Of a DNA stretch of 64,000 nucleotides, positions 1 to 64,000 are shown in pieces. This DNA is from Curtobacterium sp. MCLR17_032 (GTDB lineage Bacteria > Actinomycetota > Actinomycetes > Actinomycetales > Microbacteriaceae). The notes below the pieces were generated by a model. The model searched no databases. It was given only the letters and a program-made list of their open reading frames with translations, and was not told the DNA's origin. Both the position numbers and the translations under genes were made by a program. Where the stretch lies: NCBI RefSeq assembly GCF_003234795.2, contig NZ_CP126268.1, forward strand, positions 1,178,001 through 1,242,000, written 5' to 3'. Each line of letters starts with the position of its first letter. The stretch's first letter is position 1.

Positions 1-2
1 AG

Positions 3-1589
3 CCCGTCGCGCACCCGCGGCGCCTGGCGAACTGGGAGCTCTTCGGTCCGCTCTTCAAGTCGTTCGAGTACGGCGCCGGCGGGGGAGCGGCCTCGATGCC
101 GCTGCCCGAGCCGACGACGCTGCAGACCCCGGCCGGTGCCTCGCTGATGAAGCACCAGGCGGAACTCGTCACCTCGGCAGCGCGGGGGCACCGCACCTTC
201 CTGCTCGCCGACGAGCCGGGCCTCGGCAAGACCGCGCAGTCGCTGATCGCCGCCGATGCTGCCAAGGCCTTCCCGCTGCTCGTCGTCGTGCCGAACGTCG
301 TCAAGACGAACTGGGCCCGTGAGGCCGAGCGCTGGGTCCCGAACCACCGCGCCACGGTCATCCACGGCGACGGCCAGGACCTCGACGGGTTCGCCGACAT
401 CATCATCGTGAACTACGAGATCCTGGACCGGCACGTCGGCTGGCTCGGGTCCTTCGGGTTCAAGGGCATGGTCGTCGACGAGGCGCACTTCATCAAGAAC
501 AAGGACTCGCAGCGGTCGAAGTTCGTGCTGCAGCTCGCCGAGAAGATCCGCGAGCGCACCGCGAACCCGCTGCTCATGGCACTGACCGGTACGCCGCTCA
601 TCAACTCGGTCGAGGACTTCCGCACGATCTGGGAGTTCCTCGGCTGGATCGACGACAAGAAGCCCCGCGCGCAGCTCATGAACGAGCTCGAGGAGATCGG
701 GCTGACCCCGGCCGACCAGGGCTTCTTCAGCGAGGCGCGGAAGGCCGTGATCGACCTCGGCATCGTCCGACGCCGCAAGGTCGACGTGGCCGCGGACATC
801 CCGGCACGTCGGATCGCCGACATCCCGGTCGAGCTCGACGGCGACGAGGGCCGCTCCATCCGCGACGCCGAGCGCGAGCTCACCGCGAAGCTCGTCAAGC
901 GCTACCACCAGGCGCTCGCCGCCCGCACCGGCCAGGCGCCGGTCGAGGGCATCGACGAGAAGCTCGTCCGCCAGGTCGCCCGCTGGGAGCTCGAGGACCA
1001 GGACGCCTCGTCCACCGGCGAGAACGTGTTCTCGATGGTGCGTCGCATCGGCCGTGCCAAGGCGCAGCTCGCGGCGGACTACGCGGCGCAGCTCGCCTCG
1101 AACGTCGGCAAGGTCGTGTTCTTCGCGAAGCACCTCGACGTGATGGACCAGGCGGAAGAGGTCTTCGCCCGCCGGCACCTGCGCACCGCGACGATCCGTG
1201 GCGACCAGACCCCGGCGCAGCGCACGGCCGAGATCGACTCGTTCGTGAACGACCCGGACGTCGCCGTCATCGTCTGCTCGCTGACCGCGGCCGGCGTCGG
1301 CCTGAACCTGCAGGTCGCCTCCAACGTCGTCCTCGCCGAACTGTCGTGGACGAGCGCCGAGCAGACGCAGGCGATCGACCGCGTGCACCGCATCGGTCAG
1401 GAGGAGCCCGTCACCGCGTGGCGCATCATCGCCGCGCAGACGATCGACACCAAGATCGCGGAGCTCATCGACTCGAAGGCCGGGCTGGCCGCACGCGCGC
1501 TCGACGGCTCGGACGAAGAGGTCGTCGACTCCGGCGACATCCAGCTCGACGCGATGGCGGCGCTGCTGCTCGACGCGCTGTCGCGGTAG
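3..1589 (+). CDS. SNF2-family DEAD/DEAH helicase, 5' truncated by window edge
   Basis: ATP-driven nucleic-acid translocase of the SNF2/RapA superfamily 2 type. The frame is open to the left edge, so the true start lies outside; numbering here is from the ATG at 96. Motif I DEPGLGKT is at residues 39-46, motif II DEAH at 128-131, motif III LTGTP near 165, and the C-terminal motif VI HRIGQ near 430, so both RecA-like lobes are present. The stretch before the first ATG reads as sensible protein, supporting a longer N-terminal domain. It is convergent with the mycoredoxin gene. No partner or restriction/defence subunit is visible downstream; the left neighbour is unseen, so chromatin-like remodelling, repair and defence roles remain open. 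Confidence 0.88.
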   Translation, partial: PVAHPRRLANWELFGPLFKSFEYGAGGGAASMPLPEPTTLQTPAGASLMKHQAELVTSAARGHRTFLLADEPGLGKTAQSLIAADAAKAFPLLVVVPNVVKTNWAREAERWVPNHRATVIHGDGQDLDGFADIIIVNYEILDRHVGWLGSFGFKGMVVDEAHFIKNKDSQRSKFVLQLAEKIRERTANPLLMALTGTPLINSVEDFRTIWEFLGWIDDKKPRAQLMNELEEIGLTPADQGFFSEARKAVIDLGIVRRRKVDVAADIPARRIADIPVELDGDEGRSIRDAERELTAKLVKRYHQALAARTGQAPVEGIDEKLVRQVARWELEDQDASSTGENVFSMVRRIGRAKAQLAADYAAQLASNVGKVVFFAKHLDVMDQAEEVFARRHLRTATIRGDQTPAQRTAEIDSFVNDPDVAVIVCSLTAAGVGLNLQVASNVVLAELSWTSAEQTQAIDRVHRIGQEEPVTAWRIIAAQTIDTKIAELIDSKAGLAARALDGSDEEVVDSGDIQLDAMAALLLDALSR

Positions 1590-1661
1590 CGCGCGGCGCG
1601 GCGCGGGCGCGTGCGCTGGCGCTGGCGCTGGCGCGGGCGCCCGGCTGGCGCCGTTCGGCTG

Positions 1662-1723
1662 CGCACAACAGGAACCCGCTCGAACCATGGGAGACCGTGG
1701 TTCGAGCGGGTTCCTGTTGTGCG
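1662..1723. terminator. 26-bp perfect inverted repeat between convergent genes
   Basis: Arms at 1662-1687 and 1698-1723 are perfectly complementary with a 10-nt loop. The arms are lower in G+C than the surroundings and start CGCACAACAGG. It lies between the convergent helicase and mycoredoxin genes and probably acts as a bidirectional terminator, although no T tract follows. It is longer than a usual intrinsic terminator. Confidence 0.6.
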
Positions 1724-1731
1724 GGTCCGGC

Positions 1732-1770
1732 TGGCGCCGGGGCCGCCGGGGCCGCCGGGGCCGCCGGGGT
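1732..1770. repeat. Short G-rich tandem repeat (GGGGCCGCC)
   Basis: About three to four copies of a 9-bp GGGGCCGCC unit lie just right of the hairpin and just 3' of the mycoredoxin gene. It is a simple-sequence tract, likely variable by slippage, with possible G-quadruplex potential on the plus strand. No coding role is apparent. Confidence 0.5.
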
Positions 1771-1793
1771 CGCGGGCGCCGCGGCGCAGCGGG

Positions 1794-2066
1794 TCAGACG
1801 CGGGACTGCACCTCGGCCAGGGACGGGTTCGTCGCCGTGCTGCCGTCCGGGAAGACCAGCGTCGGCACGGTCTGGTTGCCGCCGTTGACCTCGGCGACGA
1901 GTTCGGCCGTCCCGGGGGTGGTCTCGATGTCGACCTCGCGGAAGGGCACGCCCGCCTTGGTCATCTGGTTCTTCAGCCGGGCGCAGTAGCCGCACCAGGT
2001 GGTCGTGAACATGGTGACGCCGCCGGCCTCGGGCACGAACGCGTCACGGGTGATCGTCTCGCTCAT
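1794..2066 (-). CDS. mrx1: Mycoredoxin (glutaredoxin-like thiol oxidoreductase)
   Basis: A 90-residue thioredoxin-fold protein with active site WCGYC near residues 24-28, the CGYC form typical of actinobacterial mycoredoxin-1, and the cis-proline TVPTLVF motif near residue 68. Mycoredoxins reduce mycothiol mixed disulfides using mycothiol. The ATG at 2066 is preceded at 6 nt by TACCGT (complement of 2073-2078), a -10-like element consistent with a leaderless transcript. Its length is normal for the family. It is convergent with the helicase and divergent from padR, with a 68-bp shared upstream region. Confidence 0.9.
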   Translation of the reverse strand: MSETITRDAFVPEAGGVTMFTTTWCGYCARLKNQMTKAGVPFREVDIETTPGTAELVAEVNGGNQTVPTLVFPDGSTATNPSLAEVQSRV

Positions 2067-2112
2067 GTGCTCACGGTAACCCCGGATCCCGGGAGGCGCT
2101 TGACCGCCTAGT

Positions 2113-2134
2113 CCTACATAGGTAGGTTGATGAC
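2113..2134 (+). promoter_or_regulatory. padR promoter with CCTAC/GTAGG operator-like palindrome
   Basis: Inverted repeat CCTAC (2113-2117) and GTAGG (2122-2126) overlaps the hexamer TAGGTT (2123-2128), a TANNNT -10 ending 6 nt before the padR ATG. The overlap suggests autorepression by PadR of a leaderless transcript. The operator assignment is inferred; PadR proteins generally bind short palindromes at their own promoters. Confidence 0.5.
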
Positions 2135-2467
2135 ATGGAACCGTTGGTCCGCGTCACCGCACCCACGCTCGACGTCCTCGCCGCCCTCCTCGCCGCCGAG
2201 GGGCCGGCCTGGGGACTGCGGCTCATCAAGGAGCTCGGTCGCCCGTCCGGCACCGTCTACCCGATCCTCGAACGACTCGAGCGGCAGGGGTGGATCACCT
2301 CGGACTGGGACGACGACGCCGATCGGCCCGGCCCGCGTCGCCGCCTCTACGAGTTCACCGCCGACGGGCAGCGGGCCGCGACCGACCTGGTCGCCGCCCG
2401 ACGCGCGGCCGAGGCCAACGCCTCCCGTCCCGCCACCCGTCCGAGCACCCGGCCGGTGACCTCGTGA
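2135..2467 (+). CDS. PadR-family transcriptional regulator
   Basis: A 110-residue winged-helix regulator. The GTVYPILERLERQGWI helix (about residues 39-54) is the hallmark PadR recognition region, followed by the wing and the RRLYEFTADG segment. The C-terminus is short and Arg/Ala/Thr-rich, so dimerisation would rely on a minimal helix. The ATG lies just after a -10-like TAGGTT. The stop overlaps the GTG of the next gene (GTGA), and that gene overlaps the third, forming a coupled three-gene operon. It most likely represses this operon; the inducing signal is unknown. Confidence 0.88.
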   Translation: MEPLVRVTAPTLDVLAALLAAEGPAWGLRLIKELGRPSGTVYPILERLERQGWITSDWDDDADRPGPRRRLYEFTADGQRAATDLVAARRAAEANASRPATRPSTRPVTS

Positions 2468-3294
2468 GCGCCCTCAGCCGTGTCCTCGTCGACACCGCGG
2501 TCGCCGTCTCGCCGGCCGAACACCGGACGGTCCGCCGCGAGCAGTGGCACGCCGACCTCCGCGACGCGGCCGAGCTGGGGCTCTCGCCGACCGCCCTGGC
2601 CTTCGGCGCCCTGACCACCGCACTGTTCCACCGCCGAGGGGCTCGGCGCACCACCTGGGGAGACACCATGACCACCACACCGTTCGCCGCACCCGCGGCA
2701 CCGCACACCATCCGGACCGTCCCGCTGCTGGTCACGGTGGCCGTCCTGTCCGTCCTGATGGCGGGACCGTGGCTGATCCTGCAGCCCAACTCCGGGTACG
2801 AGAGCGCCGTCGACCGCATGATCGGCGTCGGCGGTGTCTGGCTGCTGCTCGACCTGGTGCCCGGTGCTGCGATCAGCGCGGCGATCCTGCTCCTGCCCGA
2901 CGCCGCTGCCCGCCGTCGGCGCCTCGGTGCGGTCCTCGTCGCCGCCGCAGCCGTCGGGGCGGTCGTCGCGCCGTTCGTCGGACCGCCGTCCGGGTGGCCG
3001 GTGAGCATCCTGCCGACGGTCGTGCCGCTCCTCGTGGCACTCGCCGGCTGGCTCGTCGCCATCGACGCTCCGGGCCGTGCCTGGCTGCTCGTGCTGCTCC
3101 CGCTCGGAGCGGCCGCCGTGGACGCGGCCGGGGTGCTCTGGCCGCTCGTCCCCGCCCGACTCGTCCCGTGCCTCCTGGCCCTGCCGGCGCTCTCCGTCGT
3201 CGTCGCCGGACTGCTCGCCTGGACGACCTCGCCCCTCCGCCGGCGCACCCGTGGCGAGGACCACGCCCCCACCCTGGTAGACAAGACCGTGTGA
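2464..3294 (+). CDS. PadR-linked polytopic membrane protein
   Basis: 276 residues from a GTG that overlaps the padR stop by 4 bp. The N-terminal 75 residues are soluble, with a charged helix resembling the cytosolic segment often found beside PadR genes. Roughly six hydrophobic segments follow, starting at PLLVTVAVLSVLMAGPW, and the C-terminus is short and basic. No catalytic or transporter signature is recognised. The overlap with PadR upstream and with the CYTH-CHAD gene downstream suggests shared expression, and the protein may sense or act on the envelope. Function unknown. Confidence 0.72.
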   Translation: MSALSRVLVDTAVAVSPAEHRTVRREQWHADLRDAAELGLSPTALAFGALTTALFHRRGARRTTWGDTMTTTPFAAPAAPHTIRTVPLLVTVAVLSVLMAGPWLILQPNSGYESAVDRMIGVGGVWLLLDLVPGAAISAAILLLPDAAARRRRLGAVLVAAAAVGAVVAPFVGPPSGWPVSILPTVVPLLVALAGWLVAIDAPGRAWLLVLLPLGAAAVDAAGVLWPLVPARLVPCLLALPALSVVVAGLLAWTTSPLRRRTRGEDHAPTLVDKTV

Positions 3295-4805
3295 GCGACA
3301 CGCACCTCGAGATCGAGCGCACCTACGACCTGTCCGCCGACGCCGCACTGCCCGACCTGGTCGGCGTCGGTGGCATCATGCAGACCGACACCCAGGAGCC
3401 GTTCGAGCTCGACGCCACCTACTGGGACACCCAGCGGTACGACCTGGTCGCCGCCCACGTCACCGTCCGTCGGCGCACCGGCGGACACGACGCCGGCTGG
3501 CACATCAAGCGCGCCGAGTCCGACACCGTCCGCCACGAAGAGCACTTCCCGCTCACCGAGGACCCGGACACCGTGCCCGTCGAGGTCCTCGCCGCACTCT
3601 TCACCGAACGGCGTGGCCGCGGACTGCGCCCCGTCGTCCGGATCACCACCACCCGCACCGTCACCCGCCTGCTCGACGAGGACGGTGACCAGGTCGGCGA
3701 ACTCGCCGACGACCAGGTCGTCGCCGAACGCCTCGACGACGACGCGCCGGACCACCCGACCACGTGGCGGGAGGTCGAGGTCGAAGCCGTCGAGGGCGTC
3801 GACCCGCAGATCGCGCACGAGCTCTTCGCCGCCCTGGACGGTCGGTTCGCCGCCGTCGGCGCCGGCCCCGCCGCAGTCGCGTCCAAGCTGGCACGTGGGC
3901 TGGCGGGGGCACCGGCACCGCGCCTCCAGACCGAGGAGAAGCCGCACAAGGGCACCGCGGCCCGCGCACTCACCAAGCGGTTGCGGAAACTGCGGGGCAC
4001 GCTGCTCCGCCTGGAGGCCGGACTCCGGTCCGGCGCTCCGACCGACCTGTCCGAGGTGGCTGAGACCGCCCTCGGCATCGCCGCGGTCCTCGGCTCGTAC
4101 CGGCCGGCGTTCGCCGACGGCGACGAGATGGACCGCGCCGCCGCTGCGGCCGATGCGCTCGCGGCCGTCACGGCACGAGCCGCCCTGGCGGAGTACCTCG
4201 TCGACCGGTTGCCGCGAGCCTCCAGCCCGGCGCAGGAAGCACTCATCGACTCGATCACCCGCGAGCGGATCCTGGCCTCCACGCGCCAGCGCCGCGACGA
4301 CGCCACCCGCGAGGTCCTGCTGTCCCTGCACGAGGAGTCGTTCCTCGAACTGCTCGACGCCCTCGACGACGCCGTCGAACGCCCCCAGCCGACCGAGTGG
4401 GCACTCCGCGACCCGAAGCGCGTCGCCCAGGACGTCTCGGCGATCGAGAAGCCGCGCGTCCGCGACCTCGTCCGTGCAGCGGTCGGAGACGACCCCGCCG
4501 ATGAGGCCGGTGACCGCGAGGCCACCCAGCGCGCCTGGCACGCCACGCTCCGGGCCCGGATGGCGATGGACGTCCTCGGCGACGACGCGTTCCCGCACGC
4601 GCTCTGGAAGCGGATCGGCACCGCGGCCGACGTGCTGACCGAGCGGGTCCGGTCGCTCCACGCGCTCGAGCAGCTCCGCGTGCAGGCCGGCATCGCCGAG
4701 CGCGCGGGTGAGGGCACGTTCGGGTACGGCGTCCTGGCCGGCGACCGGGTCCGCGTGGCCGAGGAGTCCTACGACGAGGCGGTGCACGCGCTCAACCGCG
4801 TGTGA
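3291..4805 (+). CDS. CYTH-CHAD domain protein
   Basis: 504 residues from a GTG overlapping the upstream stop by 4 bp. The N-terminal half is a CYTH/triphosphate-tunnel domain: EIERTY at residues 6-11, the later basic strand TVRRRTGG and WHIKR, then alternating acidic strands. The C-terminal half (about residue 220 on) is an alpha-helical CHAD domain rich in Arg, Lys and His, including KRLRKLRGTLLRLEAGLRS. CHAD domains bind inorganic polyphosphate, and CYTH domains hydrolyse triphosphate substrates. The usual ExExK signature reads ExExT here, so catalysis may be altered. It is the last gene of a PadR-controlled operon; a polyphosphate-related role is inferred. Confidence 0.85.
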   Translation: MSDTHLEIERTYDLSADAALPDLVGVGGIMQTDTQEPFELDATYWDTQRYDLVAAHVTVRRRTGGHDAGWHIKRAESDTVRHEEHFPLTEDPDTVPVEVLAALFTERRGRGLRPVVRITTTRTVTRLLDEDGDQVGELADDQVVAERLDDDAPDHPTTWREVEVEAVEGVDPQIAHELFAALDGRFAAVGAGPAAVASKLARGLAGAPAPRLQTEEKPHKGTAARALTKRLRKLRGTLLRLEAGLRSGAPTDLSEVAETALGIAAVLGSYRPAFADGDEMDRAAAAADALAAVTARAALAEYLVDRLPRASSPAQEALIDSITRERILASTRQRRDDATREVLLSLHEESFLELLDALDDAVERPQPTEWALRDPKRVAQDVSAIEKPRVRDLVRAAVGDDPADEAGDREATQRAWHATLRARMAMDVLGDDAFPHALWKRIGTAADVLTERVRSLHALEQLRVQAGIAERAGEGTFGYGVLAGDRVRVAEESYDEAVHALNRV

Positions 4806-4819
4806 CGCACGGTCCGTCC

Positions 4820-4870
4820 GCACACGACGACGGCGCGCACCTGAGCAGGGTGCGCGCCGTCGTCGTGTGC
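4820..4870. terminator. 22-bp stem terminator, convergent genes
   Basis: Arms 4820-4841 and 4849-4870 are perfectly complementary around a 7-nt loop. It lies 14 bp after the CYTH-CHAD stop and faces the oligopeptidase B gene, so it probably terminates both transcripts. Confidence 0.75.
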
Positions 4871-4888
4871 CCGGGCCGCAGGGCTACG

Positions 4889-4944
4889 GGGCTGCGGTGC
4901 CGTGGGGCTGCGGTGCCGTGGGGCTGCGGTGCCGTGGGGCTGCC
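4889..4944. repeat. 16-bp tandem repeat, three copies plus partial
   Basis: Unit GGGCTGCGGTGCCGTG repeats at 4889-4904, 4905-4920 and 4921-4936, with a partial fourth copy. It ends at the 3' end of the oligopeptidase gene. Identical copies suggest recent slippage, so it is a candidate variable-number repeat. Confidence 0.75.
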
Positions 4945-4946
4945 GG

Positions 4947-7166
4947 TCAGCCCGCCGCGATCGGGTCCGCGCTCGCCGCCGCGGGGGAGACGTCGGCCAG
5001 GCCGAGCACGTCGAGCAGCCAGGCCAGCTCAGACGCACGCTCCTTCCACGAGTCGTACCGACCGCTGACGCCACCGTGTCCGGCGGACATCTCGGTCTTC
5101 AGGAGCACCGGCGCACCGACCTCCCGCAGCTTCGCGGTCCACTTCGCCGGCTCGACGTACAGCACGCGGGTGTCGTTGATCGAGGTCACGGCGAGGATGC
5201 GCGGGTACTGCACGTCGTCGCGGACGTTCTCGTACGGGGTGTACTCGCTCATGTACCGGTAGACCTCGGGGTCGTGCAGCGGGTCGCCCCACTCGTCCCA
5301 CTCGATGACGGTCAGCGGCAGGTCCGGGTCGAGGATGCTCGTCAGTGCGTCGACGAACGGCACCGCGGCCAGGATGCCCGCGAAGCGCTCGGGCGCCAGG
5401 TTCGCGACGGCGCCCATCAACAGACCGCCGGCGCTGCCGCCCTCGGCCACGAGACGCTCGGGTGTCGTCCGGCCGCTGTCGATGAGGTGCTCGGCGACGG
5501 CGACGAAGTCGGTGAACGTGTTCTTCTTCGTCAGGGTCTTGCCGTCCTCGTACCAGTGACGGCCCAGTTCGCCACCACCGCGGACGTGGGCGACGGCGAA
5601 GACGACACCGCGGTCGAGCATCGACAGACGCATCACGCTGAAGCCCGGGTCGATCGAGTGCTCGTACGAGCCGTACCCGTACAGGTGCAGCGGGGCCGGG
5701 GCGTCCGCGTCGACGGCGTCACGGCGCCACACGAGGGAGATCGGGATCCGTGTGCCGTCGGACGCCGTCGCCCAGTCGCGCTCCTGCACGTAGTCGGCCG
5801 GGTCGTAGCCGCCCAGTACCGGCTGCCGCTTGAGCACCGTGACCGCACCGGTCGCCAGGTCCAGGTCGCTCACCTCGGACGGGGTCACGAAGGACGTGTA
5901 GCCCAGCCGGAGCGTCGGCTGGTCCCACTCGGGGTTGCCGCCGAGCCCGGCCGAGAACAGTGCCTCGTCGAAGGGGACCTCGTGGGCGTCGCCGTAGCCG
6001 TCGCCCACGATCGGGATGATCGCGATCCGGGGGAGTGCCTCGGACCGGTACTCGAGCGCCAGGTGCCCGGCGAAGGCGTCCACCGACTCGATGCGTCGTT
6101 CGGGGTGGTGCGGGACGACGACACGGCGGTCGGACTCGGACGTCGGGTCGTCGGCGGGGACGTCCACCAGCTCGAAGTTCTCGGCGCCGTCGTTGTGCAG
6201 GACGAGCAGCCGGTCGCTGCCGCCGACGATGGCGTGTTCGATCTCGTACTCGACGCCGTCGCGACGGGGCCACACGACGCGGAACTCACCGGTCGGGTCG
6301 GACGCGTCGAGGACGAGCGCCTCGGAGGTGATCTTCGACCCGAGCGCGATGACGATGTACTGCGACGAGCGGGTCACACCCACGCCGACCCAGTAGCGGT
6401 CGTCGGGCTCCTCGAACACCACGACGTCGGCGTCCGCCGAGGTGCCGACGGTGTGGCGCCAGATGCGGTCCGGACGCCAGGAGTCGTCGACGGTCGGGTA
6501 GAACACGTAGCGGCCCGAGGGGTCGAACGTGGCGCCGGCCCCGGTGTTCGGGATCGTGTCGCCGAGGTCCTGCCCGGTCTCGAGGTCACGGACGGCCAGG
6601 GTGTAGCGCTCGTCGCCCTCGACGTCGACGCCGTAGACCAGCCGACGACCGTCGTCGCTGATGTCGTAGGTGCCGAGCGAGAAGAAGTCGTACCCCTCGG
6701 CCAGGGCGTTGCCGTCCAGGACGACCTCTTCGCCGGGCAGGGTGCCGGCGCTCGCCGATCCCGGAGCCCCCGCCCCGGCGGTGTCCGATCCCGCAGTGTC
6801 CGCCTCGAGCGACGGCGGGGTCCAGTCGTCCGGCCCGCTGATCGGGGCGCGGCACTGCACGCCGTACTGGCTGCCCTCGCTGGTCCGGGTGAAGTACCAC
6901 CACTGGCCCATGCGCACGGGGACCGAGAGGTCGGTCTCCTGCACGCGGGTCTTGACCTCGTCGAAGAGCCGCTCACGGAGGGCGCCGAGGTGCTCGGTCT
7001 GCGTCTCGGTGTACCGGTTCTCGGCTTCGAGGTACGCGATGGTGTCCGGGGACTCCTTGTCGCGCAGCCACTCGTAGTCGTCGACGAAGTCGATGCCGTG
7101 GTGGGTCCGCGTACGAGGCCGCTTGGCGGCGGTCGGCGGGGTGGTCACGTCGTGCTCGCTGGTCAC
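4947..7166 (-). CDS. ptrB: Oligopeptidase B (prolyl oligopeptidase family, S9A)
   Basis: 739 residues. The N-terminal beta-propeller includes HHGIDFVDDYEWLRDKE near residue 22. The C-terminal alpha/beta-hydrolase domain has nucleophile Ser in GGSAGG near residue 575, Asp in NDTRVLY near 665 and His in SAGHGG near 697. The family cleaves small peptides, usually after basic residues, in the cytosol. The start is a GTG with TAGGGT 6 nt upstream (complement of 7173-7178), consistent with a leaderless mRNA. A Gly/Ala/Ser-rich insert near residues 120-145 is a local low-complexity expansion. It is tandem with the upstream Fic gene, 9 bp away. Confidence 0.92.
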   Translation of the reverse strand: MTSEHDVTTPPTAAKRPRTRTHHGIDFVDDYEWLRDKESPDTIAYLEAENRYTETQTEHLGALRERLFDEVKTRVQETDLSVPVRMGQWWYFTRTSEGSQYGVQCRAPISGPDDWTPPSLEADTAGSDTAGAGAPGSASAGTLPGEEVVLDGNALAEGYDFFSLGTYDISDDGRRLVYGVDVEGDERYTLAVRDLETGQDLGDTIPNTGAGATFDPSGRYVFYPTVDDSWRPDRIWRHTVGTSADADVVVFEEPDDRYWVGVGVTRSSQYIVIALGSKITSEALVLDASDPTGEFRVVWPRRDGVEYEIEHAIVGGSDRLLVLHNDGAENFELVDVPADDPTSESDRRVVVPHHPERRIESVDAFAGHLALEYRSEALPRIAIIPIVGDGYGDAHEVPFDEALFSAGLGGNPEWDQPTLRLGYTSFVTPSEVSDLDLATGAVTVLKRQPVLGGYDPADYVQERDWATASDGTRIPISLVWRRDAVDADAPAPLHLYGYGSYEHSIDPGFSVMRLSMLDRGVVFAVAHVRGGGELGRHWYEDGKTLTKKNTFTDFVAVAEHLIDSGRTTPERLVAEGGSAGGLLMGAVANLAPERFAGILAAVPFVDALTSILDPDLPLTVIEWDEWGDPLHDPEVYRYMSEYTPYENVRDDVQYPRILAVTSINDTRVLYVEPAKWTAKLREVGAPVLLKTEMSAGHGGVSGRYDSWKERASELAWLLDVLGLADVSPAAASADPIAAG

Positions 7167-7175
7167 CGGCCCACC

Positions 7176-8465
7176 CTATGCGCTCAGGATGGAGGCCCGA
7201 CCCGGCTCCGGGGCAGCGGCTGCCGGTCCGGCCTGCCCCGGTACGGCCCGCCCCGGTGTCGGCACTGCCGCCGCCCGGATGCGCTCAGCCAGCGCATCGA
7301 GCTCCGCCAGCACGTCCGACGCCACCCACGCCCGGTCGTGTCGTCGCTCGGTCACCGGGCGCAGCACACCCGCGTCGACCAGCTCGTCGATCACGGCGTC
7401 CGTCCACGGCAGGTCCGGCGGCAGCGCAGCGGTGATCGCCGCTTCGGTCAGCACCGGGTCGGCGAGCAGGACGCGCAGCACCGTCGAGTCGTGTGCCACC
7501 CGATCCCCGAGACCCGCCGGGTGCACCGCGGCACGGTCCTGCTCGAGCTCGTCCAGCCGGAGGGCCGCGTACTCAACCTCGTCGCACACGGTGCCGATCG
7601 CCGCGGCGACCAGGCGCACCACGCCGTCGACGTGCCCGTCCCGGTAGCGGACGAGTTCGGCGAAGTACCCCGCCCGGTCCGCCACGAGCGCCGCCGCGAC
7701 CGGGACCACGAGCGAGGAGGTCAGTCCGCGCCGGCGGAGCACCGCGTTGACCAACGCCCGGCCGACCCGCCCGTTGCCGTCGGTGAACGGGTGCACCGAC
7801 TCGAACTGGGCGTGGGCGATCGCCGCCTGCACGACCGGGTCGAGGTCGTCTCGCTCCAGGAACGCGAACAGGTCGTCCATGGCGTCGGGGACGTCGTCGG
7901 CCGGTGGCGGGACGTACGCGGCGTCCCGCGGTGACGCGCCGCCACCGATCCAGTTCTGCACCTGCCGCCAGCGCCCGGCCACCGGACCGTCGACCGGGTC
8001 GTCCCGCATGAGCACCGCGTGCGCGTCGAGCACCGAGCGCTCGGTGATGCCGACCTGCCCGGCGTCGTCGATCATCGCCCGCAGGGCCGCGGTCGCGCCG
8101 ACCATCGCGGTGGCGCTGCCGTTCGCGCGGATGCCGACCAGGGCGCGGGCGTAGTCGTCGAGCGTCGCGTGCTCGTCCTCGATCCGGGAGGACGAGACGG
8201 CCTCGGTCCGGGCGAGCAGCAGGTCGAACGTCGCGGTGCGGTCGCCCAGACGTCGGTCGAGGTCGGCGAGCCGCTCGGCGACCCGCGACACCAGATCGGC
8301 GGTGCCCGATGACGGGGTCCAGGTGCGGTCCGCGATCCGCGGCGGCAGGGAGCAGCGGACCGAGTGGACCATCCGGTCGGCTCGTGGCGGCCGCCCGCTG
8401 CTCCGCCACGGTCGGGTCGTCGTCCGGTGCGCAGGCCAGCCGGGCCGGGTGTCGTCAAGGTGCAT
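7176..8465 (-). CDS. Fic-domain protein (putative AMP transferase)
   Basis: 429 residues with the core motif HPFTDGNGRVGRA near residues 223-235, the HPFx(D/E)GNGRxxR loop used to transfer AMP from ATP to target hydroxyls. An inhibitory-type segment SSRIEDEHATL lies N-terminal (about residues 92-102), resembling the (S/T)xxxE(G/N) helix region of class II Fic proteins. Helical winged-type sequence follows the Fic core (TEAAITAALPP onward). The ATG at 8465 is chosen because GGAGG lies 5 nt upstream; the ATG at 8372 is an alternative giving 398 residues without the Arg-rich leader. No antitoxin gene is adjacent. Its targets are unknown. Confidence 0.88.
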   Translation of the reverse strand: MHLDDTRPGWPAHRTTTRPWRSSGRPPRADRMVHSVRCSLPPRIADRTWTPSSGTADLVSRVAERLADLDRRLGDRTATFDLLLARTEAVSSSRIEDEHATLDDYARALVGIRANGSATAMVGATAALRAMIDDAGQVGITERSVLDAHAVLMRDDPVDGPVAGRWRQVQNWIGGGASPRDAAYVPPPADDVPDAMDDLFAFLERDDLDPVVQAAIAHAQFESVHPFTDGNGRVGRALVNAVLRRRGLTSSLVVPVAAALVADRAGYFAELVRYRDGHVDGVVRLVAAAIGTVCDEVEYAALRLDELEQDRAAVHPAGLGDRVAHDSTVLRVLLADPVLTEAAITAALPPDLPWTDAVIDELVDAGVLRPVTERRHDRAWVASDVLAELDALAERIRAAAVPTPGRAVPGQAGPAAAAPEPGRASILSA

Positions 8466-8584
8466 CGTGCCTCCGCTCGTCGGGTCCGACAGAAGGTACC
8501 GACCACCGAGCGGGCAGCACCAAGAACCTGTATTCCGTACACGAACTCCGTGGCGTCCGGCGACGGCATCGGTACCGTTGTGGG

Positions 8585-9787
8585 ATGACTGACAACTCGT
8601 TCGTGATCACCGGTGCCCACGTCGTCCCCGTCGACGGCGACGCGTTCGACGGCGGCGCGGTCGTCGTGCAGGACGGCCGCATCACGGCGGTCGGACCCGA
8701 CGTCGTGGCACCCGACGGCCTGCCCGTGGTCGACGCTGCCGGTGCCTGGCTCCTGCCCGGCTTCGTCGAGGCGCACGGCCACGTCGGCATCCACGAAGAG
8801 GCGAACGGTTCGGCGGGCAACGACACGAACGAGATGACCGGCCCGAACATGGCTGCCGTCCGGGCGATCGACGCGGTCGACATCGACGACGAGGGCTTCC
8901 GCGATGCCCTGTCCGGTGGCATCACGAGCATCGTCGTGAAGCCCGGCTCCGGCAACCCGATCGGTGGCCAGACCGTCGCGATCAAGACCTGGGGTGGCCG
9001 CACCATCGACGAGCAGCTCATCTCGGACGCCGTGAGCATCAAGAGCGCCCTCGGCGAGAACCCGAAGCGCGTCTACGGCGAGAAGGGGCAGACGCCCTCC
9101 ACCCGCCTCGGCGTCGCCAAGGTGATCCGTGAAGCGTTCGTCGCCGCGCAGGACTACCGCGCGGCCCGCGACGCCGCCCACGCGAAGGACGAACCGTTCA
9201 CCCGCGACCTCACGAAGGAGGCACTGGTCCGCGTCCTCGACGGCGAGCTCGCCTGGGACCAGCACACCCATCGGCACGACGACATCGCCACCGCGGTCCG
9301 TCTCGCAGAAGAGTTCGGCTACCGCCTGGTCGTCAACCACGGCACCGAAGCACACAAGATCGCGGGCCTGCTCGCCGAGAAGGGCATCCCGGTGATCTAC
9401 GGGCCGCTGTTCACCAGTCGCTCCAAGGTCGAGCTGCGCGATCGCGGCATCCCGAACCTCACGACCATCGCTGCGGCCGGCGTCCGGGTCGCGATCACCA
9501 CCGACGCACCCGTCGTCCCGATCAACATGCTCGTCACCCAGGCGACGATGGCGGTCCGGGACGGCCTGCCCCGACAGACCGCGCTCGAGGCGATCACCTC
9601 CGCACCGGCCGACATCCTCGGCTTCGGTGACCGGGTCGGCCGCATCGCCGAGGGACTCGACGCCGACCTCGTCCTCTGGGACGGCGACCCGCTCGACGCC
9701 ACCAGCCGCGCGCAGCGGGTGTGGATCGAGGGCAAGCAGGTCTACGCGTACGTCGACGGGCAGGGTGTGACGACCCCGCGCTGGTGA
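8585..9787 (+). CDS. Amidohydrolase family protein (imidazolonepropionase-like)
   Basis: 400 residues. The N-terminal composite beta-domain is followed by LPGFVEAHGHVG (about residues 56-67), an HxH metal motif of the amidohydrolase superfamily, then HTHRHDD, NHGTEAHK and the terminal TTDAPVVP aspartate. It probably hydrolyses a cyclic amide or related C-N bond in a TIM barrel with bound metal; the substrate is unknown. The ATG at 8585 is chosen over upstream in-frame codons because TACCGT (8573-8578) sits 6 nt before it. It is divergent from the Fic gene. Confidence 0.85.
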   Translation: MTDNSFVITGAHVVPVDGDAFDGGAVVVQDGRITAVGPDVVAPDGLPVVDAAGAWLLPGFVEAHGHVGIHEEANGSAGNDTNEMTGPNMAAVRAIDAVDIDDEGFRDALSGGITSIVVKPGSGNPIGGQTVAIKTWGGRTIDEQLISDAVSIKSALGENPKRVYGEKGQTPSTRLGVAKVIREAFVAAQDYRAARDAAHAKDEPFTRDLTKEALVRVLDGELAWDQHTHRHDDIATAVRLAEEFGYRLVVNHGTEAHKIAGLLAEKGIPVIYGPLFTSRSKVELRDRGIPNLTTIAAAGVRVAITTDAPVVPINMLVTQATMAVRDGLPRQTALEAITSAPADILGFGDRVGRIAEGLDADLVLWDGDPLDATSRAQRVWIEGKQVYAYVDGQGVTTPRW

Positions 9788-9815
9788 CGACGCGGATCGA
9801 CACGTGACCAGGCGT

Positions 9816-9858
9816 CGGGCGGGAGGCGCGGCGCAGGCCCGCACCGCGCCTCCCGTCC
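9816..9858. repeat. Dispersed GGGAGGC palindrome, copy between convergent genes
   Basis: Arms GGGAGGCGCGG (9821-9831) and CCGCGCCTCCC (9844-9854) are perfectly complementary with GC-rich flanks. It lies between the convergent amidohydrolase and aminotransferase genes and is a likely bidirectional terminator. It belongs to the repeat family also seen near 17, 19.7, 25.9, 36.2, 43.1, 53.9, 56.2 and 61.6 kb. Confidence 0.75.
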
Positions 9859-9922
9859 GACCCTGGGCTCGACCAGGCCAGGCCGGTGCGGGCGGGGCCG
9901 GTGCGGGCCGGCCCGGGCCCGT

Positions 9923-10813
9923 TCAGTCCTGGCGCGACAGCAGGAAGTCGTTGATCCGCTCGGTCATGCCGAGGTCCATCTCCTGCGGCACGCCGTTGAC
10001 GGTGTGGATCGGCGCCGCCTGCCGGATGCTCGACACCAGCCACAGCGCGTCCGCGGCCCGCAGGTCGTCCAGGGTGACGAGTTCGTAGGCGGTCTCGATG
10101 CCCTCCTGCTCGGCGAAGCGGAAGACGTCGGCCTGCGTGGTGCCGTCGAGGATGCCGATGTCGGTGCGCGGGGTGACGAAGCGACCGCCGACGGACATGA
10201 TGAGGTTGGCGCGGGTGCCCTCGAGGACGTAGCCGTCGGTCGAGATGAAGAGCGCGTCGTCGGCACCGCGTCGGACGGCCTCGCGGAGCGCCGCCATGTT
10301 GATCGCGTACGACAGCGTCTTCGCCCCCTGCAGCAGCCACGGCGAGGTCCGTTCGACGTCGTGCCGGTAGCCGCGGTCCAGCGTGACGACCCCGATGCCC
10401 TCGGTGCGGTCGCGGGTCTGGTCGGCGGACGGTGCGGCGTAGACCCAGCCGGTGGGACGGCCGAGGCCCTCGACGCCGCGGGTCAGGACGGTCTTGGCGG
10501 AGGCCTCGCGCACCGGGTCGAGCCGCGCGCAGGCGGCCTCGATCGCCTGACGCCAGGCGTCCAGGTCCGGCTCGGGCAGGTCGAGCTTCGCGGCGGACCG
10601 GCCGAAGCGGGCGAGGTGAGCCTCGAGGGCCTGTGGACGGCCGTCGATGACCGTGATCGTCTCGAACACGCCGTCGCCCCGGGTGAGGCCGAGGTCCATC
10701 ACCTGGATGTGCTCCTCGAGCGGCTTCGCCCAGGTGAACGCGTCGGCCTCCGGGTCGTGCGGCGCTGCGGCGCGGGAGGGCTGGTTGAGGACGGCGAGGA
10801 CGGTGTCGGTCAT
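9923..10813 (-). CDS. Class IV aminotransferase, aminodeoxychorismate lyase-like
   Basis: 296 residues of fold-type IV PLP enzyme. It has TRGDGVFETI near residues 43-52, the GAKTLSYAINMAALREA segment bearing the PLP lysine near 165, and VLEGTRANL near 198. The GDGVFET signature and length fit 4-amino-4-deoxychorismate lyase (PabC, folate pathway), but branched-chain or D-amino-acid transaminases share this fold. The ATG at 10813 is preferred over one 36 nt upstream because TTGGAT lies 6 nt before it and the upstream codon falls inside a tandem repeat. Confidence 0.8.
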   Translation of the reverse strand: MTDTVLAVLNQPSRAAAPHDPEADAFTWAKPLEEHIQVMDLGLTRGDGVFETITVIDGRPQALEAHLARFGRSAAKLDLPEPDLDAWRQAIEAACARLDPVREASAKTVLTRGVEGLGRPTGWVYAAPSADQTRDRTEGIGVVTLDRGYRHDVERTSPWLLQGAKTLSYAINMAALREAVRRGADDALFISTDGYVLEGTRANLIMSVGGRFVTPRTDIGILDGTTQADVFRFAEQEGIETAYELVTLDDLRAADALWLVSSIRQAAPIHTVNGVPQEMDLGMTERINDFLLSRQD

Positions 10814-10832
10814 GCCCCCATCCAACCCCAGA

Positions 10833-10896
10833 CCGGTGTCAGCGAGCACCGGTGTCAGCGAGCACAGGTGTCAGCGAGCGCGGTTCTCAGCGCGCA
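10833..10896. repeat. 16-bp tandem repeat, four degenerating copies
   Basis: Unit CCGGTGTCAGCGAGCA is identical at 10833-10848 and 10849-10864, has changes at 10865-10880, and is more diverged at 10881-10896. The array sits in the upstream region of the aminotransferase gene and runs into the 3' end of the small gene at 10887-11237. It could be a variable repeat or a multiplied regulatory site. Confidence 0.75.
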
Positions 10897-11237
10897 CCGG
10901 GCAGCGCGTCCATCAGCTTCCAGACGGCCTCGGTGAGTTCCGGGTGCTGGAGCGCGATGCGCCGGAGGCGGTGGTACTCCTCGCCGTGCTCAGTGCGCTG
11001 CCCCGATGCCGGGTGCGACGACCACTGTGCGCTGCGCTGACCGATGCGGACGTCGACCTCCATCGCCTCGGCACGGAGGATCAGGACGACCTGCTCGTCG
11101 ACGCTCGGCAGCGTGTGCATGAAGTCCCAGGGATCGTCGCCCTGCCGACACCGGTGTTCGACGATGACCGAGATCTCCTCGGCGGCTTCCGCGCGCAGCA
11201 CCTCGAGGCTGCGCCCCGTCCTGCGAGACTCAGCCAT
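10887..11237 (-). CDS. Small protein of unknown function
   Basis: 116 residues with no recognised motif. It is helical, acidic in the first third (RAEAAEEISVIVEHRC), and contains VDEQVVLILRAEAMEVDVRIGQRSAQW, which looks like a compact alpha/beta core. It has no signal peptide or membrane segment. The ATG at 11237 is the only good start. The 3' end is formed by a diverged copy of the 16-bp repeat, encoding the last residues DALPGAR, so its C-terminus may vary between strains. It is divergent from the Nudix gene, 65 bp away. Confidence 0.55.
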   Translation of the reverse strand: MAESRRTGRSLEVLRAEAAEEISVIVEHRCRQGDDPWDFMHTLPSVDEQVVLILRAEAMEVDVRIGQRSAQWSSHPASGQRTEHGEEYHRLRRIALQHPELTEAVWKLMDALPGAR

Positions 11238-11302
11238 GACGCCCCCACAGCACGCCTGCCATGCAACGAGCGTACGTCATCGGATCGGCCACACTGGACC
11301 AC

Positions 11303-11821
11303 ATGACGGAGCGCGACGAGAGCAAGACCCAGCACCCGGCCGTCGTCGTCGTGTACCTCCTGCGGAACGGTCCGGACGGGCCGGAGGTGCTGCTCGGCGA
11401 GAAGCGACGCGGTCTCGGCACCGGTCGTGTGGTCGGCCCCGGCGGCAAGCGTGAGGGCAGCGAGACGGCGGTCGAGACCGCCGTGCGCGAGGTGGCGGAG
11501 GAGGTCGGCCTCCGTGTCGACCCGGCCGACCTGGAGGCCCGTGGCACGTTGGACTACCGGTTCCCGTTCCGCCCGTCCTGGTCCCAGGTCTCGGACGTCT
11601 TCGTGTGCCGCCGCTGGCAGGGCGACCCGTCGGGCGGCGACGAGCTGGAGCCGCGCTGGGTGCCGGTCCGGGACGTCCCCTACGACGCGATGTGGGACGA
11701 CGCGCGCTACTGGTTGCCCGCGGTCCTCGACGGGGGCCAGGTGGACGCCCGGGTGGTGTTCGCGGAGGACAACGCGTCGGTCGCCGGGTTCACCGGGACG
11801 GGGATCGGCGAGCCCGTCTGA
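11303..11821 (+). CDS. Nudix hydrolase, MutT-like
   Basis: 172 residues with a full Nudix box, GGKREGSETAVETAVREVAEEVGL, about residues 47-70 (Gx5Ex7REUxEExGU), which binds Mg2+ and nucleoside diphosphate substrates. The early LLGEKRRGLGTGRVVGPGG resembles 8-oxo-dGTP diphosphatases, so removal of oxidised nucleotides is a reasonable guess. The start at 11303 is preferred to an ATG 42 nt upstream because the family begins close to this point and a CACACT hexamer lies 7 nt before it. Confidence 0.85.
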   Translation: MTERDESKTQHPAVVVVYLLRNGPDGPEVLLGEKRRGLGTGRVVGPGGKREGSETAVETAVREVAEEVGLRVDPADLEARGTLDYRFPFRPSWSQVSDVFVCRRWQGDPSGGDELEPRWVPVRDVPYDAMWDDARYWLPAVLDGGQVDARVVFAEDNASVAGFTGTGIGEPV

Positions 11822-11899
11822 GCCGCCGCGCCACATCTGCCGGACCTGCCGCGTCAGCGTCGGCGTTGCCGGGCCGCGGAACGCCCGTCAGCGTGCCCG

Positions 11900-12184
11900 T
11901 CAGCGTGCGCGCTGGGTGGGGGTGGTACCGGTGCGGGCGGCTTCGGCCTCGGCCATGACGTCGGCGTCCCCGCTCTGCCCACCGAGCGGGCGGACGAAGA
12001 AGTCGACGACGCCGAACGCGATCGCGGCGATGAGGGCGAACATCGCCCAGCCGTCCCAGAGCCCGGCGACGCTGCGGCCACCACTCGGCGCGAGCACGAT
12101 GCTCGTGACGTAGGACAGCGCCGCGATGACGAGGAAGACGACGACGATCGTCATGAGCAGGCGGTGCCAGGCGGTTCGGGTCAT
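11900..12184 (-). CDS. Small two-TM membrane protein, unknown
   Basis: 94 residues. One membrane segment (about residues 8-28, LLMTIVVVFLVIAALSYVTSIVL) is followed by a short loop and a second (about 45-62, GWAMFALIAAIAFGVVDFF), then a polar tail. It resembles small conserved actinobacterial membrane proteins of unknown role. The ATG at 12184 starts just before the first helix. A TATCCT hexamer lies 9 nt upstream on the minus strand. It is convergent with the Nudix gene; the 78-bp gap holds two copies of CCCGTCAGCGTG. Confidence 0.62.
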   Translation of the reverse strand: MTRTAWHRLLMTIVVVFLVIAALSYVTSIVLAPSGGRSVAGLWDGWAMFALIAAIAFGVVDFFVRPLGGQSGDADVMAEAEAARTGTTPTQRAR

Positions 12185-12243
12185 GATCGGACCAGGATAG
12201 CCGTCGCCCCGGCGCTCATCGACGGGCCCTCCCCGCCGGGCAC

Positions 12244-13632
12244 TCACCGACGTGGGTTCAGCGGCTCGTTCTCGAGTCCGTCGCGGCCGCCGGTGAAGAC
12301 GTCCCCGGCGGCACGTTCGTCCTCCCAGTCGTCGTCGCGCAGGACCTGCAGCGTCCCGGTCTCGGTCGAGATGAGGCCGTTCCGCTCGAGTTCGGCGTCA
12401 CGCTGGCGGCCGAGGAACTCACGGTTCGCGGTGTTCGCGTCCTGGAACATCGTGGTCCGGCCGGTGACGATCGCGCGGATCCGGCGACGCTCCCACCACT
12501 TCTTGCCGAGGAACATCAGGACGAGCCCGGCCGCGGCGTAGCAGCCCATCGTGATCAGCCCACGCTCCGGACCCGGGCCGACTCCGTAGAGCTGGTGCTT
12601 GATCATGTCGACCATGCTCGAGCCGACGACGACGTTGTTGAGCCAGGCGAACGGCTCCGGCATGAACCACTTCGGGTAGGCGCCACCGGAGGACGGCATC
12701 GACAGGAAGACGAAGCAGATCATGGCGGGAGCGGCGATGAACCGGCCGACGAAGTAGCTGAGCCCGTTCACCGCCAGGCCGATCGCGACGATCCACCCCC
12801 ACGCGATGAGGACGAGCGGGACGAAGTGGCCGTGGATGGCACCGACGACCGGGCCGGCGAGGGTGTTCGTGATGAGCGAGATGACCAGACCGCCGGTGAC
12901 GATGACCGCCATGCGGGTGCGGTGGCGGAGCGGGCCGCCCATGATGCCGATGAACATCGCGACCATGTAGCCGCCGATGCACCACGCGAGCATCACGTAC
13001 ATCCCGACCGTGCCGTACTCGTCGTACGCCGGCAGGGGAGCGAGCTCGGTCACCCGGGGAGCGGTCAGCCCGGCACCGGTCAGCACGGCGCTCAGGGTCG
13101 CCGGCACCAGGTTCGCGACCTGGAACTGGTGCGCGCTGGCCTTGAACAGCTCGTTCGCCGACGGGTCGTACGCCACGGCGATCGTCCCGGCGAGGACATC
13201 GCGCTTCGCGCTGGCGAGGGAGTCGTAGGAGGAGAACAGGTACTCGCCCGGGAGCGCCTTCTGCACGGCCCCGACGAGGGTCTGGTCGCTGCCGACGATG
13301 CCGATCGGCACGTCGTGCGGGTGCGGGGCGTGGAACGCGAAGACGTAGCAGAGGCAGAAACCGACGATGAAGAACAGCGGCATCCACAGCTGGAGCCCGA
13401 TGAGCTGCAGCGACGGGTGCAGGGTGGCGTACCAACGGCGGTAGCGGCCGATGTGTTGCTTCGGCGGCGGCGTGGGGCGTGCCTCCCGGCCGGGGCGGTG
13501 TGCCGGGCGTGACCGGTCGTCCGCGACCCGCGCCGTGTCGCCGGCGCTGCGCGTCGGGAGGTCGTTGTTCCTGCGTGCTTCGTTCCGCGGCGTGCTCACT
13601 CGGCGGTGCGCTCCTGTCCTGTCGTCTGGCAT
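12244..13632 (-). CDS. YhgE/ABC-2-like multi-pass membrane protein
   Basis: 462 residues. A basic cytosolic N-terminus of about 75 residues is followed by one membrane helix (LWMPLFFIVGFCLCYVFAF), a soluble extracytoplasmic domain (PIGIVGSDQTLVGAVQKAL) and at least five more helices. This is the layout of YhgE/Pip-like and ABC-2 permease-related exporters. No ATPase gene is adjacent, and the substrate is unknown. The ATG at 13632 gives the full frame; a GTG at 13599 is a credible alternative because TACCCT lies only 3 nt before the ATG and a GGAG lies upstream of the GTG. Confidence 0.72.
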   Translation of the reverse strand: MPDDRTGAHRRVSTPRNEARRNNDLPTRSAGDTARVADDRSRPAHRPGREARPTPPPKQHIGRYRRWYATLHPSLQLIGLQLWMPLFFIVGFCLCYVFAFHAPHPHDVPIGIVGSDQTLVGAVQKALPGEYLFSSYDSLASAKRDVLAGTIAVAYDPSANELFKASAHQFQVANLVPATLSAVLTGAGLTAPRVTELAPLPAYDEYGTVGMYVMLAWCIGGYMVAMFIGIMGGPLRHRTRMAVIVTGGLVISLITNTLAGPVVGAIHGHFVPLVLIAWGWIVAIGLAVNGLSYFVGRFIAAPAMICFVFLSMPSSGGAYPKWFMPEPFAWLNNVVVGSSMVDMIKHQLYGVGPGPERGLITMGCYAAAGLVLMFLGKKWWERRRIRAIVTGRTTMFQDANTANREFLGRQRDAELERNGLISTETGTLQVLRDDDWEDERAAGDVFTGGRDGLENEPLNPRR

Positions 13633-13667
13633 CCCAGGGTACGCCTGGGTACCGGAGTGAGGACCGG

Positions 13668-15356
13668 TCAGGAACGACTGCGGGAGGCCTGCGCCGAGTC
13701 CATCGCGAGTTCTTCCGCATCGAGGGTCACGAGCACGCGGCGCATGACCTCTTCGTCGAGGTTGCCCTTCTCGCGTTCCTCGAGGACGATCTCGCGCCGG
13801 CGGTCCAGCAGCTCGCGCCGGATGTCCTGGATCTGCGCACCGCGGAGACGCATCGCGGTGTTGCGGTCGTCCGTCTCCTCTTCCTCGGCGTCCTGCCGGA
13901 ACGTCTCGGCCTGGCGCTCCAGCCGGGCCTTGAGGCGGGAGACCACCGAGTCGACGGCGTCCGATCCGTACCGCGTGCCCCACTCCGGACGGCGCTTGTC
14001 GAGCAGCTCGATCGCGGCGACGGTGGTCCGCTGGTTGAGCAGCATCTCGCTGCGCCGGTCCTTGTCGTCCTCGCCCGGGTCCTGCACCTTGAGCGCGCGG
14101 ATCACGAACGGCAGCGTCAGCCCCTGCAGCAACAGGGTGCCGACCGTGACGATGAAGGCGATCACGAAGATCGTGTCCTGGGCGGGGATCTTCGTCGGGC
14201 TCGCGACGACCGAGACCGCGGCGGCCAGCGTCACCACGCCACGCATGCCGGTCCACGAGATGACCGTCAGTTCTCGCCAGTTGAGCTTCGGCTCGGCCGT
14301 GCCTCGGATCCAGCGCAGGGAACGGTGCCCTCGGGAGGCGCGGATCCGCAACGGACGGATGAACCGGCCGTGCAGGCGGTTGCGTGCGTACGACTCGAAG
14401 ATGAAGAGCGGACGGACCACGATCACCACCACCAGGACGACGGCCGCGGCGGTCAGCGTCTGCCCGAGGCTCCGCTCGCTCTCGACCAGGTCCTGCACGA
14501 CCGTGTTGAGCTGCAGCCCGATCAGCGCGAAGACGAAGCCCTCGAGGATCACGTCGACACTCGTCCAGAGTGGACGCTCCTGCAGGCGGGTCGCGTAGCC
14601 CTCCTTGGGGGAGTTGTAGCCGATGTACAGCCCCGCGGTGACGACCGCGATGACGCCCGAGCCGGAGAGCTCCTCGGCCAGGATGTACGCCACGAACGGC
14701 AGCAGGATGCTCATGATCGTCTCGACCACCGGGTCGTTGATCCGCATCCGGATCCAGTGCACGACCACGCCGAGGACACCGCCGACGACCAGGCCGACGC
14801 CGATCGCCAGGCCGAAGATGCCGAGGTCCTGCCAGATCGTCAGTGACGCACCGGCGATGATCAGCGTGAACACGCGGACGAGCGTCAGCGACGCGGCGTC
14901 GTTGATCAGGCTCTCGCCGGACAGGACCGTCATCACGCGGCGGGGCAGGCCGAGCTTGCGGCCGATCGCCGCGGCGGACACCGCGTCCGGCGGCGCCACG
15001 ATCGCACCCAGGAGGATCGCGGCCGGCCACGTCATGTCGGGGATGATCAGGTAGGCGGCCAGGCCCACGGCGAGCGCCGTGATGATGACGAGGAAGATGC
15101 CGAGTCGTCGGATCTGTTTGATCGACCCGCGGAAGCTCTGCCACGACACGTCGAGCGCCGCCGAGTAGAGCAGCGGCGGTAGGACCACCGTGAGGATGAC
15201 CTCCGAGTCGATCTCGATGTGGGGCAGACCGGGGATGAACGACACGCCGAGGGCGACCGCGGTGACGAGGAGCGGAGCCGGGAGTCCCCATGCGCGGGCG
15301 AACCCGGTGACGGCGAGCGATCCGACCAGCAGGATGAGCAACTCGGCGATGTCCAC
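13668..15356 (-). CDS. CPA1-family Na+/H+ antiporter
   Basis: 562 residues. About twelve membrane helices occupy residues 1-400, including GAIVAPPDAVSAAAIGRKLG and the following SGESLINDAASL, which carries the ND pair typical of CPA1/NhaP exchangers. A hydrophilic C-terminal tail of about 150 residues has predicted coiled-coil character (RQAETFRQDAEEEETDDRN) and may regulate transport. It exchanges Na+ or other monovalent cations for H+ across the plasma membrane. GTG 15356 is chosen because it directly precedes the first helix; the longer frame starts at 15416. It is divergent from the phosphate transporter. Confidence 0.87.
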   Translation of the reverse strand: MDIAELLILLVGSLAVTGFARAWGLPAPLLVTAVALGVSFIPGLPHIEIDSEVILTVVLPPLLYSAALDVSWQSFRGSIKQIRRLGIFLVIITALAVGLAAYLIIPDMTWPAAILLGAIVAPPDAVSAAAIGRKLGLPRRVMTVLSGESLINDAASLTLVRVFTLIIAGASLTIWQDLGIFGLAIGVGLVVGGVLGVVVHWIRMRINDPVVETIMSILLPFVAYILAEELSGSGVIAVVTAGLYIGYNSPKEGYATRLQERPLWTSVDVILEGFVFALIGLQLNTVVQDLVESERSLGQTLTAAAVVLVVVIVVRPLFIFESYARNRLHGRFIRPLRIRASRGHRSLRWIRGTAEPKLNWRELTVISWTGMRGVVTLAAAVSVVASPTKIPAQDTIFVIAFIVTVGTLLLQGLTLPFVIRALKVQDPGEDDKDRRSEMLLNQRTTVAAIELLDKRRPEWGTRYGSDAVDSVVSRLKARLERQAETFRQDAEEEETDDRNTAMRLRGAQIQDIRRELLDRRREIVLEEREKGNLDEEVMRRVLVTLDAEELAMDSAQASRSRS

Positions 15357-15392
15357 GGGTCCATCTTCCCATCCCGAGGGTGTGGACCTGAG

Positions 15393-15469
15393 CAGATGTG
15401 AAGGGCAGATGAACAACAGGTGTCTGCTCGGCTTGCCCGATGCCCCTCCGCCTGGGACACTTGCCCGCG
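15393..15469 (+). promoter_or_regulatory. pit promoter with possible Pho box
   Basis: On the minus strand 15414-15393 reads as two 11-nt direct repeats, GTTCATCTGCC and CTTCACATCTG, sharing TTCA at 11-nt spacing, similar to known actinobacterial PhoP direct-repeat units. Downstream on plus are TTGCCC (15433-15438), a 17-bp spacer, and GACACT (15456-15461), a plausible sigma-70-type promoter. Transcription would start at about the GTG 15470. PhoP control is inferred from sequence resemblance and the transporter downstream. Confidence 0.45.
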
Positions 15470-16720
15470 GTGGACATCACGCTCATAGTCGTCCTGGTCA
15501 TTGCGTTGGCCCTCTTCTTCGACTTCACAAACGGTTTTCACGACACCGCCAACGCAATGGCGACCCCGATCGCGACCGGCGCCATGAAGCCCACGGTGGC
15601 GGTCTCCGTCGCAGCGGTGCTCAACCTCGTCGGGGCGTTCCTCAGCACAGCTGTGGCGACGTCGATCTCGCACGGGCTCATCAACGAGGGACCCGGTGGC
15701 GTCGCCATCAGTCCGGAGATGATCTTCGCGGGGCTGATCGGCGCGGTGGTCTGGAACATGATCACGTGGCTGCGCGGCCTGCCGTCGTCGTCCTCGCACG
15801 CGCTCTTCGGTGGCCTCATCGGCGCCGCGATCGTCGGTGCCGGGTTCGACTCGGTGAACTACGCGGCGCTGCTGACGGTGGTGATCATCCCCGCCTTCCT
15901 GTCGCCGGTGATCGCGGCCCTGGTGTCGCTGCTCGCCACGCGGATCGCCTACCGGATCACCCGTCGCCCGGTGTTCCCGAACGAGCGCGGCGGCTTCCGC
16001 GTCGGCCAGATCTTCACCTCGTCGATGGTGTCGCTCGCGCACGGCACGAACGACGCGCAGAAGACCATGGGCGTCATCACGCTCACACTCATCGCGTCGG
16101 GTGCCCAGTCGGCGAACCAGGGCGTGCAGTTCTGGGTCGTCGTGGCGTGTGCGCTCGCGATCGCCCTCGGCACCTACACCGGTGGCTGGCGCATCATCCG
16201 CACCCTCGGCTCCGGCATCACCGAGATCCGGGCGACGCAGGGCTTCGCGGCCGAGGCCTCCACTGCCGCGACAATCCTGGCCTCGAGCCACCTCGGCTTC
16301 GCGCTCTCCACCACGCAGGTGTCCTCGGGCTCGATCATCGGCGCGGGCCTCGGTCGTCGCGGGTCGAAGATCCAGTGGTCGACAGCGGGCAAGATCGTCA
16401 TCGCCTGGTTCATCACCCTGCCGGCAGCCGCCGCGGTCGGAGCGATCGCCTCCGGCATCGCCCGCTTCGGCGTGATCGGCCTGGTCATCGACGCCGTCGC
16501 CGGTGGGATCGTGGTCCTCGGCCTGTACCTCTGGTCGCTGCGCAAGCCGCACGACTCGGCCATCGAGATCGACGTCGCCGCGAACGCCGTGCTCACCCGC
16601 AAGGAGCAGCGCGGCCTGCAGCGCAAGAAGCGTGCCGAGGCGGTCGCCGCCCGCCGCGCCGAACTGAGCCGTGAGCGGACCCTCCGCCGCATGGCCGGAC
16701 GCAAGGGAGGCCGTCGCTGA
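15470..16720 (+). CDS. pit: Low-affinity inorganic phosphate transporter, PiT family
   Basis: 416 residues and about ten membrane helices. The two PiT signatures are clear: FDFTNGFHDTANAMAT (about residues 16-31) and SLAHGTNDAQKTMGV (about 185-199), which form the inverted-repeat transport core. It imports phosphate, usually as a metal-phosphate complex with H+. The tail is Arg/Lys-rich and cytosolic. GTG 15470 is selected over ATG 15440 because a -35/-10 pair lies between them, placing the ATG inside the promoter. The stop overlaps the next ATG by 1 bp, so the small membrane gene is cotranscribed. Confidence 0.9.
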   Translation: MDITLIVVLVIALALFFDFTNGFHDTANAMATPIATGAMKPTVAVSVAAVLNLVGAFLSTAVATSISHGLINEGPGGVAISPEMIFAGLIGAVVWNMITWLRGLPSSSSHALFGGLIGAAIVGAGFDSVNYAALLTVVIIPAFLSPVIAALVSLLATRIAYRITRRPVFPNERGGFRVGQIFTSSMVSLAHGTNDAQKTMGVITLTLIASGAQSANQGVQFWVVVACALAIALGTYTGGWRIIRTLGSGITEIRATQGFAAEASTAATILASSHLGFALSTTQVSSGSIIGAGLGRRGSKIQWSTAGKIVIAWFITLPAAAAVGAIASGIARFGVIGLVIDAVAGGIVVLGLYLWSLRKPHDSAIEIDVAANAVLTRKEQRGLQRKKRAEAVAARRAELSRERTLRRMAGRKGGRR

Positions 16721-17016
16721 TGGGCATCGACTGGGGAGCGTTCCTGCTCGTGGCACTCGTCGCCGTCGTCTCGGCCTGCTTCGTCGTCTCTGTGTACTCG
16801 GTCGGGCTGCGCTTCTGGAGCGCCGCCGACACCCGTGCGGGCAAGTACACCGTGAAGGACGACGGCACGATCGGCCCGGCCACCGCCGGCTTCCCCGACC
16901 CGAACGCCGCCGCCGGGGCCGTCCGGATGCTCCGGGCGCTCGCCGTGGTCTGCTTCGTGCTCTGCGGCGCGGCCGTGCTGTACGGCATCTATCTGATCGT
17001 GCCCGCCTTCCACTGA
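16720..17016 (+). CDS. Small membrane protein linked to pit
   Basis: 98 residues. A membrane helix at about residues 7-28 (FLLVALVAVVSACFVVSVYSVG) and another near the C-terminus (about 70-93) are separated by a soluble loop containing KYTVKDDGTIGP. It has no known motif. The ATG overlaps the pit stop (TGATG), so translation is coupled; a phosphate-uptake accessory role is suggested by context only. A strong terminator follows. Confidence 0.68.
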   Translation: MGIDWGAFLLVALVAVVSACFVVSVYSVGLRFWSAADTRAGKYTVKDDGTIGPATAGFPDPNAAAGAVRMLRALAVVCFVLCGAAVLYGIYLIVPAFH

Positions 17017-17036
17017 CGCGCGGCACGTCCTCTCCG

Positions 17037-17066
17037 GCAACGGCCGGCCTCCGGGCCGGCCGTTGC
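17037..17066 (+). terminator. Intrinsic terminator of pit operon
   Basis: Perfect 13-bp stem, arms 17037-17049 and 17054-17066 with loop TCCG, 20 bp after the stop of the small membrane gene. Confidence 0.8.
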
Positions 17067-17101
17067 TGCGTTGTGGGGTGCGCCCGTCCGCCCTTGGCGG
17101 C

Positions 17102-18030
17102 GTGAGCGGGCGGAATGCCAGGGCGCGTGACGGGCGGACCGTGCGTTCTCGCCCGCTCGCCGTCTGCGGACGGGAGGCGCGGGGCTGGCTGGTCCCGCGC
17201 CTCCCGACCGCCCGTGGCAGCGTGAGCGGGCGAAACACCAGGGTGCGTGGCGGACGGACCGCGCGTTCTCGCCCGCTCGCCGTCCCCTGGGGCGAACGGG
17301 CGGAGTGCCAGGGCGCGTCAGCGGGTCACGGCGCGTTTGCGCCCGCTCGCCGTCGGATCGGCGTGCTTGGCCGACGGGATGCGCTTGGTTGGCTGGTGCC
17401 GCGCCTCCCGTCCGCCTCGTGCGTGAGCGGGCGGAATGCCAGGGGGAGTCGCGGACGACCCGCGCGTTCTCGTCCGCTCGCGGTCGTCCCTGAGGCGAGC
17501 GGGCGGAATGCCGGGGCGCGTCAGCCGCGCACGGCGCATCTGCGCCCGATCGACGTCGGACCAGCCTTCGGCCGGCGGCAGGGGAGGCGCGGGGCGGGCT
17601 GGCCCCGTGTCTCCCGTCCGCCCGTGGGCATGAGCGGGCGGAACGTCAGAGTGCGCGGCCGTCGCACCACCCGTTCTCGCCCGCTGGCGGATGCCCCTGA
17701 GGCGAGCGGGCGGAATCCCTGGGCCCGTCCGCCGCGCACGGCGCGTCCGCGCCCGCTCGCCGGCGGGGAAGCCGGCCGTTGGCGGACTGGAGGCACGAGG
17801 CGGGCACGGCCGCGCCTCTTGTCCGCCCTGTGGCGTGAGCGGGCGGAACGCCAGGCCGGGTGGCGCGCGCACCCAGCGGTCCCGCCCGCTCGCCGTCAGG
17901 GAAGCCGGCGGCTGGCGGACGGGAGGCCCGTGGCCGGCCGGGTGCCGTGCCTCCCGTGCCGCAGGTGGTGAGTGGGCGGAATCCCGTGGTGCAGGACGAG
18001 GTGCCCCTGGTGTTCCGCCCGCTCGCGCTC
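17102..18030. repeat. BIME-like array of nine ~63-bp imperfect palindromes
   Basis: Units begin at 17102, 17222, 17294, 17423, 17496, 17630, 17703, 17835 and 17968. Each starts GTGAGCGGGCGGAAT and ends about 63 bp later with GCGTTCTCGCCCGCTCGCC; the two ends are inverted copies, so each unit can fold into a stem of about 15 bp. Spacing alternates between about 72 and 130 bp, giving a composite period near 200-207 bp. The longer gaps contain a second palindrome (GGGAGGC type) near 17171-17206, 17369-17414, 17581-17619, 17785-17826 and 17919-17961. Units differ by point changes. This resembles REP/BIME elements; the function is unknown. Confidence 0.85.
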
Positions 18031-18103
18031 CGCCTCGCCCACCCGGCGGCGCGCTCTGCCCCGCCCCGCCGACACGCCCTGCCCCACCCGCCGCACCCGC
18101 CCG

Positions 18104-18165
18104 CCCGCCGCACCCGCACCCACCCCCACCCGCCACCCGCACCCGCACCTCCCGCACCGGCCGGA
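18104..18165 (-). repeat. C-rich (ACCCGC)n tract with G-quadruplex potential on minus strand
   Basis: The plus strand is nearly free of T and is built of ACCCGC and ACCCCC runs, so the minus strand has more than four closely spaced GGG runs. It lies 12 bp or more upstream of the putative aspA -10. Quadruplex formation is possible but not shown. Confidence 0.5.
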
Positions 18166-18215
18166 CGGTCGCGGACTACCCTCGACACGTGACCCGCGAC
18201 GGAGAGGAACACCAC

Positions 18216-19700
18216 GTGACGAGCGCTGCCACCCGCACCGAGACCGATTCCCTGGGCTCGAGGGAGGTGCCCGTCGATTCGTACTGGGGCATCAACACCC
18301 TCCGGGCGATGGAGAACTTCCCGATCGCCTCCGTGCCGATCGCGGTGTACCCGGACCTCGTCGCCGCTCTGGTGACCGTGAAGCAGGCGGCAGCCCGGGC
18401 GAACCGGGCGATCGGGGTCCTCGACGACGAGCGCGCCGACGCCATCGACCGTGCCGCGCAGGAGGTGCGTGACGGTGCCCTCCGCGACCAGTTCGTCGTC
18501 GACGTGGTCCAGGGCGGTGCCGGCACGAGCACGAACATGAACACGAACGAGGTCCTGGCGAACCGGGCCCTCGAGCTCCTCGGCCGCGAGCGGGGCGACT
18601 ACGCGTACCTGCACCCCATCGACCACGTGAACCGCAGCCAGTCGACGAACGACACGTACCCGACGAGCATCAAGATCGCGATGATCTACGGGGTGCGCCG
18701 CCTGGCCGACCAGCTGGAGCAGCTGTCGGACGCGTTCGCCGAGCGGGGCCGCGCCTTCGCGGACGTCCTCAAGGTGGGTCGGACGCAGCTGCAGGACGCC
18801 GTGCCGATGACGCTCGGCCAGGAGTTCACGGGCTTCGCGCACACCATCCAGGAGGACGTCGTCCAGCTCCGCCGCGTGGTGCCGCTGCTCGGTGAGATGA
18901 ACCTCGGCGCGACCGCGATCGGCACCGGCATCACCGCGGATCCGCTCTACCGCGACGAGGTCCGCAGACAACTCGCCGAGGCGTCGGGCGTCGACGTCGT
19001 CACCGCGCCGGACCTCATCGAGGCGACGAGTGACGCCGGCTCGTTCATGACGCTGTCCGGCACGGTGAAGCGCAGTGCGATGAAGCTGTCGAAGATCTGC
19101 AACGACCTGCGGCTGCTGGCGTCGGGGCCGCAGGCGGGCCTCGGTGAGATCACGCTGCCGCCGCGGCAGGCCGGGTCCTCGATCATGCCGGGCAAGGTGA
19201 ACCCGGTGATCCCGGAGGTGGTGAACCAGATCGCCTTCGCCGTCGCCGGGGCGGACACCACGGTGACGATGGCGGCCGAGGGCGGGCAGCTGCAGCTCAA
19301 CGCCTTCGAGCCGATCATCGCGCACTCGATCCTGCAGTCGCTGCAGTGGATGGCCCGCGGCTGCGCGACCCTCCGCGAGCACTGCGTCATCGGCATCGAG
19401 GCGAACGAGGCCAAGCTCGCCGCACAGGTCGACACGAACGTCGGTGTCGTCACCGCACTGACGCCGTACATCGGCTACGCGGCGGCGGCGTCGATCGCGC
19501 ACACGGCGTTGACGACGTCGACGCCGATCTCCACGCTGGTGATCGCGGCGGGCCTGATGGACGAGCACCAGGTGCACCGCGTCCTCAGCCCGGCGCGCCT
19601 GTCCGGCATCGAGATGGCCACGGGGGCGATCCCGGTGATCACCGAGGCGATGCTCCAGCAGCACGCCCGCGACGCGGCCCCGCGTCCGCCGCTGGCCTGA
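18216..19700 (+). CDS. aspA: Aspartate ammonia-lyase
   Basis: 494 residues of the aspartase/fumarase superfamily. It has the signature GSSIMPGKVNPVIPE near residue 325 with the catalytic Ser, NTNEVLANRA near 109 and the N-terminal TETDSLGSREVP typical of aspartases rather than FumC. It deaminates L-aspartate to fumarate and ammonia in a cytosolic tetramer. GTG 18216 is chosen because GGAGAGG lies 8 nt upstream and fits family starts. GTG 18189, 6 nt after TACCCT (18177-18182), would be a leaderless alternative adding nine residues. A fumarase role is less likely but possible. Confidence 0.85.
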   Translation: MTSAATRTETDSLGSREVPVDSYWGINTLRAMENFPIASVPIAVYPDLVAALVTVKQAAARANRAIGVLDDERADAIDRAAQEVRDGALRDQFVVDVVQGGAGTSTNMNTNEVLANRALELLGRERGDYAYLHPIDHVNRSQSTNDTYPTSIKIAMIYGVRRLADQLEQLSDAFAERGRAFADVLKVGRTQLQDAVPMTLGQEFTGFAHTIQEDVVQLRRVVPLLGEMNLGATAIGTGITADPLYRDEVRRQLAEASGVDVVTAPDLIEATSDAGSFMTLSGTVKRSAMKLSKICNDLRLLASGPQAGLGEITLPPRQAGSSIMPGKVNPVIPEVVNQIAFAVAGADTTVTMAAEGGQLQLNAFEPIIAHSILQSLQWMARGCATLREHCVIGIEANEAKLAAQVDTNVGVVTALTPYIGYAAAASIAHTALTTSTPISTLVIAAGLMDEHQVHRVLSPARLSGIEMATGAIPVITEAMLQQHARDAAPRPPLA

Positions 19701-19736
19701 CCCGACCCGCAGGCGAACCAGCTGGACCCCCTGACG

Positions 19737-19776
19737 GACGGGAGGCCCGTGGCGGCCCCGCCGCGCGCCTCCCGTC
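19737..19776. repeat. Dispersed GGGAGGC palindrome, copy after aspA
   Basis: Arms GACGGGAGGC (19737-19746) and GCCTCCCGTC (19767-19776) flank a GC-rich loop between the convergent aspA and BrkB-like genes. Probable bidirectional terminator. Confidence 0.72.
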
Positions 19777-19809
19777 CGTCCGCGGCTCACGCAACGAGCA
19801 CAGTGCCGC

Positions 19810-20886
19810 TCAGGGCATCGGCCGCTCGCCCGCGCGCACCTGCCCCGCCACCCGCCGGAGCTCGTCGTCCTCGGGTGAGGCCTCGTCGTCGGGGAGCTCC
19901 GCCGCCGCGGCCCGCACCTGTGCCGCCGCCGCGATGTCCTGGTCCCGCCACCGGGCCAGCGTGAAGTTCCGGGTGACGTCGCGGAGCGGCAGCCGGATGG
20001 TCTCGTCAGCCTCGATGCCGGCGAGCAACTGGCGCATCCGGATCACCTCGGAGTCGAGCTCCCCGCCGACGACGAGCACGAAGTTCGAGATGTACAGGTA
20101 CACGAGCAGCAGCAGCGCCCCACCGAGCCAGCCGTAGGCGCGGTTGCCGCCGCCGATCGTCTCGACGTAGACCGCGAAGCCGACCGTCGCGATCGCCCAC
20201 GTCCCGATCGCGAAGCCGGCGCCGGCAGAGACCCACCGCAGCTGCGGCGTCCTGACGTTGGGGGTGGCGGTGTAGAGCACGGCGACCATGACCACCAGGT
20301 CCGCGGCGAGGACCGGCCACTTCGCGACGTTCCAGACGTCGTCGACCCAGGACGGCCAGCCGACCTGCTGCACGATCGCGGCGGAGATCACCGGGGTGCC
20401 GAGCAGGATGACGAGTGCGACGGCGCCGCCGACCATGATCAGCAGCGTGACGAGGAGCATCATGCTGCGGAACTTCCAGATCCGCCGGCCCTCCTCGACC
20501 TCGTAGGCGGTGTTCATCGCCCGGCCGAACGCGGTCGCGTACCCGGACAGCGACCACAGCGTCAGGACGAGTCCGACGGTCGCGCCGAGCCACGGGTTGT
20601 CGAGGGTGAGCAGTTGCCGCAGCGGGGTCTCGAGGTGCTCGGCCGTCTCGGGCCGCACGATGACGCCGAGGATCCCGATCACGTCCGCGACGCTGTCCCC
20701 GCCCTGGTCGACGACGGCCAGCAGCGACACCACGGTCAGGGCCGTCGGGAACACGGTGAGCAGCGCGAAGAACGTCAGCGACGCGGCCGAGTCGACGACC
20801 CGGTGCCGGATGACCGAGTGGTACGTCCGACGCACCACCGCCCGGACACCCGAGCGGCGCAGGTCGCGTTCGCGGCTCGCCGGCAT
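19810..20886 (-). CDS. YihY/BrkB-family inner membrane protein
   Basis: 358 residues. It has a basic N-terminus, about six membrane helices, and family motifs SLTFFALLTVFPTALT (about residues 35-50) and GYATAFGRAMNTAYEVEEGR (about 115-134). The family was once called ribonuclease BN; its role in membranes is unknown. The cytosolic tail is acidic. ATG 20886 lies 7 nt after TACGGT (complement of 20894-20899), a leaderless-type start. It is downstream of the MFS gene on the same strand by 22 bp. Confidence 0.85.
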   Translation of the reverse strand: MPASRERDLRRSGVRAVVRRTYHSVIRHRVVDSAASLTFFALLTVFPTALTVVSLLAVVDQGGDSVADVIGILGVIVRPETAEHLETPLRQLLTLDNPWLGATVGLVLTLWSLSGYATAFGRAMNTAYEVEEGRRIWKFRSMMLLVTLLIMVGGAVALVILLGTPVISAAIVQQVGWPSWVDDVWNVAKWPVLAADLVVMVAVLYTATPNVRTPQLRWVSAGAGFAIGTWAIATVGFAVYVETIGGGNRAYGWLGGALLLLVYLYISNFVLVVGGELDSEVIRMRQLLAGIEADETIRLPLRDVTRNFTLARWRDQDIAAAAQVRAAAAELPDDEASPEDDELRRVAGQVRAGERPMP

Positions 20887-20908
20887 GGGATCGACCGTAC
20901 CGGCTCCG

Positions 20909-22228
20909 TCAGTTCGCGTTCGGGTGCAGGGCGTCGTACCGGCGGAACGAGGGGACCATCCGGAGCAGCAGGGCGACCAGGGCGATGATGAGGACACCGC
21001 CGATCACCGGCGGGTAGGCGAACCCGGCCGCGACGACCAGGCCGGCGTAGAGGTCGCCGACGCGCGGGCCGCCGGTCACGACGACGATGAAGATGCCCTG
21101 CAGTCGACCGCGCATGCCGTCCGGTGCGGCGGCCTGGAGGATCGTCCCGCGGAACACGCTGCTCACGTTGTCCGCACCGCCGGCCAGCGCGAGGAACAGC
21201 GCGCAGAGCACCAGCGCCGGCAGGATCCCGGTCGAGAAGGTCTCGGACGGCCGCCCGCCGAGGAAGTGCGCGCAGGCGACGACGACACCGAACGCCGCGA
21301 TCGCTCCGCCGTAGACCGTGATCGCCCAGCCGACGGCCTCGCCCTGGCGTCGCACGTGGCCGAGCGGCCCGGAGAAGATCCCGGAGAGCAGTGCACCGAT
21401 CGCGTACGCCGCGGTGAGCGCCCCGACGGTGATCGACCCGCCGCCGACGACCAGCGCGCCGATCGCCGGGAAGAGCACGCGGGGCTGGCCGAAGGTCATC
21501 GCGATGATGTCGAGCACGAAGGTCATCGTGATGTTGCGGGAGCGCCGGAGGAACCTCGCCCCCTCGATCAGCGACGACAGTCCGGGGCGCAGGGCGTCGT
21601 GCTCCGGGGCCATCCGGGGCAGCGTGACCACCCCGAGGAACGCCGCACTGAACAGGACGACGTCGACCGTGTACGTCGGCGCGAAGCCGAACGCGGCGAC
21701 GAGCACCCCACCGACCGCCGGGCCGACCGTCACCGAGAAGCCGGCGCTGATGCTGTTCAGGGCGCTCGCCGCGGGCAGCAGCTCGATGCCGACCAGGCGT
21801 GGCACGATGGCGGCGCGGGAGGCCCCGATGACGGTGCCGGCGACGGCGTTCACCGTGACCAGCACGTAGAGCAGTGCGACGCTGTCGAGGCCGAGCCAGG
21901 CGTGCGCGGCGATCATCGCGGTCGACACCCACGCCAGGACGGCCGACACGAGGGCCACGGTGCGGCGGTCGAACGCGTCGGCGAGCATCCCGCCGTACAG
22001 ACCGGCCAGGATCATCGGCACCAGGGAGATCACGCCGACCAGGGACACCATGAAGGTCGAGCGGGTGATCTCGTACACCTCGAGCCCGACGGTGACGCTC
22101 GTCATCATCGTGCCGATGCCGGCGATCGAGCTGCCGATCCAGAGTCGGGCGAAGGCGGGGGAGCGGCGGAGCGGGGTCAGGTCGGCGAACAGGGAGCGGC
22201 GGGGCTTCGCGGGGGCATCTGGTGTCAC
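20909..22228 (-). CDS. MFS transporter
   Basis: 439 residues with about twelve membrane helices. The loop between helices 2 and 3 reads GGMLADAFDRRTV (about residues 65-77), the MFS motif A form, and the second half carries GPLGHVRRQGEAVG. The substrate is unknown; the overall form is like EntS/drug-export MFS proteins. GTG 22228 is the chosen start because it just precedes the cytosolic leader PDAPAKPRRSLFADL. It is divergent from the FKBP gene with 69 bp between. Confidence 0.85.
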   Translation of the reverse strand: MTPDAPAKPRRSLFADLTPLRRSPAFARLWIGSSIAGIGTMMTSVTVGLEVYEITRSTFMVSLVGVISLVPMILAGLYGGMLADAFDRRTVALVSAVLAWVSTAMIAAHAWLGLDSVALLYVLVTVNAVAGTVIGASRAAIVPRLVGIELLPAASALNSISAGFSVTVGPAVGGVLVAAFGFAPTYTVDVVLFSAAFLGVVTLPRMAPEHDALRPGLSSLIEGARFLRRSRNITMTFVLDIIAMTFGQPRVLFPAIGALVVGGGSITVGALTAAYAIGALLSGIFSGPLGHVRRQGEAVGWAITVYGGAIAAFGVVVACAHFLGGRPSETFSTGILPALVLCALFLALAGGADNVSSVFRGTILQAAAPDGMRGRLQGIFIVVVTGGPRVGDLYAGLVVAAGFAYPPVIGGVLIIALVALLLRMVPSFRRYDALHPNAN

Positions 22229-22297
22229 GGTGGAACCATTCTGTGGCCTGGAGGCCGCCTGCGGGGCCCCGTTTCGTTCTCTGGTTGACTGACGGAC

Positions 22298-22669
22298 ATG
22301 ACTGACCTGAACAGCAAGCCCGAGTTCGACGCTCCCGAGGGCCCGGCCCCCACCGACCTCGTCATCACCGACATCGTCGAGGGTGACGGCGCCGTCGCCG
22401 AGTCCGGCTCGACCGTCAAGGTCCACTACGCCGGCGTCGAGTACGAGTCCGGCGAGGAGTTCGACAGCTCCTGGGGCCGTGGCGAACCGATCGACTTCCC
22501 CCTCGCGGCGCTCGTCCGCGGCTGGCAGGAGGGCATCCCCGGCATGAAGGTCGGCGGGCGCCGCAAGCTCGTCGTCCCGCCGGAGCTCGCCTACGGCCCG
22601 GCCGGCGGCGGACACTTCCTGTCCGGCAAGACCCTGATCTTCGTCATCGACCTGCTCGGCGTCCGCTGA
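22298..22669 (+). CDS. FKBP-type peptidyl-prolyl cis-trans isomerase
   Basis: 123 residues. A single FKBP domain has VKVHYAGVEYESGEEFDSS, then FPLAALVRGWQEGIPGMKVGGRR and the closing ELAYGPAG and LIFVIDLLGV strands. It accelerates proline isomerisation during folding. It lacks a signal peptide, so it is cytosolic. TTGACT lies 7 nt before the ATG. The stop overlaps the ATG of the aldo/keto reductase (TGATG). Confidence 0.92.
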   Translation: MTDLNSKPEFDAPEGPAPTDLVITDIVEGDGAVAESGSTVKVHYAGVEYESGEEFDSSWGRGEPIDFPLAALVRGWQEGIPGMKVGGRRKLVVPPELAYGPAGGGHFLSGKTLIFVIDLLGVR

Positions 22670-23511
22670 TGGCGGGCGTCCCGGCGGTCCCGACCCTCGA
22701 GCTGAACGACGGGCACCGGATCCCGGCGCTCGGCCTCGGCACGTACTCGCTCGACGGGGACGAGGGGATCCAGGCGGTCGGTGCGGCGATCACGAGCGGG
22801 TACCGCCTGCTCGACACCGCACTGAACTACGGCAACGAGGACGCGGTCGGCGAAGCGGTCCGCCGCGCCGACGTGCCGCGCGACGAGTTCGTCGTGACGT
22901 CGAAGCTGCCGGGACGCCACCACGGCTACGACGAGGCGCACCGTTCGGTGGACGAGACCCTGGCGAACCTGGGGCTCGACCACCTGGACCTGTACCTGAT
23001 CCACTGGCCGAACCCGTCGGTCGGTAAGTTCGTCGAGACCTGGAAGGCGTTCGTCGACCTCCGCGACAGCGGCAAGGTCCGCTCGATCGGTGTCTCGAAC
23101 TTCACGCCGGAGCACCTCGACCGGATCATCGACGCCACCGGGGTCGCCCCGGCCGTCAACCAGGTCGAACTGCACCCGTACTTCCCGCAGGCCGAGCTCC
23201 GCGCCGTGCACCAGCGGCTCGGCATCGTCACCGAGAGCTGGAGCCCGCTCGCGAAGCAGTCGGAGCTCCTCACCGAGCAGCCCGTCACCGCCGCGGCCGC
23301 CGCGCACGGGGTGTCGGCCGGCCAGGTCGTGCTCCGTTGGCACGTCCAGCTCGGTGCCGTCCCGGTGCCGAAGTCGGGCGACGCGGACCGCCAGCGCGAG
23401 AACCTCGACGTGTTCGGCTTCACGCTGAGCGACGACGAGGTCCAGGCCATCTCCGCGCTCGAGCGCGGTCGGCTCTGGGACGGCGACCCGGACACACACG
23501 AAGAGATGTAG
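22669..23511 (+). CDS. Aldo/keto reductase
   Basis: 280 residues, TIM-barrel NADPH oxidoreductase. Catalytic residues are visible in DTALNYGNE (Asp and Tyr), SKLPGRH (Lys) and LYLIHWPNP (His). The C-terminal VPKSGDADRQRENLDVFGF is the NADP-binding end of the family. It is closest in style to 2,5-diketo-D-gluconate reductases/AKR5; the substrate is not predictable. It starts inside the FKBP stop codon. Confidence 0.9.
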   Translation: MAGVPAVPTLELNDGHRIPALGLGTYSLDGDEGIQAVGAAITSGYRLLDTALNYGNEDAVGEAVRRADVPRDEFVVTSKLPGRHHGYDEAHRSVDETLANLGLDHLDLYLIHWPNPSVGKFVETWKAFVDLRDSGKVRSIGVSNFTPEHLDRIIDATGVAPAVNQVELHPYFPQAELRAVHQRLGIVTESWSPLAKQSELLTEQPVTAAAAAHGVSAGQVVLRWHVQLGAVPVPKSGDADRQRENLDVFGFTLSDDEVQAISALERGRLWDGDPDTHEEM

Positions 23512-23583
23512 CCGAGCGCGTTCGCGTCGAGCCCGACCGGGGCAGGGGGATACGATTGGTCCCCCTGTCCCGAAGGGTTGCGA

Positions 23584-25842
23584 GTGTCCGAAGCGCGTGT
23601 TTCCGAACCCACCGAGATCGACCGTGAACGCGGCTACGTCGACGGTCTCTTCCACCGACTCGACGAACTGACGGCCGAGGCCGCCCAGCGACTCGCCGAG
23701 ACCCGCCGACAGACCGTCGGCGGCAACCACCAGAGCCGCAGCGAGCGCGACGCCTTCGCGCGACTCTACGAGGACACCGTCGCCACGCTCGAACGCGTCG
23801 GCGACCGGCTGGTCTTCGGCCGGCTCGAGGTCCAGGACCCGCCGGCCGACGAGGACGCCTTCCGGTACATCGGTCGCGTCGGCCTCCGCGACGCCGACCA
23901 CCGTCCGCTGCTGCTCGATTGGCGCGTCCCCGGTGCCAGCGCGTTCTACCAGGCCACCGCGGCGCACCCGATGGGCATGCGTGCCCGTCGACACCTGACC
24001 CTCGAGGGCCGCACGGTCGTCGGGGTCGAGGACGAGGTCTTCGACGCCACGCTCTACGACGACGAGCGCACCCACCTGCAGGGCGAAGGGGCCCTGCTCG
24101 CCGCGGTCACCGCCGAGCGCACCGGACGGATGACGGACATCGTCGCCACCATCCAGGGCGAGCAGGACCGGATCATCCGCTCCCCGCTCGAGGGCGTGCT
24201 CATCGTGCAGGGCGGCCCGGGCACCGGCAAGACGGCCGTCGCACTGCACCGCGCCGCGTACCTGCTCTACTCGTACCGCGAGCGCCTCCGGGGCTCCGGC
24301 GTCCTGGTCGTCGGCCCGTCGCCGGCGTTCCTCACCTACATCGAGCAGGTGCTGCCGTCCCTCGGTGAGACCGGCGTCGTGATGGCGTCGCTCGGCTCGC
24401 TGTACCCGGGGCTGCACACCACGGTCCACGACCGCCGGGACGTCGCCGCGGTCAAGGGCTCGGGCGAGATGGCCGACCTCCTGCGCCGGGCCGTCCGCTC
24501 ACGCCAGGTCGTCCCGACCGAGTCGGTGACGCTCGACGTCGAGGGCGAGCGACTCGTCGTCCCGCCGCAGCTCGTGGCCGAGGCGATGCGTCGCGCCCAG
24601 GACCGCGGCAAGCCGCACAACGTCGCCCGGGTGTCCTTCAACAAGAACGCGCTCGACGCCATGACCCGGCTGCTCGCCGACCAGCTGCGGCAGCGTGGCA
24701 CCACGGTCGACGAGGCGGACGAGAAGGTGCTGCGCGAGGACATCCGCAGTTCGTACGACGCCCGCGTCCTGCTCAACACCGCGTGGCTGCCGCTGCCGGC
24801 CGAGAAGTTCCTCGAGGACCTCTACGCCCGCCCGAACTGGCTGGCGTCGCTGACCCCGAACTGGAGCCCCGAGCGCCGCGAACTCCTCCGACGCGAGCGT
24901 GGTGCGGCCTTCACGGTGGAGGACGTGCCGCTCCTCGACGAGGCGGCCGAGCTCCTCGGCGAGTTCGACCCGACGGGTGGTGCGGCGAAGCGTCAGGCGA
25001 AGGCCAGCCGGAACCGCGACATCGAGAACGCCCGCCAGGCCATCGAGAACATGGGCGTCGAGGGGATCGTCAGCGCGGAACAGGTCGCCGGTGCCTTCGC
25101 GGAGGGCGGCGACCCCCGCTCCACGGCCGAGCGTGCCGCCGAGGACCGCGAGTGGACCTACGGGCACATCGTGGTCGACGAGGCGCAGGAGCTCTCGCCG
25201 ATGCAGTGGCGGATCCTCGCCCGCCGGAACCCGCTGCGGTCCTTCACGATCGTGGGTGACATGGCGCAGGGCTCCTCGCCCGGTGCCGCCCGCACCTGGG
25301 ACGACGTCCGCGGTGCGCTCTCCCGACGCCGTCGTGGTCGTGCGCCGCAGGTGCCGCTGGACTCCCGCCTGGAAGAGCTGACCGTGAACTACCGCACGCC
25401 GCGCTCGATCGTCGAGGCCGCCGGGGCGTTCGCCGCCTCGGCCGGACTCACGGTGACCGCGAACGAGGCGGTCCGTGACGGCGACCCCGTCGAGCGGCTG
25501 CGCGTCGACCGGGCGGACCTGTTCGACACCGTCGTCCGCCGGGTCGACAGCGAGCGGGACCTGATCGGCGCGGGGACGATCGGCGTGATCGTCCCGGAAG
25601 CCGACGTCACGGCCGTCCGCGAGCGCCTGGCCCGCACCGAGGCCGACGTCCGCGGGCTCGGTTCGCCGCGCCCGGGCTCGGTCACGGTGCTCACCGGTGC
25701 CGACGCGAAGGGCCTGGAGTTCGACGGCGTGCTGCTCGTCGACCCGGATCGCGTCGGGTCCGACGCGGCCCGCGCAGCTGCGGCGGTCTACGTCGCGATG
25801 ACCCGCCCGACCCGTCGCCTGACGGTCATCGAGGTCGCCTGA
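23584..25842 (+). CDS. helD: HelD-like RNA polymerase-associated helicase
   Basis: 752 residues, superfamily 1 ATPase. The N-terminal coiled coil is about residues 5-65, Walker A VQGGPGTGKTAVALHR is near 206, DEAQELSPMQWR marks motif II near 535, and motif VI (VAMTRPTRRL) is near the C-terminus. Actinobacterial HelD binds RNA polymerase and releases it from stalled or DNA-bound states. GTG 23584 has GAAGGG upstream, and TACGAT (23551-23556) would give a short leader. The last codons are part of a 20-bp duplication that extends past the stop. Confidence 0.87.
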   Translation: MSEARVSEPTEIDRERGYVDGLFHRLDELTAEAAQRLAETRRQTVGGNHQSRSERDAFARLYEDTVATLERVGDRLVFGRLEVQDPPADEDAFRYIGRVGLRDADHRPLLLDWRVPGASAFYQATAAHPMGMRARRHLTLEGRTVVGVEDEVFDATLYDDERTHLQGEGALLAAVTAERTGRMTDIVATIQGEQDRIIRSPLEGVLIVQGGPGTGKTAVALHRAAYLLYSYRERLRGSGVLVVGPSPAFLTYIEQVLPSLGETGVVMASLGSLYPGLHTTVHDRRDVAAVKGSGEMADLLRRAVRSRQVVPTESVTLDVEGERLVVPPQLVAEAMRRAQDRGKPHNVARVSFNKNALDAMTRLLADQLRQRGTTVDEADEKVLREDIRSSYDARVLLNTAWLPLPAEKFLEDLYARPNWLASLTPNWSPERRELLRRERGAAFTVEDVPLLDEAAELLGEFDPTGGAAKRQAKASRNRDIENARQAIENMGVEGIVSAEQVAGAFAEGGDPRSTAERAAEDREWTYGHIVVDEAQELSPMQWRILARRNPLRSFTIVGDMAQGSSPGAARTWDDVRGALSRRRRGRAPQVPLDSRLEELTVNYRTPRSIVEAAGAFAASAGLTVTANEAVRDGDPVERLRVDRADLFDTVVRRVDSERDLIGAGTIGVIVPEADVTAVRERLARTEADVRGLGSPRPGSVTVLTGADAKGLEFDGVLLVDPDRVGSDAARAAAAVYVAMTRPTRRLTVIEVA

Positions 25843-25860
25843 CGGTCGTCGCGGTCGCCT
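25821..25860 (+). repeat. 20-bp tandem duplication straddling helD stop
   Basis: GACGGTCATCGAGGTCGCCT (25821-25840) is followed by a near copy at 25841-25860, and next by GACGGGAGGC of the dispersed palindrome. The stop codon lies at the junction. It may record slippage or the insertion of the palindromic element. Confidence 0.6.
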
Positions 25861-25984
25861 GACGGGAGGCCCGACACCCGTCCGTCAGGCTGGCTCGCCC
25901 TGGTCCCGCACCTCGGCCACGAGCGTCGCCCACGGACCGTCCAGCCGGCGGCCGACAGGCGGACCGGTGTCGGGCCTCCCGGCC
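25861..25984. terminator. Long stem-loop of GGGAGGC family between convergent genes
   Basis: Arm GGGAGGCCCGACACC (25864-25878) pairs with GGTGTCGGGCCTCCC (25966-25980), leaving a loop of about 87 nt. It separates helD from the convergent GH6 gene and probably ends both transcripts. Confidence 0.65.
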
Positions 25985-25996
25985 GTGGTGTGCGCG

Positions 25997-27019
25997 TCAG
26001 TCGCGCTTGCGGTTCTCGACCAGGGCGAGCGCGTACGACTCCCACCACTGCCCGGCGGCCGGTCCGCCGTTGCAGCTGCCGTCGCTGAGGCCGGGCGTCT
26101 TCACCCAGAGCAACGCGTCGAGCCGGGTCGTGCCGCGGGTGACGTGGGGGAGCTGTCCGAGCCCGGCACCCTCGGGGTTGCACCAGTCCCCGCGCCAGCC
26201 CCGACCGTTCCGCGAGACGTCGATGACGAAGTGCGGGTCGCCGCCGATCGCGTCGGCGAGTTCGTCGGCGTAGGCGCGCTCCTGGTCGACGCGGTAGAAG
26301 TTCGACACGTTCGTGGCGAAGCCCTGCACCCGGTCGACGCCCGCGCGCCGCAGCCAGCCGGCCATCGTCCGGACCGGCACCCGGTTCTCGTTGCCACCGT
26401 CGAGGTACACGGTCAGCCCGTGCCCGGAGAGCGCCGTCACGGCCTTGCGGAGCAGCGGCAGCCGTGTGTCCCGCAGTCGCTCGCACACGGCGATCTGCGC
26501 GATCGAGTCCGGCTCGACCAGGACGACGGCGTGCGAGCCGGCGAGGGCGCGGACGACCGCGCGGACCCACGGCAGGTAGGCGTCCTCGGCGGTGCCGCCG
26601 CGCGACCAGTGCCCGCAGTCGCGGTCGGGGATCGCGTAGAGCACGAACACCGGGGTCGCGCGCTGCTCGCGCGCCGACGCCAGGACACGCTGCACGGTCG
26701 TGACCGTCTCCGGCACGGACGGCTTCGTCAGCCAGGTGGCGACCGGCTGGTCCGCGATCACGGCGAGGCGGTCCGCGGTGGAGGCCCGGCCCGCCTCCCG
26801 CGCGGCCGTCTCGTGCCAGCGTGCCTGGTTCGCGGTCGACGGCTGGCGGGCGAGACCGCCGGGCCACGCTTGGGCGACGCTCTTGCGCTGGGCGACCGGG
26901 CGGTCAGCGCCGTGCGGCAGCACCACGCTCACCGCCACGACGACGGCCACGACGAGCGCGCCGACGATCCCGATCCACGCCCACTGACGCGTGGACGAGG
27001 CGCGTTCCGGTCTCGGCAT
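25997..27019 (-). CDS. Glycoside hydrolase family 6 protein, membrane anchored
   Basis: 340 residues. An N-terminal membrane anchor or signal (about residues 15-35) precedes a single GH6 domain: LYAIPDRDCGHWSRGG (about 128-143) with the catalytic acid region, VLVEPDSIAQ (about 167-176), FVIDVSRNGRG and WVKTPGLSDGSC. Family members cleave beta-1,4-glucan (cellulose) with inversion. No carbohydrate-binding module is attached, so it may act on soluble oligosaccharides or amorphous cellulose near the cell. The ATG at 27019 has GGAGGAA upstream. The function fits a plant- or litter-associated lifestyle. Confidence 0.88.
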   Translation of the reverse strand: MPRPERASSTRQWAWIGIVGALVVAVVVAVSVVLPHGADRPVAQRKSVAQAWPGGLARQPSTANQARWHETAAREAGRASTADRLAVIADQPVATWLTKPSVPETVTTVQRVLASAREQRATPVFVLYAIPDRDCGHWSRGGTAEDAYLPWVRAVVRALAGSHAVVLVEPDSIAQIAVCERLRDTRLPLLRKAVTALSGHGLTVYLDGGNENRVPVRTMAGWLRRAGVDRVQGFATNVSNFYRVDQERAYADELADAIGGDPHFVIDVSRNGRGWRGDWCNPEGAGLGQLPHVTRGTTRLDALLWVKTPGLSDGSCNGGPAAGQWWESYALALVENRKRD

Positions 27020-27138
27020 CGGCCGTTCCTCCCTGTTGCGCGACGCCCCGACCCGCGTCCGCTGCTGCCGTCATGTTCCCATCCCATCGTCATGCGATGC
27101 CAGGGTGCTGCCCAGCAGGCGTGCCCCAGACTGACCTG

Positions 27139-27591
27139 ATGTTGCGGAAACTGCTCCTCCTGGCCCTGACCGGCGGCTACGCCTGGGTGATCTACCGGAT
27201 GACGCTGACCCCGCACGTGTTCACGTCGGCCGAGAACTCGCTGGTCCTGCACGCCATCGCCTGGGTGCAGCACCTGCCGCACGGTGCCTGGTTCACGTAC
27301 GACCGCACCGAGTTCCTGGCGAACGTCGCGATGTTCGTCCCGGTCGGGGTGATCGCCGCGCTGTGGCTGCCCCGACGCTGGTGGATCCTCGGCGCCCTGG
27401 TGGCGGTCGGGCTGTCGGTCGGGATCGAGTTCGCGCAGGCCGAGTACCTGCCGGCCCGGGTGGCCGACCCCCGCGACGTGCTGTCGAACGGCATGGGCGG
27501 CCTGCTCGGGGCGACGCTCGTCGGGTTCGTGCGGAGCCTGCTGCCCGAGCGTCGACGCCGTCGTCGGCCGCTGCGAGCACGGACGGTCTGA
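27139..27591 (+). CDS. VanZ-like family membrane protein
   Basis: 150 residues with about four membrane helices. It has the family pattern of a short helix 1, a loop with [19 protein letters not shown] (about residues 54-72), and [27 protein letters not shown] (about 97-123) resembling VanZ domains. The Arg-rich C-terminus is cytosolic. VanZ-like proteins are linked to lipoglycopeptide tolerance in some bacteria, but most have unknown roles. CAGACT (27127-27132) is 6 nt upstream of the ATG. It is divergent from the GH6 gene. Confidence 0.8.
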
Positions 27592-27625
27592 GCGACCGCG
27601 CCCCGTCGGCGCGTCCCTGCTCTGG

Positions 27626-27737
27626 TATGCTCGTTCGGTTGCCGTCGAACGGCCGCGGATCAAGAGCGCTCACGCATCAGGTGTGGGCACCGCGCAACGG
27701 ACAGAGCTCTCACGCAGAGCAGGAAAGGGGATCCTCC
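27626..27737 (+). promoter_or_regulatory. rpsO promoter and leader, possible S15 autoregulatory RNA
   Basis: TATGCT (27626-27631) is a good -10, giving a leader of about 100 nt. The leader holds a GCTCT/AGAGC hairpin (about 27708-27722) just before AAAGGGG, the ribosome-binding site. S15 represses its own mRNA through varied leader structures in many bacteria, including actinobacteria. Structure and control here are inferred. Confidence 0.45.
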
Positions 27738-28007
27738 ATGGCACTTGACGCGAAGATCAAGCAGGAGATCATCGAAGAGTACGCGACCCACCCGGGCGAC
27801 ACCGGATCCCCCGAGGTCCAGGTCGCCGTTCTGACGCGTCGTATCAACGACCTGAACGAGCACCTCAAGGAGCACAAGCACGACCACCACTCGCGTCGTG
27901 GTCTGCTCCTCATGGTCGGTCAGCGCCGCCGTCTCCTCGGGTACCTCTCCGACGTCGACATCGCCCGCTACCGCGCGCTCATCGAGCGTCTCGGCCTGCG
28001 CCGCTAG
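27738..28007 (+). CDS. rpsO: 30S ribosomal protein S15
   Basis: 89 residues and full length. It includes the family core [17 protein letters not shown] (about residues 23-39) and [21 protein letters not shown] (about 49-69), which bind 16S rRNA helices. It helps assemble the central domain of the small subunit. AAAGGGG precedes the ATG by 8 nt. pnp, often the next gene, is here separated by two genes. Confidence 0.98.
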
Positions 28008-28047
28008 TCAGATCCGGAGCACTGCCACCGCGCAGTCCTACTGATCG

Positions 28048-28087
28048 GAAGCCCCGTTCCTCCTGGTGAGGGACGGGGCTTCTGTCG
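28048..28087 (+). terminator. Intrinsic terminator of rpsO
   Basis: 14-bp stem with a single G-T wobble, arms 28048-28061 and 28069-28082, loop CCTGGTG, followed by TGTCGTTC. Located 40 bp after the rpsO stop. Confidence 0.8.
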
Positions 28088-28193
28088 TTCCCGGGCCTCT
28101 GCCGTTCCGCGTGCATCCGTCGCGGGAATGCGTCGGAGTCGTTCCGAGTTCCTGATACTGTTCATGCAAACGCATCGAAAGTCGGGAGTCTCC

Positions 28194-28820
28194 ATGACCA
28201 CCATCGCCGTCGTCTCCGCCGGTCTCTCCGAGCCCAGCTCGACCCGCCTGCTCGCCGACCGCCTCGGCGCCGCGACCCTCGAGGCCCTGTCGGCCGACAG
28301 CGCCGTCGCCGGAGACCGGGTGGAACTCCGGAACGTGGACCTCCGCCCGCTGGCGCACGAGATCACCGACGCCATGCTCACGCGCTTCGCCGCCCCGGCC
28401 CTGACGGCCGCGATGGCGACGGTGGTCGAGGCGGACGCCGTCGTCTTCGTCACCCCGGTCTTCACCGCCGGCATGAGCGGCCTGGCGAAGTCCTTCCTCG
28501 ACGTCCTCGACAAGGACGCCCTCACCGACATGCCCGTGCTGCTCGGTGCGACCGGTGGCACCGCACGCCACTCGCTCGCCCTCGAGCACGGCATCCGTCC
28601 GGTCTTCGCCTACCTCCGCGCCGCGGTCGTCCCCACCGGGGTGTTCGCCGCGACCGACGACTGGGGGAGCGACGACGCGGGCACGCTCGACGCGCGCATC
28701 CGCCGGGCCGGAGCCGACCTGACGTGGATGATGCGGGCCTCCCGTCGGCAGCCGCAGCAGGCGGACGCCCTGCCGGAGGTCGTGGACTTCGCGTCCCTCC
28801 TCGGTGGGGCGCAGCGCTAG
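28194..28820 (+). CDS. NAD(P)H-dependent FMN reductase family protein
   Basis: 208 residues of flavodoxin-like fold. The N-terminal VVSAGLSEPSSTRLLADRL (about residues 6-24) matches the FMN phosphate loop, TPVFTAGMSGLAKSFLD (about 88-104) the second FMN site, and LLGATGGTARHSLALEHGI (about 117-135) the third. It fits the CE1759-type FMN reductases of actinobacteria. GATACT (28154-28159) and GGGAG near the ATG give a leadered transcript. It is convergent with the secreted lysozyme-like gene, 18 bp away. Confidence 0.82.
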   Translation: MTTIAVVSAGLSEPSSTRLLADRLGAATLEALSADSAVAGDRVELRNVDLRPLAHEITDAMLTRFAAPALTAAMATVVEADAVVFVTPVFTAGMSGLAKSFLDVLDKDALTDMPVLLGATGGTARHSLALEHGIRPVFAYLRAAVVPTGVFAATDDWGSDDAGTLDARIRRAGADLTWMMRASRRQPQQADALPEVVDFASLLGGAQR

Positions 28821-28838
28821 CCGTACCCCTGCCGGCAC

Positions 28839-30050
28839 TCAGTACCAGTGCGGGTTGACGCTCATCTCGTGGTTCCAGGCGCCGCACGGCGTCCCGTAAC
28901 TGCTCTTGATGTAGGCCAGACCCCAGTTCACCTGGGTCTGCGCGTTCGTCCGCCAGTCCGCTCCGGCGGCGGCGAGCTTCGACGCGGGCAGTGCCTGCGG
29001 GATCCCGTAGGCACCACTCGACGCGTTCAGGGCGTTCGCGCGCCAGCCGGACTCCTGCGTCCACAGGGACACCAGGCAGCCGAACTGGTCGTCGCCCCAG
29101 CCGTAGTTGCCGAGGACGCTCCGTGCGTAGGCCTGCGCTGCGGACGGGTCGACCGCGACGCCGTCGGTGCTCGGGTAGTCGTTGCCCGATGACGCCCCGC
29201 CCGACGGGGTGGGTGCGGCCGCTGCTGCCGCCGCGGCCTGGGCGGCGGCCCGCGCCGCTGCCGCCTGTGCCGCGGCCTGCGCGGCGACCGCCTGTCCGAC
29301 TTCGTAGCGACGCTGCGTCTCGGCGGTCGAGTCCCGGAGTGTCGCGAGCTGCTGGTAGAGCTCGTCACTGTGCGACTCGGTCGACGCGACCGCGGCGTCC
29401 GCACGCTGCTGGGCGGCCTTCGCGGTCGCCGCCTTCGCCTCGGCCTCGGCCGCGAGCGAGGCACGCTCGTCCTCGGCCCGGGCGGCCTGGTCGTGCAGCG
29501 AGGACGCCGTCTTCGCCGACACCGAGGCGTCGTCGAGCACACCGGCCCAGGTCGTCGACAGCTGGTCGAGCGCACCGAGCTGGTACAGCAGTGCATCCGG
29601 GTTGCCGGCGGTCGCGATCCGCGTCGTCATCTGGTCGGTCGAGCCGTCGCGGTACAGGTCCGCGGCCAGTCGCCCGGCCCGGGTCTGCGCACGCTTCGCG
29701 GTCTCCGCCGCCTGGTCGGCGTGGGCCTGGAGGCTCGTGGCCGTCTGGGTGGCCTGGGCCAGGTCCGCCTCGGCCTGCGTCGCCTCCGCGGAGCGGTCGA
29801 GGGCGACCTGCGACTTCGCGGCGGCGTCGGCCTGCACCGACTTCAGGGCTGCCTGGACCCTCGTGACCTCGGTCTGCTTGGCCTGCTCGTTCCCCTTCGC
29901 GCGCTGCACGTCCTGCCACGTCGGGTAGTCCGTGGCGGAGGCCGGCGCAGCACCGACCACCGGGACGACCAGGGCGCCGACGAGCACGGTGACGGCGAAG
30001 AGGACGTGTCGCCCGTGCGGCCGACGGACGAGGGTGGGATTCCGAGGCAT
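28839..30050 (-). CDS. Secreted coiled-coil protein with lysozyme-like C-terminus
   Basis: 403 residues. A signal peptide ends in ASA near residue 39. A long Ala/Gln-rich coiled coil covers about 45-275, interrupted by LYRDGSTDQMTTRIATAGNPDALLYQLG, the pattern of PcsB/RipA-type hinge domains. An Ala-Pro linker and a C-terminal lysozyme/transglycosylase-like domain (CLVSLWTQESGWRANALN with the Glu) end in YGTPCGAW. It probably cleaves or remodels peptidoglycan outside the membrane. Ordinarily rpsO and pnp are neighbours; this gene and the FMN reductase interrupt them. Confidence 0.82.
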   Translation of the reverse strand: MPRNPTLVRRPHGRHVLFAVTVLVGALVVPVVGAAPASATDYPTWQDVQRAKGNEQAKQTEVTRVQAALKSVQADAAAKSQVALDRSAEATQAEADLAQATQTATSLQAHADQAAETAKRAQTRAGRLAADLYRDGSTDQMTTRIATAGNPDALLYQLGALDQLSTTWAGVLDDASVSAKTASSLHDQAARAEDERASLAAEAEAKAATAKAAQQRADAAVASTESHSDELYQQLATLRDSTAETQRRYEVGQAVAAQAAAQAAAARAAAQAAAAAAAAPTPSGGASSGNDYPSTDGVAVDPSAAQAYARSVLGNYGWGDDQFGCLVSLWTQESGWRANALNASSGAYGIPQALPASKLAAAGADWRTNAQTQVNWGLAYIKSSYGTPCGAWNHEMSVNPHWY

Positions 30051-30116
30051 GCCAGCAGGCTAGGTGAGGACACGCCCGTTCTCCTGGAGCACCGCCGCTC
30101 GTCCACCACGGAATGC

Positions 30117-30331
30117 TAAGGTCGGCTGGTCTGGGGACCGTTCCCCGAGACGAACCATGACATCGCACGCAGACCGGCACGAAGCTGGTCATCGGTGGTG
30201 GCGTCCGGGCCGGTTGTCGTCCCGTGTGCTTCTACTGCTGGCCAGACATGCGTTCCGCGTCGTGGAGCGCACGTGCACGAGTGTGCCCGAGGCCTGGTCT
30301 GCTGCACGAAAAACGCAAGGAGGCATCCTCT
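30117..30331 (+). promoter_or_regulatory. pnp promoter and ~200-nt leader
   Basis: TAAGGT (30117-30122) is a plausible -10 and would give a leader of about 200 nt before pnp, which ends with AAGGAGG 8 nt before the ATG. The GAGG of the ribosome-binding site can pair with CCTC just after it. Long pnp leaders commonly mediate autoregulation; this is inferred. No gene is seen in 30051-30331. Confidence 0.4.
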
Positions 30332-32620
30332 ATGGAGGGTCCCGAGATCAAGTTCGCGGAAGCGACCATCGACAACGGTCGCTTCGGCACCAGGACGGTC
30401 CGGTTCGAGACCGGTCGTCTCGCGCAGCAGGCACAGGGTGCCGTCGCCGCGTACCTCGACGAAGAGACCATGCTGCTGTCGGCCACCAGCGCCGGCAAGC
30501 ACCCGCGTGAGGGCTTCGACTTCTTCCCGCTGACGGTCGACGTCGAAGAGCGCTCGTACGCCGCCGGCAAGATCCCCGGCTCGTTCTTCCGCCGCGAAGG
30601 CCGCCCCAGCACCGAGGCGATCCTCGTCTGCCGCCTGATCGACCGGCCGCTGCGCCCGTCGTTCGTCGACGGCCTCCGCAACGAGGTCCAGATCGTCATC
30701 ACCGTCCTGAGCATCGCCCCGGACGAGTTCTACGACGCGCTGGCCATCAACGCCGCGTCCGCGTCCACGCAGATCTCCGGTCTGCCGTTCTCCGGCCCGA
30801 TCGCCGGTGTGCGTCTCGCGCTCATCCCGGGCGCGAACGGCACCGACCAGTGGGTCGCGTTCCCGAAGGCGTCGCAGCTGGCCGAGGCCGTCTTCGACCT
30901 CACCGTCGCGGGCCGTGTCGTCACCGACGAAGCGGGCAACGAAGACGTCGCGATCATGATGGTCGAAGCCGAGGCCACCGAGCACAGCTGGGACCTCATC
31001 CAGGGCGGCGCCACCAAGCCCGACGAGTCCGTCGTCGCGCAGGGCCTCGAAGCGGCCAAGCCGTTCCTCAAGGCCCTCGTCGAGGCGCAGGCGAAGCTCG
31101 CCGCGCAGTCGGCCAAGGAGATCCAGGACTTCCCGGTCTTCCCGCCCTACGCCGACGAGGTCTACGCGGCCGTCGAGTCCCTCGCGCTCTCCGAGCTCGG
31201 TGACGTCTACAAGATCGCCGCCAAGACCGAGCGCCAGGACGCCGACGACGCACTCAAGTCGCGCGTCAAGGCAGCCATCGCCGAGCAGGTCTCCGCGGGC
31301 ACGCTGCCCGAGGTCGCCAACAGCCAGGTCGGCGCCGCCTACAAGTCGGTCACGAAGAAGGTCGTCCGCGGCCGCATCCTCACCGAGCAGATCCGCATGG
31401 ACGGCCGCGGCCTCGCCGACATCCGTCCGCTCGACGCCGAGGTCGCCGTGATCCCGCGCGTCCACGGTTCCGCGGTGTTCCAGCGCGGCGAGACGCAGAT
31501 CCTCGGCGTCACCACGCTGAACATGCTCAAGATGGAGCAGCAGATCGACTCGCTGTCGCCCATCACGAAGAAGCGCTACCTGCACCACTACAACTTCCCG
31601 CCGTACTCGACCGGTGAGACCGGTCGCGTCGGTTCGCCGAAGCGTCGCGAGATCGGGCACGGCTTCCTCGCCGAGCGCGCCCTCGTGCCGGTGCTGCCGT
31701 CGCGCGAGGAGTTCCCGTACGCCATCCGTCAGGTCTCCGAGGCGCTCAGCTCCAACGGTTCCACCTCGATGGGTTCCGTCTGCGCCTCGACCCTGTCGCT
31801 CCTCAACGCCGGTGTGCCCCTCAAGGCCCCGGTCGCGGGCATCGCGATGGGCCTCGTCTCCGACACCGTCGACGGCCAGACCCGCTACGCGGCGCTGACC
31901 GACATCCTCGGTGCCGAGGACGCACTCGGTGACATGGACTTCAAGGTCGCCGGTACCTCCGAGTTCGTCACCGCGATCCAGCTCGACACCAAGCTCGACG
32001 GCATCCCGTCGTCCGTGCTCGACGCCGCGCTGAAGCAGGCCAAGGAAGCCCGTTCGGCCATCCTCGGTGTCCTCAACGAGGCCATCGACGGACCCGACGA
32101 GATGGCCGACACCGCCCCGCGCGTGATCTCGGTCAACATCCCGGTCGACAAGATCGGCGAGCTGATCGGCCCGAAGGGCAAGACGATCAACGGCATCCAG
32201 GACACCACGGGCGCCGACATCTCGATCGAGGACGACGGCACGGTCTACATCGGTGCCGTCGACGGTCCGTCCGCCGAGGCCGCGCGTGCGCAGGTCAACG
32301 CGATCGCGAACCCGACGAACCCGGAGATCGGGGACCAGTTCCTCGGCACGGTCGTCAAGATCGCGACGTTCGGTGCCTTCGTGTCGCTGATGCCGGGTCG
32401 TGACGGTCTGCTGCACGTCTCCGAGGTCCGCAAGCTCGCCGGTGGCAAGCGTGTGGAGAACGTCGAGGACGTCCTGGGCGTCGGCCAGAAGATCCTGGTC
32501 GAGGTCACCAAGGTGGACGACCGCGGCAAGCTCTCGCTCGCCCCGGTCGTGGCCGACGAGGTCGACACCGAGGGTCGCGACGACCACGGCACCCACACCG
32601 AGGTCCCCGCCGAAGGCTGA
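30332..32620 (+). CDS. pnp: Polyribonucleotide nucleotidyltransferase (PNPase)
   Basis: 762 residues with two RNase PH-like cores, KH domain ([12 protein letters not shown]) near residue 610 and S1 domain ([18 protein letters not shown]) near 675. It degrades RNA 3'-5' with phosphate in the cytosol. ATG 30332 follows AAGGAGG; earlier in-frame codons encode no family sequence. A perfect 16-bp terminator follows. Confidence 0.97.
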
Positions 32621-32640
32621 TCCCCGATCACCTGAAGCCC

Positions 32641-32676
32641 ACAACGGCCGCCGTCCTGCTGGACGGCGGCCGTTGT
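32641..32676. terminator. Terminator between pnp and PEBP gene
   Basis: Perfect 16-bp stem, arms 32641-32656 and 32661-32676, loop TGCT, between convergent genes. Serves pnp and probably the opposite transcript too. Confidence 0.82.
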
Positions 32677-32684
32677 CGTGCGGG

Positions 32685-33212
32685 TCAGGAGGCGGGCGTC
32701 TCCTGGATGCCGACGAGCTGCGCGCGACCGAGCAGGTGCTCGCGGAACATGAAGCCGACGACGGCCGGGGTCGCCTCGGCGGGGACCTCGAGCGTCGGGA
32801 CGTCCAGCGCGCTCAGCGTGAAGACGTAGCGGTGGGGGCCGTGGCCGGCGGGCGGAGCGGCACCGAGGAAGGTGTCGGTGCCGAACTCGTTGCGGCGGCG
32901 TGTGGCGCCGGCGGGCAGCAGGGCGTCGTCGGTGCCGGCGCCCTGCGGCAGCGAGCTGACCGAGGCGGGGATGTCCGACAGCGTCCAGTGCCAGAAGCCG
33001 GAGCCGGTCGGGGCGTCGGGGTCGTACACGGTGAGGACGAAGCTCTGGGTGCCCTCGGGTGCGCCGGACCACGTCAGCTCGGGGGAGCGGTCCGCGCCGC
33101 CGGCGTCGGCGCCGCGGGCTTCCTGCGGCAGCGTGCCGCCGTCGGTGAACTCGGGGCTGGTGAGGTCGAAGGTCGGGACGTCCGGCAGGTTCCAGTTGGG
33201 GTCGTTGGTCAT
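32685..33212 (-). CDS. YbhB/YbcL family Raf-kinase-inhibitor-like (PEBP) protein
   Basis: 175 residues. The PEBP fold is shown by SPELTWSGAPEGTQSFVLTV (about residues 43-62), the ligand-pocket DPDAPTGSGFWHW (about 64-76) and GHGPHRYVFTLSALD (about 124-138). Bacterial homologues have unclear ligands. ATG 33212 is chosen because the protein begins TNDPNWNLPDVPTFDL there and TTGGCT lies 6 nt upstream; a start 15 nt earlier is possible. No signal peptide is visible. Confidence 0.88.
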   Translation of the reverse strand: MTNDPNWNLPDVPTFDLTSPEFTDGGTLPQEARGADAGGADRSPELTWSGAPEGTQSFVLTVYDPDAPTGSGFWHWTLSDIPASVSSLPQGAGTDDALLPAGATRRRNEFGTDTFLGAAPPAGHGPHRYVFTLSALDVPTLEVPAEATPAVVGFMFREHLLGRAQLVGIQETPAS

Positions 33213-33310
33213 GCTCCGAGCCAACACCCGCCGACCCGACGGAACCGGGGAACGACCCGGGGGAGTGCTCAGGCAGCTGCGGTCAGGCGGCTGCTGTCCG
33301 GCAGCTGCGC

Positions 33311-33982
33311 TCAGGCAGCGAGGACGCGCTCGGCCACGCGGCCGAGTGCTGCCGTCGCGGCGATCGCGTCGCCCGCGTAGGCACCGCTCATCGCCCCGTC
33401 GCGCGCGAGCATGAGCTCGTCGGCGCCGTCACCCGGCAGCGGGTGACCGGAGTCCTGCAGCAGGTCGCCGAGGCGTTCGGTGTACCAGTCGCGGTGCATG
33501 GCGACGACCTGACGGACCGGGTCGCGCGGGTCGTGGTACTCGGCGGCGGCGTTGAGGAACGCACAGCCGCGGAACTCGGCCTGGTTGACCTCGGCGGCGA
33601 GGGCGTCGACCCAGGCGCGGACCGCTGACTCCGGGGCGTCCGCGCCGGCGACGATCCGGTCCATGCGGGCCTGCACACGAGCGTGCTGCTCGTGCATGTA
33701 GGCGAGGATCAGGTTGTCCTTCGAGCCGTAGTGCTTGTAGAACGTCGCCTTCGTGACGCTCGCCTCGGAGATGAGGCGGTCGACGCCGACGCCGTGGATG
33801 CCCTCTTCGTAGAACAGCCGGAGGGCCGTCTCGAGGATACGGACCTTCGCGCCGCCGGAACGGGGAGCCGGGGGGACGCTCGACCCGTCCGGCGACGGAA
33901 GGTTCTGGGTGCTCGGGGCCGGTCCTTGCAGACGCTGACCCAGGAGACGCTGGACGGTCGGTTGGGGGGAATCGACCGTCAC
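33311..33982 (-). CDS. TetR-family transcriptional regulator
   Basis: 223 residues. A disordered 40-residue leader precedes a TetR DNA-binding domain (VRILETALRLFYEEGIHGV then ASVTKATFYKHYGSKDNLI, about residues 47-90); the ligand-binding domain follows. A strong palindrome lies 135-160 bp upstream, overlapping the likely -35 region of its own promoter, so autorepression is probable. The target genes and ligand are unknown; the divergent neighbour is the M16 peptidase. Confidence 0.9.
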   Translation of the reverse strand: MTVDSPQPTVQRLLGQRLQGPAPSTQNLPSPDGSSVPPAPRSGGAKVRILETALRLFYEEGIHGVGVDRLISEASVTKATFYKHYGSKDNLILAYMHEQHARVQARMDRIVAGADAPESAVRAWVDALAAEVNQAEFRGCAFLNAAAEYHDPRDPVRQVVAMHRDWYTERLGDLLQDSGHPLPGDGADELMLARDGAMSGAYAGDAIAATAALGRVAERVLAA

Positions 33983-34059
33983 AGCGTGGCTCTCCTTGGG
34001 TCATCGGCTCCGCGGCGGAGTGGGGGGACTCATTGCCGCGCAGGACTGATGTCCCGAGC

Positions 34060-34096
34060 CACCGGGTCGAGATCTAGGGGGGCTCTCGACCCGGTG
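34060..34096 (-). ncRNA. 13-bp hairpin in tetR leader
   Basis: Perfect stem of 13 bp, arms 34060-34072 and 34084-34096, extended by an outer GATGTC/GACATC pair after a 6-nt bulge. On the minus strand it lies in the tetR 5' leader, just after a TACAGT -10 (complement of 34102-34107). It could affect termination or translation, or be a terminator of unrelated transcripts. Structure is seen; role unknown. Confidence 0.4.
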
Positions 34097-34116
34097 ACAT
34101 CACTGTAGCACGAGGA

Positions 34117-34142
34117 GGACAGACAGACGAGTCGGTCTGTCC
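34117..34142. promoter_or_regulatory. TetR-type operator palindrome
   Basis: A 26-bp near-palindrome with outer arms GGACAGAC (34117-34124) and GTCTGTCC (34135-34142), and inner GAC/GTC matches; 22 of 26 positions are symmetric. It overlaps the -35 position of the tetR promoter. The form fits TetR autoregulatory operators. The site is about 90 bp upstream of the divergent M16 gene. Confidence 0.6.
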
Positions 34143-34230
34143 ACAATTCTTGTACCCCACTTCGAGTGGCGTGCCCCGCCAGCCCGTCAAACTGGGCGAC
34201 GGGTGTCCGCGCTTCAGTAGAGTCATGACG

Positions 34231-35565
34231 ATGAACCGCCCAGTGCCGCTGCCGCTCGAGGCTCCGGAAACGTCCTTCGTGACGTCCGGTGGAGCCCTCG
34301 TCCGGCGCACCGTTCTCGCCTCGGGCGTCCGTGTGCTCACCGAAGCCGTCCCCTCCGTCCACTCCACGAGCATCGGGTACTGGGTCGGTGTCGGGTCACG
34401 TGACGAACGGGCCGGACAGTTCGGCTCGACGCACTTCCTCGAGCACCTCCTCTTCAAGGGCACGACCGAGCGCAGCGCCCTCGACATCGCCGTCGCCTTC
34501 GACTCGGTCGGTGGCGAGCACAACGCCGCGACCGCCAAGGAGTACACCTGCTACTACGCCCGGGTCCGGGACACCGACGTCCCGATGGCCGTGGGCGTGA
34601 TCGGTGACATGGTGACGAACTCCACGCTCGAGGACTCGGCGTTCGACATCGAGCGCGGGGTCATCCTCGAAGAGCTCGCGATGGCCGCGGACGACCCGGC
34701 CGACGTCGCGGGCGAGGCCTTCTTCGCCGCCACCTTCGACGGGCACGCCCTGGGACGCCCGATCGGCGGCACCCCGGAGAGCATCCGCGAGGTCCAGCGG
34801 GATGAGGTGATGGCCCACTACGCCGAGCACTACGAGCCGAACGGCATCGTCGTGACCGCCGCCGGCGCCGTCGACCACGACGACTTCTGCGCCCTGGTCG
34901 AGGCGGTCTTCGCCGACGCGGCCCCGGCCGTGCCCCTCGCTCGTCGCCAGGCCCGTCCCGCCGCCGACCCGGTCGAGTCGTCGCTGGCGGTCGTGCACCG
35001 GCCGACGGAACAAGTCAGCATGCTGCGCGGGTCGCAGGGCCTGGACCTCCGCGACGACCGCCGCCCGGTGCTCAGCGTGCTCAACGCCGTGCTCGGTGGC
35101 GGCATGAGTTCCCGGCTCTTCCAGGAGGTGCGCGAGCGCCGCGGCCTGGCCTACGCCGTGTCGTCCTTCGCCCCGGCCTACCTCGACAACGGCGCCTTCG
35201 GCGTCTACGCGGGCTGTGCGCCGGACAACGTCGCCGGGGTCATCGACATCATCGACGGCGAGTTCCGCCGGATGGCCGACGACGGCATCACCGACGAAGA
35301 GCTCCGACGCGCGAAGGGCCAGATCGAAGGCGCGCTGACGCTCTCGCTCGAGGACTCCGACGCCCGGATGACCCGCCTCGGTCGCGCCGAGCTCGGCACG
35401 GGGGAGTTCACCGACCTCGCGACCGCCCTCGAGCGGGTGGACCGCGTGACCGCCGCCGACGTGCTCGACCTGTCCCGCGACCTCCTGACCCGACCGATGG
35501 TGACCGCCGTCGTCGGCGACGTCCAGCGCGAGCGTCTGGCAGTGGCGCTCGGGATCGACGGTTGA
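34231..35565 (+). CDS. M16-family zinc metallopeptidase
   Basis: 444 residues. The inverted zinc motif HFLEH (residues 68-72), with the downstream EELAMAADDP glutamate, defines the active N-terminal half; GGGMSSRLFQEVRERRGLAY marks the C-terminal half. It cleaves peptides in the cytosol; order pnp-M16-dapB is conserved in actinobacteria. ATG 34231 is preferred over ATG 34225 because TAGAGT (34218-34223) ends 7 nt before it. The stop is 8 bp before the next ATG. Confidence 0.9.
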   Translation: MNRPVPLPLEAPETSFVTSGGALVRRTVLASGVRVLTEAVPSVHSTSIGYWVGVGSRDERAGQFGSTHFLEHLLFKGTTERSALDIAVAFDSVGGEHNAATAKEYTCYYARVRDTDVPMAVGVIGDMVTNSTLEDSAFDIERGVILEELAMAADDPADVAGEAFFAATFDGHALGRPIGGTPESIREVQRDEVMAHYAEHYEPNGIVVTAAGAVDHDDFCALVEAVFADAAPAVPLARRQARPAADPVESSLAVVHRPTEQVSMLRGSQGLDLRDDRRPVLSVLNAVLGGGMSSRLFQEVRERRGLAYAVSSFAPAYLDNGAFGVYAGCAPDNVAGVIDIIDGEFRRMADDGITDEELRRAKGQIEGALTLSLEDSDARMTRLGRAELGTGEFTDLATALERVDRVTAADVLDLSRDLLTRPMVTAVVGDVQRERLAVALGIDG

Positions 35566-35573
35566 CCTCCACG

Positions 35574-36176
35574 ATGTCGCACTACCTCTACCTCGTCCGC
35601 CACGGCGAACACCAGGACGCCGAGCACGGCCTCCGTGACGGCAAGCTCTCGGAACGCGGCAAGCGCCAGGCCATGCTGATCGCCGACCGCCTGGGTGGCG
35701 TGCCCTTCGACGGCGTCTGGCACTCACCGCTCGAGGCGCCGAGCGAGACCGCGTCCTTCCTGCAGCAGCGTCTGCCGGCGATCCAGCCCGAGCCGTCCAC
35801 CCTGCTGTTCGACTGCATCCCGTCCGGCCCGACGCCCGACATGCCGCACGCCTACAAGGGCTGGTACGGCGGGATCACCGACGAGGAGATCGTCGCCGGT
35901 CAGGCGCAGATGGGCGACGCCGTCGCGGAGTGGTTCACCCCCGCGATGGAGGACCGGCACGACCTCCTCATCACCCACAACGCCGTCATCGGCTGGTTCG
36001 TCCGCGAGGTCTTCCAGGCCCCCGAGTGGCGCTGGATGGGCACCAACGTGGCCCACAGCTCGCTGACGATCATCCGGATCCGCTCGGCGAAGCCCGCCGA
36101 GCTCGTCACGCTCAACGACCTCGCGCACCTGCCGGTCGAACTCCGCACCGGCCTGCCGGTGCCGCAGCCGCTCTAG
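35574..36176 (+). CDS. Histidine phosphatase family protein
   Basis: 200 residues. The LVRHGEHQD motif (residues 7-15) supplies the phospho-accepting His, LSERGKRQA follows, and LLITHNAVIGWF carries the second His. The substrate is unknown. ATG 35574 is used; a TTG at 35562 overlapping the M16 stop (TTGA) is possible. Spacing implies cotranscription with the M16 gene. Confidence 0.88.
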   Translation: MSHYLYLVRHGEHQDAEHGLRDGKLSERGKRQAMLIADRLGGVPFDGVWHSPLEAPSETASFLQQRLPAIQPEPSTLLFDCIPSGPTPDMPHAYKGWYGGITDEEIVAGQAQMGDAVAEWFTPAMEDRHDLLITHNAVIGWFVREVFQAPEWRWMGTNVAHSSLTIIRIRSAKPAELVTLNDLAHLPVELRTGLPVPQPL

Positions 36177-36225
36177 GGCCGGCCCCGTCTGCGGGTCGCG
36201 ACCGGCGGGTCGGACCGGCACCGTT

Positions 36226-36242
36226 CCTCCCGGGAGGCCCGT
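36226..36242. repeat. Short GGGAGGC-family palindrome between convergent genes
   Basis: CCTCCCGGGAGG (36227-36238) is a perfect 12-bp palindrome followed by CCCGTG, a compact member of the dispersed family. It lies between convergent phosphatase and GNAT genes. Confidence 0.55.
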
Positions 36243-36248
36243 GTTGCG

Positions 36249-36740
36249 TCAGCGGACCGGCTTGCGGTACCAGGCGGTCGCGTTCGGGTTGTCGTTGAAG
36301 GCCGGCACCCGGTCGTAGCCGCGACTGCGGTACATCGCGCCGGCCGCGACCAGCGCGTCGTTGGTGTCGAGGACGATGCTCGTCGCGCCGAGGCCCACCG
36401 CTGCCTGCTCGAGCACGTCCATCACGGCGGTCGCGACCCCGCGGCCGCGCCCCTCGGGCAGGACGAAGACGTGCTTCACCTCGAAGCGGACGTCGTCGCC
36501 GTCGTCGGCGATGCGCCGGAGCCCGCCGCAGCCGAGCGGTGTGTCCCCGTCGTACGCGACCACGAAGGTGCCGTTCGGCGGGGTGAGTTCGGGCGTCGGG
36601 GTGCGTTTCCGGGTGTACGTGCCCTGCGTGCTCGGGAAGGTCGCCTCGCGCTCGTCGAGGTACCGGTCGAGCAGGACGTCGACCTCCGGAGCACCGGCGC
36701 TGACGGTGCGGACGGTGACCTGGCTGCGATCCTCGGGCAT
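36249..36740 (-). CDS. GNAT-family N-acetyltransferase
   Basis: 163 residues with GNAT core VKHVFVLPEGRGRGVATAVMD (about residues 88-108; Q/RxxGxG/A acetyl-CoA loop) and IVLDTNDALVAAGAMYRSRGYDRVP near the C-terminus. It acetylates an unknown amine using acetyl-CoA. ATG 36740 lies exactly 6 nt after TAGGAT on the minus strand, within a palindrome shared with dapB, so it is a leaderless-type start. Confidence 0.87.
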   Translation of the reverse strand: MPEDRSQVTVRTVSAGAPEVDVLLDRYLDEREATFPSTQGTYTRKRTPTPELTPPNGTFVVAYDGDTPLGCGGLRRIADDGDDVRFEVKHVFVLPEGRGRGVATAVMDVLEQAAVGLGATSIVLDTNDALVAAGAMYRSRGYDRVPAFNDNPNATAWYRKPVR

Positions 36741-36746
36741 GCCCCG

Positions 36747-36756
36747 ATCCTAGGAT
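36747..36756. promoter_or_regulatory. Shared palindromic -10 element ATCCTAGGAT
   Basis: ATCCTAGGAT reads TAGGAT on both strands. On plus the hexamer (36751-36756) ends 6 nt before the dapB ATG (36763); on minus its mirror (36752-36747) ends 6 nt before the GNAT ATG (36740). Both genes thus appear to be leaderless and to use one overlapping -10, so their transcription may exclude each other. Confidence 0.6.
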
Positions 36757-36762
36757 GGAGGC

Positions 36763-37509
36763 ATGGTCACTCCCGTCGCCGTCGTCGGCGCCTCCGGTCG
36801 GCTCGGTGCCCTCGTGGCGGCCGTCGTCGAGGAACTGCCCGACTTCGCGCTCGTCGCCCGGCTGTCGTCCGCCGACCGTGCACACGAGGCCGACGGCGCG
36901 GTGTTCGCCGGGGCGCGGATCGTCGTCGACGTCACGGTCCCGGCACTCAGCCCGGCGATCGTCGAGAACGCGCTGTCGACCGGGGCGAACGTGCTCGTCG
37001 GCACGTCCGGGTGGTCGGGGCAGCGGCTCGGCACGCTGCGGACGGCGCTCGAGGCACGCCCCGAGCAGGGTGCCTTCGTCGTGCCGAACTTCTCGATCGG
37101 TTCCGTCATCGGCACGCACCTGGCCACGATCGCGGCACCGTGGTTCCCCTCGGTCGAGATCGTCGAGAGCCACCACGCCGGCAAGATCGACTCACCGTCC
37201 GGCACCGCGGTCCGGACGGCCGAACTCATCGCCGACGCCCGTCGTGACGTCGGTCCGGTCGACGCGCCGCACGTGGACCAGCGGGCCCGCGGCCAGCAGG
37301 TCGCGAGCGTGCCGATCCACTCGCTCCGACTGCCCGGCGTGAAGGCCGTGCAGGACGTCGTGCTGAGCGGCCCCGGCGAGACGCTGACGATCCGGCACGA
37401 CACCGGCGACGACACCGCGTACCTGCCCGGCATCCGCGCGGCGCTGCAGGCCGTGGGGTCGATGCGCGGCCTGACGGTCGGGCTCGGTTCCGTCCTCGGC
37501 ATCGGCTAG
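36763..37509 (+). CDS. dapB: 4-hydroxy-tetrahydrodipicolinate reductase
   Basis: 248 residues. The N-terminal NAD(P)-binding VVGASGRLGALV (residues 7-18) precedes the substrate domain motif ESHHAGKIDSPSGTA (about 133-147) with catalytic His and Lys. It makes tetrahydrodipicolinate for lysine and diaminopimelate. dapA and dapF lie elsewhere in the window. TAGGAT lies 6 nt upstream of the ATG. The next gene starts 8 bp after its stop. Confidence 0.96.
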   Translation: MVTPVAVVGASGRLGALVAAVVEELPDFALVARLSSADRAHEADGAVFAGARIVVDVTVPALSPAIVENALSTGANVLVGTSGWSGQRLGTLRTALEARPEQGAFVVPNFSIGSVIGTHLATIAAPWFPSVEIVESHHAGKIDSPSGTAVRTAELIADARRDVGPVDAPHVDQRARGQQVASVPIHSLRLPGVKAVQDVVLSGPGETLTIRHDTGDDTAYLPGIRAALQAVGSMRGLTVGLGSVLGIG

Positions 37510-37517
37510 GGGCGGTC

Positions 37518-37964
37518 GTGCGAGGCCTCCGGTCACCGCTCTGGGGCGTGCTGCTGATGACCGTCCTGCTCGTCGTCTACATCGTGCTCGTCGGGCAGCG
37601 GGCGGTCGCGTTCCTGTCGACGGGGATCCCGGTCGGCATCGGGATCGGCGTCGCGCTCATCGTCATCGCCGTCGTCGGCGCGGTGCTGCTCGTGCTGGAA
37701 CTCCGCTTCGGCCTGCGGATCACCCGGCTCGGCACCCGACTCGAGCGCGAGGGCGGGGCTCCGGACGACGTCGTCGACGTGCGGCCCTCCGGCCGGCCCG
37801 CCCGGGCGGCCGCCGACGAGCTGTTCCCCGAGTACCGGGCAGCGGTCGAGGCGGCACCCGACGACTGGCGCGCCTGGTACCGCCTCGGAGTGGTCTACGA
37901 CGCAGCGGGGGACCGGAAGCGGGCCCGGGCCGCGATGCGGACGGCACTGACCCACGCGCGGTGA
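37518..37964 (+). CDS. Membrane protein with TPR-like tail
   Basis: 148 residues from GTG 37518. Two membrane helices (about residues 9-26 and 38-60) precede a cytosolic tail with FPEYRAAVEAAPDDWRAWYRLGVVYDAAGDRKRARAAM (about 103-140), one TPR-type helix pair. The role is unknown. It is 8 bp after dapB and convergent with the epimerase gene. A similar protein follows dapB in related actinobacteria. Confidence 0.75.
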   Translation: MRGLRSPLWGVLLMTVLLVVYIVLVGQRAVAFLSTGIPVGIGIGVALIVIAVVGAVLLVLELRFGLRITRLGTRLEREGGAPDDVVDVRPSGRPARAAADELFPEYRAAVEAAPDDWRAWYRLGVVYDAAGDRKRARAAMRTALTHAR

Positions 37965-38007
37965 ACCCGGGTCCGGCCCCTTGGTCGACTCTCAGCGTCG
38001 CCGACGC

Positions 38008-38910
38008 TCAGAACGCCGCGTCGACGGCGTCCTCGGCCCGGGTGTACCGGAACGTGTACCCGGACTCGAGCAGCTTCGTCGGCTCCATCCGCTGGTTCGA
38101 CAGCAGCATCTCGTCGGCCGCGTCCTTGAGGACCGCACGGAGCGCGAACGCCGGCACCCGGAACAGGTACGGGCGGTGCAGGTCCTCGGCGACGCGCCTG
38201 GTGATCCGCTCGGCCACGGCGGGCTCGGGGCCGGCCAGGTTCACCGGGCCGGAGACGTCGTCGGCGGTGGCGAGGTGCACGATCGCGCCGACCTCGTCCT
38301 CCAGCGCGATCCACGGCCAGTACTGGCCGCCGGTGCCCAGTCGGCTGCCGACGCCGGCCTTCGTCAGGGGGACCAGCGGCGCGAGGGCGCCGCCGCCCTG
38401 GCCGACGACGATGCCGGTGCGGAGCAGGACGACACGGACGCCCTCCGGTGCCCGCTCGGCCGCCGCCTCCCAGGCGCGGCAGACGTCGGCGAGGAAGCCG
38501 GTGCCGACGGCCGCGTCGTCACCGAGCACGTCGACGGGACGGTCGCCGTAGACGCCGGACGCCGAGCCGGACAGGAAGACCCGCGGCGGGGTGCTCGCGG
38601 CACGCATCGCCTCGACGAGGGTCGTCGTCGAGTCGATCCGGGAGGACCGGATCGCACGACGGTACGAGGCCGTCCAGGGCAGCTTGCCGAGGCTCGCCCC
38701 GGCCAGGTTGACGACGACGTCCGCGCCGTCCAGGACGGCCGGGTCGAGCGGCCGCTCGCCCGGGGCCCAGCGGAACTCGGTCGGGGTGCGCGGTTCCCGG
38801 CGGACCAGCGTCGAGACGTGGTGGCCGGCGTCACGGAAGGCACGGACCAGGGGCGTCCCGATGAAGCCGGATGCGCCGGCGACCAGGATCGAGAGCGGCT
38901 GTTGGGTCAT
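38008..38910 (-). CDS. TIGR01777-family NAD-dependent epimerase/dehydratase
   Basis: 300 residues. It has the Rossmann motif [16 protein letters not shown] (residues 10-25) of extended SDRs, VVNLAGASL (about 67-75) and [10 protein letters not shown] (about 115-124) of TIGR01777, plus the family C-terminal [18 protein letters not shown]. In this family the SDR Tyr follows Gly-Val in GVYG. The substrate is unknown, and it may act in cell-division or envelope-related sugar chemistry as proposed for some relatives. It is convergent with the TPR protein. Confidence 0.87.
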
Positions 38911-38972
38911 GCCGCCACGGTACCCAGTCAGCTGACCGTGAGCCCGGGACCGTGTCGCTTAGGCTCGACGTC

Positions 38973-39776
38973 GTGACCGAGAACCCCACGCCGTACGAAG
39001 ACCTGCTGCGCCGAGTGCTCGAGGAGGGCTCGCCGAAGGGCGACCGCACCGGCACCGGGACCCGCAGCCTGTTCGGTGCCCAGCTGCGCTACGACCTGTC
39101 GCAGGGTTTCCCGCTCATCACCACCAAGCGCGTGCACATGAAGTCGATCGCGTACGAGCTGCTCTGGTTCCTCCGCGGCGACTCGAACGTCGGCTGGCTG
39201 CAGGAGCACGGTGTCCGGATCTGGAACGAGTGGGCGGGGGAGGACGGCGACCTCGGACCGGTCTACGGCGTGCAGTGGCGCTCGTGGCCGACCCCGTCCG
39301 GCGAGCACGTCGACCAGATCGCCCAGGTGGTCGAGCAGATCCGGAGCAACCCGGACTCCCGCCGGCTCATCGTCTCGGCCTGGAACGTGGCGGACATCCC
39401 GAACATGGCGCTGGCCCCGTGCCACGCGTTCTTCCAGTTCTACGTCAACGACGGCAAGCTCTCGTGCCAGCTGTACCAGCGGAGCGCGGACATGTTCCTC
39501 GGCGTCCCGTTCAACATCGCCTCGTACGCCCTGCTCACCCACATGGTCGCCGCGCAGACCGGGCTCGAGGTCGGCGACTTCATCTGGACCGGCGGCGACT
39601 GCCACGTCTACGACAACCACGTCGAGCAGGTCCGGGAGCAGCTGTCCCGCACGGCGTTCCCGCTGCCGACGCTCGAGCTCGCCCCGCGCGACTCGATCGA
39701 CGACTACGAGTACGAGGACATCACCGTCGTCGGCTACGAGCACCACCCGGCGATCTCGGGCAAGGTCGCGGTCTGA
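38973..39776 (+). CDS. thyA: Thymidylate synthase
   Basis: 267 residues. Catalytic Cys150 is in APCHAFFQF, with the folate- and dUMP-binding [15 protein letters not shown] before it and DIHV-like [10 protein letters not shown] after. It methylates dUMP to dTMP using methylene-tetrahydrofolate, and folA next to it recycles dihydrofolate. GTG 38973 follows TAGGCT (38960-38965) by 7 nt. The stop overlaps the folA ATG by 1 bp. Confidence 0.97.
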
Positions 39777-40291
39777 TGGTGGACGGGGCTGGTGGTGCGG
39801 GCTCCGTCGGTCTGGTGTGGGCCCGCTCCACGGACGGCGTCATCGGCGCCGACGGCGGGATCCCGTGGCACGTCCCGGAGGACCTCGCCCACTTCCGCAC
39901 CGTGACCGGCACCGGCACCGTGCTGATGGGCCGGCGGACGTGGCAGTCCCTGCCGGAGCGGTTCCGCCCGCTGCCCGGTCGCCGCAACGTCGTGCTCACG
40001 CGCGACCCTGCGTTCCACGCTGAGGGCGCCGAGGTCGTCCACGACCTCGATGCGGCGATCGGACAGGCCCAGTCGGCCGGCGGACCGGTCTGGGTGATCG
40101 GCGGTGGTGCCGTCTACCAGGACGCCCTGGCGCGTGCCGACCGCATCGCCGAGACGATCGTCGACGTCGTGGTCGCCGGTGACACCCGCGCGCCGACCAT
40201 CGACGACGCGTGGGAGCTCGTCGAGGACGGCCCCTGGCAGGAGTCCCGGACCGGCACCCGCTACCGCTTCCTGGAGTGGCGCCGCCGCTGA
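39776..40291 (+). CDS. folA: Dihydrofolate reductase
   Basis: 171 residues. GVIGADGGIPWHVPEDLAHFR (the Trp-Pro-Asp substrate loop) and VLMGRRTWQSLP (the NADPH motif) are present, with VWVIGGGAVYQ near residue 105. It regenerates tetrahydrofolate after thymidylate synthesis. ATG 39776 overlaps the thyA stop (TGATG). CCGTCC/GGACGG (40292-40307) may end the transcript. Confidence 0.95.
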   Translation: MVDGAGGAGSVGLVWARSTDGVIGADGGIPWHVPEDLAHFRTVTGTGTVLMGRRTWQSLPERFRPLPGRRNVVLTRDPAFHAEGAEVVHDLDAAIGQAQSAGGPVWVIGGGAVYQDALARADRIAETIVDVVVAGDTRAPTIDDAWELVEDGPWQESRTGTRYRFLEWRRR

Positions 40292-40342
40292 CCGTCCGGG
40301 TGGACGGACGCCGTGCGCGCTCGGCCCGGTACGCTGGTCTCC

Positions 40343-41320
40343 GTGTCCACGCGTGAGAATCCCTTCGGCCAGGTCCTCGTCGCGCTCGTGACCCCGTTCA
40401 CCGCCGACGGCGAGGTGGACTGGCCGGGCGTCGAGCAGCACATCGACGACTGCATCACCGCGGGCGCCGACGGCATCGTCGTCACCGGCACCACCGGCGA
40501 GACCTCCACCCTCACCGACCCGGAGAAGCTCCGGCTGGTCGAGGTCGGCAAGTCCGTCGCCGCGGGCCGCGCGAAGATCATCACCGGCGGTGGCTCGAAC
40601 GAGACCGCCCACGCGATCCACCTCTACAAGCAGAGCGAGCGCGCCGGCGCCGACGGCGTCATGATCGTCACGCCGTACTACAACAAGCCGACCCAGGCCG
40701 GTGTCCTCACGCACTTCCGGATGATCGCCGACGCGACCGACCTGCCGGTCATCCTGTACGACATCCCCGGCCGCACCGGCATCCCGATCACGTACGACAC
40801 GATCCTCCGTGCGTCGAAGCACCCGAACATCCTCGCCGTGAAGGACGCCAAGGGCGACTTCGCCGAGGTGTCCCGCGTGCTCAACAACACCGACCTCATG
40901 TACTTCTCCGGCGACGACACGAACGTGCTCCCGCACCTGTCGATCGGCGCCACCGGGCTCATCGGCGTGACCGCGAACATCACGAGTGCCCCGTACCGCA
41001 CCATCGTCGACGCCGTGAACCGCGGCGACCTGGCGACCGCGACCGCCGAGCACAAGCGCCTCGAGCCGCTCGTCCGCGCGGTCATGACCCACGTGCCCGG
41101 CACCGTGGCGGCGAAGTACGTACTGCACGGCCTCGGGCGCATCGGCAGCCCGCGCGTCCGGCTGCCCCTCGTCGGCCCGGAGGACTCCGAGGCGTACGCC
41201 ATCGAGACCTCCCTCGAAGCCGTCGTCGACGTGCCGGGCGCCGACTTCTCCAACTTCCGCCCCGACCGCAACGCAGCGGCCGGCGGTGCACTACCGAAGG
41301 TGCCAGGCACCACTCGTTGA
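40343..41320 (+). CDS. dapA: 4-hydroxy-tetrahydrodipicolinate synthase
   Basis: 325 residues, class I aldolase of TIM-barrel fold. It has GIVVTGTTGETSTLT (about residues 42-56), the Tyr-containing VTPYYNKPTQAG (about 104-115) and the Schiff-base Lys in ILAVKDAKGDF (about 157-167). It joins pyruvate and aspartate semialdehyde for lysine/DAP synthesis. GTG 40343 lies 7 nt after TACGCT (40330-40335). A C-terminal extension of 20 residues is Asp/Arg/Ala-rich. Confidence 0.97.
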   Translation: MSTRENPFGQVLVALVTPFTADGEVDWPGVEQHIDDCITAGADGIVVTGTTGETSTLTDPEKLRLVEVGKSVAAGRAKIITGGGSNETAHAIHLYKQSERAGADGVMIVTPYYNKPTQAGVLTHFRMIADATDLPVILYDIPGRTGIPITYDTILRASKHPNILAVKDAKGDFAEVSRVLNNTDLMYFSGDDTNVLPHLSIGATGLIGVTANITSAPYRTIVDAVNRGDLATATAEHKRLEPLVRAVMTHVPGTVAAKYVLHGLGRIGSPRVRLPLVGPEDSEAYAIETSLEAVVDVPGADFSNFRPDRNAAAGGALPKVPGTTR

Positions 41321-41367
41321 CGAACCGTGGCGCGCTCACCGCGCGTCGCCCGAATCCGTAGGACCGA

Positions 41368-43044
41368 ATGCCCACACAGATCTCGACTCCCCAGCCGCTC
41401 GAACCCGGAACCCTCCGAGTCATCCCCGTCGGGGGACTCGGCGAGATCGGTCGCAACATGACCGTGTACGAGTTCGAGGGCAAGATCCTCATCGTCGACG
41501 CCGGCGTGCTCTTCCCCGAGGAGCACCAGCCCGGTGTGGACCTGATCCTGCCGGACTTCGCGCCGATCCGGGACCGCCTCGACGACGTCCTCGGTGTCGT
41601 GCTCACGCACGGTCACGAGGACCACATCGGCGCCGTCCCGTACCTGCTGAAGCTCCGCGGTGACATCCCGCTGATCGGCTCCACGCTGACCCTCGCGCTC
41701 GTCGAGGCGAAGCTCAAGGAACACCGGATCAAGCCCTACACGCTGAACGTGGCCGAGGACCAGACCGAGCAGATCGGTCCGTTCCACCTCGAGTTCGTCG
41801 CCGTGAACCACTCGATCCCGGACGCCCTCGCCGTCGCCATCACCACCCCGGCCGGCCGCGTGCTGCACACCGGCGACTTCAAGATGGACCAGCTCCCGCT
41901 GGACGACCGGATCACGGACCTCCGTGCCTTCGCGCGCCTCGGTGAGCTCGGCGTCGACCTGTTCCTGCCGGACTCGACGAACGCCGACGTGCCGGGCTTC
42001 ACCGCACCGGAGCGCGACATCGGCCCGGTGCTCGAGAGCATCATCACGAAGGCCCGCAAGAAGGTCGTCGTGGCGAGCTTCTCGTCCCACGTGCACCGCG
42101 TGCAGCAGGTCCTCGACGCCGCCGCGGCCGCGAACCGCAAGGTCGCGTTCATGGGGCGCTCGATGATCCGCAACATGACGATCGCCGCCGAGCTCGGGTA
42201 CCTCCGCGTCCCGGAGAACGTGCTCATCGACACGAAGAAGGCGAAGAACGTCCCCGACGACCAGATCGTCTACATGTCGACCGGGTCCCAGGGCGAGCCG
42301 ATGGCCGTCCTGGCGCGGATGGCGAACCTCGAGCACCAGATCGAGATCGGTGAGGGCGACACCGTCATCCTCGCCTCGTCGCTGATCCCGGGCAACGAGA
42401 ACGCCGTCTACCGCGTCATCGACGGTCTGACGAAGCTCGGCGCGAAGGTCGTGCACAAGGGCAACGCCAAGGTGCACGTCTCCGGACACGCCTCCGCCGG
42501 CGAGCTGCTCTACTGCTACAACATCCTGCGTCCGCGCAACGTCATGCCCGTGCACGGCGAGCACCGCCACCTGTTCGCGAACGCCGACCTGGCGATCCAG
42601 ACGGGTGTCCCGCCGCGCAACGTCATCCTGGGCGAGGACGGCACCGTCGTCGACCTCAAGGACGGCCAGGTCACGGTCGCCGGGCAGCTCGACATCGCGT
42701 ACGTGTACGTCGACGGCTCCACGGTCGGCGAGATCACCGACGCCGACCTCAAGGACCGCCGCGTCCTGGCCGAAGAGGGCTTCATCACCGTCTTCTGCGC
42801 GGTCGACTTCACGACCGGCCAGTGCGTCATCGGCCCGGAGATCCAGTCGCGCGGGTTCGCCGAGGACGACTCGGTGTTCGACGACGTGCGTCCGCAGATC
42901 GCGAAGGCCCTGGCCGACGCCGCGGGCAACGGCACGCGGGACGCGCACGCGTTCAGCCAGGTGGTCCGCCGCACGGTCGGTCGCTGGGTGAACACGAAGC
43001 ACCGTCGTCGTCCGATGATCGTGCCGGTGGTCATCGAGGCCTGA
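41368..43044 (+). CDS. rnj: Ribonuclease J
   Basis: 558 residues. Metallo-beta-lactamase motif HGHEDHIGA (about residues 75-83), NHSIPDALAV and HTGDFKMD supply zinc ligands; the beta-CASP domain includes SSHVHRVQQV and VSGHASAGELLYCYNI. It performs 5'-3' exo- and endonucleolytic RNA decay, complementing PNPase. The ATG is at 41368, 47 bp after dapA. A GGGAGGC-family hairpin follows. Confidence 0.96.
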   Translation: MPTQISTPQPLEPGTLRVIPVGGLGEIGRNMTVYEFEGKILIVDAGVLFPEEHQPGVDLILPDFAPIRDRLDDVLGVVLTHGHEDHIGAVPYLLKLRGDIPLIGSTLTLALVEAKLKEHRIKPYTLNVAEDQTEQIGPFHLEFVAVNHSIPDALAVAITTPAGRVLHTGDFKMDQLPLDDRITDLRAFARLGELGVDLFLPDSTNADVPGFTAPERDIGPVLESIITKARKKVVVASFSSHVHRVQQVLDAAAAANRKVAFMGRSMIRNMTIAAELGYLRVPENVLIDTKKAKNVPDDQIVYMSTGSQGEPMAVLARMANLEHQIEIGEGDTVILASSLIPGNENAVYRVIDGLTKLGAKVVHKGNAKVHVSGHASAGELLYCYNILRPRNVMPVHGEHRHLFANADLAIQTGVPPRNVILGEDGTVVDLKDGQVTVAGQLDIAYVYVDGSTVGEITDADLKDRRVLAEEGFITVFCAVDFTTGQCVIGPEIQSRGFAEDDSVFDDVRPQIAKALADAAGNGTRDAHAFSQVVRRTVGRWVNTKHRRRPMIVPVVIEA

Positions 43045-43062
43045 CGCCTCGCAGATCCGACT

Positions 43063-43114
43063 GACGGGAGGCCCGTCGCACGTCCGCCACGGACGCTGCG
43101 GCGGGCCTCTCGTC
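43063..43114 (+). terminator. GGGAGGC-family hairpin after rnj
   Basis: Arm GACGGGAGGCCCGTCGCA (43063-43080) pairs with TGCGGCGGGCCTCTCGTC (43097-43114) with two mismatched sites; inside it is a smaller CGTCC/GGACG hairpin. It probably separates rnj from the ftsK promoter just downstream. Confidence 0.7.
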
Positions 43115-43146
43115 CTTCGTCGTCGGCTGGCGTTAGGGTCGTCCCC

Positions 43147-46100
43147 ATGGCCGGAGGCACCAAGTCGACCACGCGCACGCGCGCGTCGTCATCGTCGACC
43201 CGTGGAGGCGGGTCGCGCGGGACGTCGCGTACCCAGGCCACGACGAAGAAACTGCCGCAGGCGGCGCCGACACCGGTGTTCCGCGAGCAGAACCCGCTCG
43301 TGACGGCGTGGCTCGGCATGGCGCACGGCGTCGGTGCCGGCTTCCGGTTGCTCGGCAAGGAGTCCCTCGAGAAGGACCAGCGCCGCGACGGGTTCCCGTT
43401 CCTGCTGTTCGTCCTGGCCATCGCCGGCGGGGTCGTCGAGTGGTTGAACCCGACGAACGCCGTGTCGATCGCCCTCGACGCGTACACGTTCGGCGGGCTG
43501 TTCGGTCGGCTGGCGTTCGCGCTGCCCGTGATCATGGTCGTGTTCGCCGGCTGGCTCTTCCGGCACCCGGCGTCCGTGCACGACAACACCCGGATCGGCA
43601 TCGGCCTGGGGCTGATGCTCGTGTCGATCGCGTCGCTGTGCCACGTGTTCGGTGGTCAGCCGAGCGCGGTGGACGGCATGCCCGCCCTCGCCGCGGCCGG
43701 TGGGGTGCTCGGTTGGGTCGTCATCGGCTGGCTCGTCGCGGTCGCCACGGCCTGGGTCGCCGTCCCGGTCGCGGTCGTGCTGCTCGCACTCTCGCTCTTC
43801 ATCATCACCAAGACGCCGCCGAACCAGCTCGGTCGGCGTCTGCACGAGCTCTACGCCTACTTGTTCGGGGCTCCCGGCCCGGCGGCGGAGACGGACGAGA
43901 CCCCGAGTGCTGCCGAGACCGGGGCGGTCGCGACGAAGCCGACCCGGAAGCGTGGCGCGAAGGGGCAGTCCCAGGACTTCCCGCTGTTCGAGGACCTCGG
44001 GTTCGACGAGGACGGCGCTCCGATCGACCCGGGCGCGGACGAACACCTGCCCTGGTGGCGGCGCAACAAGTCCGGGCGCGAAGAGGACCCGGCGTTCGAC
44101 AGCCCGGTCATCCCGCCGGCCGGTGCGGCTGCGGCCGGTGCCGGTCCGCGCGGTGCGGGTGCTGCCGGTGCTGCCGCCGGGCTCCGCGACTTGACGCCGG
44201 CCGAGCCCGAATCGGTCAACCTCAACGACTCGATCGAGCAGGACGTCGCCGACGACCTCGACCGTGCGGAGCAGGCGCTCCGCGACTTCGGGTCGCCTGC
44301 GGCCGCGGCCGCACCGACCGAGGCGTTCCGTCCGGACCGCGACGTCGCGGCGGCCGTGGCCACGGGCCTCCCGTCCAGCGCTGCCGCCGTTGCAGCGCCG
44401 GCCGTCGCCCCGGTCCCGTCTGTGCCCGTCGTGTCGGGTGCGTCCGACCTCGGGGAGGTCGGGGTCGAGGACGAGCCGGAGGGCCTGCCGGTCGCCAGCA
44501 CCGACGACCCGGCCCACCCGTACCGCCTGCCCGCCGCGTCTACGCTGACTCCGGGCACACCCTCGGTCGCGCGCAGCCAGGCGAACGACGAGATCGTCGC
44601 GGCGATCACCGGTGTGCTCACCGAGTTCAAGGTCGACGCGCGGGTCACCGGGTTCTCCCGTGGGCCGACGGTCACGCGGTACGAGATCGAGCTCGGCCCG
44701 GGCGTCAAGGTCGAACGCGTCACCGCCCTGTCGAAGAACCTGTCGTACGCGGTGGCCTCGAACGAGGTCCGCATCCTCTCGCCGATCCCGGGCAAGAGCG
44801 CGATCGGCGTCGAGATCCCGAACAGCGACCGCGAGATCGTGTCCCTGGGTGACGTGCTCCGTTCGAGCGCGGCCACCAAGTCCAAGCACCCGATGACGAT
44901 CGGCGTCGGCAAGGACGTCGAGGGCGGCTTCGTCGTCGCGAACCTGGCGAAGATGCCGCACCTGCTCGTCGCGGGCTCCACCGGCTCCGGCAAGTCCGTG
45001 TTCATCAACTCGATGATCACCTCGCTGCTCATGCGCGCGAAGCCGTCCGAGGTCCGCATGGTCCTGGTCGACCCGAAGCGCGTCGAGCTGTCGATCTACG
45101 CCGGGGTCCCGCACCTCATCACGCCCATCATCACGAACCCGAAGAAGGCGGCCGAAGCGCTGCAGTGGGTCGTGAAGGAGATGGACATGCGGTACGACGA
45201 CCTGGCGTCCTTCGGGTTCCGCCACGTCGACGACTTCAACAAGGCCGTCCAGAACGAGGAGATCGTCCTGCCGGCGGGCAGCGAGCGGAAGCTCAAGCCG
45301 TACCCGTACCTGCTCGTCGTCGTCGACGAGCTCGCGGACCTCATGCTCGTCGCCCCACGCGACGTCGAGGAGTCGATCGTCCGGATCACTCAGCTCGCCC
45401 GCGCCGCCGGCATCCACCTCGTGCTCGCCACGCAGCGCCCGTCGGTCGACGTCATCACCGGCCTCATCAAGGCGAACGTGCCGTCCCGGATCGCGTTCGC
45501 CGTGACGAGCGTCACCGACTCCCGGGTCATCCTCGACCAGCCGGGCGCCGACAAGCTCATCGGCCAGGGCGATGCGCTCTTCCTGCCGATGGGGTCCTCG
45601 AAGGCTGTCCGCGTGCAGGGCGCCTGGGTGCAGGAGAGCGAGGTCGCCGAGGTCGTCCAGCACGTCACCCGGCAGGCACAGCCCGAGTACCGCCAGGACG
45701 TCGCGGCCGTGGTCGAGCGCAAGGAGATCGACGCCGACATCGGCGACGACCTCGAGCTGCTGCTCGCGGCGGTCGAGCAGGTCGTCTCGACGCAGTTCGG
45801 GTCGACGTCGATGCTGCAGCGGAAGCTGCGTGTCGGCTTCGCGAAGGCGGGGCGTCTCATGGACCTGATGGAGTCCCGCGACATCGTCGGTCCGTCCGAG
45901 GGGTCGAAGGCGCGCGACGTCCTCGTCACCGGGGACCAGCTGCCGTCGGTGCTCGCGAAGCTCCGCGGTGAGGAGCCGCCGGCACCTGCCGCGGCAGCAC
46001 CGACCGCCGCTCTGCCGTCGTCGTCCGCCGCGGTGCCGACCTCGGCCACGGAGTCCGACGACCGGTACGGCAACGACCCGGTCGCCGGCATGACGCGTGG

Positions 46101-46164
46101 GTACGATGAGGTGACAGGCGATGACGACGACGAAGACGCCTGGGGCCTGACGGGCAGGGAGTGA
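43147..46164 (+). CDS. ftsK: DNA translocase FtsK/SpoIIIE
   Basis: 1005 residues. Four to five membrane helices (about residues 75-220) are followed by an Ala/Pro-rich linker and the motor: Walker [12 protein letters not shown] near 611 and DEPADL-like VVDELADLM near 725, then the gamma domain [19 protein letters not shown] (about 890-908) that reads KOPS DNA. It pumps chromosome DNA at the division septum. TAGGGT (43134-43139) ends 7 nt before the ATG. pgsA follows after 4 bp. Confidence 0.95.
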
Positions 46165-46168
46165 GACC

Positions 46169-46801
46169 ATGACCGCCTCTGACGGCAACACGAACCGGTT
46201 CCCGTGGCGTGGCCGGATCCTCCGCAAGGGTCCCGGCCCCGCGTCCACCGCGAACGTCGCCAACATCATCACCGTGGTGCGCATCCTCATGGCGCCGCTG
46301 TTCTTCGTCCTGCTGCTGACCGACGCCGGTGCGGACGGCCCGGTGCGCATCTGGGCCGCGGTGCTCTTCGTCGTGGCGATCGTCACCGACAGCGCGGACG
46401 GCATCATCGCCCGCCGACAGAACCTGGTGACCGACTTCGGCAAGCTCGTCGACCCGATCGCCGACAAGGTGCTGATCGGCGGCGCGCTCGTCGCCCTGTC
46501 GATCCTCGGTGAACTTCCCTGGTACGTGACGGTGCTGATCATGGTGCGCGAGATCGGCATCACGGTCTTCCGGTTCGCGGTGCTGTCCGACCGGGTGATC
46601 CCGGCCAGCCGCGGCGGCAAGATCAAGACGGTGCTGCAGGCCGTCGCGCTCACGCTCGCGCTGTTCCCGTGGTGGAACCTCGTCGGCGACCTGGCGCACT
46701 GGGTCAACGGCATCTTTATGACCGCAGCGGTCGTCGCGACGGTCGCCAGCGGGGTGGACTACCTCGTGCAGGCGTGGCGGCACAACCGGACCGCAGCGTG
46801 A
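46169..46801 (+). CDS. pgsA: CDP-diacylglycerol-glycerol-3-phosphate phosphatidyltransferase
   Basis: 210 residues with about five membrane helices. The CDP-alcohol transferase motif DSADGIIARRQNLVTDFGK then LVDPIADK (about residues 74-100; D-G-A-R-G/D-D-D form) marks the active site. It makes phosphatidylglycerophosphate in the plasma membrane. GGGAG lies upstream of the ATG. The stop overlaps the GTG of the next gene by 4 bp. Confidence 0.9.
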   Translation: MTASDGNTNRFPWRGRILRKGPGPASTANVANIITVVRILMAPLFFVLLLTDAGADGPVRIWAAVLFVVAIVTDSADGIIARRQNLVTDFGKLVDPIADKVLIGGALVALSILGELPWYVTVLIMVREIGITVFRFAVLSDRVIPASRGGKIKTVLQAVALTLALFPWWNLVGDLAHWVNGIFMTAAVVATVASGVDYLVQAWRHNRTAA

Positions 46802-47322
46802 GCCTCCCGGCCTCCACCGAGGTCGCTGGCGTCACTGACATCGCTCGTGCGCTCGTCGCGGAGCTGACCGCTCGTGGTGAGACCGTCGCGGTGGCGGAGT
46901 CGCTGACCGGCGGACTCGTCGTCGCGGAGCTGGTCGGCGTCCCCGGAGCCAGTGCGGTCGTGCGCGGGGGAGTCGTGGCCTACGCGACCCCGGTGAAGGC
47001 GACCGTGCTCGGCGTCGATGCCGAGCTGCTCGCCGAACACGGTGCGGTCGATCCGGAGGTCGCGCGCCAGATGGCCGCGGGTGTCCGGATGGCGCTGGCG
47101 GTCGACGACGTCCCGGCGACCTGGGGCATCAGCACGACGGGTGTCGCCGGACCGGATCCCCAGGACGGTCAGCCGGTCGGGACCGTGTTCGTCGGAATCG
47201 CCAGCGCGGCCGGTGCGGAAGCGGTCGAACTGCACCTGGACGGGGACCGCGGAGCAATCCGTCGGGCCGTCGTCTCCGAACTCCTGGCACGACTGCGATC
47301 CAGACTGCAGGGCGTGGAATAG
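46798..47322 (+). CDS. cinA: CinA C-terminal domain protein (nicotinamide-nucleotide amidohydrolase)
   Basis: 174 residues. It is only the PncC-type domain: VAVAESLTGGLVVAELVGVPGAS (about residues 30-52) and WGISTTGVAGPDPQDGQPVGTVFV (about 111-134). The N-terminal molybdopterin-like domain found in full CinA is absent. It deamidates nicotinamide mononucleotide for NAD recycling. GTG 46798 overlaps the pgsA stop (GTGA), so translation is coupled. The pgsA-cinA-clgR order is common in actinobacteria. Confidence 0.9.
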   Translation: MSLPASTEVAGVTDIARALVAELTARGETVAVAESLTGGLVVAELVGVPGASAVVRGGVVAYATPVKATVLGVDAELLAEHGAVDPEVARQMAAGVRMALAVDDVPATWGISTTGVAGPDPQDGQPVGTVFVGIASAAGAEAVELHLDGDRGAIRRAVVSELLARLRSRLQGVE

Positions 47323-47382
47323 GCGGCGTGACCGTCAGGTTACATCTCACGCAATCTCCAGCAGGACGGCAGCCGCACTGGC

Positions 47383-47476
47383 TAACATGCTGCAACCGGC
47401 AACCTCATCGTTGCCGAACCCGAGCTCGGTCATCCCGACCGAGCGGGCGCGGAGATGACAGGAAGGAGGAGTTCTC
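47383..47476 (+). promoter_or_regulatory. clgR promoter and leader
   Basis: TAACAT (47383-47388) is a good -10. The leader of about 80 nt holds a GCTCGGTC/GACCGAGC hairpin (47424-47444) and AAGGAGGA before the ATG. ClgR genes elsewhere autoregulate, but I see no certain ClgR box here. Confidence 0.4.
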
Positions 47477-47785
47477 ATGGTTCTCGTTCGTCAGGAAATC
47501 GGCGATGTGCTGCGGGACTTCCGCTTGCAGAAGGGCCGGACCCTCCGTCAGGTCGCGTCCAAGGCCAGCGTTGCCCTCGGGTACCTCAGCGAGGTCGAGC
47601 GTGGTCAGAAAGAAGCCAGCTCGGAGATCCTCGCCTCGGTCGCGGATGCTCTCGACACCCCCATCTCGACGATCATGCGCGAAGTGGGCGACCGCCTCGC
47701 GGTGGTCGAAGGACTCACCCGGGTCCCGGACACGCTTCCCGATGAACTCGTCGCCGAGTTCGACAACGACCTCGCGGTGCGCTGA
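47477..47785 (+). CDS. clgR: Clp gene regulator ClgR (XRE-type HTH)
   Basis: 102 residues. The HTH is RTLRQVASKASVALGYLSEVERGQKEASSEIL (about residues 21-52), the ClgR recognition form. It activates clp protease and other protein-quality genes in actinobacteria, and position after pgsA-cinA supports the call. The C-terminus DTLPDELVAEFDNDLAVR could carry the ClpP-linked stability signal; the terminal AVR resembles a degron. A terminator follows at 47802. Confidence 0.92.
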   Translation: MVLVRQEIGDVLRDFRLQKGRTLRQVASKASVALGYLSEVERGQKEASSEILASVADALDTPISTIMREVGDRLAVVEGLTRVPDTLPDELVAEFDNDLAVR

Positions 47786-47801
47786 GGCCGATCTCACGAA
47801 C

Positions 47802-47835
47802 GAACGCCCTCGCCGGTCCGCCGGCGGGGGCGTTC
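47802..47835 (+). terminator. Terminator after clgR
   Basis: GAACGCCC and CGCCGG (47802-47816) pair with CCGGCG and GGGCGTTC (47821-47835), with a small internal mismatch. Located 17 bp after the stop. Confidence 0.7.
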
Positions 47836-47855
47836 CCCGTTGTTAGGGTGGTCCG

Positions 47856-48080
47856 ATGCGCGTGAGTGAGTTCTGGCGAGCCGTCGACCAGGTGTTCGGG
47901 GATGCCTACGGTGCCGTCGTCGCGCGGGACGTCGTGCTCGAGCAGCTCGGCGGTCGTTCGGCAGCGGACGCCCTGGCCGCGGGCATCGACGCCCGCACGG
48001 TCTGGGAAGCGCTGTGCGACTCGCAGGACGTCCCGGAAGCGCGTCGGCACGGGCGCGGTCTGCAGGACCCGCGGGACTGA
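47856..48080 (+). CDS. DUF3046 protein
   Basis: 74 residues. MRVSEFWRAVDQVFGDAYGAV and LEQLGGRSAADALAAGIDARTVWEALC define DUF3046, a small helical protein nearly always found between clgR and recA in actinobacteria. The function is unknown; the helices and LGGRSAADALAAG motif look like a nucleic-acid or protein-binding module. TAGGGT (47844-47849) lies 6 nt before the ATG, a leaderless-type start. Confidence 0.88.
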   Translation: MRVSEFWRAVDQVFGDAYGAVVARDVVLEQLGGRSAADALAAGIDARTVWEALCDSQDVPEARRHGRGLQDPRD

Positions 48081-48110
48081 CGAACGGCCCTGTCCGACCC
48101 TCCCCGATGG

Positions 48111-48161
48111 GAACACCTGTTCGGCGTGTCGCTCGAACACGTGTTCGGTCGGTGCTACGTT
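48111..48161 (+). promoter_or_regulatory. recA promoter with two LexA (SOS) boxes
   Basis: Box 1 is GAACACCTGTTC (48111-48122) and box 2 GAACACGTGTTC (48135-48146), both perfect GAAC-N4-GTTC sites, 24 bp apart centre to centre. TACGTT (48156-48161) is the -10 and its -35 lies inside box 2 (17-bp spacer). LexA would therefore block the promoter. A leader of about 190 nt follows. Confidence 0.85.
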
Positions 48162-48356
48162 CCTGCACAGCGACGTTGACCGGATGCTCCATCAACAACC
48201 GACGCTCGCCACGGCAGTGATGTCGGTGGGCGGCCGTAGGTTCATGGACATCGGAACACGTCCGAAGCCTTGTCGCAGAACGAGTGGCCTTGCACCATCG
48301 GCCGGTCCGGACGCGACAGCCTACAGGCGGCCGTCACCAGCACGAAGGAGCATCCC

Positions 48357-49405
<1,049 letters not shown>

Positions 49406-49409
<4 letters not shown>

Positions 49410-50326
49410 CGGCCGGACACGACGACGCGGACCTCGCGCCGGTCACCGACCTGTTCGGTGCGCGGTCCCGTCGGGGTTCGTCCGCTGCCGGGTCCCGCGC
49501 CGCAGGCCCGGAGTCGGCCGGCCCAGTAGACGAGTCTCCGGGATCCGACAGGACCGCTGGTGCTGACGCCGAAACTGGTGCTGACGTCGGCGCTGGCGCG
49601 GAAGTCGACAGCGCCGACGCGGACACCCCGGTGCCGCTGCCGATCCGCGGGGCACAGTCCGAGTGGCTGACTCCCGTGGTCGGCGACGGTTCGGGGCGGA
49701 CGGCTCGTGCCGAGCAGAGCGGGTACGACGGTGAGGAAGCCGACGCTCCGACCGCCTCGGTCTTCTCGATCACCGGCGGGGAGATCGACCCCGCAGACGC
49801 CCCGCGGCCGCTGGACGAACAGCGTGCGGACGCCGAGCGCATCAGCATGCGAGCCCTGAGTCGTCGCGGGGTCAGCACCTCCGAGCTCCGGACGATGCTC
49901 GTCAAGCAGGACGAGTTCGATGCCGACGTGATCGAGCACGAGATCGAACGGCTGACGCGGGTCGGCCTCCTCGACGACGTGGCCTTGGCGACCGACCTGG
50001 TCGACCGGATGCACGCGCGGAAGGGCCTGGGCCGGCAGGCGATCGTCGCCGACCTCCGCCGCCGGGGGATCGACCAGACGGCCATCGACGCCGCTCTCGA
50101 AGCCGCCGCTGACGACGAGGACGACGAGTTCGTCCGTGCGCTCGAACTGGCTGCCAAGCGTGCCGGGCAGATGCGTGGCCTGGACCGGGCGACCGCCGAA
50201 CGTCGGCTGTCCGGGTTCCTGATGCGCAAGGGCTACAACGGGGGCGTCGTCCGCGTCGCCGTCGAGCGAGCCCTGGACGGACCGCGACGTCCGCCGACCG
50301 GGGGCGGGACCGTCCGCTTCGAGTAG
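49406..50326 (+). CDS. recX: RecA-regulatory protein RecX, extended
   Basis: 306 residues, long for RecX. The C-terminal half is normal Rec[21 protein letters not shown] (about residues 150-169), [33 protein letters not shown] and [13 protein letters not shown]. The first 145 residues are Ala/Gly/Asp-rich low complexity. RecX modulates RecA filaments. The GTG overlaps the recA stop (GTGA), giving stoichiometric coupling. Confidence 0.9.
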
Positions 50327-50338
50327 GGCGCGACGCGT

Positions 50339-50374
50339 GACGACGGCCGGGGCGGACGCGCTCCGGCCGTCGTC
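50339..50374 (+). terminator. Terminator after recX
   Basis: Perfect 12-bp stem, arms 50339-50350 and 50363-50374, 13 bp after the recX stop and just upstream of the miaB -10. Confidence 0.72.
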
Positions 50375-50399
50375 GTCCCCGGACCTACACTGGTCGATC

Positions 50400-51908
50400 A
50401 TGGACACCGTCGCCGCGCGCCCGCGTACCTACGAAGTGCGCACGTACGGGTGCCAGATGAACGTGCACGACTCCGAGCGACTGAGCGGCTCCCTCCGCGC
50501 CGCCGGGTACGTCGACGCTGCGGCCTCGGGGTCCGAGCACGAGCAGGCCGACGTCGTCGTCATCAACACCTGCGCGGTCCGCGAGAACGCCGACAAGCGC
50601 CTCTACGGCAACCTCGGCCGCCTCGCGTCGATCAAGCGTGACCACCCGGGCATGCAGATCGCCGTCGGCGGATGTCTGGCGCAGAAGGACAAGGACGTCA
50701 TCCTCGAGAAGGCGCCCTGGGTCGACGTCGTCTTCGGCACGCACAACATGGGGTCGCTGCCGACCCTGCTCGAGCGTGCCCGGCACAACGGCGAGGCACA
50801 GCTCGAGATCCTCGAGTCGCTCGAGGTCTTCCCGTCGACGCTGCCCACCAAGCGGGAGTCGACCTCCAGCGGCTGGGTGTCGATCTCCGTCGGCTGCAAC
50901 AACACCTGCACGTTCTGCATCGTGCCCTCGCTGCGCGGCAAGGAGAAGGACCGCCGGCCGGGTGACGTCCTGGCCGAGATCCAGGCACTCGTCGACGACG
51001 GCGCGATCGAGGTCACCCTGCTCGGCCAGAACGTGAACTCCTACGGGGTGGAGTTCGGGGACCGCCAGGCGTTCGGCAAGCTCCTCCGCGCCACCGGGCA
51101 GATCGCCGGTCTCGAGCGTGTGCGCTTCACCAGCCCGCACCCGGCCGCGTTCACCGACGACGTCATCGCCGCGATGGCGGAGACCCCGAACGTGATGCCG
51201 CAGCTGCACATGCCGCTGCAGTCCGGGTCCGACCGAGTGCTCAAGGCCATGCGCCGGAGTTACCGCAGCGAGCGGTTCCTCGGCATCCTCGACCGGGTCC
51301 GCGCGGCCATCCCGCACGCCGCGATCTCCACGGACATCATCGTCGGCTTCCCCGGCGAGACCGAGGCCGACTTCCAGGACACCCTGCGCGTCGTCGAACA
51401 GGCCCGCTTCGCGACGGCGTTCACGTTCCAGTACTCGATCCGCCCCGGCACCCCGGCCGCGACGATGGACGAGCAACTGCCGAAGCAGGTCGTGCAGGAA
51501 CGGTACGAGCGGCTCATCGCCCTGCAGGAACGCATCACCGCTGAAGAGAACTCCCGGCAGGTCGGTCGGACCGTCGAGGTCCTGGTCGCCACGGGTGAGG
51601 GCAAGAAGGACGACTCCACGCACCGGCTGTCCGGCCGTGCCGAGGACTCGCGCCTGGTGCACTTCGCCGTCCCGGCCGGGTCCGACGTCCCGCGGCCCGG
51701 CGACGTCGTGTCCGTGGAGATCACCCGGTCCGCGCCGCACTTCCTCCTCGCCGACTCCGACGCTCCGCTCCGCATCCGTCGGACCCGCGCCGGTGACGCC
51801 TGGGACACCGCGCAGGCCGAGTCCTGCGGTGTCCCGAGCCCGACCGTCGCCGGAGAGGGGCCCCGCCCGGTGTCGCTCGGCCTCCCCACGCTCCGTGTCG
51901 GCCGCTGA
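50400..51908 (+). CDS. miaB: tRNA-2-methylthio-N6-dimethylallyladenosine synthase
   Basis: 502 residues. The N-terminal cluster Cys are in TYGCQMN (about residues 15-21), INTCAVRE and GGCLAQ; the radical-SAM motif CNNTCTFC is near 168. The TRAM domain follows near 385. It adds a methylthio group to i6A37 of tRNA; miaA next makes i6A. TACACT (50386-50391) lies 8 nt before the ATG. Confidence 0.95.
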
Positions 51909-52917
51909 CCCGAGCGGCGACGTCCCGGGCGTCCCCGTCGACCCCGGCGCCCCGCTCATCGCGGTCGCCCCACTCGTCGCGGTCGCCCCCCTCGTCGCCG
52001 TAGTCGGGGCGACCGGTACCGGCAAGTCCGAGCTCGCCCTCGACATCGCCGAACGGTACCGAGCGCAGGGACGACGGGCGGAGATCGTCAACGCCGACGC
52101 CATGCAGCTCTACCGCGGCATGGACATCGGGACGGCGAAGGTCCCCGAGTCCGAGCGACGGGGCATCCCGCACCACATGTTCGACGTCCTCCGGGTCACC
52201 GACGAGGCCAGCGTCGCCGCCTACCAACGCGACGCCCGTGCCGTCATCGCCGACATCACGGACGACGCCGGGGTCGCGGTCCTCGTCGGTGGCAGCGGGC
52301 TGTACGTCTCGTCGGTGCTGTTCGACCTCGCGTTCCCGGGCACCGACCCCGTCCTCCGCGAAGAGCTCGAACGTGAGCACCGCGAGCGTGGGCCGAACGT
52401 CCTCCTCGAGCGACTCCGCGCCCTCGACCCGCAGGCCGCCGCCGTCATCGACGCGCGGAACCCGCGCCGCCTGATCCGTGCCGTGGAGATCGCGAGCCGA
52501 TCGGACCGCGTCACCCCGAGCCTCCCGTCCGCCCCGCGGTCCTGGCGGCCGGCCCACGTCCTGCACCTGCGCCGCGACCGCGAGCAGCTCGTCGAGGCGC
52601 TGCGCGTGCGGGCCGAGCGGATGTTCGCCGACGGACTGGTCGACGAGGTCGCCGCACTCCGCGACGAGGGGCTCGAGCAAGGCCCCACGGCCCGCGCCGC
52701 GATCGGTTACGCGCAGGCGCTGCAGGTCCTCCGCGGCGAGGCGAGCGTCGCACAGGCCATCGAGGCGACCAGCATCGCCACCCGCAAGTACGCCCGTCGG
52801 CAGGTGTCCTGGTTCAAGCGCTACGTCGACGGCGACACCACCCACGTCGAGACGCTCGACGTCACCGGCGCCGGCACGGCGGAGCTGTCCGAGCTGGCCC
52901 GTAGGATCGTCCCGTGA
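51895..52917 (+). CDS. miaA: tRNA dimethylallyltransferase
   Basis: 340 residues. P-loop GATGTGKS is at residues 38-45, then [16 protein letters not shown] and GGSGLYV. It transfers dimethylallyl to A37 of tRNA. GTG 51895 overlaps miaB by 14 bp. Residues 21-38 are three in-frame copies of a hexapeptide ([18 protein letters not shown]), the last being the normal first beta strand, so the N-terminus is an expanded repeat; a later GTG start cannot be excluded. Confidence 0.92.
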
Positions 52918-53804
52918 CCGAGCTGCACTTCACCAAGGGCCACGGGACCGGCAACGACTTCGTCCTGTTCGCCGACCCCGACGCCACGGTCGACCTGACC
53001 CCCGACCGGATCCGCGCCATCGCCGACCGTCGGTTCGGAGTCGGGGCCGACGGCGTCATCCGTGCCGTGCGGTCCGAGGCGATCCCGGAGGGGCGGGCGA
53101 TCCTCGCCGAGGACCCCGACGCGACCTGGTTCATGGACTACCACAACGCCGACGGCTCGGTGGCGGAGATGTGCGGCAACGGCATCCGCGTCTTCGCCCG
53201 CTACCTGACCGAAGCGGGGCTCGTCGACCTCGAGCCGGGCCGCACGCTGACGGTCGGCAGCCGGAAGGGCGTCGTCGACATCCAGCGCTCCACGAACGGG
53301 TTCGCCGCGGACCTCGGACGCTGGGGCCTCGGCATCGAGGGTGGGGGATCGGACGACGTCCTGGTCCGGGCCAAGGCCCTGCCGAACGCACGACCCGGCC
53401 TGGGCATCGACGTCGGCAACCCGCACGTCGTCGTCGCGGTCGCCAGCGAGGACGAACTCGCCGGCATCGACCTCACCTACATCCCGGTCCTCGACCCGGC
53501 ACCGGCCGCGGGGGCGAACGTCGAGTTCGTCCTGCCCGGCGACCCGCTGGTCACCGACGGCGTCGGCGAGATCACCATGCGCGTGCACGAGCGCGGCAGC
53601 GGGGAGACGCTGTCCTGCGGCACCGGCGCGGTGGCCGCGGCGCTCGCCACGCGGTACTGGGCCGGAGCGTCGGCGCCGAACACGTGGCGGGTCCGCGTGC
53701 CGGGTGGCGTGCTCACGGTGCGCATGACGGCGACGGAGGACGGCGAGCACGTGTCGCTCGCCGGGCCGGCCGAGCTGGTGTTCTCGGGGGACCTGACGGT
53801 CTGA
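52914..53804 (+). CDS. dapF: Diaminopimelate epimerase
   Basis: 296 residues. The two active-site Cys are in [11 protein letters not shown] (about residue 87) and [10 protein letters not shown] (about 235). It interconverts LL- and meso-diaminopimelate for cell-wall and lysine synthesis. GTG 52914 overlaps the miaA stop (GTGA). The C-terminus PGGVLTVRM is typical. Confidence 0.95.
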
Positions 53805-53870
53805 GTTCCGTCCTACCCGATGCGACGGGCTGCGGCGCAGCCGTCTCGACGTCGGGTGGCGGTGACGCCG

Positions 53871-53884
53871 GACGGGAGGCCCGG
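53871..53884. repeat. Orphan left arm of GGGAGGC family
   Basis: GACGGGAGGCCCGG (53871-53884) matches the left arm of the dispersed palindrome; its partner arm is not present nearby. It lies between the convergent dapF and methyltransferase genes and is probably a decayed copy. Confidence 0.5.
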
Positions 53885-53979
53885 ATCACCCTGGCCGACG
53901 TCGCTGCGGCGATCCGCGCCTCCAGGCCGTGACCGCGTGACCACGCGACCGCGTGCGCGCATGACCGCATGACGCCCCG

Positions 53980-54591
53980 TCAGGCCGTGCGGTGCACCTG
54001 GATGACGCGGAAGCCCTTGTCGGTCGTCGCCCGCGTGACCGTGAAGCCGTCGCCCAGCATCTGCTGCAACCAGCGCTGCAGCGAGTCCCCACCGAGGTCC
54101 TTCGACACGACCAGCCAGGCGTCGCCGCCCACCGCCAGGCGGGGGATCCAGGTGCGGAGGATGTCGTGCAGTTCGTCCTTGCCGACCCGGATCGGCGGGT
54201 TCGACCAGATCGTGGCGAAGGTCCGGTCCGCCGGGATCTCCGTCGGCAGCCCGACGGTGACGTTGTCCGCACCGGCGGTGGCCGCGTTCGTCCGCGCCAG
54301 GTCGAGGACGCGCTCGTTGACGTCGACGCCCCAGACGTGGGTGTCCGGCGACTGCAGGGCCATCGTGATCGCCAGCGGACCCCAGCCGCAGCCGACGTCG
54401 AGCAGGTCGCCCGCGACGGCCGGAGTGGGCACGTTCTGCAGCAGCACGCTCGTGCCGCGGTCGATGCCGTCGGGGCTGAAGACGCCCGCCGCGGTGGTGA
54501 GTTCGAGGGTCCGACCGGCGAGGGTCACCCGGATCTGCCGCGGTCGTGCCGCGCTCTCCGGGGTGGCCGAGAAGTAGTGGTCGTTCGCCAT
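53980..54591 (-). CDS. Class I SAM methyltransferase, RsmC-like
   Basis: 203 residues. Its motifs are DLLDVGCGWGPLAITM (about residues 62-77, SAM motif I) and SNPPIRVGK (about 129-137, the NPP loop of N2-guanine methyltransferases). It is a single-domain relative of RsmC/RlmG that methylates rRNA. ATG 54591 is preferred over the upstream frame because TACGGT (complement of 54598-54603) sits 6 nt before it. It is divergent from hflX with 61 bp between. Confidence 0.86.
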   Translation of the reverse strand: MANDHYFSATPESAARPRQIRVTLAGRTLELTTAAGVFSPDGIDRGTSVLLQNVPTPAVAGDLLDVGCGWGPLAITMALQSPDTHVWGVDVNERVLDLARTNAATAGADNVTVGLPTEIPADRTFATIWSNPPIRVGKDELHDILRTWIPRLAVGGDAWLVVSKDLGGDSLQRWLQQMLGDGFTVTRATTDKGFRVIQVHRTA

Positions 54592-54652
54592 GGAAGAACC
54601 GTACCGGGAACCCCGTGTGTCCCGAGGCCTCCGGAGGTACCCTGTGGACAGC

Positions 54653-56197
54653 ATGACGGATACCCATCAGCAGGACGAACAGACCATCCACGACGACAGC
54701 GCAGACGGTGTCGTCGAACGAGTGCTGCGCAACGCCGACCAGCGCGCCGCCTCCTCCATCTTCGCGCCGGCACAGGCGATCCAGACCCGCTCGATCGACG
54801 AGCAGGGCTGGGACGGCGACGGCGAACAGTACGACCGCGAGGACCGCGCGGCGCTGCGCCGGGTCGGCGGCCTCTCCACCGAGCTCGAGGACGTCACCGA
54901 GGTCGAGTACCGGCAGCTCCGGCTCGAGCGGGTCGTCCTGATCGGCGTGTACCCGCAGGGCGACGCCACGGACGCCGAGAACTCCCTCCGCGAACTGTCG
55001 GCCCTCGCCGAGACCGCCGGCGCCGTGGTGCTCGACGGGCTGCTGCAGCGCCGTCCGAACCCGGACCCGGCGACCTACCTCGGCAAGGGCAAGGCCCAGG
55101 AGCTCGCGATGGTCGTCAAGGCCACCGGAGCCGACACGGTCATCGCCGACACCGAGCTCGCACCCTCGCAGCGCCGTGCGCTCGAGGACGTCGTGAAGGT
55201 CAAGGTGATCGACCGCACGGCTGTCATCCTCGACATCTTCAGCCAGCACGCCTCCACCAGAGAGGGCAAGGCGCAGGTCGAGCTCGCGCAGCTCCAGTAC
55301 CTGCTGCCGCGCCTGCGTGGTTGGGGTGAGTCGATGTCCCGACAGGCCGGTGGTCAGGTCTCCGGCGGTGCGGGCATGGGCTCCCGTGGTCCCGGTGAGA
55401 CCAAGATGGAGCTCGACCGCCGCAAGATCCACACCCGGATGGCGAAGCTCCGACGACAGATCGCCGGCTTCACCCCGGCGCGTGAGGCGAAGCGTGCCGA
55501 GCGCAACCGCAACGAGGTCCCCAGCGTCGCGATCGCCGGCTACACCAACGCCGGCAAGTCCTCGCTGCTCAACCGTCTGACCAGCGCGGGCGTGCTCGTC
55601 CAGAACCAGCTGTTCGCGACGCTGGACTCGACGGTCCGCCGCACGAACACCGCGAAGGGCCGCGAGTTCACGTTCACCGACACCGTCGGGTTCGTCCGCA
55701 ACCTGCCGCACCAGCTGGTCGAGGCGTTCCGCTCCACCCTCGAAGAGGTCGGCGACGCGGACGTCATCGTGCACGTGGTCGACGGCTCGCACCCGGACCC
55801 GGCAGCACAGCTCGCCACGGTCCGCGAGGTCATCGGCGACGTCGGTGCCCGGGACGTCCCCGAGGTCGTCGTCTTCAACAAGGCCGACCTGGTCGACGAC
55901 ACCCAGCGGATGCTGCTGCTCGGGCTCGCGCCGGACGCCGTGTTCGTCTCCGCCCGCACGGGCGAGGGGATCCCGGACCTGCTCGAGGCGATCGAAGCGC
56001 GTCTGCCCGAGCCGGACGTCGAGCTCACGGTCGTGGTGCCGTTCTCGCGCGGCGACCTCGTGTCGCACCTGCACGACTCCGGGGCGGTCGAGTCGCTCGA
56101 CTACGTGGAGGAGGGCACGCGCCTCCGGGTGCGCGTCTTCCAGCGGGAGGTCGCCGAGCTCGACCCGTACGTGGTCGCGCCGGTCGCCTCCGCCTGA
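54653..56197 (+). CDS. hflX: GTPase HflX
   Basis: 514 residues. The N-terminal HflX domain has LQRRPNPDPATYLGKGKAQEL; the glycine-rich linker GAGMGSRGPGETKMELDRR precedes the GTPase domain (AIAGYTNAGKSSLLNRL, near 300; TLDSTVRR; NKAD). It splits ribosomes under stress. ATG 54653 lies 9 nt after TACCCT (54638-54643). Ends facing lexA. Confidence 0.95.
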   Translation: MTDTHQQDEQTIHDDSADGVVERVLRNADQRAASSIFAPAQAIQTRSIDEQGWDGDGEQYDREDRAALRRVGGLSTELEDVTEVEYRQLRLERVVLIGVYPQGDATDAENSLRELSALAETAGAVVLDGLLQRRPNPDPATYLGKGKAQELAMVVKATGADTVIADTELAPSQRRALEDVVKVKVIDRTAVILDIFSQHASTREGKAQVELAQLQYLLPRLRGWGESMSRQAGGQVSGGAGMGSRGPGETKMELDRRKIHTRMAKLRRQIAGFTPAREAKRAERNRNEVPSVAIAGYTNAGKSSLLNRLTSAGVLVQNQLFATLDSTVRRTNTAKGREFTFTDTVGFVRNLPHQLVEAFRSTLEEVGDADVIVHVVDGSHPDPAAQLATVREVIGDVGARDVPEVVVFNKADLVDDTQRMLLLGLAPDAVFVSARTGEGIPDLLEAIEARLPEPDVELTVVVPFSRGDLVSHLHDSGAVESLDYVEEGTRLRVRVFQREVAELDPYVVAPVASA

Positions 56198-56211
56198 CGG
56201 CGCGCCTGACT

Positions 56212-56251
56212 GACGGGAGGCGCGGTGCCAGCTGGCACCGCGCCTCCCGTC
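56212..56251. terminator. 40-bp perfect palindrome between hflX and lexA
   Basis: 56212-56251 is a perfect 40-bp palindrome with no spacer, centred on CAGCTG, arms beginning GACGGGAGGCGCGG. It is the cleanest member of the GGGAGGC family and lies between convergent hflX and lexA. It should form a stable hairpin in both RNAs. Confidence 0.85.
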
Positions 56252-56271
56252 GTCGTACGTCTTGCGGGGGT

Positions 56272-56916
56272 TCAGAGGGAGCGGAGGACCGCCACCACCT
56301 TGCCGAGGACGGTCGCCGCGTCACCGAGGATCGGCTCGAACGCGGTGTTGCGGGGGAGCAGCCACGTGTGGCCGTCGCGCTGGCGGAAGACCTTGACGGT
56401 CGCTTCCTCGTCGAGCATCGCGGCGACGACGTCACCGTTCTCCGCCGTCTGCTGCGACCGGACGACGACCCAGTCGCCGTCGCAGATCGCGGCGTCGATC
56501 ATCGACTCGCCGACGACCTTGAGCATGAAGAGGTCACCCGTCCCGACCAGCTGGCGGGGGAGTGGGATGATCTCGTCGACGTGCTGCTCGGCGGTGATCG
56601 GGACACCGGCGGCGATCCGGCCGACCAGGGGCACGAGTGTCGTGGCGTCGACGTCGGGGCCGTCGGAGTCGGGCGTGGGCTCGTCGACCAGCACCTCGAG
56701 CGCACGGGGGCGGTTCGGGTCGCGGCGGATCCAGCCGCCGAGCTCGAGCTGCCCGAGCTGGTGGGACACGCTCGACAGTGACGAGAGTCCGGCCGCGTCG
56801 CCGATCTCGCGCATGCTCGGCGGGTAGCCCCGGCTCGCGATCGACGCTCGGATCGCGTCGAGGATCGACTGCTGCTTCGCCGTCAACGGTTTCTGTCCGC
56901 GCAGTTCGTCCACCAC
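56272..56916 (-). CDS. lexA: SOS-response repressor LexA
   Basis: 214 residues. [24 protein letters not shown] is about residues 34-54, cleavage site Ala103-Gly104 in AAGVPI, and catalytic dyad Ser138 (GESMID) and Lys175 (TVKVF). It represses SOS genes until RecA filaments trigger self-cleavage. GTG 56916 is chosen because GAAGGG lies 6 nt upstream; GTG 56913 is possible. An imperfect SOS box overlaps its promoter, implying autorepression. Confidence 0.96.
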
Positions 56917-56998
56917 GTCTCGCCCTTCGTCCGGAGTGGAACCGAGCCCCGCGGGAATGTCAGTGGTCCCGATGAGACTTGCTCCAGTCGATCGAAAC

Positions 56999-57035
56999 AG
57001 TATCCGACCGTGACATGTCGGACAAACACCTGTTC
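56999..57035 (-). promoter_or_regulatory. lexA promoter with imperfect SOS box
   Basis: On minus, GATACT (complement of 56999-57004) is the -10 and GTTTGT (complement of 57022-57027) the -35 with 17-bp spacing. AAACACCTGTTC (57024-57035) is a one-mismatch LexA box overlapping the -35. It should give LexA autorepression. Confidence 0.7.
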
Positions 57036-57096
57036 GAGCGTGTCGCAAGAAAACTCCCCACAAATCCCCTCCTGGGGGTTGTGCATCCTCCGAGTC

Positions 57097-57108
57097 GAAC
57101 GTATGTTC
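57097..57108 (+). promoter_or_regulatory. SOS box upstream of LysM gene
   Basis: GAACGTATGTTC is a perfect GAAC-N4-GTTC LexA site 65 bp before the LysM-gene ATG and about 60 bp from the lexA box. It implies DNA-damage induction of the LysM gene. The -10 of that gene is not certain. Confidence 0.75.
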
Positions 57109-57172
57109 GGTACACGGCTTCGGACGACCGACACGGTCGGACCGGCACCAACGCAAGCAGGAAGGCAACGAC

Positions 57173-57535
57173 ATGAGCACCAACGCCATCGCGGACATGC
57201 AGCACACCGCAGCACCCGCAGCGCGCACGCGCCTCCGTCTCACCCGTCGCGGGCGAGTGGTCTTCACCACCCTCGCGGCCGTTCCCGTCCTGCTCTGCGT
57301 CGGCATCGCGATGCTGAACGGCGGCCAGGCCTCGGCCGGTGACCGTGCGGCGAACGTGCACTTCGACACCGTGACCATCCAGCCGGGGGAGACCCTGTGG
57401 CAGGTCGCCGAGGACACCGCGCCGAACACCGACCCCCGTGACTTCATCCAGGACGTCGTGAGCCTGAACGCGCTCAACGGTTCCGCAGTGCAGGCCGGGC
57501 AAGAGATCTCGATCCCCACGCAGTACGAGCACTGA
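57173..57535 (+). CDS. LysM membrane protein, probable SOS cell-division inhibitor
   Basis: 120 residues. A basic N-terminus and one membrane helix (about residues 28-47) precede a LysM domain ([15 protein letters not shown], about 66-80, to ISIPTQY). Divergent lexA neighbours of this type include YneA of Bacillus, Rv2719c/ChiZ of Mycobacterium and DivS of Corynebacterium, which delay division after DNA damage. A perfect SOS box sits upstream. The role is inferred from context and build, not from strong sequence identity. Confidence 0.82.
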
Positions 57536-57631
57536 CCCGCTCCCGACGGGCCGGGCAGGTCGGCGTTCGCCCCTGGCGTGACCGTCCGGACGGCCGGTCC
57601 CCACGCGGGCAGCGCGGCCTACGATGGATCG

Positions 57632-58738
57632 GTGGCAACCACGCTCGAAGACCTCCCCATCCGCGACGACCTGCGCGGGCAGAGCCCCTACGGCGCCCCG
57701 CAGAAGCACGTCCGCGTGCAGCTCAACGTCAACGAGAACACCCATCCGGTTCCGGCGGACGTGGCAGAGGACATCGTCGCCTCGATCCGCCAGGCCCTGA
57801 CGACCGTGAACCGGTACCCCGACCGCGAGTTCACCGAGTTGCGGCAGTCCCTCGCCGGGTACCTCGGCCACGGCCTGGGTGCTGAGTCGATCTGGGCGGC
57901 GAACGGGTCGAACGAGGTCATCCAGCAGCTGCTGCAGGCGTTCGGTGGCCCCGGGCGCAGTGTGCTCGGCTTCCCGCCCACCTACTCGATGCACTCGATC
58001 ATCGCCTCGAGCACTGGCAGCCGATGGATCGCCGCTCAGCGTGACGACGAGTTCCGCATCTCTCCCGAGACCGCCGTCTCCGCGGTCCAGGAGCACCAGC
58101 CCGACCTGGTGTTCCTCTGCGGCCCGAACAACCCGACGGGGACGCCGCTCGACCTCGCCACGATCGAGGCCGTGTACGACGCCACCGACGGCATCGTGAT
58201 GGTCGACGAGGCCTACGCCGAGTTCATGCCCGCCGGCCAGCCGACGGCACTGACCCTGCTGCCGGGGCGCCCGCGCCTGGTGGTCTCCCGGACGATGAGC
58301 AAGGCCTTCGCGTTCGCCGGCGCCCGCGTCGGTTACCTCGCAGCAGACCCCGCGGTGATCGACGCCCTGCGCCTGGTCCGCCTGCCCTACCACCTGTCCG
58401 CGCTCACCCAGGCGGCGGCGGTCGCGGCCCTCCGGCATGCCCCGGAGATGCTCCGCATGGTCGACGACATCCGCGGCCAGCGGGACCGGATGGTCACGGA
58501 GCTGCGGGCGATGGGCTACCAGCCGCACGAGACGTGGTCGAACTTCGTCCTGTTCGGTGGCGTCGCCGACCCGCGTGCGGCGTTCGAGTCGCTGCTCGAG
58601 CGCGACGTGATCGTCCGCGACCTGGGCATCCCGAACCACCTCCGCGTCAGCGCCGGCACGACCGAGGAGACCACCGCGTTCCTCGACGCCATGCGTGCGG
58701 TCGCCGCCGAGCAGCCGCCCGTTAGGGTTGGATCATGA
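57632..58738 (+). CDS. hisC: Histidinol-phosphate aminotransferase
   Basis: 368 residues. It has the family N-terminal [11 protein letters not shown], the PLP-site [13 protein letters not shown], the Asp/Tyr loop VDEAYAEF, and the PLP Lys in [12 protein letters not shown] (about residue 230). It converts imidazole acetol phosphate to histidinol phosphate. GTG 57632 lies 6 nt after TACGAT (57620-57625), preferred over the frame start at 57578. Confidence 0.95.
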
Positions 58739-59337
58739 CCGCGCGCACCGCCGAGATCACCCGCTCGACGAGTGAGTCGACCGTCTCCCTGTCGCTCGAC
58801 CTCGACGGCACCGGGAAGTCCGAGATCTCGACCAGCGTGCCGTTCTTCGACCACATGCTGACCGCGTTCAGCAAGCACTCGCTGATCGACCTGCGCGTGC
58901 AGAGCTCGGGCGACACGGACATCGACGTGCACCACACGGTGGAGGACACCGGCATCGTCCTGGGGCAGGCGCTCCGCCAGGCACTCGGCGACCGTGCCGG
59001 CATCGGCCGCTACGGCGACGCCCTGGTCCCGCTCGACGAGGCACTGGCGCAGGCGGTCGTCGACGTCTCCGGCCGGCCCTACCTCGTGCACACCGGGGAG
59101 CCCGCAGGCTTCGAGTTCCACCGGATCGGTGGGCACTTCACCGGCTCGATGGTGCGTCACGTGTTCGAGGCGATCACGATGAACGCCGGCATCACCGTCC
59201 ACCTCCGCGTCCTCGAGGGACGCGACCCCCACCACATCGCGGAGGCTGAGTTCAAGGCCTTCGCCCGCGCGATGCGCCATGCCGTCGAACTCGACCCGCG
59301 CGTCGACGGCATCCCGTCCACGAAGGGCACGTTGTGA
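58735..59337 (+). CDS. hisB: Imidazoleglycerol-phosphate dehydratase
   Basis: 200 residues, single-function form without the phosphatase domain. Metal-binding [28 protein letters not shown] and the second-half [16 protein letters not shown] are present. The ATG overlaps the hisC stop (ATGA). An in-gene TAGGGT (58723-58728) 6 nt before the ATG could start a second, leaderless transcript. Confidence 0.96.
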
Positions 59338-59972
59338 GCTCCACCCGCCCGAACGTCGTCGTCCTCGACTACGGCTCCGGCAACGTCCACTCGGCGGCGA
59401 AGGCGTTGGAACGCGCCGGCGCCGACGTCACGCTCTCGAACGACAAGCAGACGGCCCTCGCCGCCGACGGACTCCTGGTCCCCGGCGTCGGCGCGTTCGC
59501 GGCCGTCGTCGACCAGCTCGAGGGGGTGCGCGGCGGCGAGATCGTCGACCACCGTCTGGCCGGTGGGCGCCCGGTGCTCGGCATCTGCGTCGGCATGCAG
59601 GTCCTCTTCGCCCGTGGTGTCGAGCGCGGCGCCGACGTCGAGGGCCTCGGGCAGTGGCCGGGCGTCGTCGAGCCGATCAAGGCGGACGTGCTGCCGCACA
59701 TGGGGTGGAACACGATCGACGCCCCCCAGGACTCGGTGCTCTTCGACGGCCTCCGCGACGAGCGGTTCTACTTCGTGCACTCCTACGGGGTCACCGACTT
59801 CCCGCTCGACGCCTACGGTCCGTTCCGCGCGCCGAAGCTGACGTGGGCCGAGCACGGGGAACGCTTCATCGCCGCCGTCGAGAACGGCCCGCTGAGCGCG
59901 ACGCAGTTCCACCCGGAGAAGTCCGGCGAGCCCGGCATCCGCCTCCTCCGCAACTGGGTCTCGTCGCTGTGA
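59334..59972 (+). CDS. hisH: Imidazole glycerol phosphate synthase subunit HisH
   Basis: 212 residues, glutamine amidotransferase. Nucleophile Cys85 is in LGICVGMQ, and His/Glu are in [10 protein letters not shown] near 194. It supplies ammonia to HisF, which is not in this window. GTG 59334 overlaps the hisB stop (GTGA). Confidence 0.96.
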
Positions 59973-59992
59973 CCCCCGATCCCGACGGGACC

Positions 59993-60739
59993 ATGACCGA
60001 GCTCTCCACCACCCAGCCCCTCGTCCTCCTGCCCGCGGTCGACGTCGTCGACGGCCAGGCGGTGCGCCTCACCCAGGGCGAAGCCGGCAGCGAGACGGGG
60101 TACGGCGACCCGGTCGCCGCCGCCCGCACCTGGCGCGACCAGGGCGCCGAGTGGATCCACCTCGTCGACCTCGACGCCGCCTTCGGTCGCGGTGACAACC
60201 GTCGCGTCATCGCGCACGCCATCCGGGAGGTCGAGGGGGTCTCCGTCGAACTCTCCGGTGGCATCCGCGACGACGCCTCGCTCGAGGCCGCGCTGGCGAC
60301 CGGTGCCGCCCGGGTCAACCTCGGCACCGCTGCGCTCGAGAACCCCGAGTGGGCGGCCCGGGTGATCGGGCAGTACGGCGAGCAGATCGCCGTGGGCCTC
60401 GACGTCCGCGGCACCACCCTGGCCGCCCGTGGGTGGACCGAGGACGGCGGCGACCTCTGGGAGGTCCTCGACCGGCTCGAGGACGCCGGATGTGCGCGGT
60501 ACGTGGTCACCGACGTGACCAAGGACGGCACGCTGCAGGGCCCGAACGTCGACCTGCTGCGCCAGGTCTGCGACCGCACCGACCAGCCGGTGGTGGCCTC
60601 GGGCGGCATCTCGACGCTCGACGACCTCCGTGCGCTCCGCGAACTCGTGCCGCACGGGCTCGAGGGCGCGATCATCGGCAAGGCCCTGTACACGGGGGCG
60701 TTCACGCTGCCGGCCGCACTCGACATCGCGTCGGAGTAG
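59993..60739 (+). CDS. priA: Phosphoribosyl isomerase HisA/PriA
   Basis: 248 residues, TIM barrel. [25 protein letters not shown] (about residues 10-34) has the Asp catalytic residue, and [13 protein letters not shown] the second. In actinobacteria PriA serves both histidine and tryptophan synthesis; the bifunction is not tested here. ATG 59993 is used; GTG 59969 overlapping the hisH stop (GTGA), adding eight residues, fits the operon's coupling habit. Confidence 0.92.
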
Positions 60740-60743
60740 CCGC

Positions 60744-61565
60744 GTGGCGGGCATCTCGAACGGCCGGGGTGCCGGCCCGGACCCCGACGAGCAGGCAGTG
60801 CCTGCCCACGACCACGCGGCCGACTCCGCCGGCAACCCGTGGGCCGGCCGCACGTTCGACGCGCACGACACGACCTTCACCGAGGACGACGGCCTGGCCG
60901 ATCCCGCCGTCGTCGCCGCGATCACCGCGGTCGCGTCCGGAGGCCCGCACGCCGCGGTCGTCGACGCCCTCCGCACCGCCCGTCTGCTCATCCCGCTCGT
61001 CGCCGAGGCCGGCGACGTGGGGGAGACCCCGGACGGCCGGATCGTCGACAAGACCCAGGAGCTCTCGATCGTCACGGTCGCCGGTCCCGACGGTCGTGCG
61101 GTGATGCCCGCCTTCACCTCGGTCGAGGCGATGCGCTCCTGGGACGCGGACGCCCGGCCGATCCCGGTCGAGTCCCGTCGGGTCGCGATGGCCGCCGCGA
61201 GCGAGGACACGCAGCTCGTCGTGCTCGACCCGACGGCAGCGACCGAGTTCGTCCTCCGCCGGCCCGCGGTGTGGGCGCTCGGCCAGGACCTGCCGTGGAC
61301 GCCGTGCTCCGAGGACCCGGAGGTCGCGCGGGCCTTCGCCGGCACGATCGAGACCGAGCCCGCCGTGGTCCGGATCGAGCTGTCGCCGGGGGACCCGCTG
61401 TCCCGGTTCGCCGGGCCCGAGCTGACCGTCGGCCTCCGGCTCATCGCCGGCCTCGACCGCGAGCAGATCGCCGAGCTGGTCGGCCGCCTGCAGCAGCGGT
61501 GGGCGAGCGACCCGGTCATCGCGGAACGGGTCGACAGCATGCGCGTCGCCCTCCGCGCCGCCTGA
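60744..61565 (+). CDS. SseB-family protein
   Basis: 273 residues. The first 50 are disordered. The SseB N-terminal domain is shown by DALRTARLLIPLVAEAGDVG (about residues 75-94), VMPAFTSVEAMRSWDADARPIPV (about 119-141) and a C-terminal beta/helix part. Its function is unclear; it follows hisA/priA in many actinobacteria. GTG 60744 is used. A terminator overlaps the stop. Confidence 0.78.
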   Translation: MAGISNGRGAGPDPDEQAVPAHDHAADSAGNPWAGRTFDAHDTTFTEDDGLADPAVVAAITAVASGGPHAAVVDALRTARLLIPLVAEAGDVGETPDGRIVDKTQELSIVTVAGPDGRAVMPAFTSVEAMRSWDADARPIPVESRRVAMAAASEDTQLVVLDPTAATEFVLRRPAVWALGQDLPWTPCSEDPEVARAFAGTIETEPAVVRIELSPGDPLSRFAGPELTVGLRLIAGLDREQIAELVGRLQQRWASDPVIAERVDSMRVALRAA

Positions 61566-61625
61566 CCGACGGCACCGGCATCGAGACCGGCCGTCGGTCG
61601 GACACGGCCGGGAGGCGCGCCCTCC
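61564..61625 (+). terminator. Terminator plus compact GGGAGGC element after sseB-like gene
   Basis: A 10-bp stem (61564-61573 with 61590-61599) starts in the stop codon. Then GGAGGCGCGCCCTCC (61611-61625), a short relative of the dispersed family, follows. Together they separate the his-sseB operon from the parA promoter. Confidence 0.65.
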
Positions 61626-61696
61626 GTCCGCCCCGACCCGCACCCCACGCGGCGGTGCGGCCCGACCCCGTGCGAGCGCGCCGGTACGATGGCCCG

Positions 61697-62575
61697 GTGA
61701 GCAGCACCCCGACGACAGCCTCCGGCACCGGCGACATCGTCACGGGTCCGACCGGTCGGCCTGTGCGGGCGTTCCCCGTGCCGGAAGAGCTGGACGGCCA
61801 CGGTCCCGCACGCATCATCTCCCTGTGCAACCAGAAGGGCGGGGTCGGCAAGACCACCACCGCCATCAACCTCGGTGCCACGCTCGCCGAGTACGGCCGC
61901 CGTGTGCTGGCCGTCGACTTCGACCCGCAGGGCGCACTGTCCGCCGGTCTCGGTGTCCGGACGCACGACATCCCCACGGTCTACGACCTGCTGATGGGCG
62001 CCGTGAAGGACCCGAACCAGGTCATCCAGCCGACGAACGTGCCGCTGCTCGACGTCATCCCCGCCAACATCGACCTGTCCGCGGCCGAGGTGCACCTGGT
62101 CAACGAGGTCGCCCGCGAGCAGATCCTGGCGAGCGTGCTGCGGAAGGTGTCGAACGACTACGACGTCATCCTCATCGACTGCCAGCCGTCGCTCGGCCTG
62201 CTCACCGTGAACGCCCTCACCGCGGCGCACGGCGTGCTCATCCCGCTCGAGTGCGAGTTCTTCGCCCTGCGCGGTGTCGCCCTGCTCATCGAGACGATCG
62301 ACAAGGTGCGGGACCGGCTGAACCCGGCACTGCTGCTCGACGGCATCCTGCCGACCATGTACGACTCGCGGACCCTGCACTCGCGGGAGGTCATGGAGCG
62401 CGTCGTCGAGACCTTCGGCGACCGGGTCCTCGACACCGTCATCGGGCGCACCGTGAAGTTCCCGGACGCGACCGTCTCGGCGCGACCGATCACGCAGACC
62501 GCTCCGGACCACGCTGCGGCCCATGCCTACCGGCAGCTGGCCCGAGAGCTCGTCCAGCGTGGCGCCGTCGCCTGA
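61697..62575 (+). CDS. ParA-family ATPase (scpA-linked)
   Basis: 292 residues. Walker A KGGVGKTT (residues 47-54), FDPQGALS and LIDCQPSLGLLTVNAL are typical of chromosomal ParA/Soj. This copy is linked to scpA-scpB rather than to parB, so it may serve condensin loading or positioning. GTG 61697 lies 6 nt after TACGAT (61685-61690). It overlaps scpA by 17 bp. Confidence 0.9.
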   Translation: MSSTPTTASGTGDIVTGPTGRPVRAFPVPEELDGHGPARIISLCNQKGGVGKTTTAINLGATLAEYGRRVLAVDFDPQGALSAGLGVRTHDIPTVYDLLMGAVKDPNQVIQPTNVPLLDVIPANIDLSAAEVHLVNEVAREQILASVLRKVSNDYDVILIDCQPSLGLLTVNALTAAHGVLIPLECEFFALRGVALLIETIDKVRDRLNPALLLDGILPTMYDSRTLHSREVMERVVETFGDRVLDTVIGRTVKFPDATVSARPITQTAPDHAAAHAYRQLARELVQRGAVA

Positions 62576-63452
62576 GGACCCGGCCACGAGCCTCCCGTCC
62601 GCATCGGCCGGACACGCCGACAGCGCGACCGACGCGCCGGTCGGCACCACGACGGCACCCGGGTTCCGGGTCCGTCTCAGCAACTTCGACGGACCGTTCG
62701 ACCTGCTGCTGTCGCTCATCGCGAAGCACGAGCTGGACATCACCGAGGTCGCCCTCAGCGTCGTCACCGGCGAGTTCATCGCGTACGTGCGGCAGGCCTC
62801 GTCGAGTGAGGAACTCGACGAGGCGAGCGAGTTCCTGGTCGTCGCCGCGACCCTGCTCGACCTGAAGATCGTCGGTCTGCTGCCGCAGGGTGAACTCGTC
62901 GACGCCGAGGACGTCGCCCTGCTCGAAGCCCGCGACCTGCTGTTCGCCCGACTGCTGCAGTACCGGGCGTTCAAGCAGGCGGCGGACTGGTTCGGCGACC
63001 GCTGGGGTGCCGAGTCGCGACGCCACGTCCGGAGCGTCCGGCTCGAGGAGCGGTTCCGCGCCCGGACGCCGGAACTCGTCTGGACGCTGTCCGTGCAGGA
63101 CTTCGCGGCGATGGCGGCGCTGGCCTTCGCACCGAGAGAGATCCCGACCGTCGGACTCGACCACCTGCACGCCCCCGCGATCAGCATCCGGGAGCAGGCG
63201 GCCATCGTGGTGTCGGTCCTCCGCACCCGCGCCGACGAGGGCACGCCGGACGTCACGTTCCGGGAACTCATCGCCGGGGTCGACCAGGCGGGTATCGTGG
63301 TGGCTCGTTTCCTCGCGATCCTGGAGCTGTACCGGAACGCCTCCATCTCGTTCGAACAACTCGAACCGCTCGGGGAACTGGTCCTCCGGTGGACCGCGCT
63401 CGACTGGACGGACGAGAGCCTCGCGAACCTGGGAGCCGACTATGACGGATGA
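62559..63452 (+). CDS. scpA: Segregation and condensation protein ScpA
   Basis: 297 residues, kleisin of the SMC complex. The N-terminal 45 residues are disordered; VRLSNFDGPFDLLLSLI and SEFLVVAATLLDLKIVGLLP mark the ScpA core. GTG 62559 overlaps parA by 17 bp; ATG 62523 is an alternative. scpB overlaps its 3' end by 11 bp. Confidence 0.9.
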   Translation: MAPSPEDPATSLPSASAGHADSATDAPVGTTTAPGFRVRLSNFDGPFDLLLSLIAKHELDITEVALSVVTGEFIAYVRQASSSEELDEASEFLVVAATLLDLKIVGLLPQGELVDAEDVALLEARDLLFARLLQYRAFKQAADWFGDRWGAESRRHVRSVRLEERFRARTPELVWTLSVQDFAAMAALAFAPREIPTVGLDHLHAPAISIREQAAIVVSVLRTRADEGTPDVTFRELIAGVDQAGIVVARFLAILELYRNASISFEQLEPLGELVLRWTALDWTDESLANLGADYDG

Positions 63453-64000
63453 CGTGCACGCGCACGGCGCTCGGTCGCGCGCCGGGGGATCCGCCGAGCC
63501 GGGCGGGGCGGACGAGATCGAGGACGCCCGTGCGCTCGAGGTCGAGCTGCGCGGCGCCGCAGCCGCCACGGACGCGCTCGCAGACCTGGCCGCCGACGTG
63601 CCCGTCGACCGGCAGCTCGAAGCGATCCTGATGATCGCCGACCAGCCGCAGTCCCTCGTGGCCCTCGCCGCCGCCGTCGGTGCACCGGTCCCCGACGTCC
63701 GGCAGGCCGTCGACCGCCTGGTCGCCGACTTCGACGGCACCGACGGCACCGTGCGGCGCGGCTTCGAACTCCGCGAGGTCGGCGGCGGTTGGCGCTTCTA
63801 CGTCCGTGCCGAGCTCGACGCCGTCGTCGAGCAGTTCGTCGAGGCGGAACGTCCGGCACGCCTGTCCCAGGCGGCCCTCGAGACCCTCGCCGTGGTCGCC
63901 TACAAGCAGCCGATCACCCGCTCCCAGATCGCCGCGATCCGGGCCGTCAACGTCGACGGCGTGGTCCGCACGCTCGTCGCGCGCGGCCTCATCGAGGAGT
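63442..64000 (+). CDS. scpB: Segregation and condensation protein ScpB (3' cut by window edge)
   Basis: At least 186 residues, truncated at the right edge. After a disordered 50-residue start, DRQLEAILMIADQPQSLVALAAAVG and LSQAALETLAVVAYKQPITRSQIAAIRAVNVDGVVRTLVARGLIEE give the two winged-helix domains of ScpB. It partners ScpA and SMC in chromosome condensation. ATG 63442 overlaps scpA. Confidence 0.92.
   Translation, partial: MTDDVHAHGARSRAGGSAEPGGADEIEDARALEVELRGAAAATDALADLAADVPVDRQLEAILMIADQPQSLVALAAAVGAPVPDVRQAVDRLVADFDGTDGTVRRGFELREVGGGWRFYVRAELDAVVEQFVEAERPARLSQAALETLAVVAYKQPITRSQIAAIRAVNVDGVVRTLVARGLIEE

Follow-up and report, generated by a model that had tools for sequence, protein, structure and literature searches.

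A REPIN-like 55-bp twin-arm repeat in Curtobacterium, a genus without RAYT matches

An intergenic array in a 64,000-nucleotide stretch of a Curtobacterium genome (the window) combines nine copies of a 55-bp palindromic unit, designated A, with five interspersed copies of B, a hairpin of about 42 bp that is unrelated to A in sequence. Our preferred interpretation, to which we give slightly less than an even chance, is that A is a REPIN-like, RAYT-less repeat of Curtobacterium whose two arms are read by a putative protein and whose turnover would now take place chiefly within tandem arrays. REPINs are considered RAYT-dependent. In the proposed mechanism, a putative trans-acting protein distinct from RAYT would recognise the two arms as double-stranded half-sites separated by about four helix turns. 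As long as this protein is present, units would persist and would have spread, or been retained, chiefly within a single chromosomal domain, and arrays would grow by tandem duplication; loss of the protein would lead to loss of the arrays. It seems slightly more likely that the protein spreads the units than that it uses them. If the interpretation is true, REPIN anatomy that persists without RAYT across a genus, with concertedly changing words and with lineages from which the word has gone, would suggest either another kind of repeat-spreading enzyme or a DNA-binding protein that is specific to the lineage and has changing recognition words.

Architecture of the array and span of the A unit

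Repeat-family detection located nine A copies at 17104–18024, in agreement with the original prediction; the unit length of 63 bp proposed there was not borne out. Each copy is exactly 55 bp and consists of 12-bp inverted arms and a variable 31-bp interior. The units, all assigned to the plus strand, occupy 17104–17158, 17224–17278, 17294–17348, 17425–17479, 17497–17551, 17632–17686, 17704–17758, 17837–17891, and 17970–18024, with start-to-start spacing of 120, 70, 131, 72, 135, 72, 133, and 133 bp. A second palindrome type had been predicted in the longer gaps, and B indeed lies in each of five such gaps, at 17168–17209 (42 bp), 17372–17413 (42 bp, left arm degenerate), 17578–17619 (42 bp), 17784–17824 (41 bp), and 17917–17959 (43 bp). 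The resulting order is A B A A B A A B A A B A B A. Because A-B-A modules repeat, the array has a period of about 205 bp; a 158-nt stretch recurs at 207 bp, so the composite period of about 200 bp originally described holds. The word GAGCGGGCGGAATGCC, with up to three mismatches, has 10 matches in the window versus a shuffle mean of 2.39, and none of 100 shuffles reached 10. In a relative, G012, the matching array ends with a unit that differs from the ninth A unit at 2 of 55 positions.

The gap that contains the array looks gene-free, as had been predicted. To its left, a plus-strand ORF of 98 amino acids without a Pfam match (16720–17016) adjoins a PF01384 phosphate transporter (15440–16720). 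To its right lies a plus-strand gene for a lyase of the fumarase/aspartase superfamily (18216–19700; PF00206 and PF10415), the start codon of which was picked by eye. The units themselves do not appear to be coding: a 302-amino acid ORF that runs across the array has no Pfam match, and 55 bp is not a multiple of three. An Rfam search over 16000–19000 returned nothing at the gathering score and three weak matches (E 0.3–0.7).

The span of the unit is nearly invariant. In loci that were fetched for holding 55-bp units, outer 9-bp arms (up to one mismatch each) form 236 pairs at 55 bp, 19 at 54 bp, and 18 at 56 bp; among the other spans between 25 and 90 bp, 87 bp occurs 12 times and the remainder 0–5 times each. 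Units of 54 or 56 bp are found in some species. The window's genome (G000) is a single 3.71-Mb contig in which the dnaA match begins at base 430 and the window spans 1,178,001–1,242,000. When a variable gap was permitted in G000 (spans of 42–72 bp), 10 of 11 matches were 55 bp. Across 640 kb of G000, 19 palindromes of the form GAG...CTC have a length of 55 bp, each other length from 48 to 65 bp is represented 0–1 times, and the sole class larger than that of 55 bp is 30 bp (26). Four of these 19 occur singly and have other words. A generic palindrome scan that dropped the GAG...CTC condition and covered 640 kb, the rule of which counts A units with paired GC flanks as 57–59 bp, gave no peak at 55 bp (4) and revealed other palindrome families at 52–60 bp. 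The fixed span therefore belongs to these families and not to palindromes in general. Single 55-bp palindromes of other words (GAGGTCGCAC..., GAGNGGTCACGAA...) were observed outside arrays at G000:C1 650636, 833095, 876747, and 1116944.

Distribution, shared gaps, and turnover

The repeat extends well beyond the window, to the rest of the genome and across the genus. The two-arm 55-bp pattern identifies 32 units in G000, where the reversed pattern has no match. At least one unit is present in 55 of 66 Curtobacterium genomes and at least three in 48 of 66, with 0 to 81 matches per genome. These counts cover one word with up to three mismatches at a span of 55 bp, so they miss 54- and 56-bp units and other words; genomes with one or two matches (7/66) are near the control level, the reversed pattern giving 0–2 matches and exceeding zero in 13 of 66. 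The exact strongest form, sought in one genome per species across 84,980 species, matched 23 stretches, 22 from Curtobacterium and one from Arthrobacter subterraneus. Among 398 genomes of the family, the word with up to two mismatches is present in 16, namely nine of the 10 Curtobacterium drawn and seven others with one copy each; these seven are near chance by that pattern alone, because five genomes match the reversed pattern. A looser pattern was applied to 18 chosen genomes, with 0–1 control matches. It has 21 matches in G365 (19 of which share one word of the GAGGGGTCGCAAATGAC type), 11 in G158, 10 in G454, four each in G219, G245, and G268, three in G387, two in the Arthrobacter genome, one in G301 (with one control match), and none in nine of the 18. 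Palindromes of 55 bp that use other words exist in some further members of the Microbacteriaceae. It is conceivable, if rather doubtful, that a recognition system exists across Micrococcales in which a putative fast-evolving protein reads 55-bp twin-arm sites with a word for each lineage, the sites living and dying with the protein and serving as RAYT-less mobile cargo or as domain markers.

In G000, all 32 units are confined to 624,954–1,196,024, which corresponds to 0.57 of 3.71 Mb (15% of the chromosome) to one side of dnaA. A further A unit, 56 bp long and missed by the 55-bp pattern, occupies a tenth gap in the same domain at about 1,052,137. Flanking sequence placed 78 of 90 unit clusters from other genomes in the domain gaps of G000 (0.62–1.2 Mb); the mapping reference was 0.60–1.24 Mb of G000, the regions were drawn from unit lists rather than as a random sample, and some genomes stand under two names among the 90 rows (L059/L121, L067/L119, L071/L139). 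Five of the 12 unplaced clusters come from G019, for which seven loci were fetched. C. pusillum AA3 has 16 of its 19 units within 3.46–3.65 Mb. Different species have units in the same gaps, most clearly upstream of orn, where units are present in all 18 unit-bearing genomes with an orn match. For this comparison 19 genomes were tried, one of which (G003) had no orn match; units were known beforehand at this gap in two (G018 and G021) and had not previously been seen there in 16.

This confinement raises the question of whether A units are sites that mark one domain and are bound by a host protein with a chromosome-organising or regulatory role, which we regard as unlikely, though it fares best among the alternatives. 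The location of every G000 unit in 15% of the chromosome, the recurrence of unit positions across species, the strict span, and the half-site behaviour described below all speak for it, as does the fact that both arms follow the species word (in a mixed-species set, arm position 16 is paired in 84% of units versus 43% when permuted). Against it, 11 of 66 genomes lack the word, with the neighbouring genes in place in the four of these compared; matches per genome vary from 0 to 81; and the listed units of G019 are spread over seven contigs, with two of seven fetched loci mapping to the domain. The domain also has no dif-like site (best match 18/26 over 0.60–1.24 Mb to the consensus used) and no switch in gene-strand bias. 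A replication terminus in this region was rejected on the dif-like search and on a GC skew within about 0.04 of zero. matS and parS are palindromic sites that mark one chromosome domain. The A units of G000 are likewise palindromic and confined to one region; unlike matS and parS, A is much longer, occurs in arrays, and is missing from some species. A units may also be a nucleoid element or a recombination site, as originally suggested. Within the domain, G000:C1 720–780 kb has a GC content of 0.64–0.66 versus about 0.71 and is perhaps an island.

Returning to the preferred interpretation, comparison of array length among strains revealed that copy number differs between close relatives. The orn gap contains one unit in G062 versus four in G011. 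The 55-bp units of G000 (32) and G012 (33) occupy the same nine gaps, with different copy numbers in several; neither genome of this pair has a private gap of 55-bp units, and no movement was seen between them. The 11 word-free genomes have no units at the orn gap, partly by construction. This gap measures 38–39 bp in word-free G045 and G036 versus 967 bp in G000, and the gap of the window's array is about 101–103 bp in G001 and G041 versus 1200 bp in G000. Eight gaps were tried in word-free relatives, and those that could be aligned, six in G041, five in G060, three in G001, and one in G044, contain no A unit. Most are short, the exceptions being 332 bp in G060 at the 1039-kb gap and 679 bp in G001 at the 1037-kb gap. 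Within the latter, three 55-bp palindromes that use another word, one of which ends imperfectly, form an array (L254 15677–16262); as the same gap holds A units in G000, a word switch is possible. In an orn tree of 38 rows, the absence of units needs five changes, two of which are forced by well-supported branches, so units have probably been lost or gained more than once. Of the hallmarks of MITEs, terminal inverted repeats and target-site duplications, A units show inverted ends, and the insertion points are too diverged for duplications to be called by eye. The M60-peptidase gene at G000:C1 946729–948546, a neighbour of the 948-kb A array, is unmatched in the compared stretches of G041 and G001. 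Among the rows listed, this ORF is the G000 gene left unmatched where G041 stretches overlap.

Arm words, pairing, and gene orientation

The arm consensus is (G)C-GAGCGGGCGRAA, plus a conserved position 16; arms begin GAGCGGGCG, are GC-flanked, and carry no GTAG or CGTC tag at their end. At arm positions 10–20, units from different gaps of one genome have a likeness of 0.597, versus 0.556 for units from different genomes at one gap (0.510 without the sister group). The within-genome excess was reached by 0 of 1000 shuffles (182 units, 17 genomes). A weaker likeness by gap exists as well (excess 0.024, 16/1000 shuffles). Arm words are thus genome-specific and evolve in concert. Gene conversion could be the source of this concerted evolution, and a trans-acting agent or conversion would keep the units of a genome alike.

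Compensatory pairing of A arms was assessed against arm-permuted units in three clades, none of which showed an excess. At positions 13–20, pairing is 0.604 versus 0.594 permuted (48 units), 0.422 versus 0.416 (82 units), and, in the window's clade, 0.379 versus 0.453 (70 units). B arms, in contrast, pair at 0.833 versus 0.773 permuted (sd 0.006), a value that exceeds 1000 of 1000 permutations and indicates strong compensatory change. Because A differs from B in this way, two protein-read half-sites fit better than a selected hairpin. A would thus fit two half-sites at a fixed distance, with some four helical turns separating the arm centres. Throughout G000, B forms near-perfect palindromes with a length of 42 bp in 60 of 93 instances, nested ones included; further examples in the window lie at 9817–9858 and 19736–19777. 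B occurs genome-wide and without A, and inspection by eye also recognised it in two gaps of relatives that lack A. It behaves as a hairpin and a dispersed family, perhaps terminator-like.

For A, the idea of a terminator, also raised by the original prediction, was not supported. That A units are bidirectional transcription terminators or intergenic RNA hairpins strikes us as improbable. Their palindromic form suits such a role, and other palindrome families lie in converging gaps. Some signs of pairing exist: positions 13–22 of the mixed-species set pair at 0.452 versus 0.362 permuted (z 3.8), arm pairing in G008 has z 2.3 on 4 units, the unit interior in G002 and G008 folds better than shuffles, and positions 10–16 covary slightly in G365 (p 0.0055), the core there being asymmetric. 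We read the mixed-species excess as likely to reflect species-specific words common to both arms; real pairing would give the same result. On the other side stand the lack of within-clade compensation and the 31-nt interior. Folding of single 24-nt arms gives a mean z of -0.36 in G000, with a range from 0.04 (G002) to -2.17 (G019). Arm mismatches are equally divided between G.T (114) and A.C (118) and are not polarised by cluster. The absence of polarised wobble led us to reject a one-strand RNA hairpin and counts against terminators, although a two-way terminator would also give equality.

Twenty gap places in the domain comprise 5 convergent, 11 tandem, and 4 divergent ones, as judged with a crude ORF caller and with the 948-kb gap classed on a miscalled neighbour; the G000 background is 79 convergent gaps of 323, and no bias toward convergent genes is apparent in the domain. 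Units also lie upstream of orn and, by eye, between pncB- and murI-like genes. Favouring terminators, crude gene calls put converging genes around 9 of the 11 Curtobacterium loci that were not mapped to the domain and had calls for both neighbours, and around 11 of the 17 loci in G365; in neither set do any lie between diverging genes. The figure of 9/11 derives from 22 rows, with a duplicate pair (L084, L094), the in-domain L124, L125, L139, and L143, three G454 rows, and L063 and L129 (no left neighbour) set aside; L089 of these is unmapped. A separate 60-bp palindrome family (GCACAAC...) was seen in four copies, at 1663–1722 of the window and at G000:C1 878650, 878810, and 889869, all between converging genes by crude gene calls.

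The least probable alternative is that A is a decayed REP or BIME, that is, a set of old, immobile repeats shaped by tandem duplication and gene conversion with no recognition protein: copy-number change within arrays, the gaps shared by G000 and G012, and (as for terminators) the mixed-species pairing and the generic palindrome scan favour it, and against it the span is held at 54–56 bp despite widely diverged interiors, and other genera, as well as Curtobacterium itself, have 55-bp palindromes with different words.

Comparison with known repeats and the search for a partner protein

The proposal that some other protein reads both arms stems from the likeness of units within a genome together with the absence of RAYT. 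None of the 66 Curtobacterium genomes matches the RAYT/Y1 transposase domain (PF01797), whereas 5 of 14 control genomes do, E. coli included; the linked REP-associated transposase that the original prediction proposed to look for is thus missing from these genomes. Nor was a transposase found beside units among the best 25 of 142 families for 66 flanking ORFs. No candidate recognition protein was found, which is the weakest point of the explanation; the next is that no fresh insertion was seen. The partner gene could be sought by comparison of gene content, because close relatives with and without arrays exist. One candidate, the DUF559 nuclease, was rejected: it has matches in 8 of 16 genomes and does not track the units, with none in unit-bearing G000, G005, G012, and G019, eight each in G193 and G349 (both without unit matches), and one to three each in G008, G365, G454, G158, and G455.

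As described in excerpts of PMC3116915, REPINs consist of two inverted conserved arms around a less conserved spacer of set length; they are intergenic and mostly single, with some tandem clusters, and form several families per genome that are linked to RAYT. Like REPINs and the REP doublets of Pseudomonas and E. coli, A has two inverted arms at a defined span of 55 bp (54–56). Unlike REPINs, A belongs to a genus without RAYT (66/66), its arms start with GAG rather than GTAG, its single arms show no clear folding in G000, and it resides mainly in one chromosomal domain. The suggested REP family therefore stands as an intergenic repeat family across genome and genus, and membership in REP proper does not, given RAYT in 0/66 genomes and the missing GTAG and CGTC tags. 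CGTC-tagged REPs provide a precedent: as presented in sections of PMC3733652, they are palindromic dimers with 8–9-bp stems for which no dedicated transposase was found. That paper reports them in Proteobacteria and a further four phyla, and its main text never mentions Actinobacteria. A resembles them as a palindromic dimer without a dedicated transposase and differs from them in its tag. The portion of the literature covered contained no publication on this repeat and none that combines REPIN, RAYT, and Actinobacteria.

The term BIME-like composite remains apt as a description: two interspersed palindrome types form an intergenic mosaic, with copies elsewhere in the genome and genus. In contrast to BIMEs, A and B are unrelated in sequence, and B is dispersed through the genome, also in places that lack A. 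Plasmids contain no match to A units. Among viral contigs one stretch matches, and it is host flank beside orn. The phage contig L242 runs at its end into host DNA that carries an orn match and two A units, and an integrase-like ORF, recognised by eye, adjoins this DNA.
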